Assembly (NCBI RefSeq): GCF_000710775.1
Contig: NZ_JOJP01000001.1
Coordinates: forward strand, 3,452,583 to 3,516,582
Direction of reading: 5' to 3'
Length of the DNA: 64,000 nt
Source of the DNA: Endozoicomonas elysicola
Lineage (GTDB): Bacteria > Pseudomonadota > Gammaproteobacteria > Pseudomonadales > Endozoicomonadaceae
In this document: positions 1 to 64,000 of the stretch, piece after piece
Numbering within the stretch: position 1 is the first letter of the stretch
How the letters are laid out: every line of letters starts with the position of its first letter
Notes under the pieces: model-generated
The model's database searches: none
What the model was told of the DNA's origin: nothing
What the model saw: only the letters and a program-made list of their open reading frames with translations
Program-made: the position numbers and the translations under genes

Positions 1-1
1 T

Positions 2-361
2 CGCCCCTTGGAAAAACAGCTCTGGGCTGGCTGTATAGATACCGTTGGCAGCAAAATTCTGGCCAAAGTACTGGCCCAGGTCGACTATGAAGGCGCTGTT
101 GCAGCCTGTGGTCTGGCTGGCGGCTTTGATCTGCCGACTACCGTAATGCCTTTCATTCTGCGAGGCGTAAAATTGCTGGGTGTTGATTCGGTCATGTGCC
201 CATTTGAACGACGCACACAGGCCTGGAATCGAGTGACCGAACTTCTGCCGGAGTCTTTCTATACAGAAGCCGCCACAGAAGTCGAGTTGAAGGCCGTACC
301 AGAACTGGCAGAGGCCATTACAGTTGGTCAGGTTACTGGCAGAACGCTGATCAAGTTGTAA
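2..361 (+). CDS. acuI: AcuI/YhdH acrylyl-CoA reductase, C-terminal part
   Basis: This is the last 119 codons of a zinc-free medium-chain dehydrogenase/reductase of the YhdH/AcuI family, which reduces acryloyl-CoA with NADPH. The open frame runs in from the window edge, so the 5' part lies outside. The segment WAGCIDTVGSKILAKVLAQ, the glycine-rich ACGLAGGFDLPTTVMPFIL and the LLGVDSVMCP stretch followed by an ERRTQAWNR-like helix match my memory of E. coli YhdH closely. The terminal GRTLIKL is the usual family C-terminus. It is cytosolic. Substrate range cannot be judged without the N-terminal half. Confidence 0.9.
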   Translation, partial: RPLEKQLWAGCIDTVGSKILAKVLAQVDYEGAVAACGLAGGFDLPTTVMPFILRGVKLLGVDSVMCPFERRTQAWNRVTELLPESFYTEAATEVELKAVPELAEAITVGQVTGRTLIKL

Positions 362-490
362 TACCACCCGCAGCTTCTAAACTTCCCCATGACTTATCAG
401 ATGTCATTACCCAATGCCACCTGATGTTTCCCTCAGCGCCTTGAGTCTTTGTTCAAGGCGTTTTTCTCACATACATGTCCTTGAAAAATA

Positions 491-1933
491 ATGAACCACC
501 GTCCGGTACTCTATGTAATTGGTCTGTTTCTGACAGCTATGGCCAAGTTTATGCTGATACCTGTCATCTATGACCTGTTGACCGGGGATTCTGATATCTG
601 GGAATTTGTGGCCGCCGCCGCCGTTACTCTGGTCACCGGGGGCGCACTGACCATCAACTTCAAGCCTGAACACTTTAATATGAAGCCCCGGCAGGTTTTT
701 GTATTAACTACCTTATGCTGGATAGCAGTCAGCACCTTTGCGGCCCTGCCACTCTGGTTCAAACTGCCAATCAGTTATACCGATGCTTTTTTTGAAACCA
801 TGTCGGGTATTACCACCACAGGCTCAACCATCCTGACAGGTTTGGATCATATGGATCCCAGTGTATTGATCTGGCGCTCACTGCTTCAATGGTTTGGGGG
901 CATTGGTTTTATTGTCATGGCCGTTGCAGTACTGCCATTTTTAAAAGTGGGTGGTATGAGGCTGTTTCAGAGTGAGTCGTCCGACTGGTCCGAAAAAGCC
1001 ATGCCCCGCTCGGGCAGCATTGCCAAGCGTATCGTGACAGTCTATCTGATCATGACGGCCGCCTGTGCATACTTGTACTTTCTTGGGGGAATGACGGGAT
1101 TTGAAGCGATAAACCACTCGATGACCACTGTATCCACCGGAGGTTACTCCACCTCTGATGCTTCCATGGGCCTCTTTAAAAACCCTTTCATCATCTGGAC
1201 AAGTACTCTCTTTATGATTCTTGCCAGCCTGCCGTTCGTACTCTTTGTTCGCAGCATGCGTGGCGAAGTAAACTGCTTTCATAGAGATACACAAGTGCAG
1301 GCTTTCATTGGATTCTTATTAATCGTCTGGGTTGTTCTGAGTATTTGGCTCTGTGTTCACTCAGAATATACTTTTCTTCAATCCCTCACTCTGGTCTCTT
1401 TTAATACCACATCCACCGTTACAACCACTGGCTTTGCCTATGGTGACTACACGCTGTGGGGAGGCTTTTCCAACCTGACATTTTTCTTTCTGCTATTTGT
1501 TGGGGGTTGCTCAGGTTCAACCGCAGGAGGCATTAAGATCTTCCGGTTTCAGATTGGCGGTAAACTGCTGAATATCCAGTTGAAGCAACTGGTACATCCA
1601 AGGGCTTGTTTTGTGCAAACTTACAATGGTCAACAGATCAGCAGCGAAATCCTCCGCTCATTGATTGGCTTCAGTTTTTTCTTTATTTTGCTGATTGCCA
1701 TAATGAGCCTCTTACTGGCCCTGTGTGATCTTGACCCGATCACCAGTATTACCGGAGCCACAACAGCCGTTGCCAATGTTGGCCCGGGTTTAGGCACAAT
1801 CATCGGCCCTGCAGGCAACTTCAGCTCTCTTCCCGATGCTGCAAAATGGGTATTAAGTGCAGGAATGCTGCTGGGCCGACTGGAGGTAATTACTGTTCTT
1901 GTGCTTTTTACCCCTGCGTTCTGGAAAGGGTAA
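491..1933 (+). CDS. trkH: TrkH-family potassium uptake protein
   Basis: This 480-residue inner-membrane protein is the translocating subunit of a Trk K+ uptake system. It has the expected length and roughly ten hydrophobic segments. The four pore-loop signatures of the family are visible in order: TTTGSTI, TVSTGGYST, TVTTTGFAY and TAVANVGPGLG, the glycines of which form the K+ selectivity filter. GGCSGSTAGGIKIFR precedes a long cytoplasmic loop, also typical. The regulatory NAD-binding partner TrkA is not in this window. The gene is alone, converging on the unknown gene at 1943. Confidence 0.95.
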   Translation: MNHRPVLYVIGLFLTAMAKFMLIPVIYDLLTGDSDIWEFVAAAAVTLVTGGALTINFKPEHFNMKPRQVFVLTTLCWIAVSTFAALPLWFKLPISYTDAFFETMSGITTTGSTILTGLDHMDPSVLIWRSLLQWFGGIGFIVMAVAVLPFLKVGGMRLFQSESSDWSEKAMPRSGSIAKRIVTVYLIMTAACAYLYFLGGMTGFEAINHSMTTVSTGGYSTSDASMGLFKNPFIIWTSTLFMILASLPFVLFVRSMRGEVNCFHRDTQVQAFIGFLLIVWVVLSIWLCVHSEYTFLQSLTLVSFNTTSTVTTTGFAYGDYTLWGGFSNLTFFFLLFVGGCSGSTAGGIKIFRFQIGGKLLNIQLKQLVHPRACFVQTYNGQQISSEILRSLIGFSFFFILLIAIMSLLLALCDLDPITSITGATTAVANVGPGLGTIIGPAGNFSSLPDAAKWVLSAGMLLGRLEVITVLVLFTPAFWKG

Positions 1934-1942
1934 CTTATCGCT

Positions 1943-4297
1943 CTATACTCTTAAGATGCCTCTTCTCACTTGACAGGCTTGCTCGGAAGATATCACCTTT
2001 AGTTTTGCATCATTTGCTAACTCGGCCATGGCATTCTTTCTGGTGGTTCGGTTTAGGTTCAACCAATTAGCCAGAGACCGCATTCTATCGCTAATATCCT
2101 TGTGTTTAGGATACACATAAGCCAATGAACTTAAGTAAGCTGCTACATTTAATCCCACTCTAGAACAGGGCTTGATAGCAGGATACGTTTTTACTTTGCC
2201 CAACCACTCTTCGATATTACCACTAATTGTACTGGGCAAACCGCGTTGGATCTCTGGCAAGTTGCAAAGACATTCATGTAAACCTTTAAGCAACAGCTGA
2301 GCTGATTTTTTTTCATTGCCAATAAGGTGGAACCCCCAGCCTGCAGAGTGAAGAACCCATATATCCTGTGAAAAAGCCTCAAATGCCTCCTGAGACAGCT
2401 TATCTATATCATCTCGGCACCTGTGTGGTACAAAATAAAAATCCTCAAATAGTTCATTTAATTTTTTGCAATAGTACGAAGAACTCTTTACCTTGATGGT
2501 AGACTCATCCATTTCTGCACGATAGTTACAAGCGTCTGACTTAGATGCCCTTTCAGCATCAGCCCTAATAGGTCGCTGCTTTGGCTTACAGCTGTTCTTT
2601 TGTATGGCGGCGTCCTGATCATTGTGTTGAGTATGTCTTCTTTCAGGGGGGTTCTCTGAATCAATTGAAGGCTGTGTAACCTTACGACTCACTTCGCACA
2701 TAGAATCATGCACAGTTGAGCATACCTTAGCTCCGTCAGATGGTAGCTTCGCTTGCATTGAAGAGCGTGACTTCTTCTTTGCTTTTTTTCTTTCAGCCTT
2801 TCTCAAAGCATCCCTCTCCAAGGGATCTGACTCTTTTAAATTAGAAGATCCGAACTGCTTCCCATCCAGACTTTTTAGATCCAGCGATAAAACAGCCGCT
2901 TTATGAGCATAATACTCTTCTTTTCTAGAAAGGCCTTTCTCACGATAATACTCTGCCGCATCATTACATGCACAAATCACAAGTTCCATCTCATCCATTT
3001 CTTTTAAGCAACGTATCCACCGATCAAAAACAGGAACCTGACTTGGACTACATATCAATTCTCGATAAATTTTCTCAGCTTCTGAAAAATTCCCTTTATT
3101 TTCCTCAACCCTGGCCTGAAAGTATCTTTTATGAATTTTGGCTGAACTATCCAGCTCTGATTTAAAATCAGAACCTGATTCAAAATAGCTATAGCATTCC
3201 AACAATCGAAAATCACTACAATCAGCTTCAAGCATTTTTATAGTCGCTGTATGCAAAACCTCAAAAAGCACCACAGTCTCTTCAAAGCTCATCTGGCCTG
3301 ATCTAAGCTTTTGGCACCCAGCTTTTACTTTATCAATGACTTCTGATAATTTTACTCCCCGCCTTGTTAGCAATCCGAACTGATAATCCAATAAAGCCAA
3401 ATCATCCGTAAATCGATCGCCACACATAGAACCATGGTAATCAACTCTATATGACTCAGCATTTCTACCACATAAAGAGAAAATTTTTAAATATACTTTT
3501 ACCGGTAATTCTGGATAGAAACCCGGGAAACAGCCACTATTTCCTTGAGTCGTACAACAGCCGACGACATAGCGCATATAGTACATACCTAGTGCATCTA
3601 GCAATTGTCGTGAAACAAAATCACGCTTAAAAGCCCGACTTTGTATAACTGTATTAAAAATGATTTCGAAAACTTCCGCACACTCATAGCTACTAGCAAC
3701 ATGCTGAACAGAAGTAATATCATTACATGATTTAAGATCTTCAAGGATTTTAAAAAAAAGGAACAAGATAAATTTATAAAAATACTCTTCATTATAAAAA
3801 TCGGACAATATACTTAAGAATTGATTTACATATTTTTGAACATTACCTTCATCGCCACCTTTAAATTCATCCAGTATTTTTTTATAGAGACACTCCAGCT
3901 CTCCACACTTAATCCGCCCTTTGCTTTCAGCCTGCTCTTTTAACCTCTGCAATTCAGCCAGTCTCCCCTTTCTTTTTGATGCAGGATTCAGCTTGACCTG
4001 ATTATAATCAGGCCCTTCTTCAAATACCTTCAGGGCATCTATAAACTTATGATAAGATTCGGTTCCTGTTTTAAAAAAGGAAACACAAAAAGGAACAGCC
4101 GGAGCTAAGTATCGAGTTGGCGCAATAGACTCCATAGATCGATCAGCGACATGAATTGAAATCACTTGATCACCATGGTCAGTTTTCTTCAATACCGTAT
4201 CAGCATCTTCAACAAAGGTTAAATCTAACGAATTCACACCATCGAACTCATAAGAAGAAGCAGTACTCCCAAGAAAAACAACACTGTTTTGGATCAT
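1943..4297 (-). CDS. large protein of unknown function
   Basis: I do not recognise this 784-residue protein. It has no signal peptide or convincing membrane span. It is rich in Cys, Lys, Glu and Tyr, and much of residues 100-450 reads as amphipathic helices that could be TPR- or HEAT-like (for example the FSEAEKIYRELI helix). A lysine-rich stretch (ERKKAKKKSRSS) and a polar linker separate an N-terminal 480 residues from a C-terminal block of about 180 residues. An AAAGGT-like ribosome site lies upstream of the ATG. The DNA looks AT-richer than the flanking genes, which suggests acquisition. A secreted or host-directed role is possible but unsupported. Confidence 0.7.
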   Translation of the reverse strand: MIQNSVVFLGSTASSYEFDGVNSLDLTFVEDADTVLKKTDHGDQVISIHVADRSMESIAPTRYLAPAVPFCVSFFKTGTESYHKFIDALKVFEEGPDYNQVKLNPASKRKGRLAELQRLKEQAESKGRIKCGELECLYKKILDEFKGGDEGNVQKYVNQFLSILSDFYNEEYFYKFILFLFFKILEDLKSCNDITSVQHVASSYECAEVFEIIFNTVIQSRAFKRDFVSRQLLDALGMYYMRYVVGCCTTQGNSGCFPGFYPELPVKVYLKIFSLCGRNAESYRVDYHGSMCGDRFTDDLALLDYQFGLLTRRGVKLSEVIDKVKAGCQKLRSGQMSFEETVVLFEVLHTATIKMLEADCSDFRLLECYSYFESGSDFKSELDSSAKIHKRYFQARVEENKGNFSEAEKIYRELICSPSQVPVFDRWIRCLKEMDEMELVICACNDAAEYYREKGLSRKEEYYAHKAAVLSLDLKSLDGKQFGSSNLKESDPLERDALRKAERKKAKKKSRSSMQAKLPSDGAKVCSTVHDSMCEVSRKVTQPSIDSENPPERRHTQHNDQDAAIQKNSCKPKQRPIRADAERASKSDACNYRAEMDESTIKVKSSSYYCKKLNELFEDFYFVPHRCRDDIDKLSQEAFEAFSQDIWVLHSAGWGFHLIGNEKKSAQLLLKGLHECLCNLPEIQRGLPSTISGNIEEWLGKVKTYPAIKPCSRVGLNVAAYLSSLAYVYPKHKDISDRMRSLANWLNLNRTTRKNAMAELANDAKLKVISSEQACQVRRGILRV

Positions 4298-4521
4298 AAA
4301 AAAAACCTTTACCCATAAATAGAACTATTATTATCAATAATCCTTTCCTAAGAAAAAAAGCAACCTATTAAAACAATCACAACCTTTTCAACACCTATTC
4401 TTAATTACATTTAAAAAGAATATGGAGAATCGATCATTCTAAAAAGCTAATATTGATGTGTAGGCTTCATACGAATCATGTTCAAATCACTATATTTCAT
4501 TTAGTCAGAGTTATTTTCTAT

Positions 4522-5026
4522 TTAAGTACTAACACTCAGAATATATGCACATTCACCGCCAGCAACCTTACTGTCTAATGAGTAGTGACTATATTCATTA
4601 AGAATCCAGACTTTAGGACGATCTGAGTACTCTTCAGCTGGTTTTGTAAGGTTCAGTACTGTATCACCACTGGCAAGATTCACCACAAAGGTTTCTGAAT
4701 TCAGTTGTCCTATCAGAAAAGGGTTCGGTCATTAGCTCTTCACTTATCTGAACCTTATACAGTATTACCTTGCCTTTTCTAGTCGACATTTCGGACAACA
4801 ACCGATGTTTGCTGATCAACTACTCTTGCCATTGGCTTATCCGCCATTAGCTGATGGATATTCTGGGAAGCAGTCCGTTCCATCAATGTTATTCGGCCAG
4901 AAGTCTTCAGTATAAGTAAGTGCATCCTGTGATGCTGAGTACAATTCACACGGATGCAGTCATAAGCATCACTGAACACAATGTGCTGGCAAATAAACGG
5001 GTAAACAAGCTTGATACAGGCATCAT
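4522..5026 (-). pseudogene. decayed gene for a small secreted protein
   Basis: Pieces of one former gene lie in different frames. From an ATG at 5026, preceded by an AGAGG ribosome site, 26 codons read like a signal peptide (MMPVSSLFTRLFASTLCSVM...) and then stop. Another frame stays open through the middle. The last approximately 60 codons, ending at a TAA at 4522-4524, form a coherent tail (LNSETFVVNLASGDTVLNL, then a VWILNEYSHYSLDSKVAGG segment) with an in-frame TGA just before it. I infer a secreted protein of about 165 residues lost through frameshift and stop mutations. The family is unknown. Confidence 0.45.
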
Positions 5027-5348
5027 CACAAATTTGCCTCTCGACAGAAAATAAAGTTAAAACATAGCAGAGGAGGACTGTGCACTGAGTACCAGGCTCA
5101 CTCTTTCATACGATATAAAACAGATTCTGCAGACTCAGTGATGGTATAATCTACAGCTGTTTCACAAAAATGACAGAGTCTGTTTACATCCAGTAATAAT
5201 CGTTACTAACCGTTACATTTTCCCGCTCTGGATTTAACCAAAAATGATCTGGATCAATTTTGGTATTCCAAGCCATCCTGTAACATCAGGCTTCCATCAT
5301 TTTGTTGTCTACATTTTCATCCAGCTGTTGAGAATACTTTCTGTGCCG

Positions 5349-7175
5349 ATGAACTCCCCCTTGAACATGCACCTGATCAGCCAGATCCGTGATCGTGCCC
5401 AGCGCAGCCCGGAACATATCGCCATGCGCTTCGCCACTCAAAGCTCTGATCAAGATGCTCATCAAAACGAGTGGCAGGAAGTCAGCTGGCATCAGCTCAG
5501 TGAAAAGATTGACCAGGCTTCCCGCGCACTGCTGAAACAAAACCTGCGTGTACAGGCGAAAGTAGGTATATGGTCCCAGAACATACCTCAATGGACAGTA
5601 GCCGACCTGGCCTGCCTTCAGGCACGACTGGTTACCGTGCCATTGTACCCAACCAGCACAACTGAACAGGTCAAATACATTCTGGATGAAACAGAAGCCT
5701 CTCTGCTGTTCGTGGGTGAACAGGCACAATACCAGGGTGCGCTTGAGCTACTGGCTCAGTCATCCACGTTAAAGACCATCGTTATCTTTGACCGATCAGT
5801 TGATATTGCAACCTGCCCGCAGGCAATCTACTTTGATGACTTTATCCAGCATGGTGTAGAACAGGCCATTCTTGAAGAAAGACTGGCTGCCCGCTGCATG
5901 GAAGACCTATTTACACTGATCTATACCTCCGGTACTACTGGCGAGCCCAAAGGCGTTATGCTGGACTTCGCCAATATGGCGGCCAGCTTCCGAGGTCATG
6001 ACCAGATCATCCATCTGGACAGTCTGGATACATCGCTCTGCTTCCTGCCACTCAGCCATATTTTTGAGCGCGCCTGGAGTTTTTATGCGCTGGCCCGTGG
6101 GGCCACCAATGTTTATCTCAAAGACCCCCATCAAGTCAGTGAAGCACTTAAAACTGTAAAACCAACGGTACTCTGTGCAGTACCCAGATTTTTTGAAAAG
6201 GTCTACACCACCATCCATGGCAAAGTCTCCTCCGCTCCATTTGCCCGACGCATGATCTTTAACACCGCCGTTAAAATTGGCATGGCGCATATGGAGCATC
6301 GTCGTCAAGGTACTGAAGCTCCAATTTACCTCCAAAAACTCAACAATATTGCAGACAAAATGGTCTTTAGCAAAATTCGAGAGGGACTGGGTGGCCGCAT
6401 TCGCTTTATGCCCTGTGGTGGTGCTCGTCTGGATGATGATATCAACCGCTTTTTCCATGCTATTGGGGTGGATGTGAAAGTGGGTTACGGTATGACCGAG
6501 ACCGTAGCAACTGTCACCTGTTTCCGCGATACCGAATTTGAATTTGGCTCCTGTGGTATGCCACTTCCGGGCATTCAGGTTCGTATTGGTGATGAAGGCG
6601 AAATTCAGGTTAAAGGCGACACAGTAATGCGCGGCTATTACAAGAAGCCTGAAGAAACCGCCAAAACCTTTACCGCAGATGGCTGGCTGCATACCGGTGA
6701 TGCAGGTCTGGTTGATGAAAACGGCGCTCTGAGAATGACCGAACGCATCAAGGAATTGATGAAAACGTCAAACGGCAAATACATCGCCCCACAGTATATT
6801 GAAGGCACGATAACCAAAGATCGCTTTATTGAGCAGATTGCCATTGTTGCCGATGCCAGAAACTATGTAACAGCATTGATTGTGCCTGCTTTCGAGGCCC
6901 TTGAGGAACACGCAAAAGCCCTAAACCTGAAATACCAGAATCACAAGGAACTGATTCAACACAGCAGCATTCAGGAACTGATTCAGGAACGGGTCAACAA
7001 AATTCAGGAAGGTCTGGCCAAATTTGAACAGGTCAAGAAATTCACGCTGCTACCCAAAGAGTTCTCCATTGAACTGGGTGAGATCACACCCACACTGAAA
7101 CTGCGTCGCAAAATTATCATGAAGCGGTTCCGGAAAGAGATTGAGGCCATGTACGTCACCAAGGCAAAGGCCTGA
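5349..7175 (+). CDS. long-chain acyl-CoA synthetase (AMP-forming)
   Basis: This cytosolic or membrane-associated ligase activates fatty acids to acyl-CoA through an acyl-AMP intermediate. The ATP-binding loop LIYTSGTTGEPKGVML lies near residue 191 and the adenylate motif GYGMTET near 379, followed by GDTVMRGYYKKPEETAK and WLHTGDAG. The length from this ATG, 608 residues, fits the FAA1/FadD15-like class. The frame is open back to an ATG at 5244, but those 35 extra residues do not match the paralogue. None of the candidate starts has a convincing ribosome site, so the start is uncertain. The gene is followed by a hairpin and then by a tandem paralogue at 7462. Confidence 0.9.
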   Translation: MNSPLNMHLISQIRDRAQRSPEHIAMRFATQSSDQDAHQNEWQEVSWHQLSEKIDQASRALLKQNLRVQAKVGIWSQNIPQWTVADLACLQARLVTVPLYPTSTTEQVKYILDETEASLLFVGEQAQYQGALELLAQSSTLKTIVIFDRSVDIATCPQAIYFDDFIQHGVEQAILEERLAARCMEDLFTLIYTSGTTGEPKGVMLDFANMAASFRGHDQIIHLDSLDTSLCFLPLSHIFERAWSFYALARGATNVYLKDPHQVSEALKTVKPTVLCAVPRFFEKVYTTIHGKVSSAPFARRMIFNTAVKIGMAHMEHRRQGTEAPIYLQKLNNIADKMVFSKIREGLGGRIRFMPCGGARLDDDINRFFHAIGVDVKVGYGMTETVATVTCFRDTEFEFGSCGMPLPGIQVRIGDEGEIQVKGDTVMRGYYKKPEETAKTFTADGWLHTGDAGLVDENGALRMTERIKELMKTSNGKYIAPQYIEGTITKDRFIEQIAIVADARNYVTALIVPAFEALEEHAKALNLKYQNHKELIQHSSIQELIQERVNKIQEGLAKFEQVKKFTLLPKEFSIELGEITPTLKLRRKIIMKRFRKEIEAMYVTKAKA

Positions 7176-7217
7176 CACTCGCCCAAGTGATAGCTCATTG
7201 TTTCAGCGTTCCCGTAC

Positions 7218-7259
7218 TGACTCTTAATGACCAGAAAACTGCCTGATCATTAAGAGTCA
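7218..7259 (+). terminator. hairpin after acyl-CoA synthetase gene
   Basis: A 13-bp perfect stem (TGACTCTTAATGA at 7218-7230 with its complement at 7247-7259) and a 16-nt loop lie 43 bases after the stop codon. There is only a weak T tract, so termination strength is uncertain. Confidence 0.55.
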
Positions 7260-7461
7260 TTCGTCTCTATCTGTGAAAATTCAAACCGTCTCCCACCACT
7301 GAGTGCCATGTCCGTTACCTCTTGTTCATATACCCAGCATTTTCATAGCGAATAAGACCTGAACCTTTTACAAACCTCCAAGTCAATATCAGCAAGTGCA
7401 AGAATGCAATGGGTATGCACAGAAAGCCAAACTGATACTCCCTTAGTGAGGATACTTTCCA

Positions 7462-9633
7462 ATGCAACCAGAAATAGTCGGATATCCCAGCCCCCCAGGG
7501 CCCAATACACCTGGAAGCAGTTTCAGCCCCAACCCTGATCGATTGGAACCCAGTCAGTCAGGGGATGGCAGGGTTAAGCATGCAACACCTGACCCAGCCA
7601 TGATCCCTCAGGATTCCCCCCAGCCCCACAGCCACAACGAACAAAAACCATTATCAACACTGAAAAGCTCTCCCGTAGACAGCCCCAGTCCATTTATGAC
7701 GGGTCCCTTGAAAGAAGAGAGCCCTGCCGTAAACACATCACCTCTATCAACTCCAGTTTCATCAGCAACGCCTGAATCAACTGTTTTTTTTGAATTGCTT
7801 GACCGACTGGATGAACGTGCCCGGAGCATCCCGCAGCAAACCGCGATTCGCTCCGCTACCCCGAGTGCCAATCTACGTCCGGATCAAGCTCAATGGCAGG
7901 AAATCAACTGGCAGCAATTCAAACAGAAGATAGACCAGACCTCCCTTGCATTGCTCAGGCATGATCTGCCGGCACAGACGAAGATTGGGATCTGGTCCCC
8001 AAACATGCCCCAGTGGCCAGTTGCGGATCTGGCATGTCAACAGGCAAGACTCGTATCTGTCCCCTTATACCCCACCGACGCTGCCCAGCAGGCCGAATAC
8101 ATTCTGAATGAAACCGAAACTCCACTGCTCTTTGTCGGGGAGCAAACACAATATGACAACACTGTTAAATCACTTTCCAGTCTCCCTGGATTAAAGACCA
8201 TCGTAGTCTTTGACCCTTCTGTGGACCTTAAGGACTGCCCTCTGGCCATCTATTTTGACGAATTTATCCAACAGGGTTCTGATGCTGAACAGGCAGTGCT
8301 TGATGAGAGACGCTCAACCCGCTCAAAAGATGATCTCTACACCCTGATCTATACCTCGGGTACCACGGGGGACCCCAAAGGGGTTAAGCTGGACTATGCG
8401 AATATGGCAGCCAGTTTTCGGGCTCATGATCAGATCATCAATCTTAGTCCCGAGGACGTTTCTCTCTGCTTTCTGCCCCTCAGTCATATTTTTGAGCGCG
8501 GGTGGAGCTCCTATGTACTCAGAATGGGAGCAACCAACGTCTATCTGAATGATCCGAAACAGGTCAGTGATGCTCTGAAAGCCGTCAAGCCAACCGTTAT
8601 GTGTACTGTGCCCAGGCTTCTGGAAAAAGCTTACGATGGCATTCATAAAAAAGTAACGACTGCATCCCCGGTTAAACGAATGATATTTAATAAGGCCATG
8701 CAGGCTGGTGCAGCCAATATGGAGACACTCCGTGAAGGTTCGAACCCAACCGCTTTCCGTAAACTGGTAAACCGCGTTGCAGACAAGGCAGTGTTCAGCA
8801 AGATACGTGACAAGCTGGGAGGGCAAATTCGCTTTATGCCCTGTGGAGGAGCCCGTCTGGATCCAGATATTAACCGTTTTTTCCATGCCATTGGCATCAA
8901 TATAAAGGCTGGTTATGGCATGACCGAAACCTGTGCGACAGTCACCTGCTTTCCCGACAAAAAGTTTGAATTCGACACCTGTGGAACTTCATTACCGGGG
9001 ATTCAGATCCGTATCGATGACACCGTTGAGACTGAAACTCCCGGGGCAGGTGAAATTCAGGTCAAGGGTGACACTGTCATGCGTGGCTATTATAAAAAGC
9101 CGGAAGAAACAGCCAAAGCCTTCACCAATGATGGCTGGCTACATACCGGAGATGCGGGTTTAATCGAAAAGAGTGGTGCACTGCGCATGACCGGACGTAT
9201 CAAGGAGCTGATGAAGACATCAACCGGAAAGTATATTGCACCAGGGCCAATTGAAGGCATGCTGGGCAAAAATCAATATATAGAACAGGTTGCCGTTATT
9301 GCCGATGATCGAAGTTTCGTTACCGCACTGATTGTTCCAACGTTTGAGGCTATTGAGGAGTATGCCAGAGCCCACAACCTGAGCTACCAAGATCGTAGAG
9401 AGCTGGTTCAGCACAGCAAGATTCAAGCACTGCTTAAAAAGCAGCTGGACACTGTACAATCCGGGTCAGATCTGGCCAGTTATCAGCAGGTTAAAAAATT
9501 TACCCTGCTGCCTGCAGAATTTTCCATTGAGCAGAAGGAACTTACCCCAACACTGAAGCTGCGCCGAAACGTTATTGCAGAAAACTATAAACAAGAAATT
9601 GCAGATATGTATAAACAGGAGGCAAAAGTCTGA
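7462..9633 (+). CDS. long-chain acyl-CoA synthetase with Pro/Ser-rich N-terminal extension
   Basis: This is a 723-residue paralogue of the upstream synthetase, similar along its whole catalytic part. The ATP loop LIYTSGTTGDPKGVKL is near residue 295, the adenylate motif GYGMTET follows, and the C-terminal TPTLKLRR segment is shared. The first 105 or so residues have no counterpart in the first copy: they are rich in Pro, Ser and Thr (GYPSPPGPNTPGSS...) and look disordered. A GTGAGG site just upstream supports the ATG at 7462. Tandem duplication followed by acquisition of a linker-like N-terminus is the simplest reading. The extension could affect localisation or partner binding, but nothing in the sequence shows which. 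Confidence 0.9.
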   Translation: MQPEIVGYPSPPGPNTPGSSFSPNPDRLEPSQSGDGRVKHATPDPAMIPQDSPQPHSHNEQKPLSTLKSSPVDSPSPFMTGPLKEESPAVNTSPLSTPVSSATPESTVFFELLDRLDERARSIPQQTAIRSATPSANLRPDQAQWQEINWQQFKQKIDQTSLALLRHDLPAQTKIGIWSPNMPQWPVADLACQQARLVSVPLYPTDAAQQAEYILNETETPLLFVGEQTQYDNTVKSLSSLPGLKTIVVFDPSVDLKDCPLAIYFDEFIQQGSDAEQAVLDERRSTRSKDDLYTLIYTSGTTGDPKGVKLDYANMAASFRAHDQIINLSPEDVSLCFLPLSHIFERGWSSYVLRMGATNVYLNDPKQVSDALKAVKPTVMCTVPRLLEKAYDGIHKKVTTASPVKRMIFNKAMQAGAANMETLREGSNPTAFRKLVNRVADKAVFSKIRDKLGGQIRFMPCGGARLDPDINRFFHAIGINIKAGYGMTETCATVTCFPDKKFEFDTCGTSLPGIQIRIDDTVETETPGAGEIQVKGDTVMRGYYKKPEETAKAFTNDGWLHTGDAGLIEKSGALRMTGRIKELMKTSTGKYIAPGPIEGMLGKNQYIEQVAVIADDRSFVTALIVPTFEAIEEYARAHNLSYQDRRELVQHSKIQALLKKQLDTVQSGSDLASYQQVKKFTLLPAEFSIEQKELTPTLKLRRNVIAENYKQEIADMYKQEAKV

Positions 9634-9649
9634 ATTATCCCCTTCAGGT

Positions 9650-9692
9650 GAGAATGAAACGGCAGGCTATACCAGATACCCGTTTCATTCTC
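9650..9692. terminator. bidirectional terminator between converging genes
   Basis: A 13-bp perfect stem (GAGAATGAAACGG at 9650-9662 with its complement at 9680-9692) lies between the end of the second acyl-CoA synthetase and the end of the SulP gene, so it can serve both. Confidence 0.6.
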
Positions 9693-9729
9693 ATGCCATG
9701 AGACAGCGTTTAGCGTTTATGCCATGCCT

Positions 9730-11445
9730 TCATACTTCCTGAAGGGCATCATTTAATGAACCAAAGAACTTCACAACCCCATCAACAGGCTTAACGCCTG
9801 CCCGAGCCAGGGTTCTCAATGGCTGGAACTGCAAATCACTGATCAGGAGCCGGGTATGATGCTTGCGGAATTGCTCAATCAATCGAGTGAGTGCAGAGAG
9901 GCCTCCAGCATCCAGCAAATAGACATTCTCCATTTGCAAAACAATCGTACTTTTATTCTGACTTAAACGACTGATCTCACCAAACACATGATCAGCGGCA
10001 GCAAAAAACAGAGGACCTTCAATTCGCAATACCGCAACATCTTCATCAAGCACTTTGTTTACATAGCGCTGATCATCCTTGATATCTCTGACCTGAATCA
10101 TTTCCGCCACTTCTTTCATAAACAGTAGTGCAGCCAGAACGACCCCAACACTGATGGCAATCACCATATCGAAGACCACTGTCAGGAAAAAGCAGACCAG
10201 AAATACCAGAACATCACTGCGTGGTGCAGTTTTCAGAAGATGAAGGGCTTTAGGTGCCTCACTCATGTTCCAGGCAACCATCAGCAGTAAAGCAGCCATA
10301 GCCGACATAGGGATGTAAGAAAGAATGCCCGTTAATGCCACCAGTGCCAGCAGGACAACTAACGCATGAATCATACCGGCAACAGGGCTTTGGGCTCCGG
10401 CTTTAACATTAGCCGCGGAACGGGCAATGGCTGCCGTCGCAGGTATCCCACCAAAGAAAGGAGTAACAATATTCCCAACCCCCTGCCCCAACAACTCACT
10501 GTTAGCACTGTGTCGTGTTCCAGTCATACCATCCAGCACAACAGCACACAGAAGAGACTCTATGGCTCCCAGCATGGCAATCGCAAAAGCGGAGGGTAAC
10601 AGCGCCTGAACTAATGACCAGCTAATGCCTAATGGCTGACCATCAGCACCTGCCTGCTGCCAGGGCCATGCAAACTCTGGAAGAACCGGGGGAATCCCCA
10701 TACCTGAAGAGCCGTCAGGCAACAGGTAATGAAAGCGGCTGCCAATGGTCTCAACATCGATACCGTAACTGCTCATAAACAGAGCCAGCACACTTCCGAT
10801 GATAACCGCCGGTAAATGAGCCGGCACAGGTAGCCGAAGTCTTGGCCACAACAGCATAACAGCCAGCGTGACAGCTGCGATCGTAAAGCTTGGCCAGTGG
10901 CTCGTTGATGCGCCACCCACCAGAACCGCAACTTTATCCCAATAATGTTCTGGCATGGCAGTAACCGTCATGCCAAAAAAATCTTTTATCTGGAGCGTGG
11001 CAATCACAACACCAATACCAGCGGTAAAACCCAGCGTAATAGACTCAGGAATATATTGAATAAGCCGCCCCAGTCGCATTAACGCCATCAATACCAGAAT
11101 GATTCCAGACATTACCGTTGCCAGTAAAAGTCCAGCAAGACCAAATTTTTCAGCAATAGGAAAGAGCAATACCACAAAGGCGGCCGTTGGGCCTGAAATG
11201 CTGTACCGGGAGCCACCCAATAGAGCAATAATAAAACCGCTGATAATCGCCGTATAAAGGCCGTACTGTGGCGGAACACCACTGGCAATCGCCAATGCCA
11301 TGGATAATGGAATCGCAATAATCCCGACGGTTAGCCCCGCCAGCAGATCACTGCCAAAACGTTTGCCAGTGTACTGTTCTGCTTTACAGGCTTGATCCAG
11401 GGCGTGGCATAATTTCAATGATAATAGATGAACTCGGTGTGGCAC
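9730..11445 (-). CDS. SulP-family inorganic anion transporter with STAS domain
   Basis: This 571-residue inner-membrane permease belongs to the SLC26/SulP family, which moves sulfate, bicarbonate, chloride or C4-dicarboxylates. The N-terminal part has the family signature region (LTVGIIAIPLSMALAIASG, then PQYGLYTAIISGFIIALLGG), and TM helices continue to about residue 430. A C-terminal STAS domain occupies about residues 445-560, with the nucleotide-loop region VYLLDAGGLSALTRLIEQF. The transported ion cannot be read from sequence. No carbonic anhydrase gene, which would suggest a bicarbonate role, is adjacent. Confidence 0.93.
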   Translation of the reverse strand: MPHRVHLLSLKLCHALDQACKAEQYTGKRFGSDLLAGLTVGIIAIPLSMALAIASGVPPQYGLYTAIISGFIIALLGGSRYSISGPTAAFVVLLFPIAEKFGLAGLLLATVMSGIILVLMALMRLGRLIQYIPESITLGFTAGIGVVIATLQIKDFFGMTVTAMPEHYWDKVAVLVGGASTSHWPSFTIAAVTLAVMLLWPRLRLPVPAHLPAVIIGSVLALFMSSYGIDVETIGSRFHYLLPDGSSGMGIPPVLPEFAWPWQQAGADGQPLGISWSLVQALLPSAFAIAMLGAIESLLCAVVLDGMTGTRHSANSELLGQGVGNIVTPFFGGIPATAAIARSAANVKAGAQSPVAGMIHALVVLLALVALTGILSYIPMSAMAALLLMVAWNMSEAPKALHLLKTAPRSDVLVFLVCFFLTVVFDMVIAISVGVVLAALLFMKEVAEMIQVRDIKDDQRYVNKVLDEDVAVLRIEGPLFFAAADHVFGEISRLSQNKSTIVLQMENVYLLDAGGLSALTRLIEQFRKHHTRLLISDLQFQPLRTLARAGVKPVDGVVKFFGSLNDALQEV

Positions 11446-11485
11446 GATAATGGCCTATCATCAGAAGATGAGGAAAAAGGTGTGG

Positions 11486-11649
11486 TAAGTAGTTGGCCAT
11501 ATGGAATCAAATATTTCTGGCTGAATGGATAGTTACAATGCAAGGCGCAAGATAGGGAGCATAGCCATAGCTATGTGACCGGAGTTGTAACGCCGCAGAG
11601 TGGCTGTCCAATAAGTCAGAAAATATGATTTCATTTGGTTAAGTACTTA
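11486..11649. repeat. MITE-like element with imperfect inverted ends
   Basis: About 33 bp at the left (from TAAGTAGTTGGCCATATGG) recur inverted at the right, with several mismatches. The interior carries a self-complementary CATAGCCATAGCTATG core, as in three other elements of this window. It is non-coding, 164 bp, and lies upstream of the SulP gene. Confidence 0.6.
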
Positions 11650-11723
11650 TGTTAGCCCCAATCTCAAATGCATTCTATGCGTATGAAAACCATTGATTTT
11701 CAACTCGACCAAATTAGCCTCAA

Positions 11724-12596
11724 TTACTGATCAACATAATTTTCCGAAATACTATGGATCAAGTCCTGCATAACAGGACCAGGTTGATGGTCAATACGCC
11801 AAAGCAAACCGACAGGCCAGCGATACACAGCCTGAGGATGGTTAAGAATGACTAGTTCCCCTGAACGTATTCCTTCAATCGCTTCAGATTTTGGACAAAC
11901 TGTCCAACCAATCCCGCGCTTGACCAGAGCCAGGGCAGACTGGTAATCAGACACCTGCCAGAAGCTATCTGATAAACGTATTTTTGAAGCGTCAGTAGAT
12001 GGATGAAGACGAGCAGATATTTGCCGGTGGCTGTTCATGTCGGTTATTTCCAACTCGTCATGATTGGACAGCGGATGCTCCCGGTGGCAAACAGCAACAA
12101 AATCGTAATGCCCGATTTGCTGACATGTGAACCGGGTTACATCCAGTTGATTAAAACCTGTGTATACAAAATCAAGCTCTCCTGATTCGACCCCGCTGAG
12201 CAACTCATCATCAAATCCTTCCTTCATGGTGATGTTAACAGCAGGGTGCTGCCGTTCTATTTCCTGTAACACATCCCATATAAAGCCTTTCTCAACACCG
12301 TGATCTACCCCAAATGCCAGACTTTCTTCATCAGGTAAATGTAAACTGGCTACTTTACGTTCCAACATCTCTGTTGTTGTCAGCAACGACCGACAAATCA
12401 TAAGCAACTTATCCCCCTCATGGGTTAGGACAGGCTTATGACCTGTTCGATCAAACAATGTTACACCCCACTCATCCTCAAGACTGCCAATCCAGTTACT
12501 GACCATTACCCGAGGCTTGCCCATTTTTTTGGCTGCCTCAGAAATAGAGCCCGACTCATGAGTTTGTAGAAACGCCTGTACTGCTTGAAGTTTCAT
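11724..12596 (-). CDS. LysR-family transcriptional regulator
   Basis: This is a 290-residue LysR-type DNA-binding regulator. The winged-helix N-terminus reads FLQTHESGSISEAAKKMGK, followed by VSNWIGSLEDEWGVTLFDR, the usual recognition helix and wing. An effector-binding periplasmic-binding-protein fold follows. The length is typical. It does not stand divergent to an obvious target. The SulP gene lies downstream on the same strand but a repeat separates them, so the regulon is unknown. Confidence 0.9.
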   Translation of the reverse strand: MKLQAVQAFLQTHESGSISEAAKKMGKPRVMVSNWIGSLEDEWGVTLFDRTGHKPVLTHEGDKLLMICRSLLTTTEMLERKVASLHLPDEESLAFGVDHGVEKGFIWDVLQEIERQHPAVNITMKEGFDDELLSGVESGELDFVYTGFNQLDVTRFTCQQIGHYDFVAVCHREHPLSNHDELEITDMNSHRQISARLHPSTDASKIRLSDSFWQVSDYQSALALVKRGIGWTVCPKSEAIEGIRSGELVILNHPQAVYRWPVGLLWRIDHQPGPVMQDLIHSISENYVDQ

Positions 12597-12647
12597 CGAA
12601 TTTTCCGTAATTACACTCAGTTAAATTATCCGTGACTGACACTATGC

Positions 12648-12833
12648 CTATGAGCTTTTTCGAATACCAATCCATTTTTCAATATCAGATTTGAACCAGT
12701 ATGAAGTATTGGTGAATGGTATTTTCATCGGCTTTGGCAGTGCCGTGACAATTTGTTTAACTTCAACTGCTCCCGTCAACTGCCGCTTAATCAATCGACC
12801 TACCTGATCCAGAGAAAGTAAACTGTCTGCCAT
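12648..12833 (-). CDS. AlpA-like small DNA-binding protein
   Basis: This 61-residue protein begins MADSLLSLDQVGRLI. The frame is open to a further Met 25 codons upstream, but this ATG fits the domain. A first helix followed by LPKPMKIPFTNTSYWF and KSDIEKWIG resembles the AlpA/MerR-like winged-helix fold of prophage regulators and excisionases, where a fPkPvkl...wr.seiekWl pattern is usual. Role inferred only: regulator or excisionase left from a mobile element. No phage genes lie next to it. Confidence 0.55.
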   Translation of the reverse strand: MADSLLSLDQVGRLIKRQLTGAVEVKQIVTALPKPMKIPFTNTSYWFKSDIEKWIGIRKSS

Positions 12834-13192
12834 CACTACCACTCCATTCTGAACTGTACTTATTTCTACACATGACATTGCTACGAAAATAGCTGTATCG
12901 AACTGCAATATCCGATATTGCTAGAGATGATATCTTCAATTATTTGAACACTAAGGCTCTCTTAATTGACTCACCTGAATACAGCCCTATTCTGCTACCG
13001 TTCTGTTGCTTAAGTCACATCAGAATCTGTTATGAAATTATGACAGTGCAGAAAAGTTGAAGAATACCTACCCAAACCGTTCTTCTTTATTTGGCTCTTA
13101 CATACAAGCTCTGGCTGGAAAATATTGCACAACGCTAACCACTTACATAAAATCTGCAGATTTATTTTCATATGGCCTGACGCCGACCTTAT

Positions 13193-13708
13193 ATGCCAAA
13201 CATTCAGCAATACAATTTCACCTATAACGACATTCATAACACCATTCGCAATACAGCAAAAACCATTGCAGAAACCGGTTTTGAGCCCGATTTCCTGCTG
13301 GCCATTGGTGGTGGAGGCCTGATACCTGCACGCATCATGCGCACCTACATCAACCGTCCAATTTTGATCGTCTCCCTTTCCCGTTACAGTGATGAGACTG
13401 GAACGGCACCTTCCAGCCAGCCTATCAAACTGCAATGGCTGGAAACAGATATTGACCTGACTGGTAAAAAAGTACTGGTTATTGATGAAGTAGACGATGA
13501 AAGAACAACGTTGGAGTTTACGCTTCAGCACTTGTTCGAAAGCCATCCCGGTGCCGAGTTTTCTGCTTTTGTAGTACACAACAAAAAGAAAGAGAAAAAG
13601 GGTCAGTTACCAGAACAGCTTAAGCACTTCTTTGTAGGTGAAGAGATCGAAGATTACTGGATCAACTACGCATGGGATGCTGATAATATCGATATGTTTG
13701 GCAAGTAA
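13193..13708 (+). CDS. phosphoribosyltransferase (purine salvage type)
   Basis: This 171-residue cytosolic protein belongs to the type I PRTase family, which transfers ribose-5-phosphate from PRPP to a base. The PRPP-binding motif is VLVIDEVDDERTTLEF, with the paired acidic residues. An upstream PPi loop is visible at FLLAIGGGGLIPARIM. It resembles the xanthine/hypoxanthine-type proteins annotated simply as phosphoribosyltransferase. The base specificity is unknown. It ends at a shared terminator with the converging aroC. Confidence 0.85.
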   Translation: MPNIQQYNFTYNDIHNTIRNTAKTIAETGFEPDFLLAIGGGGLIPARIMRTYINRPILIVSLSRYSDETGTAPSSQPIKLQWLETDIDLTGKKVLVIDEVDDERTTLEFTLQHLFESHPGAEFSAFVVHNKKKEKKGQLPEQLKHFFVGEEIEDYWINYAWDADNIDMFGK

Positions 13709-13730
13709 ACACTTATGAGCAGAAAATAAA

Positions 13731-13754
13731 AAAGGCTTCCTTATGGAAGCCTTT
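13731..13754. terminator. bidirectional terminator between PRTase gene and aroC
   Basis: A perfect 10-bp stem (AAAGGCTTCC at 13731-13740 and its complement at 13745-13754) closes a TTAT loop, flanked by an A-rich run on the left and a T-rich run on the right, as expected for intrinsic termination in both directions. Confidence 0.9.
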
Positions 13755-13766
13755 CTTTTAACTGTA

Positions 13767-14849
13767 TTAAATGACGGGAGCAGGACTGACGACATCTGCA
13801 TTCTGTGCCCGATGCCTCATAAAATGATCCATCAGAGTAATCGCCATCATCGCTTCGGCAATGGGAACCGCCCGAATCCCGACGCAAGGATCATGACGCC
13901 CTTTCGTGACCACTTCAACCGGCTCGCCTTGCATGTTAATGGACTTGCCTGGAGTGGTAATGCTTGAGGTTGGTTTCAGGGCAATATGAGCAATAACATC
14001 CTGACCTGAACTGATACCACCTAACGTCCCACCACTATGATTTGAAAGAAAGCCATCTGGCGTCATTTCATCACGATGATCCGTTCCATTCTGGCTGACA
14101 CTGGCAAAACCATCACCAATTTCAACCCCCTTCACGGCATTAATACTCATTAATGAGTGAGCCAGATCCGCATCAAGACGATCAAAAACCGGCTCTCCCA
14201 GTCCTGGTGGCACACCGGTTGCCATCACGGAGACTCTGGCACCAACAGAGTTACCTTCTGAACGAAGACGGGTAATCAGCGCTTCCATTTCTGGCACCTT
14301 GCCAGCATCCGGTGAGAAGAACGGATTATTTCTGATTTCCTTCTGGTCAAACTGCTCAATACTGATGTCACCTATCTGGGATAACCAGCCAATAATTTCA
14401 ATGCCCTGAGATTGCAGAAACTTACGGGCAATAGCCCCTGCAGCAACCCGCATGGCCGTTTCTCTGGCTGAAGATCGCCCACCACCCCGGTAATCTCGAA
14501 CACCGTACTTATGGGTATAGGTGTAATCAGCATGCCCGGGCCTGAACAGGTCTTTAATATTGGAATAATCTTTGGAACGCTGATCCTGGTTTTCGATCAA
14601 CAGACCAATGGGGGCTCCGGTAGTTACACCTTCAAAAACACCCGAGAGAATTTTTACCTGATCCGGTTCACGACGCTGGGTAGTAAACTTGGAAGTACCG
14701 GGTTTTCGCCGATCCAGATCACCCTGAAGATCAGCTTCAGCCAACGGTATCCCGGGCGGGCAACCATCGACAATACAGCCCAGAGCCAGACCATGGGACT
14801 CACCAAAGGTAGTGACCCTGAACAGCTGTCCTATACTATTTCCTGCCAT
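13767..14849 (-). CDS. aroC: chorismate synthase
   Basis: AroC makes chorismate from 5-enolpyruvylshikimate-3-phosphate, the last step of the shikimate pathway, using reduced FMN. At 360 residues it has the usual length. It begins [20 protein letters not shown] and carries the signatures [40 protein letters not shown] and [11 protein letters not shown]. It follows prmB on the same strand, a common gammaproteobacterial arrangement, although a hairpin separates them. Confidence 0.98.
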
Positions 14850-14897
14850 ACTTAAGCGATCTCATTCTTATTTTCAGAAAATTCTAAAAAAAGGGTT

Positions 14898-14918
14898 AAA
14901 GCCCCCTTAAAGGGCTTT
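14898..14918 (-). terminator. terminator at end of prmB
   Basis: On the minus strand AAAGCCC (14918-14912) pairs with GGGCTTT (14904-14898) and AACCC plus seven Ts follow. The hairpin overlaps the last bases of prmB. Confidence 0.7.
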
Positions 14919-15899
14919 TAACCGGTTCTTAAACAACGACTGATACTTTCTACAATCCTCAGCGGACAGAACCAGAACGCCATGGCCACCTTTTTCAAAG
15001 TCCGGCCAGACAAAAGGTACTTCCGGATACTCATCCTGCAATGCCCATTGACTGTTACCTACTTCCAATACCAGCAATCCCTGCTCATCCAGGAAGTCGC
15101 CGGCCTGAGCCAGAATGGAGCGGGCAAAATCAAGCCCATCATCACCGGCAGCCAATCCAAGCTCTGGCTCATGGGTGAACTCTTCCGGCATATCGGACAT
15201 ATCTTCAGCATCCACATAAGGTGGATTGCTCAAAATCAGTTGATACCTGGGTCGTTCGGGCAAAGCATCGAAAAACTCAAACAGATCTGATTTTATTGCC
15301 TGAACTCTTCCCCATAGTTCATGGCGATCAATATTAATATTGGCAACTTCCAGGGCATCCTCTGAAATATCCAATAAATCTACCTGGGACTCAGGAAAAG
15401 CATGAGATGTCGCAATACCAATACAACCGGAGCCAGAACACAGGTCGAGTACACGACTGACCTCCACATCCCCCAGCCATGGCTGGAACTGCTGAAGAAT
15501 GAGTTCGGCAATGGGAGAGCGGGGAACCAGAACCCGTTCATCCACATAAAAAGGCATATCGCAGAACCACGCCTGATTGACAAGATAGGCCAGAGGTTTA
15601 CGACTGGCTGCCCGCTCTTCAATCAGATTGGCAAGTTTGTCACGCTCACGATGCGTTAAACGACTGTCAAGATAGCTGTCGGGAAGATCCCAGGGCAACT
15701 GCAATACCTGGAAGACCAGATGAAGGGATTCATCCAGGGCATTATCACTGCCATGGCCAAAGAACAGACCCGCTTCGTTAAAACGGGTCGCTCCCCAGCG
15801 TACAAAGTCTCGAATCGACACCAGTCCTTCGCAGGACTCATTGGAACCTGTCACATTTGCTCCTTCGGACTCGATAGAACTCTGTAGTTCAAGATGCAT
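14907..15899 (-). CDS. prmB: ribosomal protein L3 N5-glutamine methyltransferase
   Basis: PrmB methylates a glutamine of ribosomal protein L3. The 330-residue protein has the PrmB N-terminal helical domain ([19 protein letters not shown], then [11 protein letters not shown]), the SAM-binding [14 protein letters not shown] and the catalytic [14 protein letters not shown] loop that recognises the glutamine. The NPPY motif plus the WFC...[12 protein letters not shown] signature separates it from the release-factor enzyme PrmC. The first 25 residues (to about SNESCEGL) extend beyond the E. coli protein and may reflect an upstream start call. Confidence 0.95.
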
Positions 15900-15977
15900 C
15901 GAATCCTTACTGCCTCATATAGGTGGCATAAAATAGCATATTAAGTGGTCGCGGTTAACGACTGTTTAAATGTTAAC

Positions 15978-16238
15978 TAGGGGGCGTTCTCAGTTAGCCA
16001 TGAGACCAGTTGATCACACAAGCACTCAGGCAAGGCGAACGGCGCAGAGCATGGTGATTCCATGTTCAAGTTGTTCAACGCGGCATGAGTGTTTGTGCGA
16101 TCAACCCGAAGGGCCGTCCATGATTTGCGCCATACCGCGTTACTCACTGCTTGAGGAATAGCCACACCGCGCAGTTCGCGCCTTACCTGACGAAAATCAT
16201 GGGCGGCTGGCCACATGTCTAATTGAGAACGTCCCCTA
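15978..16238. repeat. MITE with about 20-bp terminal inverted repeats
   Basis: The left end TAGGGGGCGTTCTCAGTTAG recurs inverted at 16219-16238 with two mismatches. Both ends begin with TA, so a TA target duplication is possible. The 261-bp interior has open frames on both strands but none resembles a protein. A solitary related end (AGGGGGCGCTCTCAA) is present at about 46025. Confidence 0.65.
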
Positions 16239-16287
16239 ATACCATTTTCACCTTCCAACCATGAGCTACAGGATAAAAAACACCTAT

Positions 16288-17004
16288 TTAATCAGACAGA
16301 TAGTACTCAACGGTAGAAACAACCCTGACTTTCTTGATATGGGGGTTGTTACGGTCACGGGTGCTAATAGAAAACTGCCCCTGGGAAGCTCTTTTGATTT
16401 TGCCAAGCTTACTTTCTGAATCAGTAGCAAACTTCTCTGCTACCTCCCTGGCTTTTCGGGTTGCCTCTTCAATCATTTCTGGCTTCACATCATTCAACCG
16501 AGTGAAGAGATACTCAGGCTGCGAACCGTAATTGCCACCCGTAAACACAATCCCTTCCTTGCCCAGTTCAGAGAGCCTGCTCATTACTGAGCGCACTACC
16601 ACAATATTTTGCGAGTAGACCGTAATCGTTTGCAGTGCCGTATAGCGGAACTCGGGACGACTGCTGTTGCCATACTGGTTAGCTGACTTATCCGTAATAT
16701 CAGGTGACATCAGACTGATTTCATCAGAAGCGATACCACTTTTCTCCAAAAAAGCCTTAATCCTGCCGTTATTGTTATCAATCGAAGCATAGAGAGACTT
16801 CAGATCATTGTCTGCAGCTGAGTACTGAATGGGCCAGATGACAATATCCGCCTGATACTCCCGCTCAGATAACCCCTTTACCGTGACACTTCGCTCATAC
16901 TGCTTGTAATCAATGGCAGCATTCGCCATCAGATACCCCAGACAGGAAAGCCCCAGAAAAACAGATATGCCCAGTATCAGGGCACTGACTCTATCGGTAC
17001 TCAT
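16288..17004 (-). CDS. SIMPL-domain (DUF541) exported protein
   Basis: This 238-residue protein starts with one N-terminal hydrophobic segment (LILGISVFLGLSCLGYLMA), an uncleaved anchor or signal peptide, and continues as a SIMPL/DUF541 domain of the YggE type. VTVKGLSEREYQADIVIWPI is the characteristic first strand. E. coli YggE is linked to oxidative stress protection, but the molecular activity of the family is unknown. It is likely periplasmic. No operon partner: a terminator-like GC stem (17043-17059) separates it from the LysR gene upstream. Confidence 0.85.
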   Translation of the reverse strand: MSTDRVSALILGISVFLGLSCLGYLMANAAIDYKQYERSVTVKGLSEREYQADIVIWPIQYSAADNDLKSLYASIDNNNGRIKAFLEKSGIASDEISLMSPDITDKSANQYGNSSRPEFRYTALQTITVYSQNIVVVRSVMSRLSELGKEGIVFTGGNYGSQPEYLFTRLNDVKPEMIEEATRKAREVAEKFATDSESKLGKIKRASQGQFSISTRDRNNPHIKKVRVVSTVEYYLSD

Positions 17005-17042
17005 GGTTGTTACACCTGATGTTTTTGTTTAAAAAATAACGA

Positions 17043-17059
17043 GCCCCGTCCTTGGGGGC
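17043..17059 (-). terminator. GC-rich hairpin downstream of LysR gene
   Basis: On the minus strand GCCCC pairs with GGGGC around a 7-nt loop, followed within a few bases by a TTATTTTTT run. Confidence 0.5.
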
Positions 17060-17100
17060 CTTGATATAAGTTTGCCTTGGTAAATTATCAGATTTAGCGT

Positions 17101-18009
17101 CTATGTCATCTCATTTACCAGATAATCAATGAAACAGCGAAGCTGAGCCGGCATATACCTTGATCTGGGGTACTGAATATTAATCTTGCCCTGATAATTC
17201 CCCATCACTTTCCAGTCTGCAAGCACTTGCACAATTTTTCCGTCCCGCAATGCAGGCTCAGCCGTAAAGCTTGGCAACATCCCAATCCCAAGCCCCTGCA
17301 GAATACCATTTAACCGCATTTCGGTATGATTCACCGCATACTGACCATCCACAGTAACCCGGACTTTCTGATCCCCGTAAACAAACCCCCACTGGTTATC
17401 ATCAGTCTTCTCTCCCAGGTAGAGGCAGTTATGTCTGACCAGATCTTTGGGATGCTCAGGCGTTCCAAATTGATGCAAATACTCCGGGCTTGCGCAGAGC
17501 TGCAGCTCTACCTGCCCCAGAGAACGTGAAACCAGCCCCTCTGTTGGGCTATCGGTAATGCGGAAGATCGCATCCACTTCATCCTTAATCGGATCCACAT
17601 AATAATCCGTTATCTTCAGTTTGAGGCGAATATTGGGGTACTGGGCCAGGAAAGGAAAAATCAGGGGTTCGAGAACCTGTTTTCCAAATGCTTTTGGCAC
17701 CGCTATTCGGAGATAACCTGCAGGATCCGATTCATCGTAACTCGAGGCATGAACGGCCTCTCTGGCTGAGTCCAGCATAACACGACAGTAATCATACGTT
17801 GCCTTACCGGATTCACTGATCCCGACCTGTCGCGTCGTTCTTTCCAGCAATTTTATTGAGAGGGCTGATTCCAGTCTCGAGATTTGTCGGCTCACAGCTG
17901 AAGGTGTGACTCCAAGCTTCTTTCCAGCAGCAGTGAAACTGCCGCAGTCAACGACTGTGACAAAAACAGCCAGATCTGGCATGAGCGATATCAGTTTATT
18001 TGTGTCCAT
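17101..18009 (-). CDS. LysR-family regulator, divergent to the synthetase/dioxygenase cluster
   Basis: This is a 302-residue LysR regulator. The helix-turn-helix reads SFTAAGKKLGVTPSAVSRQI, followed by SRLESALSIKLLER, then a substrate-binding-like effector domain of the CrgA/PP-type subfamily. It is transcribed away from the argininosuccinate-synthase-like gene across a 114-bp spacer, the standard geometry for a LysR protein that controls its divergent neighbour. I therefore infer that it regulates the cluster at 18124-21092, with the inducer unknown. Confidence 0.9.
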   Translation of the reverse strand: MDTNKLISLMPDLAVFVTVVDCGSFTAAGKKLGVTPSAVSRQISRLESALSIKLLERTTRQVGISESGKATYDYCRVMLDSAREAVHASSYDESDPAGYLRIAVPKAFGKQVLEPLIFPFLAQYPNIRLKLKITDYYVDPIKDEVDAIFRITDSPTEGLVSRSLGQVELQLCASPEYLHQFGTPEHPKDLVRHNCLYLGEKTDDNQWGFVYGDQKVRVTVDGQYAVNHTEMRLNGILQGLGIGMLPSFTAEPALRDGKIVQVLADWKVMGNYQGKINIQYPRSRYMPAQLRCFIDYLVNEMT

Positions 18010-18123
18010 ACATCAAAAATCATGTTCTTTTAGAGGTCATTATAAACATGGAAAGCATTAGTTAGCATAAGCATTAAAATTTGCAACCGGATACTGCAAA
18101 TAAAGTACATCAGGAGTAATGGC

Positions 18124-19314
18124 ATGAGAAAAATCAGAAGTATTCAGGATTTGTCGTTTGTTGCTGACCAGACAGACCATGCACTCACACTTTTCAGCGG
18201 CGGCCTTGACAGCACCTATATTTTGAAAGTCCTGAGCACCATGAATATCAAGGTGACGGCACTGGCTGTTGATCTTGGTGACGGTATTGACAGAGCAAGA
18301 CTTCAATCGATAACCGAGCACTATGGGGCCGACCTAATTATTGAAAATGCCACTGAACAGTTTATTGAAAGTGCAGTCATTCCAGCCATTCAGGCTCAGG
18401 CTCAGGCAATGTATATGAATATGTACCCGGTCAGTTCTTCCCTGTCACGCCCGGTTATAGCCCGCATAGCTGTAAAGACTGCAGCTAAACTGGGTTGTGG
18501 AGCTATTGTTCATACAGCAAACCAGTCGCAAAACAGTTTGCGCCGTCTTAATGGTGCCATAAAGCATAGTGGTTACCGTGGTTTTTATGGCTCCCCCTAC
18601 GAATACAGTGCGATTACCCGCACGGAAAAGGCCTCACAACTGTCCATTTCCTGTATGCAGGATCAGCGTCAGGGGGATGTCAGCAGTGACAGTAATCTCT
18701 GGTGCAGAGAATATGAATCTGGAGTGTTAGACAATCCAGAAGATTTTATGATTCCAGAGTCTCTGTTTCTCTGGTCACAGGAAAACCCATCGAAACAGAT
18801 TTCAGAAGCATCCCACCAGGTTCGCATTACTTTCCGTGAAGGGATTCCGGTTTCGGTTAATGAGCAGCCAATGCCCGTAGCTGAATTGATCAAGTTTCTT
18901 AACACCCGGGTAGGTGCCTACAAAATTGGCAGATACCTTGGACTGGAACATCTTGATCAGGATGAAAAAGTGTTGGAAATCCGGGAAGCCCCGGCAGCCA
19001 GAATGCTGATGGAAGCCTATAAGCACCTGGAAATGGCTGCCCTGCCGACCGGTTATCTGAACTACAAAAATCAGCAGGAGCAAATATGGACAATGGAGGC
19101 CGTCGAGGGTCGCTGGGGTAGCCCTCTGCAACAGGCGTCACGGGCATTTATTCAGTCATCAACTGAGAAAGTTTCAGGTTCCGTCACTTACAAGCTCGAA
19201 AAAGGCATGGCAACAGCGGTCTCTATCGTTGCCAGAGAAGCACTCTACCTTACCGATCGAGACCTCTGGGAAGTTCAGGCAGCCCGGGAGAGGAGCCAAC
19301 GCACACTGTCCTGA
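18124..19314 (+). CDS. argininosuccinate synthase-like ATP-dependent ligase
   Basis: This 396-residue enzyme is related to argininosuccinate synthase (ATP-pyrophosphatase fold), which joins citrulline and aspartate through an adenylated ureido intermediate. The PP-loop FSGGLDSTYIL is at residues 25-35, and SSSLSRPVIARIAVKTAAK corresponds to the GTSLARPxIA segment of ArgG. The region that in ArgG reads HGxTGKGNDQVRFE is instead HTANQSQNSLRRLN, so the substrate pocket is changed. An AGGAG site lies 7 bases before the ATG. It leads a probable operon with a dioxygenase and an exporter, which argues for specialised metabolism rather than arginine synthesis. The stop codon lies in a repeat end (19313-19341). 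Confidence 0.8.
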   Translation: MRKIRSIQDLSFVADQTDHALTLFSGGLDSTYILKVLSTMNIKVTALAVDLGDGIDRARLQSITEHYGADLIIENATEQFIESAVIPAIQAQAQAMYMNMYPVSSSLSRPVIARIAVKTAAKLGCGAIVHTANQSQNSLRRLNGAIKHSGYRGFYGSPYEYSAITRTEKASQLSISCMQDQRQGDVSSDSNLWCREYESGVLDNPEDFMIPESLFLWSQENPSKQISEASHQVRITFREGIPVSVNEQPMPVAELIKFLNTRVGAYKIGRYLGLEHLDQDEKVLEIREAPAARMLMEAYKHLEMAALPTGYLNYKNQQEQIWTMEAVEGRWGSPLQQASRAFIQSSTEKVSGSVTYKLEKGMATAVSIVAREALYLTDRDLWEVQAARERSQRTLS

Positions 19315-19341
19315 GCACGTAACAAAACGTCAACAGGCCCT
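19313..19341. repeat. solo end of the GGGCCTGTTGACGTTT repeat
   Basis: The sequence matches the right end of the inverted-repeat element at 22978-23170 over about 29 bp with two differences. It begins at the stop codon of the preceding gene, whose TGA lies in the repeat's CTGAGCACG. Confidence 0.6.
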
Positions 19342-19379
19342 AACCCGATAACACCAATAATAATCAAAGGGAAATAGAC

Positions 19380-20129
19380 ATGGGTATCATGGTTGCCCCC
19401 TACCGGGAAATCAGGGAAGTCGTTCACAGTCTAAGCAACACGCTTTCTTCCAGGGAATTTATAACATCAGGCGGTTCAGACATCACACGCCTGCTTAATA
19501 TTACCCGGGAAGATATTCAGCAGTTTGGCGCATTGTGGAGTGACCTCAAGCTGGACCAATACATGGCCGATGGAGGCTTCTACCGTTACCGTAGATATGG
19601 TCAGTTTGAGCTGAATCCACACACGCTGGAAAAACATCAACTCCCCCATGAGCCATATTTCCAGCCTGGTTACATCAATACATTAAATGGTGATCTTAAG
19701 CGAACTTTTGAACCATTGACTGTGGAGTTTGCCCGTCACCATGTTCTGGACCGACTGATACGGTTTCTGGCGGAAATCTGCAATGGTGCTTCAGGCAGAA
19801 AAATCCCCTGGAATGTCCGCCTGCACCCATACCGGATTGTGGCCAGAAAAGGCATAAATGGTATGCCAACACCCGAAGGGCTTCATCGGGACGGCGTTAC
19901 CTTTATTTCTTCGATCCTGATCCGTCGGCACAATGTTCTGGGTGGTGTTACTACCATTACCGATGCTGACAGAAAACCTCTGACTGACGTCCAACTTACC
20001 CATCCATTCGACCTTATGCTGGCAAATGACGAAGCAACCATGCATTCAGTGTCGTCAATATCAATGGCCAATAGTGAACTGAGCACTGCGTACCGCGATG
20101 TTCTGGTTATTGCTTTCACCCAACCATAA
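19380..20129 (+). CDS. 2-oxoglutarate/Fe(II) dioxygenase (PF10014-type amino acid hydroxylase)
   Basis: This 249-residue cytosolic enzyme matches the 2OG-Fe dioxygenase family that includes bacterial isoleucine dioxygenases, which hydroxylate free amino acids with O2 and 2-oxoglutarate. The iron ligands are visible as H169-x-D171 (in EGLHRDGVTF) and H222 (in EATMHSVSSI). R239 (AYRDVLVI) is placed to bind 2-oxoglutarate. LIRRHNVLGGVTTI is a family block. An AAAGGG site precedes the ATG. It lies between the ArgG-like ligase and the EamA exporter. The substrate is not readable; a free or modified amino acid is likely. Confidence 0.85.
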   Translation: MGIMVAPYREIREVVHSLSNTLSSREFITSGGSDITRLLNITREDIQQFGALWSDLKLDQYMADGGFYRYRRYGQFELNPHTLEKHQLPHEPYFQPGYINTLNGDLKRTFEPLTVEFARHHVLDRLIRFLAEICNGASGRKIPWNVRLHPYRIVARKGINGMPTPEGLHRDGVTFISSILIRRHNVLGGVTTITDADRKPLTDVQLTHPFDLMLANDEATMHSVSSISMANSELSTAYRDVLVIAFTQP

Positions 20130-20183
20130 AAACAAGAGAGTTAGCAGGCCTCTCCTTTAGAAGGAAGGTTTGCAGATTTATTT

Positions 20184-21092
20184 ATGCACGCATTACTCGA
20201 ATCACGATTTTACAAACGTAAATGGCCAATCGCAGAATGTTCACTCCTGATGGTCGCCATATTCTGGGGAACCAGTTACGGGCTGACCAAAGAAGCCCTT
20301 GTTTATGTACCGGTACTGGGGTTTCTAACCATCCGGTTTCTGATGACTTTCAGCATTTTACTGCCCATTCTTTCGAAAGAGTTGAAGACGGGTGCCGCAA
20401 AAGACTGGAAATATGCACTGCCTACCGGCTGCATACTGCTCACTATCTTCCTCTGTGAAACCTATGGAGTAGCCAATACCACCGCATCCAATGCGGCATT
20501 TCTGATCAGCCTCTGTGTACTGATCACCCCGTTTATAGAATGGGCGGTATTCAAAAGTTATCCCGGTGGTAAGATTTTCCTGCAGGCTACCGGATGCCTG
20601 CTCGGTGTATTCCTGCTCTCTTATAACGAAGAACTGGGAGTCACCATCAACCAGGGCGATGGATTTATACTCCTTGCGGCTGTGTTCAGAGGGTTCATGG
20701 TCATCGTGACCAAGAAACTGATGATTGGACGACAACTCTCATCCATCAGTTTGACCGCAATCCAGTCTGGAGTTGTCGGCTCCGGTGCGCTGCTACTGTG
20801 TCTGATAATCAATCCGGAAACCAACCTTCAGATTCCGACAGCACCGGCATTCTGGCTAACCATGCTCTATCTGGTTCTGTTCTGCACCATCTTTGCATTT
20901 TTTGCCCAGAACTATGGTGTTCGCAAAACCTCACCATCACGGGTTGCACTATTGATGGGTACTGAACCGGCTTTCGGTGCAGCCTTCGCTATTCTATGGC
21001 TGGGAGAACATCTGGCATGGTTCCAGATAGCAGGAGGAATAATAATTGTTGCCTGTGCCACTTACAGTTCAATGAGTAGAGCCAGCCATTAA
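20184..21092 (+). CDS. EamA/DMT-family exporter
   Basis: This 302-residue inner-membrane protein has about ten TM helices in two EamA repeats (SLLMVAIFWGTSYGLTKEAL in the first; GTEPAFGAAFAILWLGEHL in the second), as in RhtA-type amino acid and metabolite exporters. It is the third gene of the cluster, 54 bases after the dioxygenase, behind an AAGGAAGG site with a rather long spacing. By position it should export the product or an intermediate of the preceding two enzymes. A GC-rich hairpin follows. Confidence 0.9.
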   Translation: MHALLESRFYKRKWPIAECSLLMVAIFWGTSYGLTKEALVYVPVLGFLTIRFLMTFSILLPILSKELKTGAAKDWKYALPTGCILLTIFLCETYGVANTTASNAAFLISLCVLITPFIEWAVFKSYPGGKIFLQATGCLLGVFLLSYNEELGVTINQGDGFILLAAVFRGFMVIVTKKLMIGRQLSSISLTAIQSGVVGSGALLLCLIINPETNLQIPTAPAFWLTMLYLVLFCTIFAFFAQNYGVRKTSPSRVALLMGTEPAFGAAFAILWLGEHLAWFQIAGGIIIVACATYSSMSRASH

Positions 21093-21143
21093 TCGTAAAG
21101 CACTGCATCTCTTAGCAGCCTTGCACAGAAACTGAATCACAAT

Positions 21144-21163
21144 ACCCACGGGGCACCGTGGGT
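21144..21163 (+). terminator. hairpin after the exporter gene
   Basis: ACCCACGG (21144-21151) pairs perfectly with CCGTGGGT (21156-21163) around GGCA. There is no clear T tract. It probably ends the three-gene cluster. Confidence 0.6.
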
Positions 21164-21166
21164 AAT

Positions 21167-21330
21167 AATACCACTTCCACCTTCTAACTATGGGCTGCGC
21201 AGCCATTTTGAACTACTGGCCTGCGTTGACGCTCCTCGCCATAGCTACGGCTATGACTCGTCGCTTCGCCTTGTCCAGTAGCCAAAAATAGCTTGCTCGC
21301 TCTCATAGTTAGAAAGCGGAAATGGTATAA
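21167..21330. repeat. MITE-like element, TATACC-TTCTAAC family
   Basis: The ends (TAATACC...CCTTCTAACTATG and its inverted counterpart CATAGTTAGAAAG...GGTATA) are imperfect inverted repeats. The centre has CCATAGCTACGGCTATG. Related copies lie at 39784-39978 and 47984-48147. Confidence 0.65.
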
Positions 21331-21370
21331 TATGACCGGTCACCAATCGGGAGAATGCTCCAGACAACCT

Positions 21371-21838
21371 TCACTGGGGTTCAGATAACTGCAGGCGTTC
21401 TGTTTCTGCAACGATCATCGCTTCCAGCATGTGAATGTTCTGCTCTACCCGCTGAATGCCAATCTGCCCACCTCTGGCAAAAAGCACCGGCATTTTTTCA
21501 ATCGTCTTTCGACCAGTGGGTGTGCGATAGAAAGCATTCAACTCCCTGAGTTCATCAGTCGTAAACTCTTCGGCATACAGCTTCACCATCTCAGGCTTCA
21601 GACTCTCATAACTCATATACTGTTCAAAGAAATCAGCAATGACATGCCGGAATGGCAACAGCGCCGGGTTCTGTTGAACCTGCATCTCCATCATCTGATT
21701 CATGGACTGCTCAATAGCCGTCTCAGCCCCCATCACATTCAATAATCTGGCGGCCTCATTCTCTGCTTCACTATTGGCAAAAGCAAAGGAGCTGAATACG
21801 AAAAGCATCCCACACACCGTCATACGAGCCAGTTTCAT
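21371..21838 (-). CDS. exported DUF2059 protein
   Basis: This is a 155-residue exported protein with an N-terminal signal peptide (MTVCGMLFVFSSFAFANS). The mature part is helical and matches the DUF2059 pattern: repeated Met-rich helices (QSMNQMMEMQV), then YAEEFTTDELRELNAFYRTP followed by GRKTIEKMP. The family is periplasmic and of unknown function. It stands alone between repeats. Confidence 0.85.
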   Translation of the reverse strand: MKLARMTVCGMLFVFSSFAFANSEAENEAARLLNVMGAETAIEQSMNQMMEMQVQQNPALLPFRHVIADFFEQYMSYESLKPEMVKLYAEEFTTDELRELNAFYRTPTGRKTIEKMPVLFARGGQIGIQRVEQNIHMLEAMIVAETERLQLSEPQ

Positions 21839-21947
21839 AGAAAGTCCCTGTATTTATAGTTTTTGAAGTCAGAACTCTACCTTTTCCATCAAAAAATATA
21901 AACGGCAGTGGATAGGAAGTTTTCAGAACCTCCTGAATGGTATTCTC

Positions 21948-22904
21948 TCACCTGGAAGAATGTTCCATTTTATAAGCAGCAAGGAAAGCGGCCCCGGAGA
22001 CAACAGCTTGCCAATGACGCTCTTTGACAAAAGCTGCGTATTTTTTCTGTGTCATTTTACAATCTTCAGTCAGCAATCCAGAATCACCAAAAGCAATAGG
22101 CATCTGTTCATCCCATTCATTACGATAGCCAGTGAAATAGTCATGGTGATAATCATAATCCCAGAAAAAACGCCATTGCAGGGTACACCCGGGAATGTTC
22201 TGGTCCAGTGCTTCTAACGTTAACAGCGCTGTATTATTAACAAAAAACAGAACCGGATTTTTTTTTATGGAAACACGTCCCCTATTGGATGCAGGGTCGA
22301 GTGATATCAACAGTTCATTTGAAAACAGCCGCTGGCACAATGAGTCCCTTTCGGAGAGCTGATTAATCTTTTTTTGGATTTGCTGATAAGCAACAGGCCA
22401 GGCGTCCACAGCGTCGTGAATCATTCTCGGGCCAAACATCCCCGTCGCCCCCAACAATAAAAGTGGCGGTAAGGGCCCGTGAAATACTGGCATAACATGC
22501 GCTGGCACAGTCACATCTTCAATAAAATGCAGTGCACTACCGGCAAGATCCGTACTGAACCGATCAGCAGCTCTTATATCACTTTCAATATCTTCCAGCA
22601 TATTTTTCATAGAGCGGTTAATCAGGCCATATCTCTGCCTGCTTTCCAGGTGAGGGTTATAAAAATGCCAGTTAAACATCCTTTTCGGAGCCTTGGTCAA
22701 ATAGGTATCTTCTCCGGCATCAGCATCAGCAATTTCCAAAGCGGCCTTATCATCAATGAAGAGATTGTACGTTTCATCAGAAAGGCATTGATTATAGAGT
22801 TTGACGGACAGGCTTGAGATTAATTGATGCTGAGCAGGCTCATAGGCAAATGACAGTGAACTGAAGCAAAGCTCCAGACAAAGAACAAAATAGACAACCT
22901 TCAT
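21948..22904 (-). CDS. secreted zinc-phospholipase C/S1-P1 nuclease-like protein
   Basis: This 318-residue protein has a clear signal peptide (VYFVLCLELCFSSLSFAY). Metal-ligand-like residues appear in the pattern of the zinc-dependent phospholipase C / P1 nuclease fold: an early His (PAQHQLI), WHFYNPH, and the block AGSALHFIEDVTVPAHVMP, which is the H-x3-D-x4-P-x-H pattern of that superfamily. A later HHDYF stretch may complete the site. The family assignment is my inference; substrate (phospholipid or nucleic acid) is open. It would act in the periplasm or outside the cell. Confidence 0.6.
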   Translation of the reverse strand: MKVVYFVLCLELCFSSLSFAYEPAQHQLISSLSVKLYNQCLSDETYNLFIDDKAALEIADADAGEDTYLTKAPKRMFNWHFYNPHLESRQRYGLINRSMKNMLEDIESDIRAADRFSTDLAGSALHFIEDVTVPAHVMPVFHGPLPPLLLLGATGMFGPRMIHDAVDAWPVAYQQIQKKINQLSERDSLCQRLFSNELLISLDPASNRGRVSIKKNPVLFFVNNTALLTLEALDQNIPGCTLQWRFFWDYDYHHDYFTGYRNEWDEQMPIAFGDSGLLTEDCKMTQKKYAAFVKERHWQAVVSGAAFLAAYKMEHSSR

Positions 22905-22977
22905 TGATAATCATGACTCTGAAATATTTATTGTAAGAAGCTGACCAAACAAACTCCCTTTTCTAGTACAGCAGCAT

Positions 22978-23170
22978 TAGGGCCTGTTGACGTTTCGTTG
23001 CGAGGGTCAGTGGCTTGAAAAGTGTCATATGAGCGAAAGACTTGTGCAGCTCGTAGTTATTCTACGTCAAGCTAGTCTGACAAAGCAGATGGCTCTTTTC
23101 CAAACCACCCGAAGAGCGTATCAGGGCGACCCGATACGCTGAGCACGCAACGAAACGTCAACAGGCCCTA
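22978..23170. repeat. 193-bp element with perfect 25-bp inverted ends
   Basis: Left end starting TAGGGCCTGTTGACGTTTCG (22978-23002) is repeated exactly, inverted, at 23146-23170. Both ends begin with TA. The interior is non-coding. Solitary related ends are at 19313-19341 and 46891-46905. This looks like a MITE mobilised by an absent transposase. Confidence 0.8.
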
Positions 23171-23337
23171 GTCATTAAAGCAAAGAATTTTAATCAGGCA
23201 ATCATAAATCAATTTCAAAAAATATTGATTCCAGATAGGAAAAACCCGGAAAGTAGTTTTCCGGGCTATCGATCAATGTGATTGGGCAAATTCGTCACAC
23301 ATTCATTAAATGGGTATCAAGAGCATGAAATACCTGC

Positions 23338-24525
23338 TCAGGCTCTTGTCGCTGATTGAAGCAGTTCTATGCGTCTCTTCATCATATCCTGGTGTGAACC
23401 TTCCCGGATCACACTACCCAGAGCCTCAGCGAGATGCTCTTTTAAGTGTTGTCTTAAACTCCCGGGCGTCTCATCGGATGTATATCTGGCAACAATCTGC
23501 TCAATGGCAGTCGTTATCAGGCTGGCAGAATTCAGTATTTCAGCCGCAAATTTCGGTTCGCCCGCTTTGAGTGCGGCAATGGCCTGCTTCAATTTCTCCA
23601 CCACTTCTCTATTCTGCTCATCCTTGGTCTCAGCTTCTCGCCGGGCTTCTTGTAACCGCTCTAAAAACTCAGCATTGGACAGTGCCTCCAGCGACAGAAA
23701 TACCCCTCTTTGTGTTACAGCGATGCCTTCAAGATATTCTTCCCTTGTTCTTACCAATGGGTTCAGATCAATACCTAACCGCTCAGACAACAGACTTAAC
23801 CGTACATGTTCTGGTATTCCATAAAGATCCGCTGTATGCAGATCACCGGAGGTCGACTCCCCCTTACTACTGCGATTGAGAGAAACAATATCATCAATAA
23901 CTCTTTGCAGTACCAGCGAACCTATACTCCCTGCAGACGGTAACGCAGTGGAGGCAATGATACTCAGCGCCTGAAGTGAGGGTGATTGCTCTGCATCAGG
24001 CGCCTGCTGGATGGACTCTGCCAACTGCCTGACGTTACTTTCATATATGCCTACCGCACCCTGTACATCCGGATCAGCTGCCCCTGTTACCCCAGCCTGA
24101 ACCTTAGCCACTACATCTTCTAATGGAGAAGACGAAAGCCCCCTGACATCTGACGATTGTTGAGCCGACTCTTCCAGTGCTCCAACACCATTATTGTCAG
24201 AGAAAGCCGGTGCCTGCTCCCGTGAAGACAGAAGCCCCAGCGTATCCCTGGCTGCCTGAGCTTTCGTCTGAAGCCCTTGAATGTCTTCAGATGAAACCGC
24301 CGTTGCATCTGGAAGAACGGCTGGCAGTGTTGGAACAGAAGTAGCTGGCGAAGAGAGAATACTTTCAACCGTATCTGGACGACCTTGAGAAACAGAATTT
24401 GTTTGCTCAAAACCCAGTTTAACCTTGTCACCCGCCTCTTCTATCATCGCTTTGGCTACGAGTTCCGCCGGTGACAGTTCCAGCTGCTTTGCCTGTAACT
24501 CCCCGGATCCTGATACTCCACCCAT
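23338..24525 (-). CDS. probable type III secretion substrate paired with SycD chaperone
   Basis: I do not recognise the family of this 395-residue protein. An AAGGAG site 7 bases upstream favours the ATG at 24525 (MGGVSGSGELQ); an alternative GTG is two codons earlier. The N-terminal 180 residues are Ser/Ala/Gln-rich and look disordered. Then comes a mildly hydrophobic block (LSIIASTALPSAGSIGSLVL) and a C-terminal coiled-coil rich in Glu/Arg/Lys (LERLQEARREAETKDEQNR). It starts a few bases after the SycD/LcrH-like chaperone, the arrangement of secreted translocators and effectors with their chaperones, so I infer it is the chaperone's client. There are no classic translocator TM hairpins. Confidence 0.6.
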   Translation of the reverse strand: MGGVSGSGELQAKQLELSPAELVAKAMIEEAGDKVKLGFEQTNSVSQGRPDTVESILSSPATSVPTLPAVLPDATAVSSEDIQGLQTKAQAARDTLGLLSSREQAPAFSDNNGVGALEESAQQSSDVRGLSSSPLEDVVAKVQAGVTGAADPDVQGAVGIYESNVRQLAESIQQAPDAEQSPSLQALSIIASTALPSAGSIGSLVLQRVIDDIVSLNRSSKGESTSGDLHTADLYGIPEHVRLSLLSERLGIDLNPLVRTREEYLEGIAVTQRGVFLSLEALSNAEFLERLQEARREAETKDEQNREVVEKLKQAIAALKAGEPKFAAEILNSASLITTAIEQIVARYTSDETPGSLRQHLKEHLAEALGSVIREGSHQDMMKRRIELLQSATRA

Positions 24526-24538
24526 ACACAAACTCCTT

Positions 24539-25018
24539 TCAGTGCATTGAAAGCTCTGTCATGATTTTTTTAACCCTGATGACATCAGGGCTGCTGATAT
24601 CTGACTCCCTGACCATTTGCAATGAGGCCTGATAGGCAAGCCCTGCTTTTTGATACTGATGTAAAGCAACATAGCAATCACCCACATAAATCATTGGATG
24701 CGGGTTATTGGCATCAAAAGAGACAGCATAAAGGTAGGTATCAATGGCTTGACCATACAAGTTCAACATTTGCTGGCAAGCGCCAAGACCAATGAAAAAG
24801 CGAGGGTTCCATTGACTATAAAGACAGAGGTATTGAAATAGACGAGCGGATTTTACGAACTGACCATTATTATATTGCAAATAGGCCAGCTCATAGACGG
24901 CCTCCTGTGCCTCATCACTAATATTGCTGGCTTCAGCCAGACTTCCTCCACGATCGAGATAGTCCCCCACAATAGCCATTGTCTGGGTATCAGAAGCGCT
25001 GAGCAATGAATCATTCAT
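24539..25018 (-). CDS. SycD/LcrH/IpgC-type type III secretion chaperone
   Basis: This 159-residue protein is an all-helical TPR chaperone of the class II type III chaperones that hold translocators in the cytosol. AYLQYNNGQFVKSARLFQYL and the hallmark NPRFFIGLGACQQ are followed by AIDTYLYAVSFDANNPHPMI and CYVALHQYQKAGLAYQ, three TPRs in the expected order and length. It overlaps no other gene but sits 13 bases upstream of the putative client at 24525. No other type III apparatus genes are present, so this is an orphan pair. Confidence 0.85.
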   Translation of the reverse strand: MNDSLLSASDTQTMAIVGDYLDRGGSLAEASNISDEAQEAVYELAYLQYNNGQFVKSARLFQYLCLYSQWNPRFFIGLGACQQMLNLYGQAIDTYLYAVSFDANNPHPMIYVGDCYVALHQYQKAGLAYQASLQMVRESDISSPDVIRVKKIMTELSMH

Positions 25019-25392
25019 ATACTGCTTCCCTGCAGATTAGAAACACGAGTTATTCTATATAGGTATAGCATTTACCTGTAATAACATGGCTTCTAATGAC
25101 ACTACCCCGCCTCCCATCCCCCCTCTATACAACCTGTAACCCACTGAAAATAAAGACATCTTAAACCAGCATCAAAAAACAGAGGCAAAGTAATGTTTTC
25201 AACCGGCTAAGGCTCCATCACCCTCCTCTGAAATTGACACTATTGATGAGTTTTTATCTGATTCGTAAAAGAACACCTAAACCAAACCATATAGCTAAAT
25301 CCATTAAGTTAAATGAACAGATCTTTTGATATCTAAAAAAACAAAGGAAACTTGTAAGATTAAGAAGAAAACAATGAGGACTTGAAAGGAAA
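25019..25392. other. AT-rich intergenic stretch, no gene seen
   Basis: Between the chaperone gene and the diverged island end I see no supportable gene. A minus-strand 84-codon frame at 25254-25508 has a low-complexity, Phe/Leu/Ser-rich translation typical of AT-rich non-coding DNA. Confidence 0.6.
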
Positions 25393-25535
25393 TTTGGTGA
25401 TAAGGGAGAAACCCTAACCCTTGAAATAAAGAAGACTCCATTATATATCAATAGGTTAAAACAGATCAAAAAGTAAAAAAAACCACTGGGGTTGTTAAAA
25501 GTGAGCATTGGTCAATTTGGTATCCCGGAAACTTT
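25393..25535. repeat. diverged copy of the island left end (older attachment site?)
   Basis: This stretch aligns by eye with 28041-28185 over about 140 bp with conserved spacing: a degenerate tRNA-like GGTGATAAGGGAG at the left, ATATCAATAGGTTA against ATATCAACAAGTTA in the middle, and GGTTGTTAAAAGTG...GGTCAATTTGGT against GGTTGTTGAAAGTG...GGTCAGTTTGGT at the right. I infer a left end of an earlier island at the same tRNA-Ser gene. Confidence 0.5.
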
Positions 25536-25555
25536 TGCAACCATAGTTTGTCGTA

Positions 25556-25613
25556 ATAGTAGGTGCGTGGGAATGAAGAGCATAACGGGATTTTAACCCG
25601 TAACACCTACTAT
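25556..25613 (+). promoter_or_regulatory. nested hairpin upstream of unknown gene
   Basis: A perfect 10-bp outer stem (ATAGTAGGTG at 25556-25565 with CACCTACTAT at 25604-25613) encloses an inner ACGGG/CCCGT stem. It lies 139 bases before the gene at 25753. It could be a structured leader or part of a recombination site. Confidence 0.4.
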
Positions 25614-25752
25614 CCGGCAACCACTTGACTGAAACCAAGCGTAACTTTAGTGGTACTTAGGTAACTTTTTGATGTCTAGGGCTTTAAAAATAACTACTCA
25701 CACATTTAACCCACCACCGCCAACAAAACAACAAGATGAAAGGAATTAGATT

Positions 25753-26625
25753 ATGCTCGAGGGAAGCGCCTCTCTACAAAGTCCGACAGGTTCAATAAGT
25801 CAACCTGTAAAATCTACAGATGCTTTTAATTTAGAATCAATTAGTGAAGCATTAACCCTCAATCTAGGCTCAGTAAAAAAAATTGATGGAAAACCTATCA
25901 TTCAGGTGAAGTCTGATGAGAGATTGGTTTTGGAAAAATTCCGCAATGGTCAACTGTTAGCAAGAATGCTTTGTGATTACACTAATGAAAAAAAACTCCG
26001 TTTCGATCGTCTTATTGATGAAATTAGTGAGCTTAAGGCTATAGGACATAGGAGAGTCTCATCAACAACCTTTCTTGACCCTAGACATGGAATGGATTTA
26101 TACCGACATATGGGGTTGCTGTTAGATGCTGAAAAATGCCGTGTTAGACATATAAATACTGCCGATGCATCAATGTACCGATTAGGTGATAACAATAAAT
26201 TTTGTACATGGAATAGGAAGCTTAACACTTATACCTGCTCCCCACATAATAAAGAAAATGAGGTAAGCTTTAGTGGTAAATTTCGAACCGGCGACCGTAT
26301 GGGATTAAAGATAGAAAGCCTTGAAGTTTTACGTAAAATCCCTCTTGAAAAATTGGCAAGAAAAGAAGAATTAATTCAATTGAATGAAGTCGTTGTAGAT
26401 TATAATCAAGATGCCATATTAGGTGTTATTGCTACGCCAGAAATAAAAGTAATGTCAATGTTAAAACGTATGCCTTTATTCAATTTAAAACAAGATTGTA
26501 TCGGGATGCAGTTGGAAGCTGAGAGAAATGGCCTAATTGTTTCTAACTCATTCCTATATGACCCAAAAGCGAATACGCTAACGAGTACTACAGAATCAGA
26601 AACACCTGTAAAGCAGCCGGTATGA
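25753..26625 (+). CDS. protein of unknown function in accessory DNA
   Basis: I do not recognise this 290-residue protein. A good AAAGGA site precedes the ATG and the codon use is coherent, so the gene looks real. No signal peptide or TM segment. The N-terminus is Ser/Thr/Gln-rich (SASLQSPTGSISQPV), as in many type III effectors. The body contains a Cys-containing YRLGDNNKFCTWNRKL block and helical charged regions (LARKEELIQLNEVVVDY). It is AT-rich and lies between island-end repeats and IS remnants. A secreted effector is conceivable given the nearby chaperone pair, but this is speculation. Confidence 0.6.
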   Translation: MLEGSASLQSPTGSISQPVKSTDAFNLESISEALTLNLGSVKKIDGKPIIQVKSDERLVLEKFRNGQLLARMLCDYTNEKKLRFDRLIDEISELKAIGHRRVSSTTFLDPRHGMDLYRHMGLLLDAEKCRVRHINTADASMYRLGDNNKFCTWNRKLNTYTCSPHNKENEVSFSGKFRTGDRMGLKIESLEVLRKIPLEKLARKEELIQLNEVVVDYNQDAILGVIATPEIKVMSMLKRMPLFNLKQDCIGMQLEAERNGLIVSNSFLYDPKANTLTSTTESETPVKQPV

Positions 26626-26740
26626 TGCCCCCCTGGAAGGGGTTTCATAAGACTATGGAAAGTTTTTAATTCACTGTTATCCAGTTCAAAAATAACTTAG
26701 ATTCCTGTTATTTAGTACGGTTAACAGGCTTCCAGATACA

Positions 26741-27305
26741 CTAATCCTGCGCCCGAATCATTTGGTCTAGTCTAACCATGTTTGCCAGGGCGAATAACAT
26801 CGACAGCTTGCCATCATTTTTCCGCAGTCCCCGATAATGGGCTTTGATAAATCCAAACTGGCATTTGATGATTCTGAAGGGATATTCCACTTTGGCTAGG
26901 ATGTTGCTTTAAGGTATTCCGTTTTCAAAATGACTTTATTGATTCGAGGATATTTCCTGAGTTTCTTCAACTTGCCTGGTTGTTCGGCTATACGCCACTG
27001 TACAGCTTCTGCATTGAGCTCTTTTCGCTTCTCAGCCCCCCTGTAGCGAGCATCGGCAAAGACAAAATGTTTATCACCGTGCAACAAGTTACTGGCTTGA
27101 TTAAGGTCATTTTCATTGGCGGCTGTTGTCACCAGACTATTGGTCAAACCTGTACGCGCATCGACAACAATATTTGCCTTCATACCGAAATACCACTGGT
27201 TACCCTTTCTGGTCTGGTGCATTTGGGGATCTCATTGCCCCGTCTGACTCTTTGTCGATGTCGGAGCTTCGATGATCGTGGCATCGACCAAATTGTTGAT
27301 CCATG
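26741..27305 (-). pseudogene. IS5-family transposase remnant
   Basis: A broken DDE transposase reads in minus-strand pieces: NNLVDATIIEAPTSTKS, then a TGA in frame, then [20 protein letters not shown] and [20 protein letters not shown], and, after a frameshift near 26900, [16 protein letters not shown] with a stop at 26741. These are the middle and C-terminal motifs of IS5/IS1182-like transposases. The N-terminal third is gone. No terminal inverted repeats could be delimited. An 8-bp hairpin (27308-27315 with 27332-27339) flanks the broken end. Confidence 0.8.
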
Positions 27306-27558
27306 GCTAATCTCCAGTAAGGGCTGAGTAGAGATTAGCTTATTATCGGGGACTTAATCGCAGACTCCCTGGTATGGTGGGTCTGCCAAACTTATATACC
27401 CGCTAGTGCAATACAGTACAAACATCATTTTACGTGGATCATTTTTCACACGAAATACATAGAAAAAAGTATCGCTTTGTTGGTTTTGATTTTTATTGGC
27501 TAATCCAAAGTTGCTATTTCTTCGTAAGTTGTAATGACGATTTAATGGGGCTATAAAA

Positions 27559-27735
27559 ATGTTTTCGTTCCTCAGAAGTAATCCAGCAAAAAAACTAAAG
27601 AAGCGACATTCTGCCTTGCTAGAAGAGGCAATGAATGCCCAAAGAAATGGGAATATTAGGAAATACTCTCAACTGACTGCAGAAGCTGATGAGGTCTATA
27701 AGCAGATCCAGCAGTTAGACCAACCTGATAATTAG
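27559..27735 (+). CDS. small DUF6435-type protein
   Basis: This is a 58-residue protein, MFSFLRSNPAKKLKKRHSAL at the start and YSQLTAEADEVYKQIQQL near the end. As I remember the family, DUF6435 proteins of marine gammaproteobacteria have the same layout: a short hydrophobic start, a basic KKLxK stretch, AxxAQRNGxIRxYS and TAEAexxxxQI. They are cytosolic, helical and of unknown function. No strong ribosome site is visible (a GGGG lies 11-12 bases upstream). A real but easily missed gene. Confidence 0.75.
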   Translation: MFSFLRSNPAKKLKKRHSALLEEAMNAQRNGNIRKYSQLTAEADEVYKQIQQLDQPDN

Positions 27736-28039
27736 TAACATTGACCCAATGTTGCATCATCTTGCCGATGTAGCTAAATAGTACGTCGCGATGAACTTAC
27801 ATAACCTAGGCCGGTAACGTTAACTTACAGAAGTCTAAACAGTCCCATATATCCATAAATACCCGTGTTCCAAATTTGGCTCAACCTGTTTTCAGAAAGC
27901 AATGAATAAGATAGGGAATCAATGATTTTTGTCGAGAGAATAAGGTTTTTTTTTCGTCGACCTTTCGTTAAAAGAAAAAGACAATGGTCGTAAAAAGAGC
28001 TGTTATAGAAAGGGAAATCAGGGACTTACAAAAGGGATA
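27736..28039. other. non-coding stretch left of the island boundary
   Basis: I find no gene here. It should be either chromosome flank or the right end of the older island, if the island-end copy at 25393 is genuine. Confidence 0.5.
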
Positions 28040-28063
28040 ATGGCGGTGAGGGAGGGATTCGAA
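28040..28063. other. island attachment site, left copy (tRNA-Ser 3' end)
   Basis: These 24 bases are identical to 39438-39461, the CCA end and acceptor/T-arm part of tRNA-Ser(GCT), including the invariant TTCGAA. After them the sequences diverge. This is the signature of integration at a tRNA 3' end. TGGACAC repeats follow at 28170 and 28182 and precede the other copy at 39354 and 39366, as arm-type integrase sites often do. Confidence 0.8.
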
Positions 28064-28315
28064 TCCTTGCAACACTGCAAGAACTATTTAAATATCAACA
28101 AGTTAGAGTGAATCAGAAAAACAAAAAGTGTCCATTTGGGTTGTTGAAAGTGGTTGTTGGTCAGTTTGGTGGACACTTATTGGACACTTTAATAATTATT
28201 TTTCCGGTTAGATATGCAGAGGAGAAGTCCCTGCGTTAAGCTGGATCGCAGTGTCCACTATAGCGGGGCAAGATCATGTGGAAGTGCGAAGCACAGGAAC
28301 GAATTTGAAGCATTT

Positions 28316-28322
28316 GTTACAT
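28316..28322 (-). other. attC half-site at end of cassette array
   Basis: On the minus strand ATGTAAC, containing the stop codon of the 28317 gene, is followed by AAATGCTTCAAATTCG, the usual start of an attC site. The matching 3' half is not found, so the site appears cut or degenerate. It is the last visible attC before the island boundary. Confidence 0.4.
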
Positions 28323-28760
28323 TTCGGTGTGATGTTTTAACCATGCAGTTGAATATGCATATGCTAAATACAGTGTTATTCCAATTAGAGGTAAACTTAC
28401 CAAGTAAGCTATATTTCCAACCATTTCATAACGTTTAATAAATACAAAGCAAATAAGCACATAAAGATATGGTGATATTTTCTTTGAAAAATAGTTGATA
28501 ACCCTAAAGAAATCTGACTTTAGTTTTAGAGAAAATAATTTGTTAATTTCAAAATTGTCACTATAAACGATATTTAAACTATCAGTTTCATTGCTCTCAA
28601 ATTTTGTACTTTCTAAATTGTTTAGAGTAAAAAGGAAAACTATAAACCCATTGAGAATAGTTATCCCAGTTAAGAAAGGTTCAAATCCTGGCTCCCGAAC
28701 ATACCAAATAAAACAAGCTAGCAATGAAACCAGAGAAATTAATATTGATATTTTCTTCAT
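28317..28760 (-). CDS. cassette-encoded membrane protein
   Basis: Unknown 147-residue protein; the ATG giving MKKISILISLVSLLACF is chosen because the upstream extension of the frame is non-membrane and AT-rich. Four hydrophobic segments are visible: SILISLVSLLACFIWYV, LTGITILNGFIVFLFTL, PYLYVLICFVFI and YLVSLPLIGITLYLAY, with a charged loop between the second and third. The TAA stop lies in an attC-like ATGTAAC, typical of integron cassette genes. It would sit in the inner membrane. Confidence 0.6.
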   Translation of the reverse strand: MKKISILISLVSLLACFIWYVREPGFEPFLTGITILNGFIVFLFTLNNLESTKFESNETDSLNIVYSDNFEINKLFSLKLKSDFFRVINYFSKKISPYLYVLICFVFIKRYEMVGNIAYLVSLPLIGITLYLAYAYSTAWLKHHTEM

Positions 28761-28935
28761 ATCCGCCGAATTAAAAAAGATTAATTGTTCTTTGTTAAAA
28801 ATGCAAAAATTTAATTTTTGATCCAATACAAATACATTCGTATAAAAGATAAGCAAACTTATATCGGTACTACTCGTTACGCTACTATTGCTTTGTACAA
28901 TTTTCCTGATTTCCAGATATTTTTAAAAATCTACA

Positions 28936-29286
28936 TTATGATTGTTCTTTAGCAACAGGCTCCATTGCAGCCCAAAACCATGCAAAAATTGCAATTAAGG
29001 TACTAATTCTAGTATAAGATTCTAAAAACATAACCGAAATGATTGAGAACACCGCAATCAATACACTAATTAATGCTGCAATGAGAATTATTTTTCTATC
29101 TTGGGTATATTTATAATTTAAACTATATATTCCATAGAGGTAAGTAATTACAGCTGATATTGATATAAAAACAAAACTAATTTTTGTGGCTGAATATCTA
29201 TTAACTCCATGCATTACATACAAATGAATCCCTACTGCAATAAGGAATACAAAAAGCCATTTTTTTAAAAAATTGGATTCTATCAT
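28936..29286 (-). CDS. cassette-encoded small four-helix membrane protein
   Basis: Unknown 116-residue protein. The frame extends upstream into the attC site at 29305-29376, so I take the ATG at 29286 (MIESNFLKKWLFVFLIAVG). Four TM segments: LFVFLIAVGIHLYVM, KISFVFISISAVITYLYGI, IILIAALISVLIAVFSIISV and a final LIAIFAWFWAAM. It is the first gene after an attC on the minus strand, so it begins its own cassette. No attC is evident between it and the gene at 28317; they may share a cassette. Confidence 0.6.
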   Translation of the reverse strand: MIESNFLKKWLFVFLIAVGIHLYVMHGVNRYSATKISFVFISISAVITYLYGIYSLNYKYTQDRKIILIAALISVLIAVFSIISVMFLESYTRISTLIAIFAWFWAAMEPVAKEQS

Positions 29287-29304
29287 ATCTGTTTTTTTGA
29301 AGAG

Positions 29305-29376
29305 GCATAATGCTCGCGTGTGGGGCGCCGAAGGCATCCCAAGAGCGAAGCGACGAATACCACACACTTGTTAGGC
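29305..29376 (-). other. attC site after helicase gene
   Basis: On the minus strand GCCTAAC-AAG begins the site, the stem centre is GC-rich with an inverted GTGTGTGG...CCCCACACG arrangement, and the other end is ATTATGC (consensus GTTRRRY with one change). The 72-bp length is ordinary for attC. Confidence 0.7.
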
Positions 29377-29420
29377 ATATACACGGAATAAATAACAGCA
29401 AGAACGCTAACTTTCTATCA

Positions 29421-32312
29421 CTATGACCCCCAGATTTCTATAGTTGCATTGCTACCAGTTATTCTTTCATACATAGGTATTGTTAGTTCATATATATTGT
29501 TGTTAGATCTATTTCTATCGGATACCTGTGAAATGCTAAACCCAGGTTGCGCTAGAATAATATTAAAATCCCATAAACTAACTCTGTAATTATCGTACAG
29601 CTCATCTAAGCCCCGTTTTGTACCATATACAATGCGTGAGTTCTTAGCATTCGCTAACCTCTGATGTATGCGTTCTAAAAGTATTGGGGAAGAAACCCAG
29701 TGAATACTCCTCATTGCTTGAGCAAAAAGTTCATCACAGTCTGATTTTCGGCAACCAGGGCTGTTGCTTCCAGAAAATTTACAGTGTATAAAATTAATGC
29801 TTGATTTTTTTTGGTTAAAATAAATCAGGTCGGCAATTTCATGTGCTCCATCATCAAGAAAAATTATATCCTCTTGAGATAATGATGGCCTTAATAACTC
29901 AATTGTGTGATTGATCACTGGTAATTGATTTGAAGGGCTTTCTATATACGCTTCATGGCGAATATTACAACCAGCCCAATTTTTTTTCTTCCAAATATAT
30001 CTTGGTAACTTTTCAATTGATGTGTTTGGCGTTACTTTGTTCTTGCCAACAATGATTGATCCATCTGGAAGTGAAAGTGAAGGAGGGTATTCATTTAGAA
30101 CATCTTCGATGTTTTTTTCAATTAAAGTATCTTCTCTTCTCTCAGCGAAAACTGTAATATCTTCTGAATTTTCAATTGTCCATGGATTTTCATTGTCGAG
30201 GTCAAAAAGAAAGTTCAATCTTAAATCGTCAATTCTAATGACGCCTGTAAGTCTCTTGTTATCTTCTAATGATTGAGGGGTAATAATTGGTGTGAAGTTT
30301 CTGATGGGTTTATTATTCGGACTGCTTATAGTAACAGTATGAGCCTTGAAGAAAATAGCATCGGGAATTATTGCCATCGGGATTTCGTTAATAGATGTGG
30401 CAGGTTCACTTTTTGCTAAAAATGATAGTCCAGGAAGGTTTGCTATCATTGGCCCATCATTGATCAGTGTACATAATGTATCACACCAATCTTTAAATTC
30501 TGTTGCTGTACCTCTTCTCATGGCCCATACACGGCCTTTTCGTGTTGCTATGCCCCAAGTATTATCTTCATCCAACCTTAAAACTGCATGACCAGTAGCG
30601 AATACTCTACCTTCGCTTAACCTTATTGATGCCTGTACTGATGATCCCATAAAAGTTTTATAGTCAGGGTGTGAAGAACCAGATGAAGTGGAATTTTTCA
30701 TTCCTACCATGACATAGTCACTTTGAGAAAATTTAGAAAGTGTTTTAAATAGTTTCCCATGAGTTAATCTAGATAATTTCATATTAATGAGACTATCTTT
30801 AAATGAATCAAGAGCTTTTTCACTCGTCGTAAGCTCAAACAAAAGATTGTGTTCGTGGGCATGATATATGATATGTACATCAAGCAGGTCTTCCACATAT
30901 ATCTCTCTTGAAGCCCATTCGATGGGTTTGTTGTAAGCTGTGATTACAACAATTGGAGCATCTTCACTCTCTTGCTCATAGTGTACAATTTTGAATTTAT
31001 CCGAGTTGCTTGATATTTGATCAAGTAATCTAAAGTTATCTGGAGTTGTATACACTAAAGCGCTGAAGTAAACGCTTAGCTCAGGCATAAGAAAGTCTTC
31101 TTCTTTCGCTTTAGTTGAACTGTAGTGTCGTGCAAGCTGCATTTGCTCATCAATGATTTGAGGTATTAATTGGCTCCATGATGAGTCAGATTTGTATAGG
31201 CGCCTTACTTCACCACGAACAGCATCTGTATTTGCTATTAATTTGGCTGGGCCTTCTTGGTCTGTTGGAGTTCGGCAAATTCTGCCAAGAAATTGTATCG
31301 TATATGGGATAGATCTTGGAGTTGAATGTAAAACGGCGATTTTCAAATTTGGAATATCTAATCCTTCGCTAGCAATTCCTACACACACTAGCCCATCTAG
31401 ATCTCTATTTTTTACTAGTTGAATTAATCGTTCATTAGTTGATGGGGATCTGTCCGAGTGAATCACATCGACCTTTAAACCTTTGTTATTATATAATTGC
31501 ATCAATCTTTTAGCTGACTCGATTCTATCTGTTCGTATCAAAATTGAGCTTGAATGATTTAATGTTCTCTCCTCTCGAAATACATTGATTGCGGTTTCGA
31601 TGAGTGATTCATCTGAATCATGTCGGTGATTGCCAACGTTCTCACCTCTAAATTCAATAGGTCTTAAAATGTTTTTTTCTAATGCTTGACTTAATGAGTA
31701 ATGATAAATCAACTTTGCCACCATTCTCTTTCTGTCTCGTCTAAACGGAGTGGCGGTGAAGAAAACCTTTAGTTGGTTTTTATAAAATTTAGATAAGGCT
31801 AACCATGTGGGAGCTGGTTCGTGATGGGCTTCATCAATGAAAACAGCATCGATAAGTTCGGCAGGAATTGGGGCTAACGCTTCAAAATAAGGAGAAATAC
31901 TGTTAGGGTGAGCAACTATCACGTCATTCGATTCTAAAATATCTACCCATTCTTGTCTGGTAGATTTTCTATTTGTTACTTCGTATACAGGAACTGACGG
32001 AGCATTATCCTCTAAACAACTTGTTTTTTTTAATATCTCAAGAACTTTAAACTGATTTGAAATTTGCCTTCTTAAAATTTTAGAAGGAGTAATGATTAAT
32101 ATTTTATTTAAATTTAATTCAAAGCACGCAGCCATCATAATGGCAGTTTTACCAGAGCCTGTTGGCATACTAATTAGAGATGCAATCTCATTAGTACCAT
32201 TTGTTTTATAACTCTTTAGAGCCCATATTGCACCTAATTGGCATTCTCTTAATCCTATGCCAGGGTTAGGCTCTAAATTGAATTTGTTTTTATGATCAAT
32301 GAAATATGGCAT
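29421..32312 (-). CDS. DEAH-box helicase with nuclease-like C-terminal domain
   Basis: This 963-residue superfamily 2 helicase has Walker A MPTGSGKTA at residues 49-57, DEAH at 161-164, FFTATPFRRD near 185-193 and motif VI QFLGRICRT at 341-349, the layout of ResIII-type restriction and defence helicases. A long middle region is unassigned. Near residues 825-850 an EIAD segment followed by INFIHCKFSG resembles a PD-(D/E)xK-like nuclease centre with His in the E/Q position; this is tentative. It is followed by an attC, so it appears to be a very large gene cassette. By analogy with similar single-gene defence proteins, phage or plasmid defence is likely, though untested. No start alternative seems better. 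Confidence 0.8.
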   Translation of the reverse strand: MPYFIDHKNKFNLEPNPGIGLRECQLGAIWALKSYKTNGTNEIASLISMPTGSGKTAIMMAACFELNLNKILIITPSKILRRQISNQFKVLEILKKTSCLEDNAPSVPVYEVTNRKSTRQEWVDILESNDVIVAHPNSISPYFEALAPIPAELIDAVFIDEAHHEPAPTWLALSKFYKNQLKVFFTATPFRRDRKRMVAKLIYHYSLSQALEKNILRPIEFRGENVGNHRHDSDESLIETAINVFREERTLNHSSSILIRTDRIESAKRLMQLYNNKGLKVDVIHSDRSPSTNERLIQLVKNRDLDGLVCVGIASEGLDIPNLKIAVLHSTPRSIPYTIQFLGRICRTPTDQEGPAKLIANTDAVRGEVRRLYKSDSSWSQLIPQIIDEQMQLARHYSSTKAKEEDFLMPELSVYFSALVYTTPDNFRLLDQISSNSDKFKIVHYEQESEDAPIVVITAYNKPIEWASREIYVEDLLDVHIIYHAHEHNLLFELTTSEKALDSFKDSLINMKLSRLTHGKLFKTLSKFSQSDYVMVGMKNSTSSGSSHPDYKTFMGSSVQASIRLSEGRVFATGHAVLRLDEDNTWGIATRKGRVWAMRRGTATEFKDWCDTLCTLINDGPMIANLPGLSFLAKSEPATSINEIPMAIIPDAIFFKAHTVTISSPNNKPIRNFTPIITPQSLEDNKRLTGVIRIDDLRLNFLFDLDNENPWTIENSEDITVFAERREDTLIEKNIEDVLNEYPPSLSLPDGSIIVGKNKVTPNTSIEKLPRYIWKKKNWAGCNIRHEAYIESPSNQLPVINHTIELLRPSLSQEDIIFLDDGAHEIADLIYFNQKKSSINFIHCKFSGSNSPGCRKSDCDELFAQAMRSIHWVSSPILLERIHQRLANAKNSRIVYGTKRGLDELYDNYRVSLWDFNIILAQPGFSISQVSDRNRSNNNIYELTIPMYERITGSNATIEIWGS

Positions 32313-32319
32313 AGTGGTT

Positions 32320-32974
32320 TAAATATATTGCTGTGTTAATCAAATGCTATGACGATAATAAGTTCATCGAGTTGGGAATACACTGGTTATGGCGATTGAT
32401 ACTTATTCAAGCATGCTGGTGTTACCCACGAAAAATGGCGCTTAAATTGCTCCGCAATTTGAGTGACAGTTTTACCTGTCCGCTTGCAGGCACTTGTTGA
32501 TATGACTTCCGCCGTCAAGCAGGTTGTTTGAACTGAATAAAAAACTCGTTATACAACATGTTTGATACTCGAACCTGAATCAACGACGGCTGACAAGCTG
32601 ATATACGTGGGCTGGTTACCACTTTTCATGTATCCGTCGTGTGAGCCTGCCTCTCTCTAGGATCGAGGGTTCGACAGTTAACTGCCTTACCTCCTAACAA
32701 GACCGAGGACTACTCACAGGCCGGGGTTGCAATATCAGAACAGGTAAACCTCCAGATCTTTGCAGAAGAGCCTTTTTTTACTTCTCCTCTAAGCCTGCTG
32801 CCCCGATTCAATCAGCCCTTTATTCACGATCTCCCACATAAAGGCCGAGAGTTCTCTTGCTATGGCAACAACGACAATATTCTTATTTTTAAAACGGGCT
32901 GTCAGAGTTCGATACCTTTTACATAATCTCAACTGGGCTCGCCAGGCAATTTCCCTGACCGGCTCTGGCAAAAG
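32320..32974 (-). mobile_element. IS110/IS1111-type insertion sequence remnant
   Basis: The minus-strand reading LPEPVREIAWRAQLRLCKRY, then TARFKNKNIVVVAIARELSA up to the stop at 32789, is the extreme C-terminus of an IS110-family transposase. The first 280 or so codons are missing, with a stop just upstream of the homology. The approximately 460 bases after the stop are non-coding and rich in short inverted repeats (for example AAATTGC/GCAATTT at 32445), and may be the IS end that encodes the bridge RNA. The right boundary near the helicase start is uncertain. Members of the IS1111-attC group insert into attC sites, which fits this location. Confidence 0.55.
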
Positions 32975-33031
32975 CTAGCCCGCGTTTAATTCGGAGGCCA
33001 GTTTTTTACCACTCAGCGGGAGTCATAGTGT

Positions 33032-33682
33032 CTAGAGGTATTTACATACGTAAATGAAGTTTTGAACTAATACAAGTAAAAAACATGAAAAGCCAATAGT
33101 ATAAAATACAAACATTAATAAGCGCGCCTTTGATCTGAGCACTTTATAAGTGTCAAAAACATAATAATATGTAGCCTTTAAATTTTCTTTAGGTATTCCT
33201 GTTTTAATAACACTCATTGGAGTAAGTGATTCTTTAGTTATTTTACTACAATCACCTGTGTATTTGAGATGATGTTTTAAGAAGTAATCTTTAGTTTTGT
33301 CACTAATAATATTAGGAGCCATACCCGCATCATCTCTGTACGCAAAAAGAAAGCCTCTAATTAGTGAAGTTTGATCTCTTCCTGATTTCTCCCAATCTTC
33401 AAAACTTTCATACGCATCAATCATTTGAGGACAGCGAACTAAATAAATCAAACTTGCCGCTGCGAAACATACGGCACTAAAGTAGAATAAAGACCAACTG
33501 AATGGGAGTTTTAAAGTAATTTTGAATGTAGCATTCAAAATCGTTACTAAGATTTCATCCCCAGTAGCTTCAAATACCTTTGCTAGCATTGGCACTAGGA
33601 ATAACCACCAATAGCTAGATCGAATAACTTTACTTTTACCTAACGACTTTAGAGAATGCCAATTAGGAACATACTTCCACAT
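33032..33682 (-). CDS. cassette-encoded membrane protein
   Basis: Unknown 216-residue protein with three likely TM segments: WWLFLVPMLAKVF, LFYFSAVCFAAASLIYLV and a C-terminal LLMFVFYTIGFSCFLLVLVQ. A charged central region of about 80 residues (ESFEDWEKSGRDQT, then KDYFLKHHLKYTGDCS) lies on one side of the membrane. It starts 12 bases after the attC at 33695, the usual position of a cassette gene. Its own downstream attC is not visible; the IS110 remnant occupies that place. Confidence 0.6.
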   Translation of the reverse strand: MWKYVPNWHSLKSLGKSKVIRSSYWWLFLVPMLAKVFEATGDEILVTILNATFKITLKLPFSWSLFYFSAVCFAAASLIYLVRCPQMIDAYESFEDWEKSGRDQTSLIRGFLFAYRDDAGMAPNIISDKTKDYFLKHHLKYTGDCSKITKESLTPMSVIKTGIPKENLKATYYYVFDTYKVLRSKARLLMFVFYTIGFSCFLLVLVQNFIYVCKYL

Positions 33683-33694
33683 ACCCTTTTATAC

Positions 33695-33793
33695 CTCTAA
33701 CGCTTTGCTAAGCGGCAATAAAATAGCTGGCTAAAATTAGCGAGGAACGAGCAAAAGCCAGCTGTTTTTGTCCGTTTAAGCAACTTGTTATGT
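33695..33793 (-). other. attC site
   Basis: Minus-strand reading: ACATAAC-AAGTTGCTTAAACGGAC at one end and GCCGCTTAGCAAAGC-GTTAGAG at the other, with an AGCTGGCT/AGCCAGCT inner stem. Length 99 bp. The long arms are classic for chromosomal-integron attC sites. Confidence 0.85.
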
Positions 33794-34435
33794 GTTCAGT
33801 TCTTGGGCTATTTCTCTAGCTTTAAGCAGTGTTTTAGAAATTGGCTTAGCTAAAGCTGAAAGCAATTCGGATTGTTTGGTCATAAATTCGCGAGTTGGTT
33901 GCGGGTTTTCCACACCGTTAGATGATTGTTCTGCGATTAGAAATAAACCATCTGATACCCAACGAGTAAAATCTTCAACAACTTCGGATAGCTCATGATG
34001 TTCTACCAATAATTCAGGCAAATATAATGATTGAATCATATTAGCTTTATCAAAACACTGCGAGTCATAATCAACTTTTGCTCCAAACAGTTTTTCTAGC
34101 ATCTCATTGTTTAGGCTGTTGTTTAACGCGGAAATATGGAGAAAATATTCTTCTAATTTTTGCCGTTTTATCAATTCAAGCTCTTTTTTTCGCCATGTAT
34201 CATGTTCAATTGCTGTTTTGATTGACTCTGAGGTTTCAGTGGTTATAGCCACCTGTTTTTCAATAGTTTTTAAGCTTGATTCAATTGCTAGATATTTTCC
34301 TTTTTCATTACCTGCGCCTTTAAATAATGAAGCTATGTATGCTCCAAGCGCGGACAGCAAAAATATCAGTAAATAGAAATACCAATTGTGAATAATCGTC
34401 TCGTTTAAAATTTCTAGTGCTAACTCTTTTGTCAT
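33788..34435 (-). CDS. cassette-encoded membrane-anchored coiled-coil protein
   Basis: Unknown 215-residue protein. The frame extends through the preceding attC, whose translation is not real protein; I take the ATG at 34435 (MTKELALEILNETIIHN). One N-terminal TM segment (WYFYLLIFLLSALGAYIASL) is followed by a helical, charged region predicted as coiled-coil (SSLKTIEKQVAITTETSESI) and a soluble domain. Its TAA stop lies inside the ACATAAC of the next attC. It belongs to the inner membrane, cytosolic domain C-terminal. Confidence 0.65.
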   Translation of the reverse strand: MTKELALEILNETIIHNWYFYLLIFLLSALGAYIASLFKGAGNEKGKYLAIESSLKTIEKQVAITTETSESIKTAIEHDTWRKKELELIKRQKLEEYFLHISALNNSLNNEMLEKLFGAKVDYDSQCFDKANMIQSLYLPELLVEHHELSEVVEDFTRWVSDGLFLIAEQSSNGVENPQPTREFMTKQSELLSALAKPISKTLLKAREIAQELNT

Positions 34436-34468
34436 CGAACTTATCGGCTTACTCAAATTTGAAGGAAC

Positions 34469-34530
34469 ACATAACGCCCGCATATGGGGCGCGAACGTAG
34501 AGAGCGTCCCGCACCATGCACTTGTTATGT
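34469..34530 (-). other. attC site
   Basis: ACATAAC and GTTATGT are perfect inverted simple sites at the ends of 62 bp. The arms GTGCATGGTGCGGGACGC and GCGCCCCATATGCGGGC pair imperfectly as expected of attC folded strands. The stop codon of the 34525 gene lies in it. Confidence 0.85.
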
Positions 34531-34836
34531 GTTTCCGAACCAAAATGTTGGGTGCAGTAGCATATGTGTAACTCCAGCCCCTAAAATAATCATTGTAATT
34601 AAACTGTATACAATGAAATCAGAGTAAACCCTTTGCAAAAGCCTTCTAATGCCATAGCCAATAACTGTTAATGAGAGGAGGAACAGGCACAGACCAAATA
34701 AAAAGGAGGGGCTAGTGTATTTTCCAAATTCACCAATTATGAATAATGGGCCAATAATTGCTCCAAGCCAACCGACTACAGCAAAGACGGCATTGCCTTT
34801 TGCATTTATGAATACTACGTATGGATCTTGATTCAT
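34525..34836 (-). CDS. cassette-encoded small membrane protein
   Basis: Unknown 103-residue protein beginning MNQDPYVVFINAKGNAVFAV. Three or four TM segments: AVFAVVGWLGAIIGPLFIIG, SFLFGLCLFLLSLTVIGYGI and FIVYSLITMIILGAGVTHML. Its last codons (HPTFWFGNT) and TAA stop run into the attC. A degenerate attC half (34847-34853) precedes it, so it is the first recognisable cassette of the array in the direction of reading. Confidence 0.65.
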   Translation of the reverse strand: MNQDPYVVFINAKGNAVFAVVGWLGAIIGPLFIIGEFGKYTSPSFLFGLCLFLLSLTVIGYGIRRLLQRVYSDFIVYSLITMIILGAGVTHMLLHPTFWFGNT

Positions 34837-34846
34837 CTTTATTTAC

Positions 34847-34853
34847 ACATAAC
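34847..34853 (-). other. attC half-site, start of recognisable array
   Basis: On the minus strand GCGTTATGTG ends a possible attC, but the partner arm towards higher coordinates is poorly preserved. It marks the upstream edge of the cassette array. Confidence 0.4.
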
Positions 34854-35649
34854 GCTTATTAGTGCGAATTCCGCTTTACACTTTGAACACCAGCACGAAT
34901 AATTTCACTTTATAACTTTCAACTGATTGAAAATCATCCATTTTTAATACGATACTTAATTAAGCCGTACTAGCCATGTTCTGGTAAAGCGAGAATGGGT
35001 ATTAATCGAGAATCAAGATTCGCGATAAAGATCCAGAGGCTAAAATTATTTCTCTAAAAACATACAGATAAATTTTTTACCACTATTTATCGATAATTGT
35101 GGGTACGCTATATACTCTGGAAATTCAGCAAAATCACCGATTTCTTATTATAACTGTATGCTCATACAGCAGATTGAGAGTGGTGAGCATCAGGCACACT
35201 ACCGTCCATCACTTGTTCTTCTGCCTTTTACTGACATCAGGGAGCAGGGTATGAAATAGCTCAACAACAACTTTTGTGATGAAATATTTTTCGATGGTGT
35301 AAACCGTTGCTAATAAAAACGGCACTAAAGTATCAGGTAAAGCAGTAGAATTAAAGACAACCTTCACTATTAATCCATCGTCTTATACTTATAGCTCATC
35401 ACTTGGCAATCAAGGCTCTACTCCGCGCTTCCATGTACTGGTTCAACCTTAATCTGGACTATATTCAGGGGTTTGAATCTATATGTCAGGTTTATTCTGA
35501 ATGCCTACCTCCTGCTGAATACCGGTAATTTTGAACAACACCAGACTTAGTCCAATAAATCTGTTGCCTCTACGGACAAAACATTTTTTGGACACGTCCT
35601 TACTTGTCGTTCCTGGACAAATTACATTCAGCAAACGAGGTAAGACATC
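34854..35649. other. AT-rich stretch without a gene
   Basis: About 800 bases upstream of the first cassette, where an intI and attI would be expected on this strand. No integrase-like frame is open in any reading. A TTTTTTGGACACG motif at 35586 resembles the TTGGACACG near the tRNA end of the island (39364). Confidence 0.6.
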
Positions 35650-35877
35650 ATGAAAACACTCACTAACTCAATGCTCTGCATCCTGACACATCTGACCAAA
35701 AACCAGCTTGAAACCAAGCGTCATGAAATCGCAGAACTGAGCCAATACACCACCAAAGTGATCCGCGAAAGTTATAATTCCGAAGTCGATGAACTGGTTG
35801 CCATCCTGGAAATCCTTCACGACTTCCTGAAAAATCAGTCCTCACCGGAGCAACCGACTCGCTCTACCAAGAAATAA
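35650..35877 (+). CDS. small helical protein of unknown function
   Basis: A 75-residue protein, MKTLTNSMLCILTHLTKNQL at the start, probably two helices (RHEIAELSQYTTKVIRESY and DELVAILEILHDFLKN) and a basic tail. A GAGG site 10 bases before the ATG and a hairpin right after the stop support a real gene. The family is unknown to me; it could be a phage- or plasmid-borne regulator or toxin partner. Confidence 0.5.
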   Translation: MKTLTNSMLCILTHLTKNQLETKRHEIAELSQYTTKVIRESYNSEVDELVAILEILHDFLKNQSSPEQPTRSTKK

Positions 35878-35908
35878 CAGGTTGGGGTTTATCCCCTTTC
35901 TGTTATTG
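35874..35908 (+). terminator. hairpin after the 75-residue protein gene
   Basis: Outer stem AATAACAG/CTGTTATT encloses an inner GGGG/CCCC pair around TTTAT. It overlaps the stop codon. T tract weak. Confidence 0.5.
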
Positions 35909-35969
35909 GCTATATGCTGTATCCCATCAGTATTCTCTCTTGGTAGGATTCCCGTAGTCGCTCAATCAG

Positions 35970-36470
35970 CTAATTTTCTGTCGTGTTATTTTTCTCATAG
36001 TGCAAAGCAATATCATCCCAGATCACGCTCCCCTGTAGCTCGCTAAGCACCCTTTTGAACTTCAATCCCTTTCTCGCACAGGCTGACAGGAGGTTGCCTA
36101 TATAGAGCTGGTAGTTCTTGCCTGAAAAAGACGTAGCTTTCTTATAGTACCGTTTGTAATGAAGGTTTTCTTTGTAGGCGGACTCAGGGTATTTGAAGAC
36201 GATATCTTCCAGCAGGATTGTCCAGATCGGATCAAGGTAGTTGCTATTGTATTTGAGCTTGAAAGACCTCAGACCATAATTCCATAGTGCCTGTATATGC
36301 TTGATGACCTCGGAGTAGGTGTTCATTTTGACGCCAATTTCACCAGTTTCTTTATTGCAGGTTCCCAGGGCAAACTGCTGGATCACGGAGTGGTGGAATC
36401 GTACCTCAAACCGGAAGACATCAGTCTCAGGATCATAACCACTGGAACCATCACCAAGTTGAGTGCTCTC
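35970..36470 (-). pseudogene. truncated protein, possibly phage replication initiator
   Basis: The minus-strand frame is open from about 36470 to a stop at 35970, but has no ATG near its start; a GTG at 36386 leaves 138 residues. The upstream readable codons GYDPETDVFRFEVRFHHSVI are clearly part of the same protein, so the N-terminal part is missing. The FRFEVRFHHS pattern recalls replication proteins of filamentous phages; this is a weak match. The rest (LWNYGLRSFKLKYNSNYLD...) is unassigned. The loss of the N-terminus suggests a relic. Confidence 0.4.
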
Positions 36471-37111
36471 TTACTATTTGTGTTACAGAGAGGATCATTG
36501 TTCCAGAAAGCAAAGCAGCACATCAGGGACAAGGGAGAGTTCAACAACTACTAGGAATCATTCAGGAGGGCTTTACTGCGCTCTGGAGTCAGAACCGTTC
36601 GAGTACAGGTCAGCTATGTACTACTCCATACCTTTGCCAGCCACGTTATGATGAATGGCGGAACCATTCGTGTACTGTAAAGTATCTTCGCTCACGCTGA
36701 CATCAAGATAACCATGAAATATGCCAAATTCAGCAAAGAGCATTTAAACGACGAAGTAAGAATAGAACTATTAAATAAAATGGAATCAGCAGTCATCGTG
36801 AACACCTGAATCAAGAAGATCGAAAGTTGCTCCGTCATAGCTCGTAAAATGAAAAAAGAGCTTTTGTTAATACTTACATACTGACTGAAATGATAGTTAG
36901 AGAGAGCGAGTAACTGCATTTTTTTTAAGGGATGCTCATGGAGGAGCAATCTTAATAGCAGACTAGAAATCAGATGTGCAGTTGTACCTAAAGACCAGGC
37001 AAACAACACCTCATTGCAGAGTGAAATTTTCCCAGCACAACAGTTAGCACCCATAGGCATTTTGAACTTATGAGTTATGGACAGGTCTTTTTATAGCAAT
37101 TTAAATCAAAA
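36471..37111. other. stretch without a supportable gene
   Basis: Only short frames. A 122-codon minus frame (36692-37060) gives a Leu/Ser/Phe-rich hydrophobic translation without ribosome site; I do not call it. Confidence 0.5.
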
Positions 37112-39133
37112 ATGTTGGTTTACCTTATGAATTTGAAATTTTCACAAGATGGTAATTTTTATTGTACCTCAGGCTCTAATCCAGTGCCTCCCTCTTATGG
37201 TCAATATGGAACCAATGAACCAGGCGGAACTGAAACCATTGAACATGAACAAATAAACATCACCAGAACTATTCGAACGCAAGGGTTAAGACCGGTTCTG
37301 CCTGATTCTCAGCAAAGGCAACTACCAGCAAACCAAATGAAAGATTGGAGCATTCAACATGCTGATGCCAATCAGCTGCATTTTAATCAACAGCCTGTAT
37401 ATCAACCCACTCCTACTAACACCACTCAGAATTGGGTTCCTTTCAGTGCCAATAGCTACCCTCCCCACCATCAGACAGCGAAACAGACTGGTCCCGGGGC
37501 ATTCACAGCCAGCAGTAAACCATCTATGCCTATACAAATGAACCAGGTTTATAGCCCCCCTTCTACAGAACCTTTTCAAAACCAGTCAGAAAGCAGTTTT
37601 CCGCCCCCTGAGAAATGGAATCAAAAACCATTTGAAGCAATAAGAACGGGTCAACGGGGAGAAAGAATGAATGCAGACCCAAATTTGTTGTGGGAAAGCC
37701 CAGCAGCAACTGCATTCACTCACATGAATAGTCCTGGAGCAACCTTTATTTCGTACCAACATACTAGTACTTCAGCCGGTCATTTATTTGACCCAAATGT
37801 TTCCTTATCAAGAGCGACAGGCTCATACCCTTTACCATCAGCTCAAGGTAAACAGCTCAACCATCAACCTGCGTTTGCACACCCAAGCTCCGGAATGGAC
37901 AGAAGTACTTTCGCTATGGGATATCCCCATCCGCTTCCTGAACTCAAGACATCAGACAAGTTTATGCATGGAGCCAACCCTCTGTTCCCGCATAAACGCC
38001 CACATAGTATGGACCCGCATCATCATACAAATGCTAGATTGCATCGGCCAACAGCCCCACCCCCGTACAAAATTGCCTGCAACAGCGTTCAAAGAATGAT
38101 GTCAAGTCACCCACCTCAAAGAGCCTTTAACAAGACAAATGAGGCAAGCCAAAGAGCACCTTACAACCCAACTACGCATATGGTTGGAGGACAGACTGGC
38201 GCCCCGTCTAGCTGGAGTAACTACTCTCATAATAGACACCTTGCCCCTCAATCGATAGACTCGATAAGAAGCTCAGCACAAACCGCTTCAGCGCGATTTG
38301 AACAAATACCTTTCACCAATAATTCAAAACTCGAGCAGACACCCACTCTTAAGCCTTTTCCAAGCAATTACTCAACTAAAGCTTCCTCAAGCAATAATGG
38401 ACAGTCCGGTTCATCATCGTTAAATGCTAGCATGGATAAAACGGTTTCTTTCGACGTAGCCCCTTTAAAACAAACTGTGGGAATCTCTGATACCAAGATG
38501 AGAAAAGCCGGTAATGAGAATCAAGGGCAAACCTCAACATCTGAAGCCCCAAGTAGTGATCAAGCTGATTTTAATTGGCAAGCTCCTGAGTTTGACAGGC
38601 AGTCTAAAGAGATTCTGTCATTAATCAGAGAGACCCAAAAGATATTGGGTATAGAAAATTTGGATCTGCCCTGGATTACCTCTGCACACGTATTTGTCAT
38701 TGCTGCAGATGCAATCGGAGGTTCCATACTAGAAACAACGATGCACATATTGCGGTTAGGGCATTTAAAAAGCCTACCAAATGAACCAGATAATCCATTA
38801 GAAAATGTCGATCAGGAGATAGCAGAGGTTGTCAACGGCTGGTATGAGCAAAGTGAAGAAGACATGATAGAATCTGAATATTTCGAACTTTTAAAAACCA
38901 TCAATAAATACAGACAAAAAGAAAATAAATTATCCTTTAAGACAGATGCTCCTTATAAAAGCATCCTTAAAAAAGCAGCTACTATTTTAAAGTCTGAAAG
39001 AACCACAAAGGGAACTGACCATTTACCACCAAAGAATGAACGAGCCAGCCTTCTTGAATTCCTTCAAAGTGCCATAGAAGGCAGTGCAAGAGAAACCTTC
39101 AAGGAGCAAGGCGAGCTAAAGCAGCAGGAGTAA
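37112..39133 (+). CDS. low-complexity Pro/Gln/Asn/Ser-rich protein, unknown function
   Basis: This 673-residue protein has about 480 residues rich in Pro, Gln, Asn, Ser, Thr and His (NQPPVY-like and PPSTEPFQNQSESS-like segments), almost certainly disordered. A folded, helical C-terminal domain of about 170 residues follows (EFDRQSKEILSLIRETQKIL, then LETTMHILRLGHL and FELLKTINKYRQKENK). There is no signal peptide. The layout, disordered N-terminus and compact C-terminal domain, is common for secreted effectors of host-associated bacteria, but nothing proves this. The gene adjoins the tRNA end of the island. An alternative start is the internal ATG at codon 6. Confidence 0.6.
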   Translation: MLVYLMNLKFSQDGNFYCTSGSNPVPPSYGQYGTNEPGGTETIEHEQINITRTIRTQGLRPVLPDSQQRQLPANQMKDWSIQHADANQLHFNQQPVYQPTPTNTTQNWVPFSANSYPPHHQTAKQTGPGAFTASSKPSMPIQMNQVYSPPSTEPFQNQSESSFPPPEKWNQKPFEAIRTGQRGERMNADPNLLWESPAATAFTHMNSPGATFISYQHTSTSAGHLFDPNVSLSRATGSYPLPSAQGKQLNHQPAFAHPSSGMDRSTFAMGYPHPLPELKTSDKFMHGANPLFPHKRPHSMDPHHHTNARLHRPTAPPPYKIACNSVQRMMSSHPPQRAFNKTNEASQRAPYNPTTHMVGGQTGAPSSWSNYSHNRHLAPQSIDSIRSSAQTASARFEQIPFTNNSKLEQTPTLKPFPSNYSTKASSSNNGQSGSSSLNASMDKTVSFDVAPLKQTVGISDTKMRKAGNENQGQTSTSEAPSSDQADFNWQAPEFDRQSKEILSLIRETQKILGIENLDLPWITSAHVFVIAADAIGGSILETTMHILRLGHLKSLPNEPDNPLENVDQEIAEVVNGWYEQSEEDMIESEYFELLKTINKYRQKENKLSFKTDAPYKSILKKAATILKSERTTKGTDHLPPKNERASLLEFLQSAIEGSARETFKEQGELKQQE

Positions 39134-39437
39134 ACTGACGGTATCCATTGCCTCATTGATCAGCACCTTCAGGGTTGAAATACTTGGGGCAAGTCTTGAA
39201 TCTTGTATGAATTTAAACGGAATGAAATGCCTCCAACGTTCTGATAAGCCAGAAAAGCACCTCAGTCACTCCGGACATTAAGATGTCCATAAGGTACGTA
39301 AAATTCAGCACAGGAAAATTAAGCGACGCCGTGAGACTAAACCCATTAAGCAAAATGGACACATCTTGGACACGTAAGGAAAAACTAGAAATCTTGATGA
39401 ATTAAGAAGAGTAAAAACAAGGAATTAGGAAGAATAT
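39134..39437. other. island right end, non-coding
   Basis: No gene. Two spaced TGGACAC motifs (39354, 39366) mirror those at the left end and may be integrase arm sites. Confidence 0.5.
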
Positions 39438-39461
39438 ATGGCGGTGAGGGAGGGATTCGAA
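39438..39461. other. island attachment site, right copy within tRNA-Ser
   Basis: The exact 24-bp partner of 28040-28063. It covers the 3' end of tRNA-Ser(GCT), which remains intact. Confidence 0.8.
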
Positions 39462-39531
39462 CCCTCGATACGGCTACAAACCGTATACTCCCTTAGCAGG
39501 GGAGCGCCTTCAGCCTCTCGGCCACCTCACC
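39439..39531 (-). tRNA. tRNA-Ser(GCT)
   Basis: A 93-nt class II tRNA on the minus strand, from GGTGAGGTGGCCGAGAGGC to an encoded CCA. The acceptor GGTGAGG pairs with CCTCACC, the anticodon loop CTGCTAA carries GCT, a long variable arm (TATACGG...CCGTAT) follows, and the T arm GAGGGTTCGAATCCCTC is intact. Downstream of csrA, as in many gammaproteobacteria. Its 3' end serves as the island attachment site. Confidence 0.97.
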
Positions 39532-39783
39532 GGGAACGAGGGCTATATTACCGTGAACACCTTGAAAAGCAAGTCTTTTTTTAACCAAAGCCGCTGTCGG
39601 CGCCTTGGGGTTGTAGCAGGTAGAAGCTCTGCCATTTTAACCCTGCCAAATAGCCAGATTGTTTTCCACTTAACTTCTCCCCCCTGTCTGGCAGGTACAG
39701 GCTTTATACCCCAATCTCGAGAGCTGCTCCCATTTATAGCCTTGTATGAGACTTTCGAGCAGAGCTCAATCGTCTGAAAAACA
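39532..39783. other. non-coding stretch next to tRNA
   Basis: Open frames here (for example the minus 99-codon frame at 39543-39842) translate to repeat-like sequence and overlap the MITE; I do not call genes. Confidence 0.5.
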
Positions 39784-39978
39784 GTATACCCATTAAATTT
39801 TCTAACCCCGTTATGAGCATGGTGAGCTGGACAGAAAGACAATACTCGAAGGGCATAAAAGCGAAGTGACGAGTCATAGCCTTATACCCTTGGGTATTTG
39901 TCATGGCGAGGAACTTCAACGCAGAATCTCTGTCCAGCTCAGCAGCGTAATAAGGGTTTAGAAAATGCAATTGGTATG
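39784..39978. repeat. MITE-like element, TATACC-TTCTAAC family
   Basis: Imperfect inverted ends (GTATACC...TTTTCTAACCCCGTTAT and its counterpart ending GGTATGAC). The interior has a GAGTCATAGCC...GTCATGGCGAG core like the copies at 21167 and 47984 but with an insertion containing TATACCCTTGGGTATTT. Confidence 0.6.
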
Positions 39979-40236
39979 ACACCATACCCTTTCATAGCAG
40001 CGCTCAAGGCACTTTTTATTGGCGGTCAACAGCGAAAGAAATTCACACGGAAGGTAAATCAGGTTTTACAGAATACTCTCATCTCAAACCGTCAGTTCCC
40101 TGAAATGCAAATAATCAATCAGCAAGACTCCGGTGTTTATGAGGCCTGCTCAAGTAAGTAATAAATATTGAAGTCAGGTTAAAACTATCAGTGAGGTAAA
40201 ATAGGAAAGAAGAAATTTCACTGTTTTATAAAAACG

Positions 40237-40265
40237 AAAATGCCTGACATATTATCAGGCATTTT
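40237..40265 (-). terminator. csrA terminator
   Basis: AAAATGCCTGA (40237-40247) pairs perfectly with its complement (40255-40265) around a 7-nt loop; TTTTCGTTTTT follows on the minus strand. Confidence 0.85.
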
Positions 40266-40339
40266 ATAAAAACTGTCTTAAAGGATTATTTACGGCTCAA
40301 AAATTCAAACCAGAGATATAAACGACAGTTTTAGAGTTA

Positions 40340-40606
40340 TCAATAAGATTCGTAAGACTCAGATCCGGACTCAGATTCATATCCAGACTCATAACCTTCA
40401 TCTTCCTCATAAGAGCGACCAGTTCCGCCTTTCTTGTGCTCTTTCTCTTTTTGAATTCTCTGGTAAATCTCTTCCCGATGAACGGCGACTTCTTTTGGTG
40501 CGTTGACACCGATACGAACTTGATTGCCCTTTACACCCAGAACAGTGACAGTGACCTCGTCCCCTACCATCAGGGTCTCTCCTACGCGGCGAGTCAGAAT
40601 CAGCAT
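40340..40606 (-). CDS. csrA: carbon storage regulator CsrA with acidic Tyr/Ser-rich tail
   Basis: CsrA is a small homodimeric RNA-binding protein that represses or stabilises mRNAs at GGA motifs. Residues 1-60 are canonical ([18 protein letters not shown], then [20 protein letters not shown]), including L4, R6 and R44, which contact RNA. Typical CsrA has 60-70 residues; this one has 88, with a C-terminal tail rich in Glu, Ser, Tyr and Gly ([17 protein letters not shown]). The tail reads through without frameshift. It is downstream of lysC and upstream of tRNA-Ser, the conserved place, and ends at a strong terminator. Confidence 0.97.
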
Positions 40607-41003
40607 TTCAATCTCCTTATTTACATCTCTGTTAAGTCAACAACCGTCAATTCTGAGCACGCTGGTGCATTGGTTAGAAGCTGATGAAATCACCCAGATA
40701 ATCGTGTGATATTATACGACACCAACCCCAGTACAGACACTATCAGATCTAAAATTGCCTGACCTTCAAACTGCTTTAGTACTCAGTTTAAAGTAATGAA
40801 GTATATGCCAGCTCTACCGTTCATGCTTAAGAATTATTCAGCAAACTCAGTCTAGTCACCAAGTTCAAGATTTCCATTCGTATTTTTACCTGTCGGAAAT
40901 GGTTCGAGGGCTTGATAACAATGCTCTCGGCCAATCTTGCACGTTCGGCCTAAGAGCAATCGGAGCCCCTCACGAGGCCCACGGTTTTGATTATATTGAC
41001 GTT
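40607..41003. other. lysC-csrA intergenic region
   Basis: 397 bases without a gene; it should hold the csrA promoter. A hairpin with TGCTCT/AGAGCA and GGCC/GGCC pairs (40922-40958) may terminate lysC. Confidence 0.5.
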
Positions 41004-42245
41004 TTAGACCCCATTATCTTCCATTGGTTCCCTGTCCAACTCAAAAGCGGAATGGAGCGCCCGGACAGCAAGCTCCAGGTACTTTTCAGCAATAATCACG
41101 GAAACCTTGATTTCAGACGTCGAGATGATCTGAATATTTATCCCTTCAGCAGCCAGGGCTTCAAACATCTGGGTAGCTACACCGGCGTGCGAGCGCATGC
41201 CAACCCCCACAATAGACACCTTGGCAATCTTCATATCGCCATCGTACTCACGAGCTTCAAGCTCCTGTACGATCTGCTCGACAACCACGGTGGCCCGGTC
41301 ATAGTCATTCCTATGAACCGTAAATGTGAAGTCAGTGGTTTTGTCTTCAGCAACGTTCTGAACAATCATATCCACTTCAATATTGGCACGACTGACCGGC
41401 CCCAGTATTCTGGATGCCACGCCGGGAATATCCGGTACGCCTTTAATCGTCAGCTTGGCTTCATCTCGGTTGAATGCGATGCCGGAAACTACCGGTGACT
41501 CCATGGCGCTACCCTCATCCAGTGTAATCAGTGTTCCAGGGCCATCCTGGAAGGTATGCAGAACTCTCAGATTAACATTGTACTTGCCAGCAAACTCAAC
41601 AGCCCTGATCTGCAGAACCTTGGAGCCCAGACTGGCCATTTCCAGCATTTCTTCAAAGGTAATCTTGTCCAGCCGACGAGCACCTTCCACCACCCGGGGG
41701 TCGGTTGTATAAACACCATCAACATCGGTATAGATCTGGCATTCATCCGCTTTCAGAGCCGCCGCCAGCGCTACTGCCGTGGTATCAGAACCACCACGCC
41801 CCAGTGTAGTGATATTGCCTTCTTCATCACGCCCCTGGAAACCAGCAACGACAACAACACGTCCCAACTCCAGGTCTTTGAAGATGCGTTCACTGTCAAT
41901 TCGTTTTATTCGAGCTTTGGTATGAGCATTGTCAGTAACAATGGCTACCTGACTGCCGGTGTAGGAAGTAGCAGGACAACCCCGCTCATTAAGAGCCATG
42001 CTCAACAAACCAATCGTCACCTGCTCACCCGTTGAGAGAATAACATCCATCTCCCTGGGCGTAGGTTGCGACTGCATGGAATGGGCAAGTTCAACCAGCC
42101 GATTGGTTTCACCACTCATGGCAGAAACCACAACGATCACGTCGTGCCCCTGTTCACGGAACCCCTTGACTTTGTCAGCAACGCCCTGAATTCGCTCAGT
42201 AGTGCCTACAGAGGTGCCGCCAAATTTCTGTACTATTAGCGCCAT
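41004..42245 (-). CDS. lysC: aspartate kinase
   Basis: The 413-residue enzyme phosphorylates aspartate, first step of lysine, threonine and methionine synthesis. It begins MALIVQKFGGTSVGTTERI with the kinase motif KFGGTSVG; GFQGRDEEGNITTLGRGGSD is the nucleotide-binding block. Two C-terminal ACT domains (about 265-400), where lysine or threonine binds, include VGVGMRSHAGVATQMFEALA. Single-domain LysC/Ask type, the length of the LysC found between alaS and csrA. Confidence 0.97.
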   Translation of the reverse strand: MALIVQKFGGTSVGTTERIQGVADKVKGFREQGHDVIVVVSAMSGETNRLVELAHSMQSQPTPREMDVILSTGEQVTIGLLSMALNERGCPATSYTGSQVAIVTDNAHTKARIKRIDSERIFKDLELGRVVVVAGFQGRDEEGNITTLGRGGSDTTAVALAAALKADECQIYTDVDGVYTTDPRVVEGARRLDKITFEEMLEMASLGSKVLQIRAVEFAGKYNVNLRVLHTFQDGPGTLITLDEGSAMESPVVSGIAFNRDEAKLTIKGVPDIPGVASRILGPVSRANIEVDMIVQNVAEDKTTDFTFTVHRNDYDRATVVVEQIVQELEAREYDGDMKIAKVSIVGVGMRSHAGVATQMFEALAAEGINIQIISTSEIKVSVIIAEKYLELAVRALHSAFELDREPMEDNGV

Positions 42246-42443
42246 CTTATTCGTTCTACTTCAATCAGCCATGACCCATGGTCAAGCTTCCCTGTACCAG
42301 CTCCCTGCTGTAACGCCCCATTGAATCTTACAGAACACAGACATTCAGGCAGGAGCCGGACAGCGTAAGCTGCCATCTCTATCATTCAGTGGAGGACAGA
42401 ATGTACCACGAATCGCCACTCGGGTGTATGCCTCGCGGCAATA

Positions 42444-42479
42444 AATAACGGGCTGCCCTATGCGGAACAGCCCGTTATT
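42444..42479 (-). terminator. alaS terminator
   Basis: A perfect 12-bp stem (AATAACGGGCTG at 42444-42455 with its complement at 42468-42479) lies 43 bases after the alaS stop. The tail on the minus strand is TATTTATT rather than a pure T run. Confidence 0.75.
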
Positions 42480-42521
42480 ACACTTACTTGTCAGAATAGC
42501 TAACAGCTCTGGTCAAACTAC

Positions 42522-45143
42522 TTACAATTGACTCTCCAGCCACCCTTTAATAGACGACAAAGCCTTTTCAAGATTCTCAGGCTGGGAACCGCCACCCTGG
42601 GCGAAATCCGGACGACCACCGCCTTTACCACCCAGCTGTTCAGCCACCATCTTCAGCAGATCACCTGCCTTGACCCGGCCAGTCAGATCCTTGGTAACAC
42701 CCGCAGCCAGCGGTACCTTTCCATCCGCTTTAGTTGCCAGGAAAACAATACCGGAGCCCAGTTTGTTTTTCAGCTGGTCCACCATATCTCTAAGGGACTT
42801 TGGATCAATACCATCCAGCTCAGTTGCCAGCAATTTAACGCCATTAACGTCAATAGCCTGAGAGACAAGATCAGAACTGCCAGCGCTGGCCAGCTTCTGC
42901 TTCAGCTGCTGCATCTCTTTTTCGAGACTACGGCTCTGATCAACCAGCGCCTGCAACTTGGCTTCCAGACTTTCAGGCTTAGCCTTCAACATACGACAAG
43001 CGTTGCTTAGCTCAGTAAAACGTGATTGCACAAAGGATTCAGCACCAGCACCGGTCACCGCTTCAATACGGCGCACACCCGCAGCAATACCACTTTCAGC
43101 CACAATACGGAAAGAGCCGATATCACCAGTACGGCTCGCGTGAATACCACCACACAGCTCGATGGAGAAGTTGTTTGTACCCATGGTGAGCACCCGCACT
43201 TCATCGGCATACTTCTCACCGAACAGGGCCATGGCTCCACTTGCTTTGGCCGCATCCATATCCATCAGCTCAGTCTTGACAGGTGTGTTGGCACGGATTT
43301 GTTCATTCACCAGCGTCTCAATGGTCTTGAGTTCTTCGGGCTTGACCGCTTCCAGGTGAGAGAAATCAAAACGCAGACGCTCAGGGTCAACCAGAGAACC
43401 TTTCTGAGCAACGTGGTCGCCCAGCACTTGTCTCAGGGCAGCGTGCAGCAGATGAGTTGCAGAGTGATTTAAAGAGGTGGCATGACGCTTTTCAGCATCA
43501 ACACCGGCAGAAACCTCTTCACCCTGACGGAGCTCACCGGACACCACTTCAACCATGTGCAGGTGATGATCACCCTGCTTACGGGTATCCACGACTCGCA
43601 AAGAGCCTGTGGCAAAATTCAACAGCCCGGTATCACCCACCTGGCCGCCAGATTCTGCGTAGAATGGTGTCTGCTCCAGAACGACCGTTGCCTGCTGACC
43701 TTCACTGATCAGGTCAACCTGTTCACCTTCCACAAACAGAGAGTGAACACGGGCCTGACCAGCCGTATTGTCATAACCAGTAAATGCAGTAGCCCCTTCA
43801 ATTACCAGCTGGTTGTTGTAATCAACGCCAAACTTACTGGAGGCACGGGCGCGCTCACGCTGGGCTTCCAGCGCTTTCTCAAAACCTTCGATATCAACTT
43901 TCAGATCACGCTCACGGGCAATATCTTCCGTGAGGTCAACCGGAAATCCGTAGGTATCATAAAGCGTGAACAGGGTTTCGCCAGCAATAACATCACCTTT
44001 CATGTTGGCGATGCTCTCTTCCAGCAGCTTCATTCCCTTGTCCAGGGTACGCGTGAACTGCTCTTCTTCCTGAAGAAGAACGCGCTCAATCTGAGCTTGG
44101 TTCTTCGCCAGCTCTGGGTAAGCTTCGCCCATGACCTTAACCAGTGAACCCACCAGCTTATAAAAGAAGGATTCCTTGGCTCCCAGCTTGTGCCCATGAC
44201 GGCAGGCACGACGGATAATACGGCGCAGAGTGTACCCACGCCCCTCATTGGACGGCATAACACCATCACTGATCAGGAAGCTGCAGGAGCGGATATGGTC
44301 AGCAATAACTCGAAGAGACCCTTCGGTTGTAGCAACACCACCCAGCAAGACAGACGCATCGTTCAACAGAGACTGGAACAGGTCCGTTTCATAGTTACTG
44401 TTCACATGCTGCATGACGGCAGCAATACGCTCCAGCCCCATACCGGTATCAACAGACGGCTTGGGCAGTGGCTGCATATCGCCATTGGCCTGACGATTGT
44501 ACTGCATGAACACAATGTTCCAGATTTCAATGAAACGGTCACCGTCTTCTTCCGGAGTCCCCGGACGCCCCCCCCAGATGTGGTCACCGTGATCAAAGAA
44601 GATCTCAGTACATGGACCACAGGGGCCGGTATCACCCATCTGCCAGAAGTTATCAGATGCGTAAGGCGCACCTTTGTTGTCACCGATACGGATAATATCG
44701 TCCGCTGAAACACCAATGTCGTTTAACCAGATATTGTAGGCTTCATCATCAGAGGCATAAACCGTGACACAGAGACGCTCTTTCGGTAATTGGAGAGTGC
44801 CGGTCAGGAAGTTCCAGGCAAAATGGATCGCTTCTTTCTTGAAGTAATCACCAAAGCTAAAATTACCCAGCATCTCAAAGAAGGTATGGTGACGGGCGGT
44901 ATAACCGACATTGTCCAGATCGTTGTGCTTACCCCCGGCACGCACACACTTCTGAGAAGTAGTTGCCCGCTTGTAGTCGCGCTGTTCACGACCCAGAAAA
45001 GTATCTTTAAACTGGTTCATCCCGGCATTGGTAAACAGCAGGGTCGGGTCGTCATGGGGCACCAGAGAGCTACTGGCAACCACTTCATGACCATTTTCCC
45101 TGAAGTATTCCAGAAAAGCAGAACGTATTTCGTTAGTCTTCAT
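42522..45143 (-). CDS. alaS: alanine-tRNA ligase
   Basis: The 873-residue enzyme has the usual order of domains: class II catalytic core ([20 protein letters not shown], then [11 protein letters not shown]), the editing domain with zinc-binding [16 protein letters not shown] and [15 protein letters not shown], and the C-terminal DHHA1 domain ending [12 protein letters not shown]. Full-length, no anomalies seen. It charges tRNA-Ala with alanine in the cytosol. It precedes lysC as in most gammaproteobacteria, but recX is separated from it by three other genes here. Confidence 0.98.
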
Positions 45144-45272
45144 ATACAGTTCCCACCGGGGGAGTTATCTCTAAATTAAGGCAAACGGGCATTATATAGG
45201 AATGGCAGAGAAAAATGATCATTTCACAATACCAATAAAGGGCTTTTATGCTGTTTTCTTCCAGAAAACGTT

Positions 45273-45947
45273 CTAGCCCCCTTCAAGAATTCGAATCGAC
45301 CGTGCGTCTTCTTCACGCTTCTGGCCTTTTCGGGCCCACAGATAACGGTCACAGTACACCTGAACGACAGCCTCCAGCAATTGCCGGTGATGGCGCTCTC
45401 CCAACTGCTCAAGCGCCTGCGCGGCAACCTCTGCAGTACACAGGTGCTGACTCTGACGGTTTCGTCTGAGGCTGTAGATGGAAGGCTCCTCAGGCTTCAG
45501 GCTGAGCAAATCCAGATTTTGCAGATAAGGGCTCTGGCGATACATTTTTCGCGCCTGCTGCCAGGTCGCATCAATAATAATAAAGGCAACCTTCCTGCCA
45601 TCCATCGCCTGTCGGCTCCAACATGCTTTTTCACTTTGCACTTCAACCGCGTATTCCGCTGGAAAGAGCAGTACTGGCTGATACGCAGGGTCATCCAATA
45701 ACGACACAAGCTGCTCATCAGGCACGGTGCGACTCCAGTTGAATAACCGGGTATCCGGCATCATGGCTTGAATCAACTTGCCGGTATTGGTTGGCTTATC
45801 AAACTCCTTGTCATGAGTAATCAGCCAGAAACAGGCAGATGAATCTGCTCTCGGGATCAATGCACAGATACAGGCATGTTCCGGCAGCCGACATTGCCTG
45901 CAGGCACCATCAGTAGAATGTTTTCGAGGCTGACACTCACTTTTCAT
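45273..45947 (-). CDS. DTW-domain tRNA-uridine aminocarboxypropyltransferase
   Basis: A 224-residue DTW-domain protein of the TapT/YfiP type, which puts the acp3 group on uridine 47 of tRNAs with S-adenosylmethionine. The DTW-type motif appears as IDATWQQARKMYRQS. An N-terminal zinc-like cluster (CRQCRLPEHACIC) is typical. The TRLFNWSRTVP segment and the C-terminal YLWARKGQKRE belong to the family. It is the same strand as alaS and 129 bases upstream. Confidence 0.88.
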   Translation of the reverse strand: MKSECQPRKHSTDGACRQCRLPEHACICALIPRADSSACFWLITHDKEFDKPTNTGKLIQAMMPDTRLFNWSRTVPDEQLVSLLDDPAYQPVLLFPAEYAVEVQSEKACWSRQAMDGRKVAFIIIDATWQQARKMYRQSPYLQNLDLLSLKPEEPSIYSLRRNRQSQHLCTAEVAAQALEQLGERHHRQLLEAVVQVYCDRYLWARKGQKREEDARSIRILEGG

Positions 45948-46023
45948 CGAATTACTTTTATCCAGTTTACTGTGGTCATTAAGCTGATAAACCCAACAAA
46001 CATCTCACTTTTTTATGCTTAAG

Positions 46024-46040
46024 TTAGGGGGCGCTCTCAA
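46024..46040. repeat. solo end of the GGGGGCGTTCTCA repeat
   Basis: TTAGGGGGCGCTCTCAA resembles the terminal repeat of the MITE at 15978-16238. No partner end was found within 300 bases, so it is a solitary end just upstream of the methyltransferase gene. Confidence 0.4.
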
Positions 46041-46062
46041 TCCACACCCATGGTGAATAATA

Positions 46063-46893
46063 ATGACTGAAGACGCCAGCACAACAACCCCTTCAAGGGA
46101 CAGCTCACATGCCTATGCATTATCCAATCGTTGGGAGCGGGCAAAAGAGCGGCTTAACGCTCTGCAAAATGCCTGTGATAAAACAACGCAGTCCTGGCTG
46201 GAATTTATCAAACCCGGTGATTACTGCCTCGAAATTGGCCCTGGTAATGGCAGTATGGCTCATTGGACTGCCGACAGAGTCTTACCGAAAGGCCAGATTG
46301 ATATACTAGATATTGATGATCAGTTTTTATCGGGTATTTCCAGCAGGCAAAGCAATGTTACAGCAATTCACGCAGATATACTGGATTATGATCTAGGCAT
46401 TAATCGATACGATGTGATTTACATGCGAATCGTTCTGTGCCACCTGGTTGGAGCAGACTATCAAGCACTGATTAGTCGTTGCACTAAAGCGCTTAAAGCT
46501 GGCGGTATTTTATTTATTCAGGACCTTATCGACCTGGACTACCTTGATCACTTACCTGAAGTAAGTAATGAATTAAAAACCTATCTCCACAAGCTGGCAG
46601 CCGCTGCAAATAAAACAATGGACTTCAGTATTGGCCCAGTCATCCCAAATTTAATGGTGAACTCTGGACTCAAGAGTGTTCGGGCACAAATTCAATCTGA
46701 CTGGGCCACTGGTGGTTCAAATATGGCAATATTGACCTGCCTGACCTTAAAACAACTGGATGCATCTGGCCTATTTGACAACATCGAAAACCACAACGCC
46801 CTGTTCGATGAACTTATGGCATTCTATGAAAACCCAGGATCTGGTTGGTTTGGCACCTATACCGTTTCATCCATAGGAATGAAAGAGCATTAG
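46063..46893 (+). CDS. class I SAM-dependent methyltransferase
   Basis: This 276-residue cytosolic enzyme has the Rossmann-type SAM-binding motif CLEIGPGNGSMAHWTADRV, then IDILDIDDQFLSG (acidic residue for the SAM ribose), HADILDYDL and the VIYMRIVLCHLVG post-motif. The substrate is unknown. Length and C-terminal domain resemble small-molecule methyltransferases. The TAG stop is part of a TAGGGCCTGTTGA repeat end, which suggests that the repeat was inserted right at the end of the gene and may have changed its last codons. Confidence 0.8.
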   Translation: MTEDASTTTPSRDSSHAYALSNRWERAKERLNALQNACDKTTQSWLEFIKPGDYCLEIGPGNGSMAHWTADRVLPKGQIDILDIDDQFLSGISSRQSNVTAIHADILDYDLGINRYDVIYMRIVLCHLVGADYQALISRCTKALKAGGILFIQDLIDLDYLDHLPEVSNELKTYLHKLAAAANKTMDFSIGPVIPNLMVNSGLKSVRAQIQSDWATGGSNMAILTCLTLKQLDASGLFDNIENHNALFDELMAFYENPGSGWFGTYTVSSIGMKEH

Positions 46894-46905
46894 GGCCTGT
46901 TGATA
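46891..46905. repeat. solo TAGGGCCTGTTGA repeat end
   Basis: Begins at the stop codon of the methyltransferase gene and matches the first 13 bases of the element at 22978; it then continues ATAAATGG, unlike that element. No second end in the window. Confidence 0.45.
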
Positions 46906-47060
46906 AATGGTTGTCCGCTACAAAACCAGCCAATGATTTCTTGAGATAAAGCGGCTCAGAACAGTAAGATGTCGGCGGCACCGTTAATAACCCCAAAGCC
47001 ACCATACTTTGATCTTTTAATATTCGGGCCATTCATTTCAGACAAGCTGTTTAAGGTCAT

Positions 47061-47978
47061 ATGCAAACTACATACAGATACCCAGTTGGAACCAATGGCA
47101 AACCATGGGGAGAACCGGAGCGCAAAGCCTGGCTCGAGCAAACGGCCATCAAACGTGAATATCAGGAGGAAGTGGTTCCCAAAATCAAAGCCCTGGGAGA
47201 CCGCTTTGACATCGAACAGTACGGTGCACTCTCTTACGATGAAGCACGTTTTCCATTATTCTGTCTGAAAAGTAAAAACTGGGACAGCAATAAGCCAACC
47301 GTTCTGATCACTGGCGGTGTACATGGTTACGAAACCAGTGGTGTTCACGGTGCGATCAAGTTTATGGATACCATGGCAGAGCATTACCAGGAACACTTTA
47401 ACGTTGTTGCTGCCCCCTGTGTCAGCCCCTGGGGTTATGAAACCATAAATCGTTGGAATCCGAACGCAGTTGATCCAAACCGTTCCTTTTACCAGGACAG
47501 TCCTTCTGAAGAATCAGCCAGCCTGATGAAGCTGGTTGCAACACTGGATAATGTACTCGTCCATTTTGACCTGCACGAAACCACAGATACAGATGAAACC
47601 GAGTTCCGCCCTGCCCTGGCAGCCCGTAACGGTATTGAGTATGTCCCCTGCAGTATTCCTGATGGTTTTTACACCGTTGGTGATAGTGAAAACCCTCAGC
47701 CAGAATTTCAGGCAGCCATTATTGAGTCCGTGGCGAACGTCACTCATATAGCGCCAGCTGACGAGAAAGGTAATCTTATCGACTCGCCCATGGTTCAGCA
47801 TGGTGTGATCCATTACCCAATGGTTAAACTTGGCTTATGCGGTGGTGTCACCAGCTGCACCTACGGGACGACAACGGAAGTCTATCCAGACAGCCCAAAA
47901 GTGACCGATGAAGAGTGTAACGATGCTCAGGTTGCAGCGGTTAAAGGCGGGCTCGACTACGTAATCCGTCATTTATAA
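47061..47978 (+). CDS. M14-family zinc peptidase/amidohydrolase-like protein
   Basis: A 305-residue cytosolic protein of the M14 carboxypeptidase/succinylglutamate-desuccinylase superfamily. Zinc ligands appear as ITGGVHGYETSGVHG (H..E) and later FDLHETTDTDETEF (His). PNRSFYQDSPSEESASLMK is the substrate-pocket region. A C-terminal Glu (TTTEVYPDSP) fits the general base. Substrate unknown. No signal peptide, so it is not a secreted carboxypeptidase. It stands between repeats. Confidence 0.8.
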   Translation: MQTTYRYPVGTNGKPWGEPERKAWLEQTAIKREYQEEVVPKIKALGDRFDIEQYGALSYDEARFPLFCLKSKNWDSNKPTVLITGGVHGYETSGVHGAIKFMDTMAEHYQEHFNVVAAPCVSPWGYETINRWNPNAVDPNRSFYQDSPSEESASLMKLVATLDNVLVHFDLHETTDTDETEFRPALAARNGIEYVPCSIPDGFYTVGDSENPQPEFQAAIIESVANVTHIAPADEKGNLIDSPMVQHGVIHYPMVKLGLCGGVTSCTYGTTTEVYPDSPKVTDEECNDAQVAAVKGGLDYVIRHL

Positions 47979-47983
47979 GTTTT

Positions 47984-48147
47984 TAATACCAATCGTGCTT
48001 TCTAACTCCCGTGATGAGCATGAAGATTTGAGCCTTAAGACAAGGCGGCGTGAGCAGTCATAGCCATAGCTATGGCGACGATCGCCAACGCAGGATTAAG
48101 GCTCAAACCTTCAGCGCAATAGGGAGTTAGAAAGTTCGATTGGTATA
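47984..48147. repeat. MITE-like element, TATACC-TTCTAAC family
   Basis: Inverted ends TTAATACCAATCGTGCTTTC and its counterpart ending GATTGGTATAA. The interior has CATAGCCATAGCTATGGCGA as core. Best-preserved copy of the family in the window. Confidence 0.7.
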
Positions 48148-48269
48148 AAATCACAGAGAACACAGCGTTCACAAAGAAAGCGATTATTGGCCCCACCTAC
48201 CGCTTCAACCGCCATGATGATGATCATTGAAGCCGCGGGTTAACATAGCAGTGTTTGTGAACATTGCGA

Positions 48270-48725
48270 TTATGAAGAAGAGAAAGATGAGTATATCTGG
48301 CTCATTGAGAAGCCCCGCTGGGCCAGAAAACGGGTCTGTCGGGCTCTCTCTTTATTATCCCGGGGAGCAGAGGCTCCAAACTTTCGTTCTTTTACCTCTT
48401 TTGCCAGCTCATCCCAATGATCATCCTGCTCCAGCAGGTATTGACCGATCAGCTCGCTATCAATCCCTTTCTGAAACAGTTCCGATTTAATACGAACCGG
48501 ACCATAGCCTCGCTGTTGACGACTGTAGACGTAGCTCTCAACAAAGCGGTCGTCACTTTGCAACCGCTCCTCCCGGAGACGGATCAGCGCTTCAATCACC
48601 AGCTCCTGGGGAAAACGGCCCGCGAGCTTTCGGGTCAGCTCGGTAAAACCATGTTCCCGTCGAGCCAGCAAGTCCATTGCCGACCGACGGATATCCTTAG
48701 CTAACTGAGCAGCATCAGCAGACAT
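48270..48725 (-). CDS. recX: RecX regulatory protein
   Basis: RecX binds along the RecA filament and inhibits recombinase activity. It is 151 residues and all-helical. It begins in SADAAQLAKDIRRSAMDLLA and carries LARREHGFTELTRKLAGR and YVYSRQQRGYGPVRIKSEL, the repeated three-helix motifs of the family. It starts 4 bases after recA, so the two are co-transcribed under the LexA box. Confidence 0.93.
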   Translation of the reverse strand: MSADAAQLAKDIRRSAMDLLARREHGFTELTRKLAGRFPQELVIEALIRLREERLQSDDRFVESYVYSRQQRGYGPVRIKSELFQKGIDSELIGQYLLEQDDHWDELAKEVKERKFGASAPRDNKERARQTRFLAQRGFSMSQIYSSFSSS

Positions 48726-48729
48726 TCAA

Positions 48730-49824
48730 TTACTCAGCCAGCAGCTCGTCCTGCTGTACTTTTTCAGCAGCATCGGCTTTCTTGCCTGAATCTTTTTTGG
48801 CCTCAGCCTCAGCTTTTTTAGCCGCATCTTTCTCTGGAGAGCTCATTAGCTCATCACGAATCAGCCCTTCGATTTCAGCAGCCACTTCCGGATTATCAGA
48901 AAGGTACTGGGCAGCATTGGCTTTACCCTGTCCAATCTTGGAACCTTTATAGGCGTACCAGGCACCGGACTTATCGATCAGCTTCTGCTTCACACCCAAG
49001 TCAATCACTTCACCCATATGGTAGATGCCCTGACCGTAAAGGATCTGGAATTCTGCCTGACGGAAAGGAGGAGAAACCTTGTTCTTCACAACTTTAACGC
49101 GAGTTTCGTTACCAATAACCTCATCACCCTGCTTGACCGCACCGGTACGACGAATATCAAGACGGACAGAGGAGTAAAACTTCAGAGCATTACCACCTGT
49201 GGTCGTTTCCGGATTACCAAACATAACACCGATCTTCATTCGAATCTGGTTGATGAAGATCACCATACAGTTGGTCTGTTTGATGGAGCCGGTGAGCTTA
49301 CGCAAAGCCTGGGACATCAGACGAGCCTGCAGACCAACGTGAGAATCGCCCATATCTCCCTCGATTTCAGCCTTGGGGACCAGGGCTGCCACCGAGTCAA
49401 CAACAATCACGTCCACAGCACCGGAACGTACCAGCATATCGGTAATTTCAAGCGCCTGCTCACCCGTGTCTGGCTGGGATACATAAAGGTCATCAACATC
49501 AACACCCAGCTTTCCGGCATACAGCGGGTCGAGGGCATGTTCCGCATCGACAAAGGCACAGGTCGCACCCTGCTTCTGAGCCTGGGCAATAACGCTCAGG
49601 GTCAATGTGGTTTTACCGGAAGACTCAGGGCCAAAGATTTCGATAACACGGCCTTTTGGCAGACCGCCTATACCCAGTGCAATATCCAGCTGCAGAGAGC
49701 CGGTGGAAATAGCAGGAATCGCTTCCTGCTTCTGATCGCCCATCCGCATGATGGCGCCTTTACCAAACTGTCGGTCAATCTGGCCAAGTGCTGCTGCCAA
49801 CGCTTTTTTTCTGTTATCATCCAT
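48730..49824 (-). CDS. recA: RecA recombinase
   Basis: RecA forms filaments on single-stranded DNA, promotes strand exchange and triggers LexA self-cleavage. The 364-residue protein has Walker [19 protein letters not shown] (near residue 64), Walker [19 protein letters not shown] and the L1/L2 region [20 protein letters not shown]. The C-terminal 35 residues are unusually charged and Ala/Lys/Asp-rich ([20 protein letters not shown]), longer than the E. coli tail. A LexA box lies 56 bases upstream. Confidence 0.99.
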
Positions 49825-49879
49825 TCTTTACGCCCTCAGTTCGATTCTGACTTCATCAGGAACAGCTTAAAAAGTAATA

Positions 49880-49895
49880 CTGTATATTTAAACAG
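49880..49895 (-). promoter_or_regulatory. LexA (SOS) box of recA
   Basis: CTGT-N8-ACAG (CTGTATATTTAAACAG) upstream of recA, with an AT-rich N8 as in gammaproteobacterial SOS boxes. It sits where LexA would cover the recA promoter. Confidence 0.85.
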
Positions 49896-49948
49896 ATACT
49901 GGTTATTTGTCCAGTATATTTATTGCTTCGACAACATCGAATATTTTT

Positions 49949-50449
49949 TCAGGTTAATAACGTCAGGATCCCCTGCAAAGCCTGAAACACCGTCTGCTCC
50001 CGAATTTGGTCGCGGTCACCTTCAAGGTGAAACTGTCTGGCTGCCGTTTCCTGACCCGTACTCCAGGCAATCCATACCGTTCCGACCGGTTTTTCCGGTG
50101 TGCCTCCATCGGGGCCAGCAACCCCGGTCACAGCAACAGAAATATCCGTTCTCAGGAGTTTACGAACGCCTTGAGCCATGTTGACGGCAACCTGTTCACT
50201 GACCGCACCGTACTTATTAAGGATCACTTCGGGCACATCGAGCAGCCGGCTTTTCACGCCATTGGCATAGCAGATAACGCCCCCTTCAAACCAGTTCGAA
50301 CTACCGGGCATGGCAGTTAACGCATGACCTATTCCACCACCGGTACAGGATTCAGCGGTAGACAAGGTCCACTCTCTGGACATCAGCAGTTCAGCAATCT
50401 CGTAGACAATGGGGGACGTAGCAGAATGCAATGTAGGTTCCATGGTCAC
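49949..50449 (-). CDS. pncC: nicotinamide-nucleotide amidase (CinA C-terminal type)
   Basis: A 166-residue CinA-family protein that deamidates nicotinamide mononucleotide in NAD recycling. It shows STAESCTGGGIGHALTA with the family's catalytic Ser/Lys region and VTGVAGPDGGTPEKPVGTVW. The N-terminal MoaB-like domain of long CinA proteins is absent, as in E. coli PncC. It is upstream of recA on the same strand, the standard gammaproteobacterial position. Confidence 0.93.
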   Translation of the reverse strand: MTMEPTLHSATSPIVYEIAELLMSREWTLSTAESCTGGGIGHALTAMPGSSNWFEGGVICYANGVKSRLLDVPEVILNKYGAVSEQVAVNMAQGVRKLLRTDISVAVTGVAGPDGGTPEKPVGTVWIAWSTGQETAARQFHLEGDRDQIREQTVFQALQGILTLLT

Positions 50450-50567
50450 TCGCCAATACGGTTATCAGGGGGCAATCGGGAAAGGATGTTATAACACGAT
50501 CAGGGGAAGTGTTCACAACTAATAGTGAAGTCGCTGTGCCCTGGTTAAACAAAGCACAGCACGGTAA

Positions 50568-51104
50568 TTATTCAAACTCCTTTATACTTTCCACCGTAAT
50601 GGCATAGACAACGTCAGTGTACTCAGACGTATTGTTCTCGACCCTGATCACCCCTTCCAGCCAGTAGGGTGTATAGCCCGCTTCCGTCACTTTAATACCC
50701 TTGTCATAGCGAACAAAAATTGTCTGATTGGGTGGTGGTGGTGGTACATGAACACAGGCTCCCATCGTGGGCACCAGTAACAGCTCTGTTGCTGACTGAT
50801 CCTTACCTATATTCAATGGCACCAGGTAACCGGGAATTTTAACCCGCTGCTGGTCCATGTCTTTTACAGGAACCTTGCCCAACTTAACAATATAATCAAT
50901 AGCCTCAACCTGGCTGATTTCACCCGCCTCATACTTTCGGACAATTTCCTCATCCACCGGAGGCATCAGGTCATCCCAGTTAATCTCTTTGACTGGAGGC
51001 GCCTTTGGGGGCTCAATCTTTGCCGCCATGGCAAAATCCATCAGCATAAAAGGTACCATGAGCACCAGTGCCATCCAGCCAAAGCGTTGTCTTCTCGTTA
51101 TCAT
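50568..51104 (-). CDS. exported DUF3299 protein of zinc-uptake operon
   Basis: A 178-residue protein with an N-terminal signal peptide or anchor (ALVLMVPFMLMDFAMAAK). The DUF3299 part has YLVPLNIGKDQSATELLL, then CVHVPPPPPNQTIFVRYDK, whose Cys-x-His could bind metal. Such proteins occur in operons with DUF2796 proteins and MacB-like ABC transporters. It begins 11 bases after the permease gene, so it is last in the operon. By its place it is periplasmic and supports zinc handling; the mechanism is unknown. Confidence 0.8.
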   Translation of the reverse strand: MITRRQRFGWMALVLMVPFMLMDFAMAAKIEPPKAPPVKEINWDDLMPPVDEEIVRKYEAGEISQVEAIDYIVKLGKVPVKDMDQQRVKIPGYLVPLNIGKDQSATELLLVPTMGACVHVPPPPPNQTIFVRYDKGIKVTEAGYTPYWLEGVIRVENNTSEYTDVVYAITVESIKEFE

Positions 51105-51115
51105 TATTCGCTCTC

Positions 51116-52381
51116 CTACAGCCTGACCGTCAGACCATCTGCCAATGAATTTTTATAGGCTCGCCAGGCAGGCACTGCGCCCAGTATGGTCGCCGAAACA
51201 ATGATGGCGACCGCCAGAACCAGCTCAAATAGCCCCGGCAGCGCAATGGTAATGTGCAAACCCAGCTGCATTTGCAATACTGGCTGAATGGCGAACAGCA
51301 TTCCATACATCATTACAAAACCCAATAGTGTGCCAGTGATGGCATAGATCAGGGACTCGGTAATCATCAGGGTGAAGATATGCCCGGGTCGGGCTCCTAC
51401 CGAGCGGAGAATGGCCATTTCTCTTCGCCGTTCATTCAGGGAGGTGAGAATAGTGGTCAACATGCCAACCAACCCCGCAATCACCACCATCACTGAAACA
51501 GCCAGCAATGCTTTTTCAGCTGAACCCACCAGCTGCCAGAGTTCTCCAAGAGCCACACCCGGCAAAATAGCCGTCAGCGCTTCCTGACGATACTCATTTA
51601 CTTCCCGCTGATAACGAAAAGCGGCCACCCGTGATTTCAGGCCAACAAAATAGGCTGTAATACTGGAGGGTTGCAAATCCATAGCTCGCGCCCTGTCGGC
51701 AGACACCGAGAAAAGTGCATTGGGCGCCGCTCCATTGACCCAGTCAATGTGCAGCGCTTCAATCCCCTCCAGGGAGATCATAATCACCCTGTCCATAGGA
51801 GTTCCGGTAGGCGCTAACACACCAGCCACCCTGAAGGGCTTATCCTGATGTTCCTGCAGAGCTCTGCTTTCCACGCCATGACTCAGGACAATCTCCTGTC
51901 CAACCTGGTAGCCGAGAACCGCCGCCACTTCAGAGCCAATGACTGCATCATAGAGATCATCAAATGGTTTCCCATTTCTGAAGCTGATGGGCTGATCATC
52001 ACCGTAACGAAAGTGCTCGAACATGGTTTGAGAGGTACCCACCACGCGATACCCCTGATGGGAGTCCCCCAGGGCAATGGGTATCGTCCAGGCGACCGCC
52101 TTATTGGTGGACAGATCCTGATACGTTTCCCAGGTGATGTTATTGGTCGCATTACCAATATGAAACACCGAGTAGAGCAGCAGGTTAAGCGAACTACTCC
52201 GGGCTCCAACCACAAGATCGGTACCAGACACAGTACTGGTAAAACTGTTTCGTGCCTCAACCCGAACCCTTTCCACGCCCAGCAACAGAGCAACGCTGAT
52301 AGCGATGGAGAAAATAGTCAGCAATGCCGTCGTTTTCCGGTTACTCAGACTTTTCACCGCCAGATGAAGAATCGACATCAA
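51116..52381 (-). CDS. ABC transporter permease (FtsX/MacB-like)
   Basis: A 421-residue inner-membrane permease. An N-terminal TM (ALLTIFSIAISVALLLGVERV), a large periplasmic domain of about 210 residues, and three C-terminal TM segments form the FtsX/MacB layout (VMVVIAGLVGMLTTILTSLN, then RREMAILRSVGARPGHIFTL, the coupling helix). It overlaps the ATPase gene by four bases (ATGA), so they are translationally coupled. Part of the ZrgABC-like system. Confidence 0.92.
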   Translation of the reverse strand: MMSILHLAVKSLSNRKTTALLTIFSIAISVALLLGVERVRVEARNSFTSTVSGTDLVVGARSSSLNLLLYSVFHIGNATNNITWETYQDLSTNKAVAWTIPIALGDSHQGYRVVGTSQTMFEHFRYGDDQPISFRNGKPFDDLYDAVIGSEVAAVLGYQVGQEIVLSHGVESRALQEHQDKPFRVAGVLAPTGTPMDRVIMISLEGIEALHIDWVNGAAPNALFSVSADRARAMDLQPSSITAYFVGLKSRVAAFRYQREVNEYRQEALTAILPGVALGELWQLVGSAEKALLAVSVMVVIAGLVGMLTTILTSLNERRREMAILRSVGARPGHIFTLMITESLIYAITGTLLGFVMMYGMLFAIQPVLQMQLGLHITIALPGLFELVLAVAIIVSATILGAVPAWRAYKNSLADGLTVRL

Positions 52382-53121
52382 ACCACCTCCGATACTTCTG
52401 CTGACAATGGCCGATGCTGACTGGCACGATTGATTTCATTCAGGGCAACCGAACGATCAAACAAGGCTTCCAGGGCAGAGTCATGGCTGACGAAAACCAG
52501 TGTACTGCCAGCAGCCTCGCACTCTGTGAACAGCAGGCGGATAAATGCCTCACGGGTATCACTGTCCAGAGCAGACGTCGGTTCATCCGCAATCACCAGT
52601 TCAGGGCGGCCAATCAACGCTCTGGCCGCAGCTACTCTCTGCTGCTGACCAATACTGAGTTCGGTTACCGGCCTCTGTAGCAGCTGCGTATCCGTAAGCT
52701 CCAGGTGATTCAGCAGTCGAATCGCTTCCTGCCCGGCATCAACACCCATGGATTGCACGCTTTCACGACGCTTTCTGGCAAACCCCAGTGGCAGTGTGAC
52801 ATTCTCAATCACTGATAGATAAGGAATCAGGTTAAACATCTGAAAGATAAAACCGATATGATCTGCCCGGAAATGATCCCGCCGCGCCGAAGAAAAACGA
52901 CCAATGTCATTTCCAAGCACAGACACATCACCGGCAACCGGTGTGAGCACTCCCCCAAGAAGTCCCAGGAGCGTCGTTTTACCCGATCCTGAAGGCCCCC
53001 GGATAAACACTTTCTCACCCTGATTGACCAACAGCTCCGGTATATCCAGAACCACAGTTCCCGGCTTCCAGCCAAACTGGACACCCTTAAGATGAATCAC
53101 CGGTTGACGGAGACTGCTCAT
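52378..53121 (-). CDS. ABC transporter ATP-binding protein
   Basis: A 247-residue ATPase of the LolD/MacB class. Walker A FIRGPSGSGKTTLLGLLGG, Q-loop region GFIFQMFNLIPYLSV, signature ELSIGQQQRVAAARAL (with LSIGQ in place of LSGGQ), Walker B LVIADEPTSALDSD and switch His FVSHDSAL. It lies between the DUF2796 gene (1 base gap) and the permease (4-base overlap), which ties it to the zinc operon. Confidence 0.95.
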   Translation of the reverse strand: MSSLRQPVIHLKGVQFGWKPGTVVLDIPELLVNQGEKVFIRGPSGSGKTTLLGLLGGVLTPVAGDVSVLGNDIGRFSSARRDHFRADHIGFIFQMFNLIPYLSVIENVTLPLGFARKRRESVQSMGVDAGQEAIRLLNHLELTDTQLLQRPVTELSIGQQQRVAAARALIGRPELVIADEPTSALDSDTREAFIRLLFTECEAAGSTLVFVSHDSALEALFDRSVALNEINRASQHRPLSAEVSEVV

Positions 53122-53122
53122 A

Positions 53123-53794
53123 TCAGAAGCGCACCTCTGGTCGCTGACGGCTCATTTGCCCTGCTATCTGACCTGAATCGGTAAAACCCTGAACCTTCAA
53201 CTGCTCACTGTTGCCAAACCGCTGAAACAGTTGGGTCGATATGCTGTTGAGCTTGGCAATATTGGCACATTCATAAACATAAGTGGCGGCAATATCCATG
53301 TGCGAAGATTCATGGTGATCATCTGAATCCGCATGTTGCTTGTGGTGCCCATGATCATCATGGTGTGATTCATGATGGTCGTCTGCCTCTGCATGGTGCT
53401 TGTCATGTCCATGATCATCATGGTGCGAGTCATGGTGATCATCGGCATCCGCATGATGGTCATGATGACCTTCTCCATGCTCACCACTGGCCGAAGCCGA
53501 TGCCGTTTTCAATGTACAGGAAGCCGCCGGTGTAAAAGACCATAAATCGTCTTTTTTCAGTTCATTCAGGGCATCTTTAAGCTGCCCGCGCTGAGTGTCT
53601 GAAGTAATGGATTCAAAGCCAAGAATATCAAACCCCGGTGTTTCCAGCTCAAGATGAACCTGATGACCTTCAATGGCAAAGTTTAAATGACCGGCACCAT
53701 GCACATGGGCATCGGCATGGCGATTGGCATCAGCCAGCACGCCAGTTGATAGTAAGGTGCAGGTGACAACGGCCATTTTTGAAAAGTGACGCAT
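53123..53794 (-). CDS. His-rich DUF2796 zinc-binding protein (ZrgA-like)
   Basis: A 223-residue exported protein with a signal peptide (MAVVTCTLLSTGVLADA). The mature protein starts HADAHVHGAGHLNFAIEG, a DUF2796 signature, and a middle region of about 60 residues is built of tandem HHDDHGHDKHHAEADDHH-like units. Vibrio cholerae ZrgA of the ZrgABCDE zinc-uptake system is the closest known system in design. The His/Asp units presumably bind zinc in the periplasm. The near-identical DNA units may vary in number between strains. Confidence 0.9.
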   Translation of the reverse strand: MRHFSKMAVVTCTLLSTGVLADANRHADAHVHGAGHLNFAIEGHQVHLELETPGFDILGFESITSDTQRGQLKDALNELKKDDLWSFTPAASCTLKTASASASGEHGEGHHDHHADADDHHDSHHDDHGHDKHHAEADDHHESHHDDHGHHKQHADSDDHHESSHMDIAATYVYECANIAKLNSISTQLFQRFGNSEQLKVQGFTDSGQIAGQMSRQRPEVRF

Positions 53795-53835
53795 ACAAAA
53801 TCCTGAAACAAAAATAATGAATGAAAAATCAAACG

Positions 53836-54216
53836 TCAGACTTTGTAGTCAGGAGGTGCGCGGGTATGCCTTTTGGTTGGGGTCGAAGAATGAATCGAGA
53901 AAAGATAAGGTCGGTCGTTCTGAAATGAACCAAAAAGGACTTTTGCTTTGAAAAAGTGGACAGGGGAAGAAGCCTGAGACACCAGCATACAAGCGGATGA
54001 ATGGCGGTGCTCGGTGCTCTGGTTATCACTTGCATCATCAACCAGAGAAATAACGGGATGCTGCCAGGATATTTCAGACTGCAGGTTCTCGTCCGATGCA
54101 GTATGTACGTGGCTCAGAGTGTAATGCACCACCAACAGATAAACAGCCACCATCAGACAGGACAGAAATCGTCTTCTGTTTTCCCCACGGTCTGTCCAGT
54201 TGAGGCTGATGCTCAT
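53836..54216 (-). CDS. small DUF2946-like membrane protein, first gene of zinc operon
   Basis: A 126-residue protein with one TM segment (FLSCLMVAVYLLVVHYTLSHV) followed by a His/Ser/Asp-rich region (STEHRHSSACMLVSQ) and a RAPP C-terminal motif, as in DUF2946-like proteins next to metal transporters. An AAGGGA site precedes the ATG. It follows the Zur box and is probably the first gene of the zinc operon. Function unknown; metal binding is plausible. Confidence 0.6.
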   Translation of the reverse strand: MSISLNWTDRGENRRRFLSCLMVAVYLLVVHYTLSHVHTASDENLQSEISWQHPVISLVDDASDNQSTEHRHSSACMLVSQASSPVHFFKAKVLFGSFQNDRPYLFSIHSSTPTKRHTRAPPDYKV

Positions 54217-54289
54217 ATTCTGCGATTCCCTTCGGAATTACCCTCACCGGGTACTGGTCCCGCCAGTACCTGCTACCAAGATGCAAAAG

Positions 54290-54304
54290 TGTTATAACAT
54301 AACA
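54290..54304 (-). promoter_or_regulatory. Zur box
   Basis: TGTTATAACATAACA differs in one base from the gammaproteobacterial Zur consensus TGTTATAATATAACA. It lies 74 bases upstream of the zinc operon's first gene and could also lie near the promoter of the divergent DUF922 gene. Zinc-starvation control of the operon is therefore likely. Confidence 0.75.
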
Positions 54305-54429
54305 GACAAGAGATATTCAAAAATTCATCACCAGCCTACTGAAAAAAGTCACATCTACTCAATAAAAACAGTGCTATAAAATAAACGCCATTCGACATAT
54401 ACCTTCCCCATTTTTTTCTGGATTCTGCT

Positions 54430-55239
54430 ATGACCGTTTATAAGTTATTAGCGGCAACTCTACTGTTGTGTCTATTTCAAACTCATGCTTTCTCTGATCA
54501 GGCCACTCACAAAGCCAGTAGCGAAGATTTAAAAGATGTGTATCTGAAAAACCTCTACCCGGTTAAAATTCTGGCTCACCTGAAACCTTATAGTCAAAGT
54601 GAGGGCAATCACTTAGCACCTCAATCCAAATGGCAGCTGGTCGCTGTTATTGATTCGGAGAATTCAGATGGTCTGGTTGAAACAGAGCTCCCAATCAGCA
54701 AGCCCAGAAACCTGACAACCTCTGCCAGTATCGACGATAAAATCACCTTTAAAGACACCATTGATTACCAGCACTACACGATCTCCCCTCTCTCTGCAGA
54801 AACCATCGCCTCAGCCATCGATCAAACAACACCCCATGGCTATCATGGCTATACCAAGTGGCTGGTTGAATGGAAGTACACCTCAAAGCAGTTGGGCAAT
54901 GGTCAGTGTGAAGTAGATACCGCTACTATTAACCTGACCACCAGTATCAGTATGCCCAAACTGAGCCACACCGCAAAGCAGGACACCCTGATCAATACGA
55001 AATTCAACTGCTATTACAATGCACTGATGAAACATGAAATGACTCACCACAGCCATGCGCTGAAAGCCGCAAGAAAAATGTCTGATGTACTGTCATATCA
55101 TGGAGAAACCCAATGTTCGGATTTATATAACGAGCTGAAGGCAAAATGGGATGATATTCATCAGCAGGCCAATGACGATGACTTGAACTACGATCGTGAT
55201 ACTGAACATGGCAGAACAGAGTGCGTCATTATTTTCTGA
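54430..55239 (+). CDS. exported DUF922 zinc-protease-like protein
   Basis: A 269-residue protein with a signal peptide (LAATLLLCLFQTHAFSDQ). The C-terminal part shows HGYHGYTKWLVEWKY, then MKHEMTHHSHALKAAR, an HExxH-like metal site typical of DUF922 (putative Zn-dependent protease). CQ-containing spacer (GNGQCEVDTATINLT) with two Cys is also usual. It acts in the periplasm. It stands divergent to the zinc operon across 213 bases with the Zur box between. Confidence 0.8.
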   Translation: MTVYKLLAATLLLCLFQTHAFSDQATHKASSEDLKDVYLKNLYPVKILAHLKPYSQSEGNHLAPQSKWQLVAVIDSENSDGLVETELPISKPRNLTTSASIDDKITFKDTIDYQHYTISPLSAETIASAIDQTTPHGYHGYTKWLVEWKYTSKQLGNGQCEVDTATINLTTSISMPKLSHTAKQDTLINTKFNCYYNALMKHEMTHHSHALKAARKMSDVLSYHGETQCSDLYNELKAKWDDIHQQANDDDLNYDRDTEHGRTECVIIF

Positions 55240-55348
55240 TCAATAAACACACTCAATGTAATGCTTTGTATAAGATACATAACAACCTCTTACTTCATCG
55301 CCGTTTCAATCCTTACGAGTTACAACTGCCGTCAAAAAGGTACCGTCC

Positions 55349-56803
55349 ATGCCTGAAAATGCAGCAACTGATGAAGCCCCATTAAACTCTGAAGTACCGC
55401 TTCGCGAGATCTGTGATCTTTCAGGCCCCAGAACGTTCCCAATCGTAGGTAATCTGATCGGACTGGATATGCATGCCCTTCACTTCCAGCTGGAACAGTG
55501 GTGTGACCAGTACGGTGCCTTGTTCAACATTAAGCTGGGCCCAGAGCGCTTTACCGTCGTAGCCGATCCAGAAACCATCCTGCAGGTACTGAAACAGCGC
55601 CCTGATCGATTCTCCCGCATCAGATCCATTAAACCGGTATTTCAGGAACTGGGAATTCACGGTGTATTCAGCATGGAAGGGAGTGAATGGAAATCCAATC
55701 GAAAAACCACGGTTCGGGGTCTGGATGCACGGCATCTGCAACACTTTTACCCAACCATTATTCAGACGACCCAGCGGTTAAAAAATCGCTGGCAAACCCT
55801 GGCATCAAAACACCATCCCGTATCCGTCCAGGAGGATATGATGAAGATGACCGTGGATGTCACCACTGCCCTTACCATGGGGTACGACATCAACACCCTG
55901 GAAAATGATCATCTGGAGTTTCAGGTACATCTGAAGCGCGTTTTTCCGGTTCTCTGGAAGCGGCTGAACTCTCCCTTTCCTTACTGGCGATACATCAAAC
56001 TTCCCGCAGACCGACGTCTGGAATACTCTCTTGAGATCATTCGTAAACACGTCTTTAAATTCATCAGCCAGACGCGACAGAAAATGGCTGAACATCCGGA
56101 ACTGAATGAACAGCCCGGTAACTTTCTCGAATCCCTTCTGATACAAAGCGATCACAAGGGTGATACCAGTGATGACGCACTATTCGGCAGCATTATTACC
56201 ATGCTGCTGGCCGGTGAAGACACAACCGCATATACCCTCAGCTGGATCGTCTATTATCTCTCCATCCACCCGGACCTGCTGGCAGAATTAAGAACAGAGC
56301 TGCAAGGCAGGGTCAGTAACCACCAGGAACCAAACTGGGAAGAACTGGACAAACTGCCATTGATGGACGCCATTATTCAGGAAACCCTGCGGCTCAAGCC
56401 AGTTGCCCCCCTGTTATATCTGACCTGTCTGCAGGATACCCAGGTGAGCGATGTACTGATTCCAAAAGGCTCATCACTGATTACCCTGAATGAATATGCC
56501 GGCAAGCGTAATCAATGGTTTCACCATGCGGAGACCTTCAACCCTCAACGATGGTTAAACCCGGAGCAGTTTCAACCTCACTCGCCGGAAACCATGATTC
56601 CATTCGGCAGTGGCCCTCGCTTCTGCCCGGGCCGTCAGCTGGCACTGATGGAAATGAAGGCAACGATGGCCATGATCTGCCATTACTTTGACTGGCAGCT
56701 GGCCACACCGGTGGGCGATATTAAAGAGGAGCTGTCGTTTGTCGTTCAGCCCACAGTTTATTCCATACAGCTGAACCCCGTTAATGCCGCGATCCGTGGC
56801 TGA
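55349..56803 (+). CDS. cytochrome P450
   Basis: A 484-residue haem monooxygenase. The haem-binding FGSGPRFCPGRQ puts the Cys ligand at residue 426. The I-helix oxygen-activation motif AGEDTTAYTLSW is near 288, and the K-helix ETLRLKP follows. Soluble, no N-terminal anchor, begins MPENAATDEAPLN. It has no adjacent ferredoxin or reductase, so its redox partner lies elsewhere. Substrate unknown. A crotonase gene converges on it. Confidence 0.95.
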   Translation: MPENAATDEAPLNSEVPLREICDLSGPRTFPIVGNLIGLDMHALHFQLEQWCDQYGALFNIKLGPERFTVVADPETILQVLKQRPDRFSRIRSIKPVFQELGIHGVFSMEGSEWKSNRKTTVRGLDARHLQHFYPTIIQTTQRLKNRWQTLASKHHPVSVQEDMMKMTVDVTTALTMGYDINTLENDHLEFQVHLKRVFPVLWKRLNSPFPYWRYIKLPADRRLEYSLEIIRKHVFKFISQTRQKMAEHPELNEQPGNFLESLLIQSDHKGDTSDDALFGSIITMLLAGEDTTAYTLSWIVYYLSIHPDLLAELRTELQGRVSNHQEPNWEELDKLPLMDAIIQETLRLKPVAPLLYLTCLQDTQVSDVLIPKGSSLITLNEYAGKRNQWFHHAETFNPQRWLNPEQFQPHSPETMIPFGSGPRFCPGRQLALMEMKATMAMICHYFDWQLATPVGDIKEELSFVVQPTVYSIQLNPVNAAIRG

Positions 56804-56825
56804 TTACCGTGATAAACAGATATCA

Positions 56826-57638
56826 TTAAAACGAACGTCGATCTATAAACGGCAGAGGTTCACCCTCTTTGCTCAGGCCATTTTTCATGGCAATGCGCTG
56901 ATTTTTACGTCCCAGCAAGCGGGCCTGTACCCAGCGCTCCCAACGGAGAGCCTTCCAGGTATCTGCCTTCCAAGTCTTCTTGAACAGGTATTTCGCCGCC
57001 GCAACCGCATCCGGTGACTGCTGACAGATAGAACGGGCAAGTTTCTCGGCTTCAGCCATTGGGTCTTCAGCCAGCCGACTGATCAAGCCATATTCATGCC
57101 CTTCCTGTGCATTGAACTTACGTCCAGTCATGGTCAACTCCTGGGCAATATCAATTCGAGTCAACCGGGAGAGTGTGGCCATGCCACTCATATCTGGAAT
57201 CAATCCCCACTTCATTTCCATGATAGCGAGGTTAGCATCCGGGTGGGCAATGCGAAAATCCGTGGCCAGGATAATCTGCATCCCACCGCCAAAGCAGTTA
57301 CCGTGGACGACGGAAATGACCGGCACCGGCAGGTCACGCCAGCAATGAGCAATCTCCTGTGCAATATTCTGCTTGGTCCAGGGCAACTTCAGAAAAACTT
57401 TCGCCACAATACTCGGGTCTTTATTGACCGCCTGAAAATCCAGCCCTGCACAAAAAGAGGGCCCATTGCCAGAAAGAATCACACAACGAATCGAGCGGTC
57501 CTTACGAACCTTTCTGGCGGTGGCAATCATGTCGCGAAACATGGCCATATCAAGGCCATTATGCTTCTCAGGGCGGTTCATGGTGACATAGGCAATGTGT
57601 TCCCTGACTTCACAGAGCACACGGGGTTGATCAGGCAT
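56826..57638 (-). CDS. enoyl-CoA hydratase/isomerase (crotonase) family protein
   Basis: A 270-residue cytosolic enzyme. The GAGGT site 5 bases upstream favours the ATG at 57638 (MPDQPRVLCEVREHIAYVTM). Oxyanion-hole loops are visible as SGNGPSFCAGLDF and GNCFGGGMQIILATDFRIA. Both acidic positions of hydratases seem to be present (IMEMKWG and AQELTMTG). The C-terminal half resembles family members annotated as crotonase/enoyl-CoA hydratase. The exact reaction is not readable. Confidence 0.92.
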   Translation of the reverse strand: MPDQPRVLCEVREHIAYVTMNRPEKHNGLDMAMFRDMIATARKVRKDRSIRCVILSGNGPSFCAGLDFQAVNKDPSIVAKVFLKLPWTKQNIAQEIAHCWRDLPVPVISVVHGNCFGGGMQIILATDFRIAHPDANLAIMEMKWGLIPDMSGMATLSRLTRIDIAQELTMTGRKFNAQEGHEYGLISRLAEDPMAEAEKLARSICQQSPDAVAAAKYLFKKTWKADTWKALRWERWVQARLLGRKNQRIAMKNGLSKEGEPLPFIDRRSF

Positions 57639-57745
57639 GGTTACCTCAACAGCAGCCGGAATTATTATTATCGAACCGCATGATTCCATAAATCAGATAC
57701 TGTCGCAAAATATCAACCAGGACTGATCAACTATTACCCACTTTA

Positions 57746-58126
57746 TCAGTGATCACAGAATAATCCCGGAACCGGTGTCTGTGTAATGACATATTTTCCT
57801 TCCAGATCTCGATACACAATAGCGCTCCAGATCGTGCCATTCTCCAGCTGAAACTCCAGTGCGTAATTCACGCCATTTACTATCTGGGAGTGAACCGCAA
57901 GCATCTTTTTCAGTTTCGAGGGCTTTTCCATCCCTTTGATCACTAGCTCTACCGCTTTCTTAACCTCAGGGGTTGCTTCAGATTTAGTCCACCCTCCAGG
58001 CCTGCTTTCCATAGATTTGCAGATCGCCTCGGCTGTTTTATTATCAACATCCGGTTTATCTTCAGGCTTTTCACAACCCGTAAGAATAAGGACCACAGCC
58101 ACAGCACAGATCATTTTTACGTTCAT
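57746..58126 (-). CDS. cystatin-like lipoprotein
   Basis: A 126-residue exported lipoprotein: AVAVVLILTGC is a lipobox with Cys at the end of the signal peptide. The ATG at 58126 has a GGGG site upstream; another ATG is three codons earlier. The mature protein has SQIVNGVNYALEFQL, which carries the Q-x-V-x-G loop of cystatins, and a final loop with TPVPGLFCDH. It looks like a small cystatin/monellin-fold protein of the outer or inner membrane. Whether it inhibits cysteine proteases is unknown. Confidence 0.65.
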   Translation of the reverse strand: MNVKMICAVAVVLILTGCEKPEDKPDVDNKTAEAICKSMESRPGGWTKSEATPEVKKAVELVIKGMEKPSKLKKMLAVHSQIVNGVNYALEFQLENGTIWSAIVYRDLEGKYVITQTPVPGLFCDH

Positions 58127-58346
58127 CGAGTACACCCCATCTTGATCAGTAACCAGAACAGTTTACTGCACAAATAAAGCTTATGAGTTTGATCTACTCC
58201 AGCACTATCATCAGATGAATAACTTGTGATGTAAGAATTTCATCGTTTTGTGTCAAAGCATTTAATAGCTATATTTTTAAAGCCTGATTACCTGTACATA
58301 TAGCCAATGGACATTTGAATTCAAAAAAGAACAGTTGGGCCAAGCC

Positions 58347-59507
58347 ATGCTGACAACCCTATCCATAGCAAACTATCGCTCCATCATGTCACTGACTTTG
58401 CCACTGGGTTCACTGAACCTGATTACGGGACCCAATGGCAGCGGTAAATCCAATCTCTACAAGGCATTGCGGCTGCTGGCCAAAACTGCCTCTGGCGGTG
58501 TCGTCAACTCACTCGCTGAAGAAGGTGGCCTGCACTCCACCTACTGGGCTGGGCCGGAAGAACTGACCAATGCCATGAAGCGGGGTGATGTAGATATCCA
58601 GGGAACCCAACGGAAAAATGTCGTGCGACTCAAGCTGGGCTTTGCCAGTGAGAGCTTTGGGTACACCATATCCCTTGGCCTGCCCATTCCCCACCAGTCA
58701 GCGTTTACCTTTGACCCGGAAATCAAACACGAATGCATTTTCAATGGCCCCGCCTATCGACCAGCCACCGCACTGGTGGAGCGCAAGGGCAACATAGTCA
58801 AAATCCGCCATGATCGACAATGGGAAGTGGTAACACAGCATATTCCCAACTTCGATAGTCTGTTTGATGCACATGCTGACCCATCCAGTGCTGCAGAAGT
58901 CTTTCATGTGCGTGAGATGATTCGCAGCTGGCGGTTTTACGACCACTTCCGAACCGATGCCGAGGCTCCGGCAAGGAAACCCCAGCTGGGCACTCGGACA
59001 CCAGTTTTACACCACGATGGCCGAGATCTGGCCGCCGCTTTACAGACCATCATTGAAATCGGTGACCGCAAGGCACTGGATACCGCCATAGAGGATGCGT
59101 TCCCGGGCTGCCGGCTTCGTGTAGTTACCACCGAAGACAGCCGTTTTTCACTGGAGTTTTACCAGAAAGGCTTACTGAGACCACTGACGGGCGCTGAACT
59201 GTCCGATGGTACCCTGCGTTTTATTCTCTGGATTGCCGCGTTGCTGACACCAAGACCACCCGCCCTGATGGTACTGAACGAACCTGAAACCAGCCTGCAC
59301 CCGGATTTACTGCCCGCATTGGCCCGGTTGATTGTGCACGCGTCAAGAAATTCCCAGATCTGGGTAATATCCCATGCCAATCGATTGATAAACGCACTGA
59401 ACAAACATGAGGAATGCCATTGGATCGAACTGGAAAAGCACCTTGGGCAAACGGAAATCAAAGGTCAGGGTATTCTAGATACTCCCAGCTGGCACTGGCC
59501 TGACTAA
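58347..59507 (+). CDS. AAA ATPase (RecF/SMC-like)
   Basis: A 386-residue ABC-type ATPase. I choose the ATG at 58347 (MLTTLSIANYRSI), which gives the usual N-terminal strand; a TTG is four codons upstream. Walker A TGPNGSGKSNLYKALRLL, signature-like ELSDGTLRFILWIAALL, Walker B ALMVLNEPETSLHPDLLP and a distal His (VISHANRL). AAA_21/AAA_15 family, a fold of OLD/RecF-like and defence ATPases. No nuclease domain or partner gene is adjacent, so its function is open. Confidence 0.85.
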   Translation: MLTTLSIANYRSIMSLTLPLGSLNLITGPNGSGKSNLYKALRLLAKTASGGVVNSLAEEGGLHSTYWAGPEELTNAMKRGDVDIQGTQRKNVVRLKLGFASESFGYTISLGLPIPHQSAFTFDPEIKHECIFNGPAYRPATALVERKGNIVKIRHDRQWEVVTQHIPNFDSLFDAHADPSSAAEVFHVREMIRSWRFYDHFRTDAEAPARKPQLGTRTPVLHHDGRDLAAALQTIIEIGDRKALDTAIEDAFPGCRLRVVTTEDSRFSLEFYQKGLLRPLTGAELSDGTLRFILWIAALLTPRPPALMVLNEPETSLHPDLLPALARLIVHASRNSQIWVISHANRLINALNKHEECHWIELEKHLGQTEIKGQGILDTPSWHWPD

Positions 59508-59527
59508 AAATTTCCAGACCATTTTTT

Positions 59528-59610
59528 AACCACAAAGACCACAAAGCACACTAAGAAAGATTATAAGACTTAATATTGACCGCTTTGTGAGCTCTGTGAT
59601 CTTTGTGGTT
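59528..59610. repeat. palindromic AACCACAAAG repeat
   Basis: AACCACAAAGACCACAAAG at the left and its approximate complement CTTTGTGATCTTTGTGGTT at the right frame 83 bp. A similar unit appears twice at 62270-62447. Confidence 0.65.
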
Positions 59611-59721
59611 CAAACTGCCCGCTCTTGCACCCACCCTGCCAATCAACCAACATAAACGCTATGACGGGTAACTGCAGTCATCTGCCAATCCAGAGCAACA
59701 ACGAGGAGAAGAACCATCACA

Positions 59722-60339
59722 ATGGCCAGTCACCAGCAACGGGTACTGATTCTGTTTGCCCATCCATCCCAACACCGATCGGAGGTAAACCTCCCGTTGT
59801 TTAAGGCCAGCCAGGGTTATGAGCAGGTCACTGTCGTGGATCTCTATAGTGAATATCCAACCCTGCGCATCAATATCGAGAAGGAACAACAGCGTCTGCT
59901 GGAACACGATGTGGTCGTCTTTATGTTCCCGCTCTATTGGTACTCGACCCCCGCTATTCTGAAAGAATGGCAGGATCTGGTGCTGGAATACGGTTTTGCC
60001 TATGGTCGGGATGGCGTTGCATTAAAAGACAAAGTATTTCTATGTGCGCTCACTGCCGGAGGGGCAGAAAAAGCCTATCACGCCGAAGGTTATAATCACT
60101 TCACCATTCGCGAGCTATTACAGCCCCTGGAACAGACGGCTAACCTGACGGGTATGCACTACCTGCCACCCTTTGCATTGTTTGGTTCCCGCACTGCGGC
60201 AGAAGAAAACCGTATCGAGCACCATATTCATTGCTGGCAACAGCTACTACAGGCTCTTATTGAAAATCGGATCGACGTTACTAAAGCCAGCAAATTAAAC
60301 ACACTGACCGAACAGCTTGAATTCATTCTCAAGGACTGA
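59722..60339 (+). CDS. KefG/KefF-like NAD(P)H quinone oxidoreductase
   Basis: A 205-residue flavodoxin-fold protein. RVLILFAHPSQHRSEVNLPL and MFPLYWYSTPAILKEWQDL are the FMN-binding and family motifs; ALTAGGAEKAYHAEG is the second nucleotide loop. KefF/KefG proteins stimulate Kef K+/H+ antiporters and reduce toxic quinones. It lies 2 bases before the antiporter gene, so they form an operon. It is cytosolic. A GAGGAG ribosome site precedes the ATG. Confidence 0.92.
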   Translation: MASHQQRVLILFAHPSQHRSEVNLPLFKASQGYEQVTVVDLYSEYPTLRINIEKEQQRLLEHDVVVFMFPLYWYSTPAILKEWQDLVLEYGFAYGRDGVALKDKVFLCALTAGGAEKAYHAEGYNHFTIRELLQPLEQTANLTGMHYLPPFALFGSRTAAEENRIEHHIHCWQQLLQALIENRIDVTKASKLNTLTEQLEFILKD

Positions 60340-60341
60340 CC

Positions 60342-62258
60342 ATGACTGCATATTTTATTCAGGCATTTATCTATCTCTTTGCCGCAGTCCTGCTAGTACC
60401 ACTCGCCAAACGGCTCGGTCTGGGCTCTGTGCTGGGCTACCTGATTGCAGGCGTGATCATTGGTCCATTGACCGGACTTGTCGGGCAGGAAACCACCACC
60501 ATTCAACATTTTGCAGAGTTTGGCGTGGTCATGATGCTCTTTCTGGTAGGGCTGGAATTACAACCCCAAGCACTCTGGTCGATGCGCCACAAACTGCTGG
60601 GGTTGGGCGGACTGCAGGTTACCATGACAGTGGCTGTCGTCACGGGCGTCGCCCTGGCCTTTGGTCTACAGTGGACCGTAGCGCTGGCCGTTGGACTTAT
60701 CTTCTCATTGTCGTCTACGGCAATTGTGCTGCAAACATTTAGTGAAAAAGGCCTGTCCAAAACCGAAGGGGGCAAGAGTGCCTTTTCGGTTCTGCTGTTT
60801 CAGGACATCGCCGTTATCCCCATGCTGGCCTTTATTCCACTGCTGGCACTGCCAGAACTGCAGTCAGCTGCTGCACAACTGACTCAAGCAGCAGCACATC
60901 ACGAAGAGCTCAGCCTGGTGGCCCACCTACCCGCCTGGGCAACAGGATTGATTGTCCTCGGCACCATTAGTGCCCTGATTGCTGCAGGACACTTTCTGAG
61001 CCGTCCACTGTTCCGCTATGTTGCCGATTCCGGGCTGAGGGAAGTGTTCACTGCAACCGCTCTCATGCTGGTGATTGGGATCGCGGCTCTTATGGGGCTG
61101 ATTGGTCTTTCTCCAGCACTGGGTACCTTTCTGGCCGGTGTAGTTCTGGCCAACAGCGAGTTCCGCCATGAGCTGGAGGCGGATATCGAGCCATTTAAAG
61201 GCATGCTGCTCGGCCTTTTTTTTATCACAGTAGGGGCCGGCATCAACTTTGAGATTCTCTCCAACAGTCTGGTCACTATTGTGGGTCTGACACTGGGGCT
61301 GATGCTCACCAAGGCACTGGTGCTCTTTGGCCTTGCCATGCTGTTCCGGGTTCATCACAGTGACCGCTGGCTGTTTACCCTCAGTCTGGCTCAGGCTGGT
61401 GAGTTTGGGTTTGTACTGCTGAGCTATACCGTTGCCGAACACGTCATCCCAAACGATCTGGCACAGATGCTTTCCATGGTGGTCGCCCTCTCCATGTTCC
61501 TGACTCCAGCCCTGTTTATCCTGTTTGAAAAGGTCATTCAGCCCCGATACCAGAAAAGCGACGATGGCCGGGAGCCCGATACCATTGACCAACAAGGACC
61601 AGTGATCATTGCTGGCATTGGTCGCTTTGGTCAGATCGTTAACCGCCTGCTGGTTGCCAATAACATACCGACGGTTGTTCTGGATCATTCCGCCGCGCAA
61701 GTGGATGTAATGCGCAGCCTGAATATCAAAAGCTTCTATGGCGACGCCAGTCGCCCGGACCTGTTACACACCGCCGGTATTCATGAAGCCAGCCTGATGA
61801 TTGTTGCCATTGATGACCGAGCCCGAGCACTGGAGCTGGTTGAACATGTGAAGCAGAACCATCCCCATATCAAGGTGCTCGTGCGTTCTTTTGATCGTGC
61901 CCATAAATACGAACTGCGGGATGCTGGTGCTGATCTGATCGTCAGTGAAACCTACCACTCCGCCCTGAATATGGGCACCCATGCGCTGGAAGCCCTGGGC
62001 TTTCACCCATTCCACGCGGAACAGATGCGCCAAAACTTTGTTGAGGTGGATAACAGCAACTGCCTGAAACTCTATGAAAGCTGGCGGGCAGAAGATGAAT
62101 CACGCAGCTTTGGGGATCACTACCGCGACCTGTTTATTAAACTGGAAGGATTGATGCGGGATTCCATGAAAAAAGACAGGGCCGACAGACACACCAAATC
62201 GGAACGGGGCTGGACACCACCACCAAAGGACTATTTGAAGGATTTCGAAGCTGATTGA
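60342..62258 (+). CDS. KefB/KefC glutathione-regulated K+/H+ antiporter
   Basis: A 638-residue inner-membrane protein, slightly longer than E. coli KefB/KefC. Some thirteen TM helices form the CPA2 antiporter (YLIAGVIIGPLTGLVGQ, then FGVVMMLFLVGLELQP and SAFSVLLFQDIAVIPML). A C-terminal RCK/KTN domain (about 420-560) has VIIAGIGRFGQIVNRLL and VVLDHSAAQVDVMRSL. The short acidic C-terminus follows. Protects cells from electrophiles through K+ efflux. Which Kef isoform it equals is uncertain. Confidence 0.93.
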   Translation: MTAYFIQAFIYLFAAVLLVPLAKRLGLGSVLGYLIAGVIIGPLTGLVGQETTTIQHFAEFGVVMMLFLVGLELQPQALWSMRHKLLGLGGLQVTMTVAVVTGVALAFGLQWTVALAVGLIFSLSSTAIVLQTFSEKGLSKTEGGKSAFSVLLFQDIAVIPMLAFIPLLALPELQSAAAQLTQAAAHHEELSLVAHLPAWATGLIVLGTISALIAAGHFLSRPLFRYVADSGLREVFTATALMLVIGIAALMGLIGLSPALGTFLAGVVLANSEFRHELEADIEPFKGMLLGLFFITVGAGINFEILSNSLVTIVGLTLGLMLTKALVLFGLAMLFRVHHSDRWLFTLSLAQAGEFGFVLLSYTVAEHVIPNDLAQMLSMVVALSMFLTPALFILFEKVIQPRYQKSDDGREPDTIDQQGPVIIAGIGRFGQIVNRLLVANNIPTVVLDHSAAQVDVMRSLNIKSFYGDASRPDLLHTAGIHEASLMIVAIDDRARALELVEHVKQNHPHIKVLVRSFDRAHKYELRDAGADLIVSETYHSALNMGTHALEALGFHPFHAEQMRQNFVEVDNSNCLKLYESWRAEDESRSFGDHYRDLFIKLEGLMRDSMKKDRADRHTKSERGWTPPPKDYLKDFEAD

Positions 62259-62269
62259 TTGTTTTTAAT

Positions 62270-62447
62270 AACCACAGAGATCACAAAGCACACAAAGTAA
62301 AAGGAAAGGCTATTTACTATAATGCCCTTGTGGAACGCTTAGGCTCTGTGGCTCACGTATTTCATCTTTAATAACCACAGAAAGCACAAACACACGTAGG
62401 AAAGCGTATTCTAAAAAAACTTTGTGTTCTTTGTGCTCTTCGTGGTT
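62270..62447. repeat. two palindromic AACCACAGAG units
   Basis: AACCACAGAGATCACAAAG, then GGCTCTGTGGCTC, then AACCACAGAAAGCACAAA and a closing TTTGTGTTCTTTGTGCTC-CGTGGTT. Non-coding, same family as 59528-59610. It fills most of the 320-base gap before the catalase gene. Confidence 0.6.
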
Positions 62448-62578
62448 CAGGTTTTGAATTTGTAGTCTCCGCAACCTCCAACTTTGCAGAATTGCCAATC
62501 TCCACTTATACCTTATGACGGCAGCCTGAACATACGTCACAGGCTGTGCTTTCTGTTTCTGGTCATGAGGATACCAGT

Positions 62579-64000
62579 ATGTCCAAACGTCGCCTGACTT
62601 CTGTATCAGGAGCCCCGGTTGCTGATAACAATAACGTCAAAACCGCCGGTCCCCGGGGACCGATGATGCTGGAAGATGTGTGGTACCTGGAAAAGCTTGC
62701 TCACTTTGCCCGGGAAGTGATTCCGGAACGGCGAATGCATGCCAAGGGCTCCGGTGCCCATGGCACCTTTACCGTGACCCACGACATCACGAAATACAGC
62801 AAAGCCGCCATTTTCTCGGAAGTTGGTAAGGAAACCCCGATGTTAATCCGCTTCTCAACGGTGGCCGGTGAGCGCGGTGCGGCTGACGCCGAACGGGATA
62901 TCCGTGGCTTTGCCATGAAGTACTACACCGACGAGGGCAACTGGGACCTGGTGGGCAATAACACACCGGTCTTCTATCTGCGCGACCCATTAAAATTTCC
63001 AGATCTGAACCATGTGGTCAAACGGGACCCACGGGACAATATGCGCAGTAACGCCCATAAGTGGGACTTCTTCTCCCATCTCCCCGAATCCCTGCATCAG
63101 GTCACCATTGATTACAGTGACCGGGGCCTGCCCCACTCTTATCGCCATATGCACGGTTTTGGCAGCCACACCTTCAGCCTGATCAACAGTAACAATGAAC
63201 GACACTGGGTGAAGTTCCATTTCCGCTGCGAGCAGGGCATTGAAAACATGATGGACGATGAAGCCATGAAAGTGGTGGGTATGGACCGTGAATCCAACCA
63301 ACGGGACTTGTTCAACGCCATTGATCGGGGTGAATATCCCCGCTGGACCATGCAGATACAGGTACTGACCGAAGACCAGGCTAAACAACTGCCTTACAAC
63401 CCTTTTGACCTGACCAAAGTCTGGCGCCATAAAGATGCCCCCTTGATGGATGTGGGATACTTCGAGCTGAACCGCAACCCGGACAACTACTTTAACGAGG
63501 TTGAACAGGTGGCTATGAACCCGGCCAGTGTGGTGCCCGGCATCAGCTTCTCTCCGGACAAAATGCTTCAGGGCCGATTGTTCTCCTATGGTGATGCCCA
63601 TCGCTACCGTCTTGGGGTAAACCATCACCAGATTCCGGTGAATGCGCCCAAATGCCCCTTCCACAATTACCACCGTGACGGCGCCATGAGGGTGGACAGC
63701 AACAGTGGCGACAGCATCACCTATGAGCCCAACAGCTTTGGGCTGTTCCAGGAATCCCCTGAAACCGCCGAGCCACCACTGGCTCTGGAAGGAACGGATG
63801 ACCATTGGAACCATCGGCAGGATGATGACTACTTTTCCCAGGTGCTGGCCCTCTATAACCTGCTCAGTGAAGAGGAACATCAGCGGATTCATCAGCGTAT
63901 TGCCAGTGAACTGGTGACTATTCCCCAGGATATTGCCGAACGGCAGCTGAAGTTATTTGGTCAGGTTCATGAGGCTTATGAGGCGGGAATTCGTAAGGCG
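62579..64000 (+). CDS. catalase, 5' part
   Basis: The first 474 codons of a monofunctional haem catalase. A GAGG site precedes the ATG ([18 protein letters not shown]). Active-site residues: His in [18 protein letters not shown], and [20 protein letters not shown]; Asn in [16 protein letters not shown]. The proximal haem Tyr is in [14 protein letters not shown] (near residue 340). Small-subunit (clade 3, KatA-like) by length. The stop codon is outside the window. It detoxifies hydrogen peroxide in the cytosol. Confidence 0.95.

Follow-up and report, generated by a model that had tools for sequence, protein, structure and literature searches.

The question raised by this locus is what would be made and exported by a gene trio in which an ArgG-like enzyme is accompanied by an Fe/2OG-oxygenase and a membrane exporter. 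In the window, i.e., the whole stretch of 64,000 nucleotides analysed from Endozoicomonas elysicola, the ArgG-like, PF10014 Fe/2OG-oxygenase and EamA genes are consecutive and intact, with gaps of 65 bases (ArgG-like/oxygenase) and 54 bases (oxygenase/EamA), and are accompanied by a divergent LysR gene (Table 1); open reading frames and Pfam profiles thus confirm the gene arrangement described in the original prediction. With two EamA repeats (PF00892), the exporter belongs to the EamA/DMT family, and its match to TIGR00950 (carboxylate/amino acid/amine transporter) is weak, namely 61 bits for a cut-off of 230.

Table 1. Position of the cassette genes and of the associated sequence elements in the window.
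Feature	Coordinates	Strand	Details
LysR-type regulator	17101..18009	-	302 aa; PF00126 72 bits, PF03466 134 bits; divergent from trio
Divergent intergenic region	18010..18123		114 bases between LysR gene and ArgG-like gene
Palindrome ATTTGCA-N9-TGCAAAT	18079-18101		Putative operator
ArgG-related ATP-dependent enzyme (NF038212), predicted nitrile synthetase	18124..19314	+	396 aa; PF00764/PF20979 75/109 bits
PF10014 Fe(II)/2-oxoglutarate oxygenase, predicted amino acid hydroxylase	19380..20129	+	249 aa; PF10014 197.5 bits
EamA/DMT-family exporter	20184..21092	+	302 aa; PF00892 121.7 bits, two stretches
9-bp perfect hairpin 3' of exporter gene	21143..21164		Possible transcript end; pattern scan only

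In the first instance, the trio is a real unit, which is co-conserved. Among related loci, i.e., the 80 out of 154 that most resemble the window, a choice which favours trio-bearing kin, an oxygenase homologue is found within 1.5 kb at 64/80 and an EamA homologue at 60/80, against 0/28 in both cases for true ArgG loci, some flanks of which are cut by contig ends. Of 78 loci, 58 have both homologues within 2.5 kb, and the order ArgG-related gene, oxygenase, EamA is kept in 58 of the 61 complete loci, window included, with median gaps of 7 and 2 bases; at one locus (L088), a single open frame even encodes both enzymes. Chance association of the three genes is excluded. The 60 trio loci are spread over 33 genera (14 loci in Vibrio, 7 in Collimonas), in this sample mostly Pseudomonadota and Streptomyces but also a myxobacterium and a Sulfurospirillum MAG, and the trio is further carried by conjugative rhizobial plasmids. 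As regards a recurring fourth gene, a direct count of neighbour clusters gave a maximum of 4 genera out of 33 for any one cluster, and in a Pfam scan of representative neighbours (one member per sequence cluster, 157 of 216 ORFs) the commonest of the 25 families listed in each tally reached 3/97 and 1/60. Neither partner is present in 16/78 loci (13 from Actinobacteria, 2 from Burkholderia and 1 from a proteobacterial MAG), some of which adjoin NRPS-type, amino acid ligase, halogenase or catabolic genes, so that the ArgG-like enzyme serves other pathways too. The neighbourhood analysis proposed with the original prediction therefore came out in favour of a unit, and the trio is best read as making a modified amino acid and exporting it.

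Within its genus, the cassette is accessory, the same site being devoid of it in four relatives and bearing a damaged version in a fifth; in the sister genome G008, the cassette is damaged, with a gap that lies in the oxygenase gene and extends over the end of the ArgG-related gene. Considering expression, the LysR protein would govern the cassette, and an opposite-strand LysR homologue lies directly 5' of the ArgG-related gene in 45 of the 80 related loci. Among 47 intergenic regions compared, the palindrome is restricted to the window and G008, so that its role as an operator is unproven, and its candidacy as a conserved operator was rejected in view of its absence from the other 45. A sigma-70-like scan found no excess of promoter-like sites, and the 3' hairpin is not followed by a T-run on the + strand. 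No RNA family reached the gathering threshold in 14000-26000 and no tandem repeat was found in 15000-24000. A foreign base composition was considered and discarded, the 48.1% G+C of the cassette versus 45.8% for the window giving no strong signal.

The ArgG-like protein belongs to NF038212 (argininosuccinate synthase-related protein), with 614.8 bits for a curated cut-off of 425. Its nearest PDB chains are 9LEI and 9LEH (335 bits, 45% identity over nearly the full length), the next ArgG chain scoring 111 bits; "nitrile synthetase" is the name given to these entries by their depositors, and their source study is presumably Zeng et al. 2025 (ACS Catal.). The altered pocket described below is common to both, since 9LEH/9LEI and the window protein are identical at 13 of the 15 tabulated ArgG pocket positions and differ only at N271 (H versus P) and R272 (L versus I). 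In a quick tree, 9LEI clusters with three rhizobial proteins from operons of the order EamA, ArgG-related gene, oxygenase (support 91), these four join a trio-bearing locus (L106) and a partnerless one (L102) at 99*, and the window protein and 9LEI fall inside one 28-row starred set.

In human ASS1, T119 and D124 are aspartate contacts, and their equivalents touch ATP as well in E. coli ArgG, so that a change at these positions is not specific to aspartate (excerpts of PMC13289927). The residues N133, N137 and S138 of the window protein correspond to human T119, N123 and D124, respectively, i.e., T119 and D124 are replaced, N123 is kept and the ArgG set of aspartate-binding residues is incomplete. 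Across 70 ArgG-related sequences, the position of T119 is occupied by N in 68 and that of S189 by E in 69, while N123 is conserved in 70/70, a constancy which is partly due to selection as loci L034-L113 were fetched with patterns spanning the T119, K121, N123 and S189 positions. Outside these patterns, the position of D124 is occupied by S or T and that of Y282 by R in 70/70 sequences, and five loci retrieved by tblastn (L114-L118, i.e., 5 of the 8 plasmid matches examined) agree at both. R127 and E191 are likewise conserved in 70/70, the position of Y87 is a Tyr in only 44/70, and ATP contacts are altered too (T17 to S in 70/70, G117 to T in 69/70); canonical residues occupy these positions in the 28 true ArgG rows.

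Taken with the names of the nearest structures, this points to the reading favoured here, to which a probability of about 0.55 is assigned, namely that the trio is a stand-alone pathway acting on a free amino acid, where a side-chain amide (Asn/Gln) would be turned into a nitrile, the molecule oxidised by the PF10014 enzyme and the product exported by the EamA protein. At the ArgG-type ATP site, a small amino acid, with asparagine and glutamine as the likeliest candidates, would have its side-chain amide adenylated; as aspartate binding would have been lost, elimination of AMP would then yield a nitrile rather than argininosuccinate. Either before or after nitrile formation, the PF10014 enzyme would oxidise the carbon chain, hydroxylation being the likeliest reaction, and the product exported by the EamA protein would serve outside the cell as an antimetabolite or a signal. 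With an identity to 9LEI of only 45%, the substrate may differ.

Regarding the alternatives, the ArgG-like enzyme might instead be a C-N ligase that activates an amino acid bearing a ureido or amide group and couples it to a non-aspartate amine, with the PF10014 enzyme hydroxylating the conjugate or guanidino product. Canonical ArgG forms a C-N bond and the ArgG-type N123, R127 and E191 are retained, yet the aspartate contacts are replaced, the closest solved relatives bear the name nitrile synthetase, no amine-supplying or lyase gene is recurrent (neighbour clusters in at most 4 of 33 genera) and ArgH is not among the 25 families listed in each of the Pfam tallies for 157 of 216 representative neighbours, all of which makes such a ligase unlikely. 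Of the hydroxylated or conjugated product originally envisaged, the modified amino acid is thus upheld, but the conjugate made by the ligase is not, amide-to-nitrile dehydration being the likelier reaction given the name of the nearest solved relatives.

The oxygenase is assigned to PF10014 by its profile match and its HxD...H...R residues. H169, D171, H222 and R239 do not vary among 49 aligned oxygenases, namely that of the window and those of 48 out of 63 listed loci. From family knowledge, they are taken to be the iron and 2-oxoglutarate residues, the set of which is complete as had been claimed. By sequence, the nearest named structures sharing the PF10014 fold are HrmJ (9DQP, 101 bits; 9DQ0, 68 bits) and BelL (8JMS, 67.5 bits), those of IDO (6LNH, 29 bits) and TqaL (7EEH, 23 bits) being more distant. 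HrmJ and BelL, which belong to hormaomycin and belactosin synthesis, cyclopropanate a nitro amino acid, and TqaL forms an aziridine. As such, the higher scores of the HrmJ and BelL entries lend some weight to a ring closure, by which the nitrile amino acid would receive a cyclopropane or an aziridine in place of a hydroxyl group; this is nonetheless held to be improbable. Within the preferred nitrile pathway, it is more doubtful still that the product would be a free cyanohydrin amino acid with the hydroxyl group on the nitrile-bearing carbon, which, once exported, would decompose to an amino acid aldehyde with release of hydrogen cyanide; asparagine, e.g., would give beta-hydroxy-beta-cyanoalanine, and glutamine 4-hydroxy-4-cyano-2-aminobutyrate.

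Finally, despite the Pfam label of argininosuccinate synthase borne by the first protein, the notion of a normal ArgG of the arginine pathway that merely adjoins unrelated genes is refuted and has next to no chance of being correct, since the protein is below the cut-off of the five ArgG models listed, i.e., TIGR00032 (178 bits, cut-off 268.2), NF001770 (192, cut-off 334), NF010392 (186, cut-off 512), NF003385 (83, cut-off 603) and NF003779 (32, cut-off 657), a separate true ArgG is encoded elsewhere in the genome (TIGR00032 433, cut-off 268; NF001770 597, cut-off 334) and the trio is co-conserved across related loci. The refuting condition set in the original prediction, a ligase making argininosuccinate for arginine synthesis, thus fails on the model scores, the separate ArgG and the two replaced aspartate-binding residues.

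Among known systems, QueC has a deazapurine as substrate. PesC and QueC-type enzymes proceed from carboxylate to amide to nitrile via adenylation, as would the amide-to-nitrile step proposed here, but PesC, unlike the trio, is asparagine-synthetase-like and works on a peptide C-terminus (excerpts of PMC13060819). In cystobactamid synthesis, an AMDH domain converts carrier-bound Asn into beta-cyanoalanine alongside an Fe/2OG hydroxylase. The AMDH domain of the cystobactamid/albicidin systems, which bears an ATP-binding SGGKD motif, and CysJ parallel the pathway predicted here in that amide dehydration of asparagine takes place beside its Fe/2OG hydroxylation, an albicidin derivative with methoxylated beta-cyanoalanine being mentioned as well; however, the AMDH substrate is carrier-bound within an NRPS, whereas the window genes are stand-alone, lack a carrier protein and include an exporter (excerpts of PMC7966384). 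In Bacillus thuringiensis, a single operon comprises a PF10014 hydroxylase, a reductase and an RhtA-family exporter; like the trio, the IDO operon thus combines an exporter with a PF10014 enzyme, which there hydroxylates free amino acids, and the Hil operon has such a hydroxylase and a LysR regulator. Both contain an additional dehydrogenase, however, a second dioxygenase is present in Hil and certain of these operons include an amino acid ligase; the word argininosuccinate is absent from that paper (excerpts of PMC3684760). As neither dehydrogenase nor second dioxygenase was found by Pfam among eight window proteins (15977-22904), the cassette is not of IDO/Hil type. The 3-cyanoalanine synthase represents a nitrile amino acid route starting from cyanide (excerpts of PMC8567248). 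With Peng 2024 and Zeng 2025 (both ACS Catal.) left aside, the open literature searched gave no account of the trio, which is consistent with the initial statement that no such pathway had been described.

Of note, a second cassette type exists (locus L004), where the partners of a different ArgG paralogue are an EamA exporter and an enzyme resembling AsnO (asparagine oxygenase); a cassette of this type lies on a Sulfobacillus plasmid. A search for more second-type genes gave 1/398 phylum genomes and 1 plasmid record, and none appeared in the class sample around genome G634 (0/385; NF038212 at E 1e-55, a setting which missed G634's own copy).

While carrier-bound (cystobactamid/albicidin) and cyanide-derived routes to nitrile amino acids are known, the trio would be a three-gene, exporter-linked version. 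Should the cyanohydrin reading be true, bacteria would possess in this cassette a compact means of releasing cyanide which has no relation to HcnABC and of which there are two versions, each with its own oxygenase family. If the nitrile pathway is true, the trio, present in 33 genera of the sample, would together with the second version represent a widespread source, so far unrecognised, of small amino acids that are reactive.

The row of genes in the original prediction, i.e., an ArgG-like gene (ArgG_rel), a PF10014-type oxygenase gene and an EamA exporter gene with a diverging LysR gene, is present in the window, the genome of which (G000) comprises 5.6 Mb in 2 contigs. This three-gene cassette is real and occurs across many genera, and its product is a predicted one.

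Coordinates of the genes, loci and elements discussed
Feature	Location	Coordinates	Strand
ArgG-like gene	window	18124-19314	+
PF10014 gene	window	19380-20129	+
EamA gene	window	20184-21092	+
LysR gene, diverging from ArgG-like gene	window	17101-18009	-
Long imperfect inverted repeat, 3' of exporter gene	window	21165-21331	
ORF of accessory block (possible)	window	21948-22904	
ORF following chaperone gene	window	23338-24531	
SycD/LcrH-type type III secretion chaperone gene	window	24539-25018	
True ArgG gene	G000	C1:4204583-4205671	
NRPS locus, Salmonella enterica subsp. diarizonae	L084	3-11371	
Single ArgG_rel-oxygenase frame, Sulfurospirillum MAG	L088	7992-9794	
ArgG_rel locus, Streptantibioticus	L094	6235-10067	
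ArgG-like paralogue, AsnO-like TauD-family oxygenase, EamA	L136	4826-7972	
ArgG-like paralogue, AsnO-like TauD-family oxygenase, EamA	L137	4992-8187	
ArgG-like paralogue, AsnO-like TauD-family oxygenase (contig stops before any exporter)	L135	2679-4930	

The first gene of the trio is almost certainly not ArgG. Its product scores 615 bits against NF038212, "argininosuccinate synthase-related protein" (cut-off 425), and stays below cut-off in all five ArgG models listed; a separate gene of the same genome, the product of which has the canonical ArgG residues, passes TIGR00032 (433 vs 268) and NF001770 (597 vs 334), so that the alternative of a ligase making argininosuccinate in the arginine pathway fails. 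The top PDB matches are 9LEI and 9LEH, both titled "nitrile synthetase" (335 bits), followed by ArgG structures at 111 bits or less. Judging by its title, the work of Zeng et al., cited in PMC13060819, is presumably the paper behind these entries.

Co-conservation was examined in one scan of genome contigs, where the best 80 of 154 relatives were retained. Of these loci, 78 show a near-full ArgG-like match (L072 and L089 being left out). Within 2.5 kb, homologues of the oxygenase, EamA and LysR are all present at 45 of the 78, those of the oxygenase and EamA without LysR at 13, the oxygenase alone at four (including a weak partial match, L074), and neither partner at 16. Within 1.5 kb, oxygenase and EamA homologues occur at 64/80 and 60/80 related loci, respectively, vs 0/28 for both at canonical ArgG loci, some with flanks cut by contig ends; the trio is thus co-conserved, as the original prediction had proposed to check. 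The order ArgG_rel-oxygenase-EamA on one strand holds in 58 of the 61 loci having all three (window included), the two gaps having medians of 7 and 2 bases; EamA comes first at L106, overlapping stop-to-stop ORFs leave the order unsettled at L101, and the single frame at L088 is either a fusion or a stop codon missing in the MAG. The 60 trio loci represent 33 genera (Vibrio 14 loci, Collimonas 7), each locus without genus name being taken as its own genus, and any other cluster of neighbours within 3.5 kb of them occurs in four genera at most. Distance matrices of the three proteins correlate (r 0.80, 0.93, and 0.76; n = 59; maximum of 2000 permutations, 0.17), which would also be expected from shared ancestry alone. 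Altogether, we put the probability of the trio being a functional unit at about 0.97. Of note, the trio on a Gloeocapsa MAG contig (L075) is nearest that of a Dyella locus (L071; ArgG_rel 73%), by either horizontal transfer or misbinning.

Residues were compared in 70 sequences, namely the window, 9LEI and 68/80 loci, 12 loci lacking an ORF that met the motif and length filter. By the numbering of human ASS1, where T119 and D124 contact aspartate according to PMC13289927, position T119 is N in 68 and T in 2, D124 S/T in 47/23, S189 E in 69 and K in 1, G117 T in 69 and S in 1, E270 E in 54 and D in 16, and Y87 Y in 44, H in 21 and F in 5; Y282 is R, K121 S and T17 S in 70/70, and S12, D16, R95, N123, R127, S180, D182, and E191 are unchanged throughout. 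Constancy at T119, K121, N123, and S189 is partly circular because the patterns used to fetch loci cover these positions; D124 and Y282 lie outside them, hence are free of that circularity. Plasmid proteins found by tblastn (5/8 matches looked at) agree at D124 and Y282, one having S at T119. The same source reports ATP contacts, too, for the equivalents of T119, D124, G117, and T17 in other ArgG proteins. From these sequences, ATP activation of a side-chain amide would be retained and aspartate attack lost, and Glu and Arg replacing Ser and Tyr would fit a substrate shorter than citrulline. Export by the cassette is rather likely, nitrile formation by the ArgG-like enzyme only slightly less so, and hydroxylation instead of ring formation is favoured for the oxygenase; that the amide of Asn or Gln is the substrate stands at even odds.

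Rhizobial plasmids bear EamA-ArgG_rel-oxygenase, and Bradyrhizobium p155_2 carries ArgG_rel-oxygenase with an EamA gene ~8 kb away. A quick tree places 9LEI together with the trio proteins of Agrobacterium, Rhizobium, and Mesorhizobium (support 91), a group that is joined next by L102, where no partners were seen, and by the trio locus L106 (99*).

The cassette is accessory among members of the window's genus. Four relatives (G002, G003, G005, G007) lack it at the corresponding site, where homology ends at window 17,035-17,214 and restarts at 23,337-23,340, with 33 to ~1000 bases in place of the block; matches in G002 and G005 include the last 26 and 114 bases of the LysR gene, therefore loss of the cassette is as possible as gain. 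A fifth relative (G008) holds the block at 94-98% identity over two contigs, with EamA and LysR intact; its ArgG_rel contains an in-frame TAA, and a stretch of 740 bases covering the end of that gene and most of the oxygenase gene is absent, damage that may be an assembly error. The NF038212 cut-off is exceeded in the own genome only, both among 56 genomes of the relatives search and in the class sample (1/369); further oxygenase homologues (33-35% identity) occur in 8/11 congeners. The ORF beyond the exporter, without family match above cut-off and found in the own genome only among 11 genomes searched, may belong to the same block. The inverted repeat (28-nt arms, 86%, with inner palindrome), the core of which occurs once in the window, resembles a small mobile or REP-type element. 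The chaperone (TIGR02552, 108.8 bits; cut-off 104.8) and its following ORF, without NCBIfam match, are possibly a secretion gene pair adjoining the block.

The 16 partnerless loci are 13 actinobacterial (neighbours being, e.g., AMP-binding, ATP-grasp, PhyH, HalD or GCS2 genes), two Burkholderia (e.g., MFS, FAH, aldehyde dehydrogenase genes) and L102. The Salmonella locus carries consecutively an NRPS with three adenylation domains, ArgG_rel, a PF10014-like oxygenase, and a SerRS-like gene that may be a self-protection copy. From such neighbours, the ArgG-like enzyme therefore serves larger pathways too. In Streptantibioticus, a HalD-type halogenase lies on one side of ArgG_rel and a fused aconitase-C/isopropylmalate-dehydrogenase-like ORF on the other.

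A second cassette has carriers including a genome of the window's family (G027) and a Sulfobacillus plasmid. In G027, an ArgG paralogue (206 bits against NF038212, below cut-off) adjoins two genes, one for an EamA protein (partly masked; 55 bits against PF00892) and one for a TauD-family oxygenase, for which asparagine oxygenase is the top PDB match at 137 bits, ahead of clavaminate synthase at 131. The Sulfobacillus thermotolerans plasmid has consecutive ArgG-like, TauD-family, and EamA genes (asparagine oxygenase 191 bits, next match 148), and in a further genome (G634) TauD-family and ArgG-like genes overlap by 4 bases before the contig ends. A careful unrooted tree of 30 rows places each of the window's type (18), the second type (3), and ArgG (9) on one side of a branch (support 100/100, 96/96, and 100/100, respectively); with the tree unrooted, the two cassettes may have arisen apart, or the oxygenase been swapped in one. 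Position Y282 is R and D124 is S/T in each of the three second-type proteins, which retain T119. That the layout recurs with a different oxygenase family speaks for the pathway logic and hints at asparagine as substrate.
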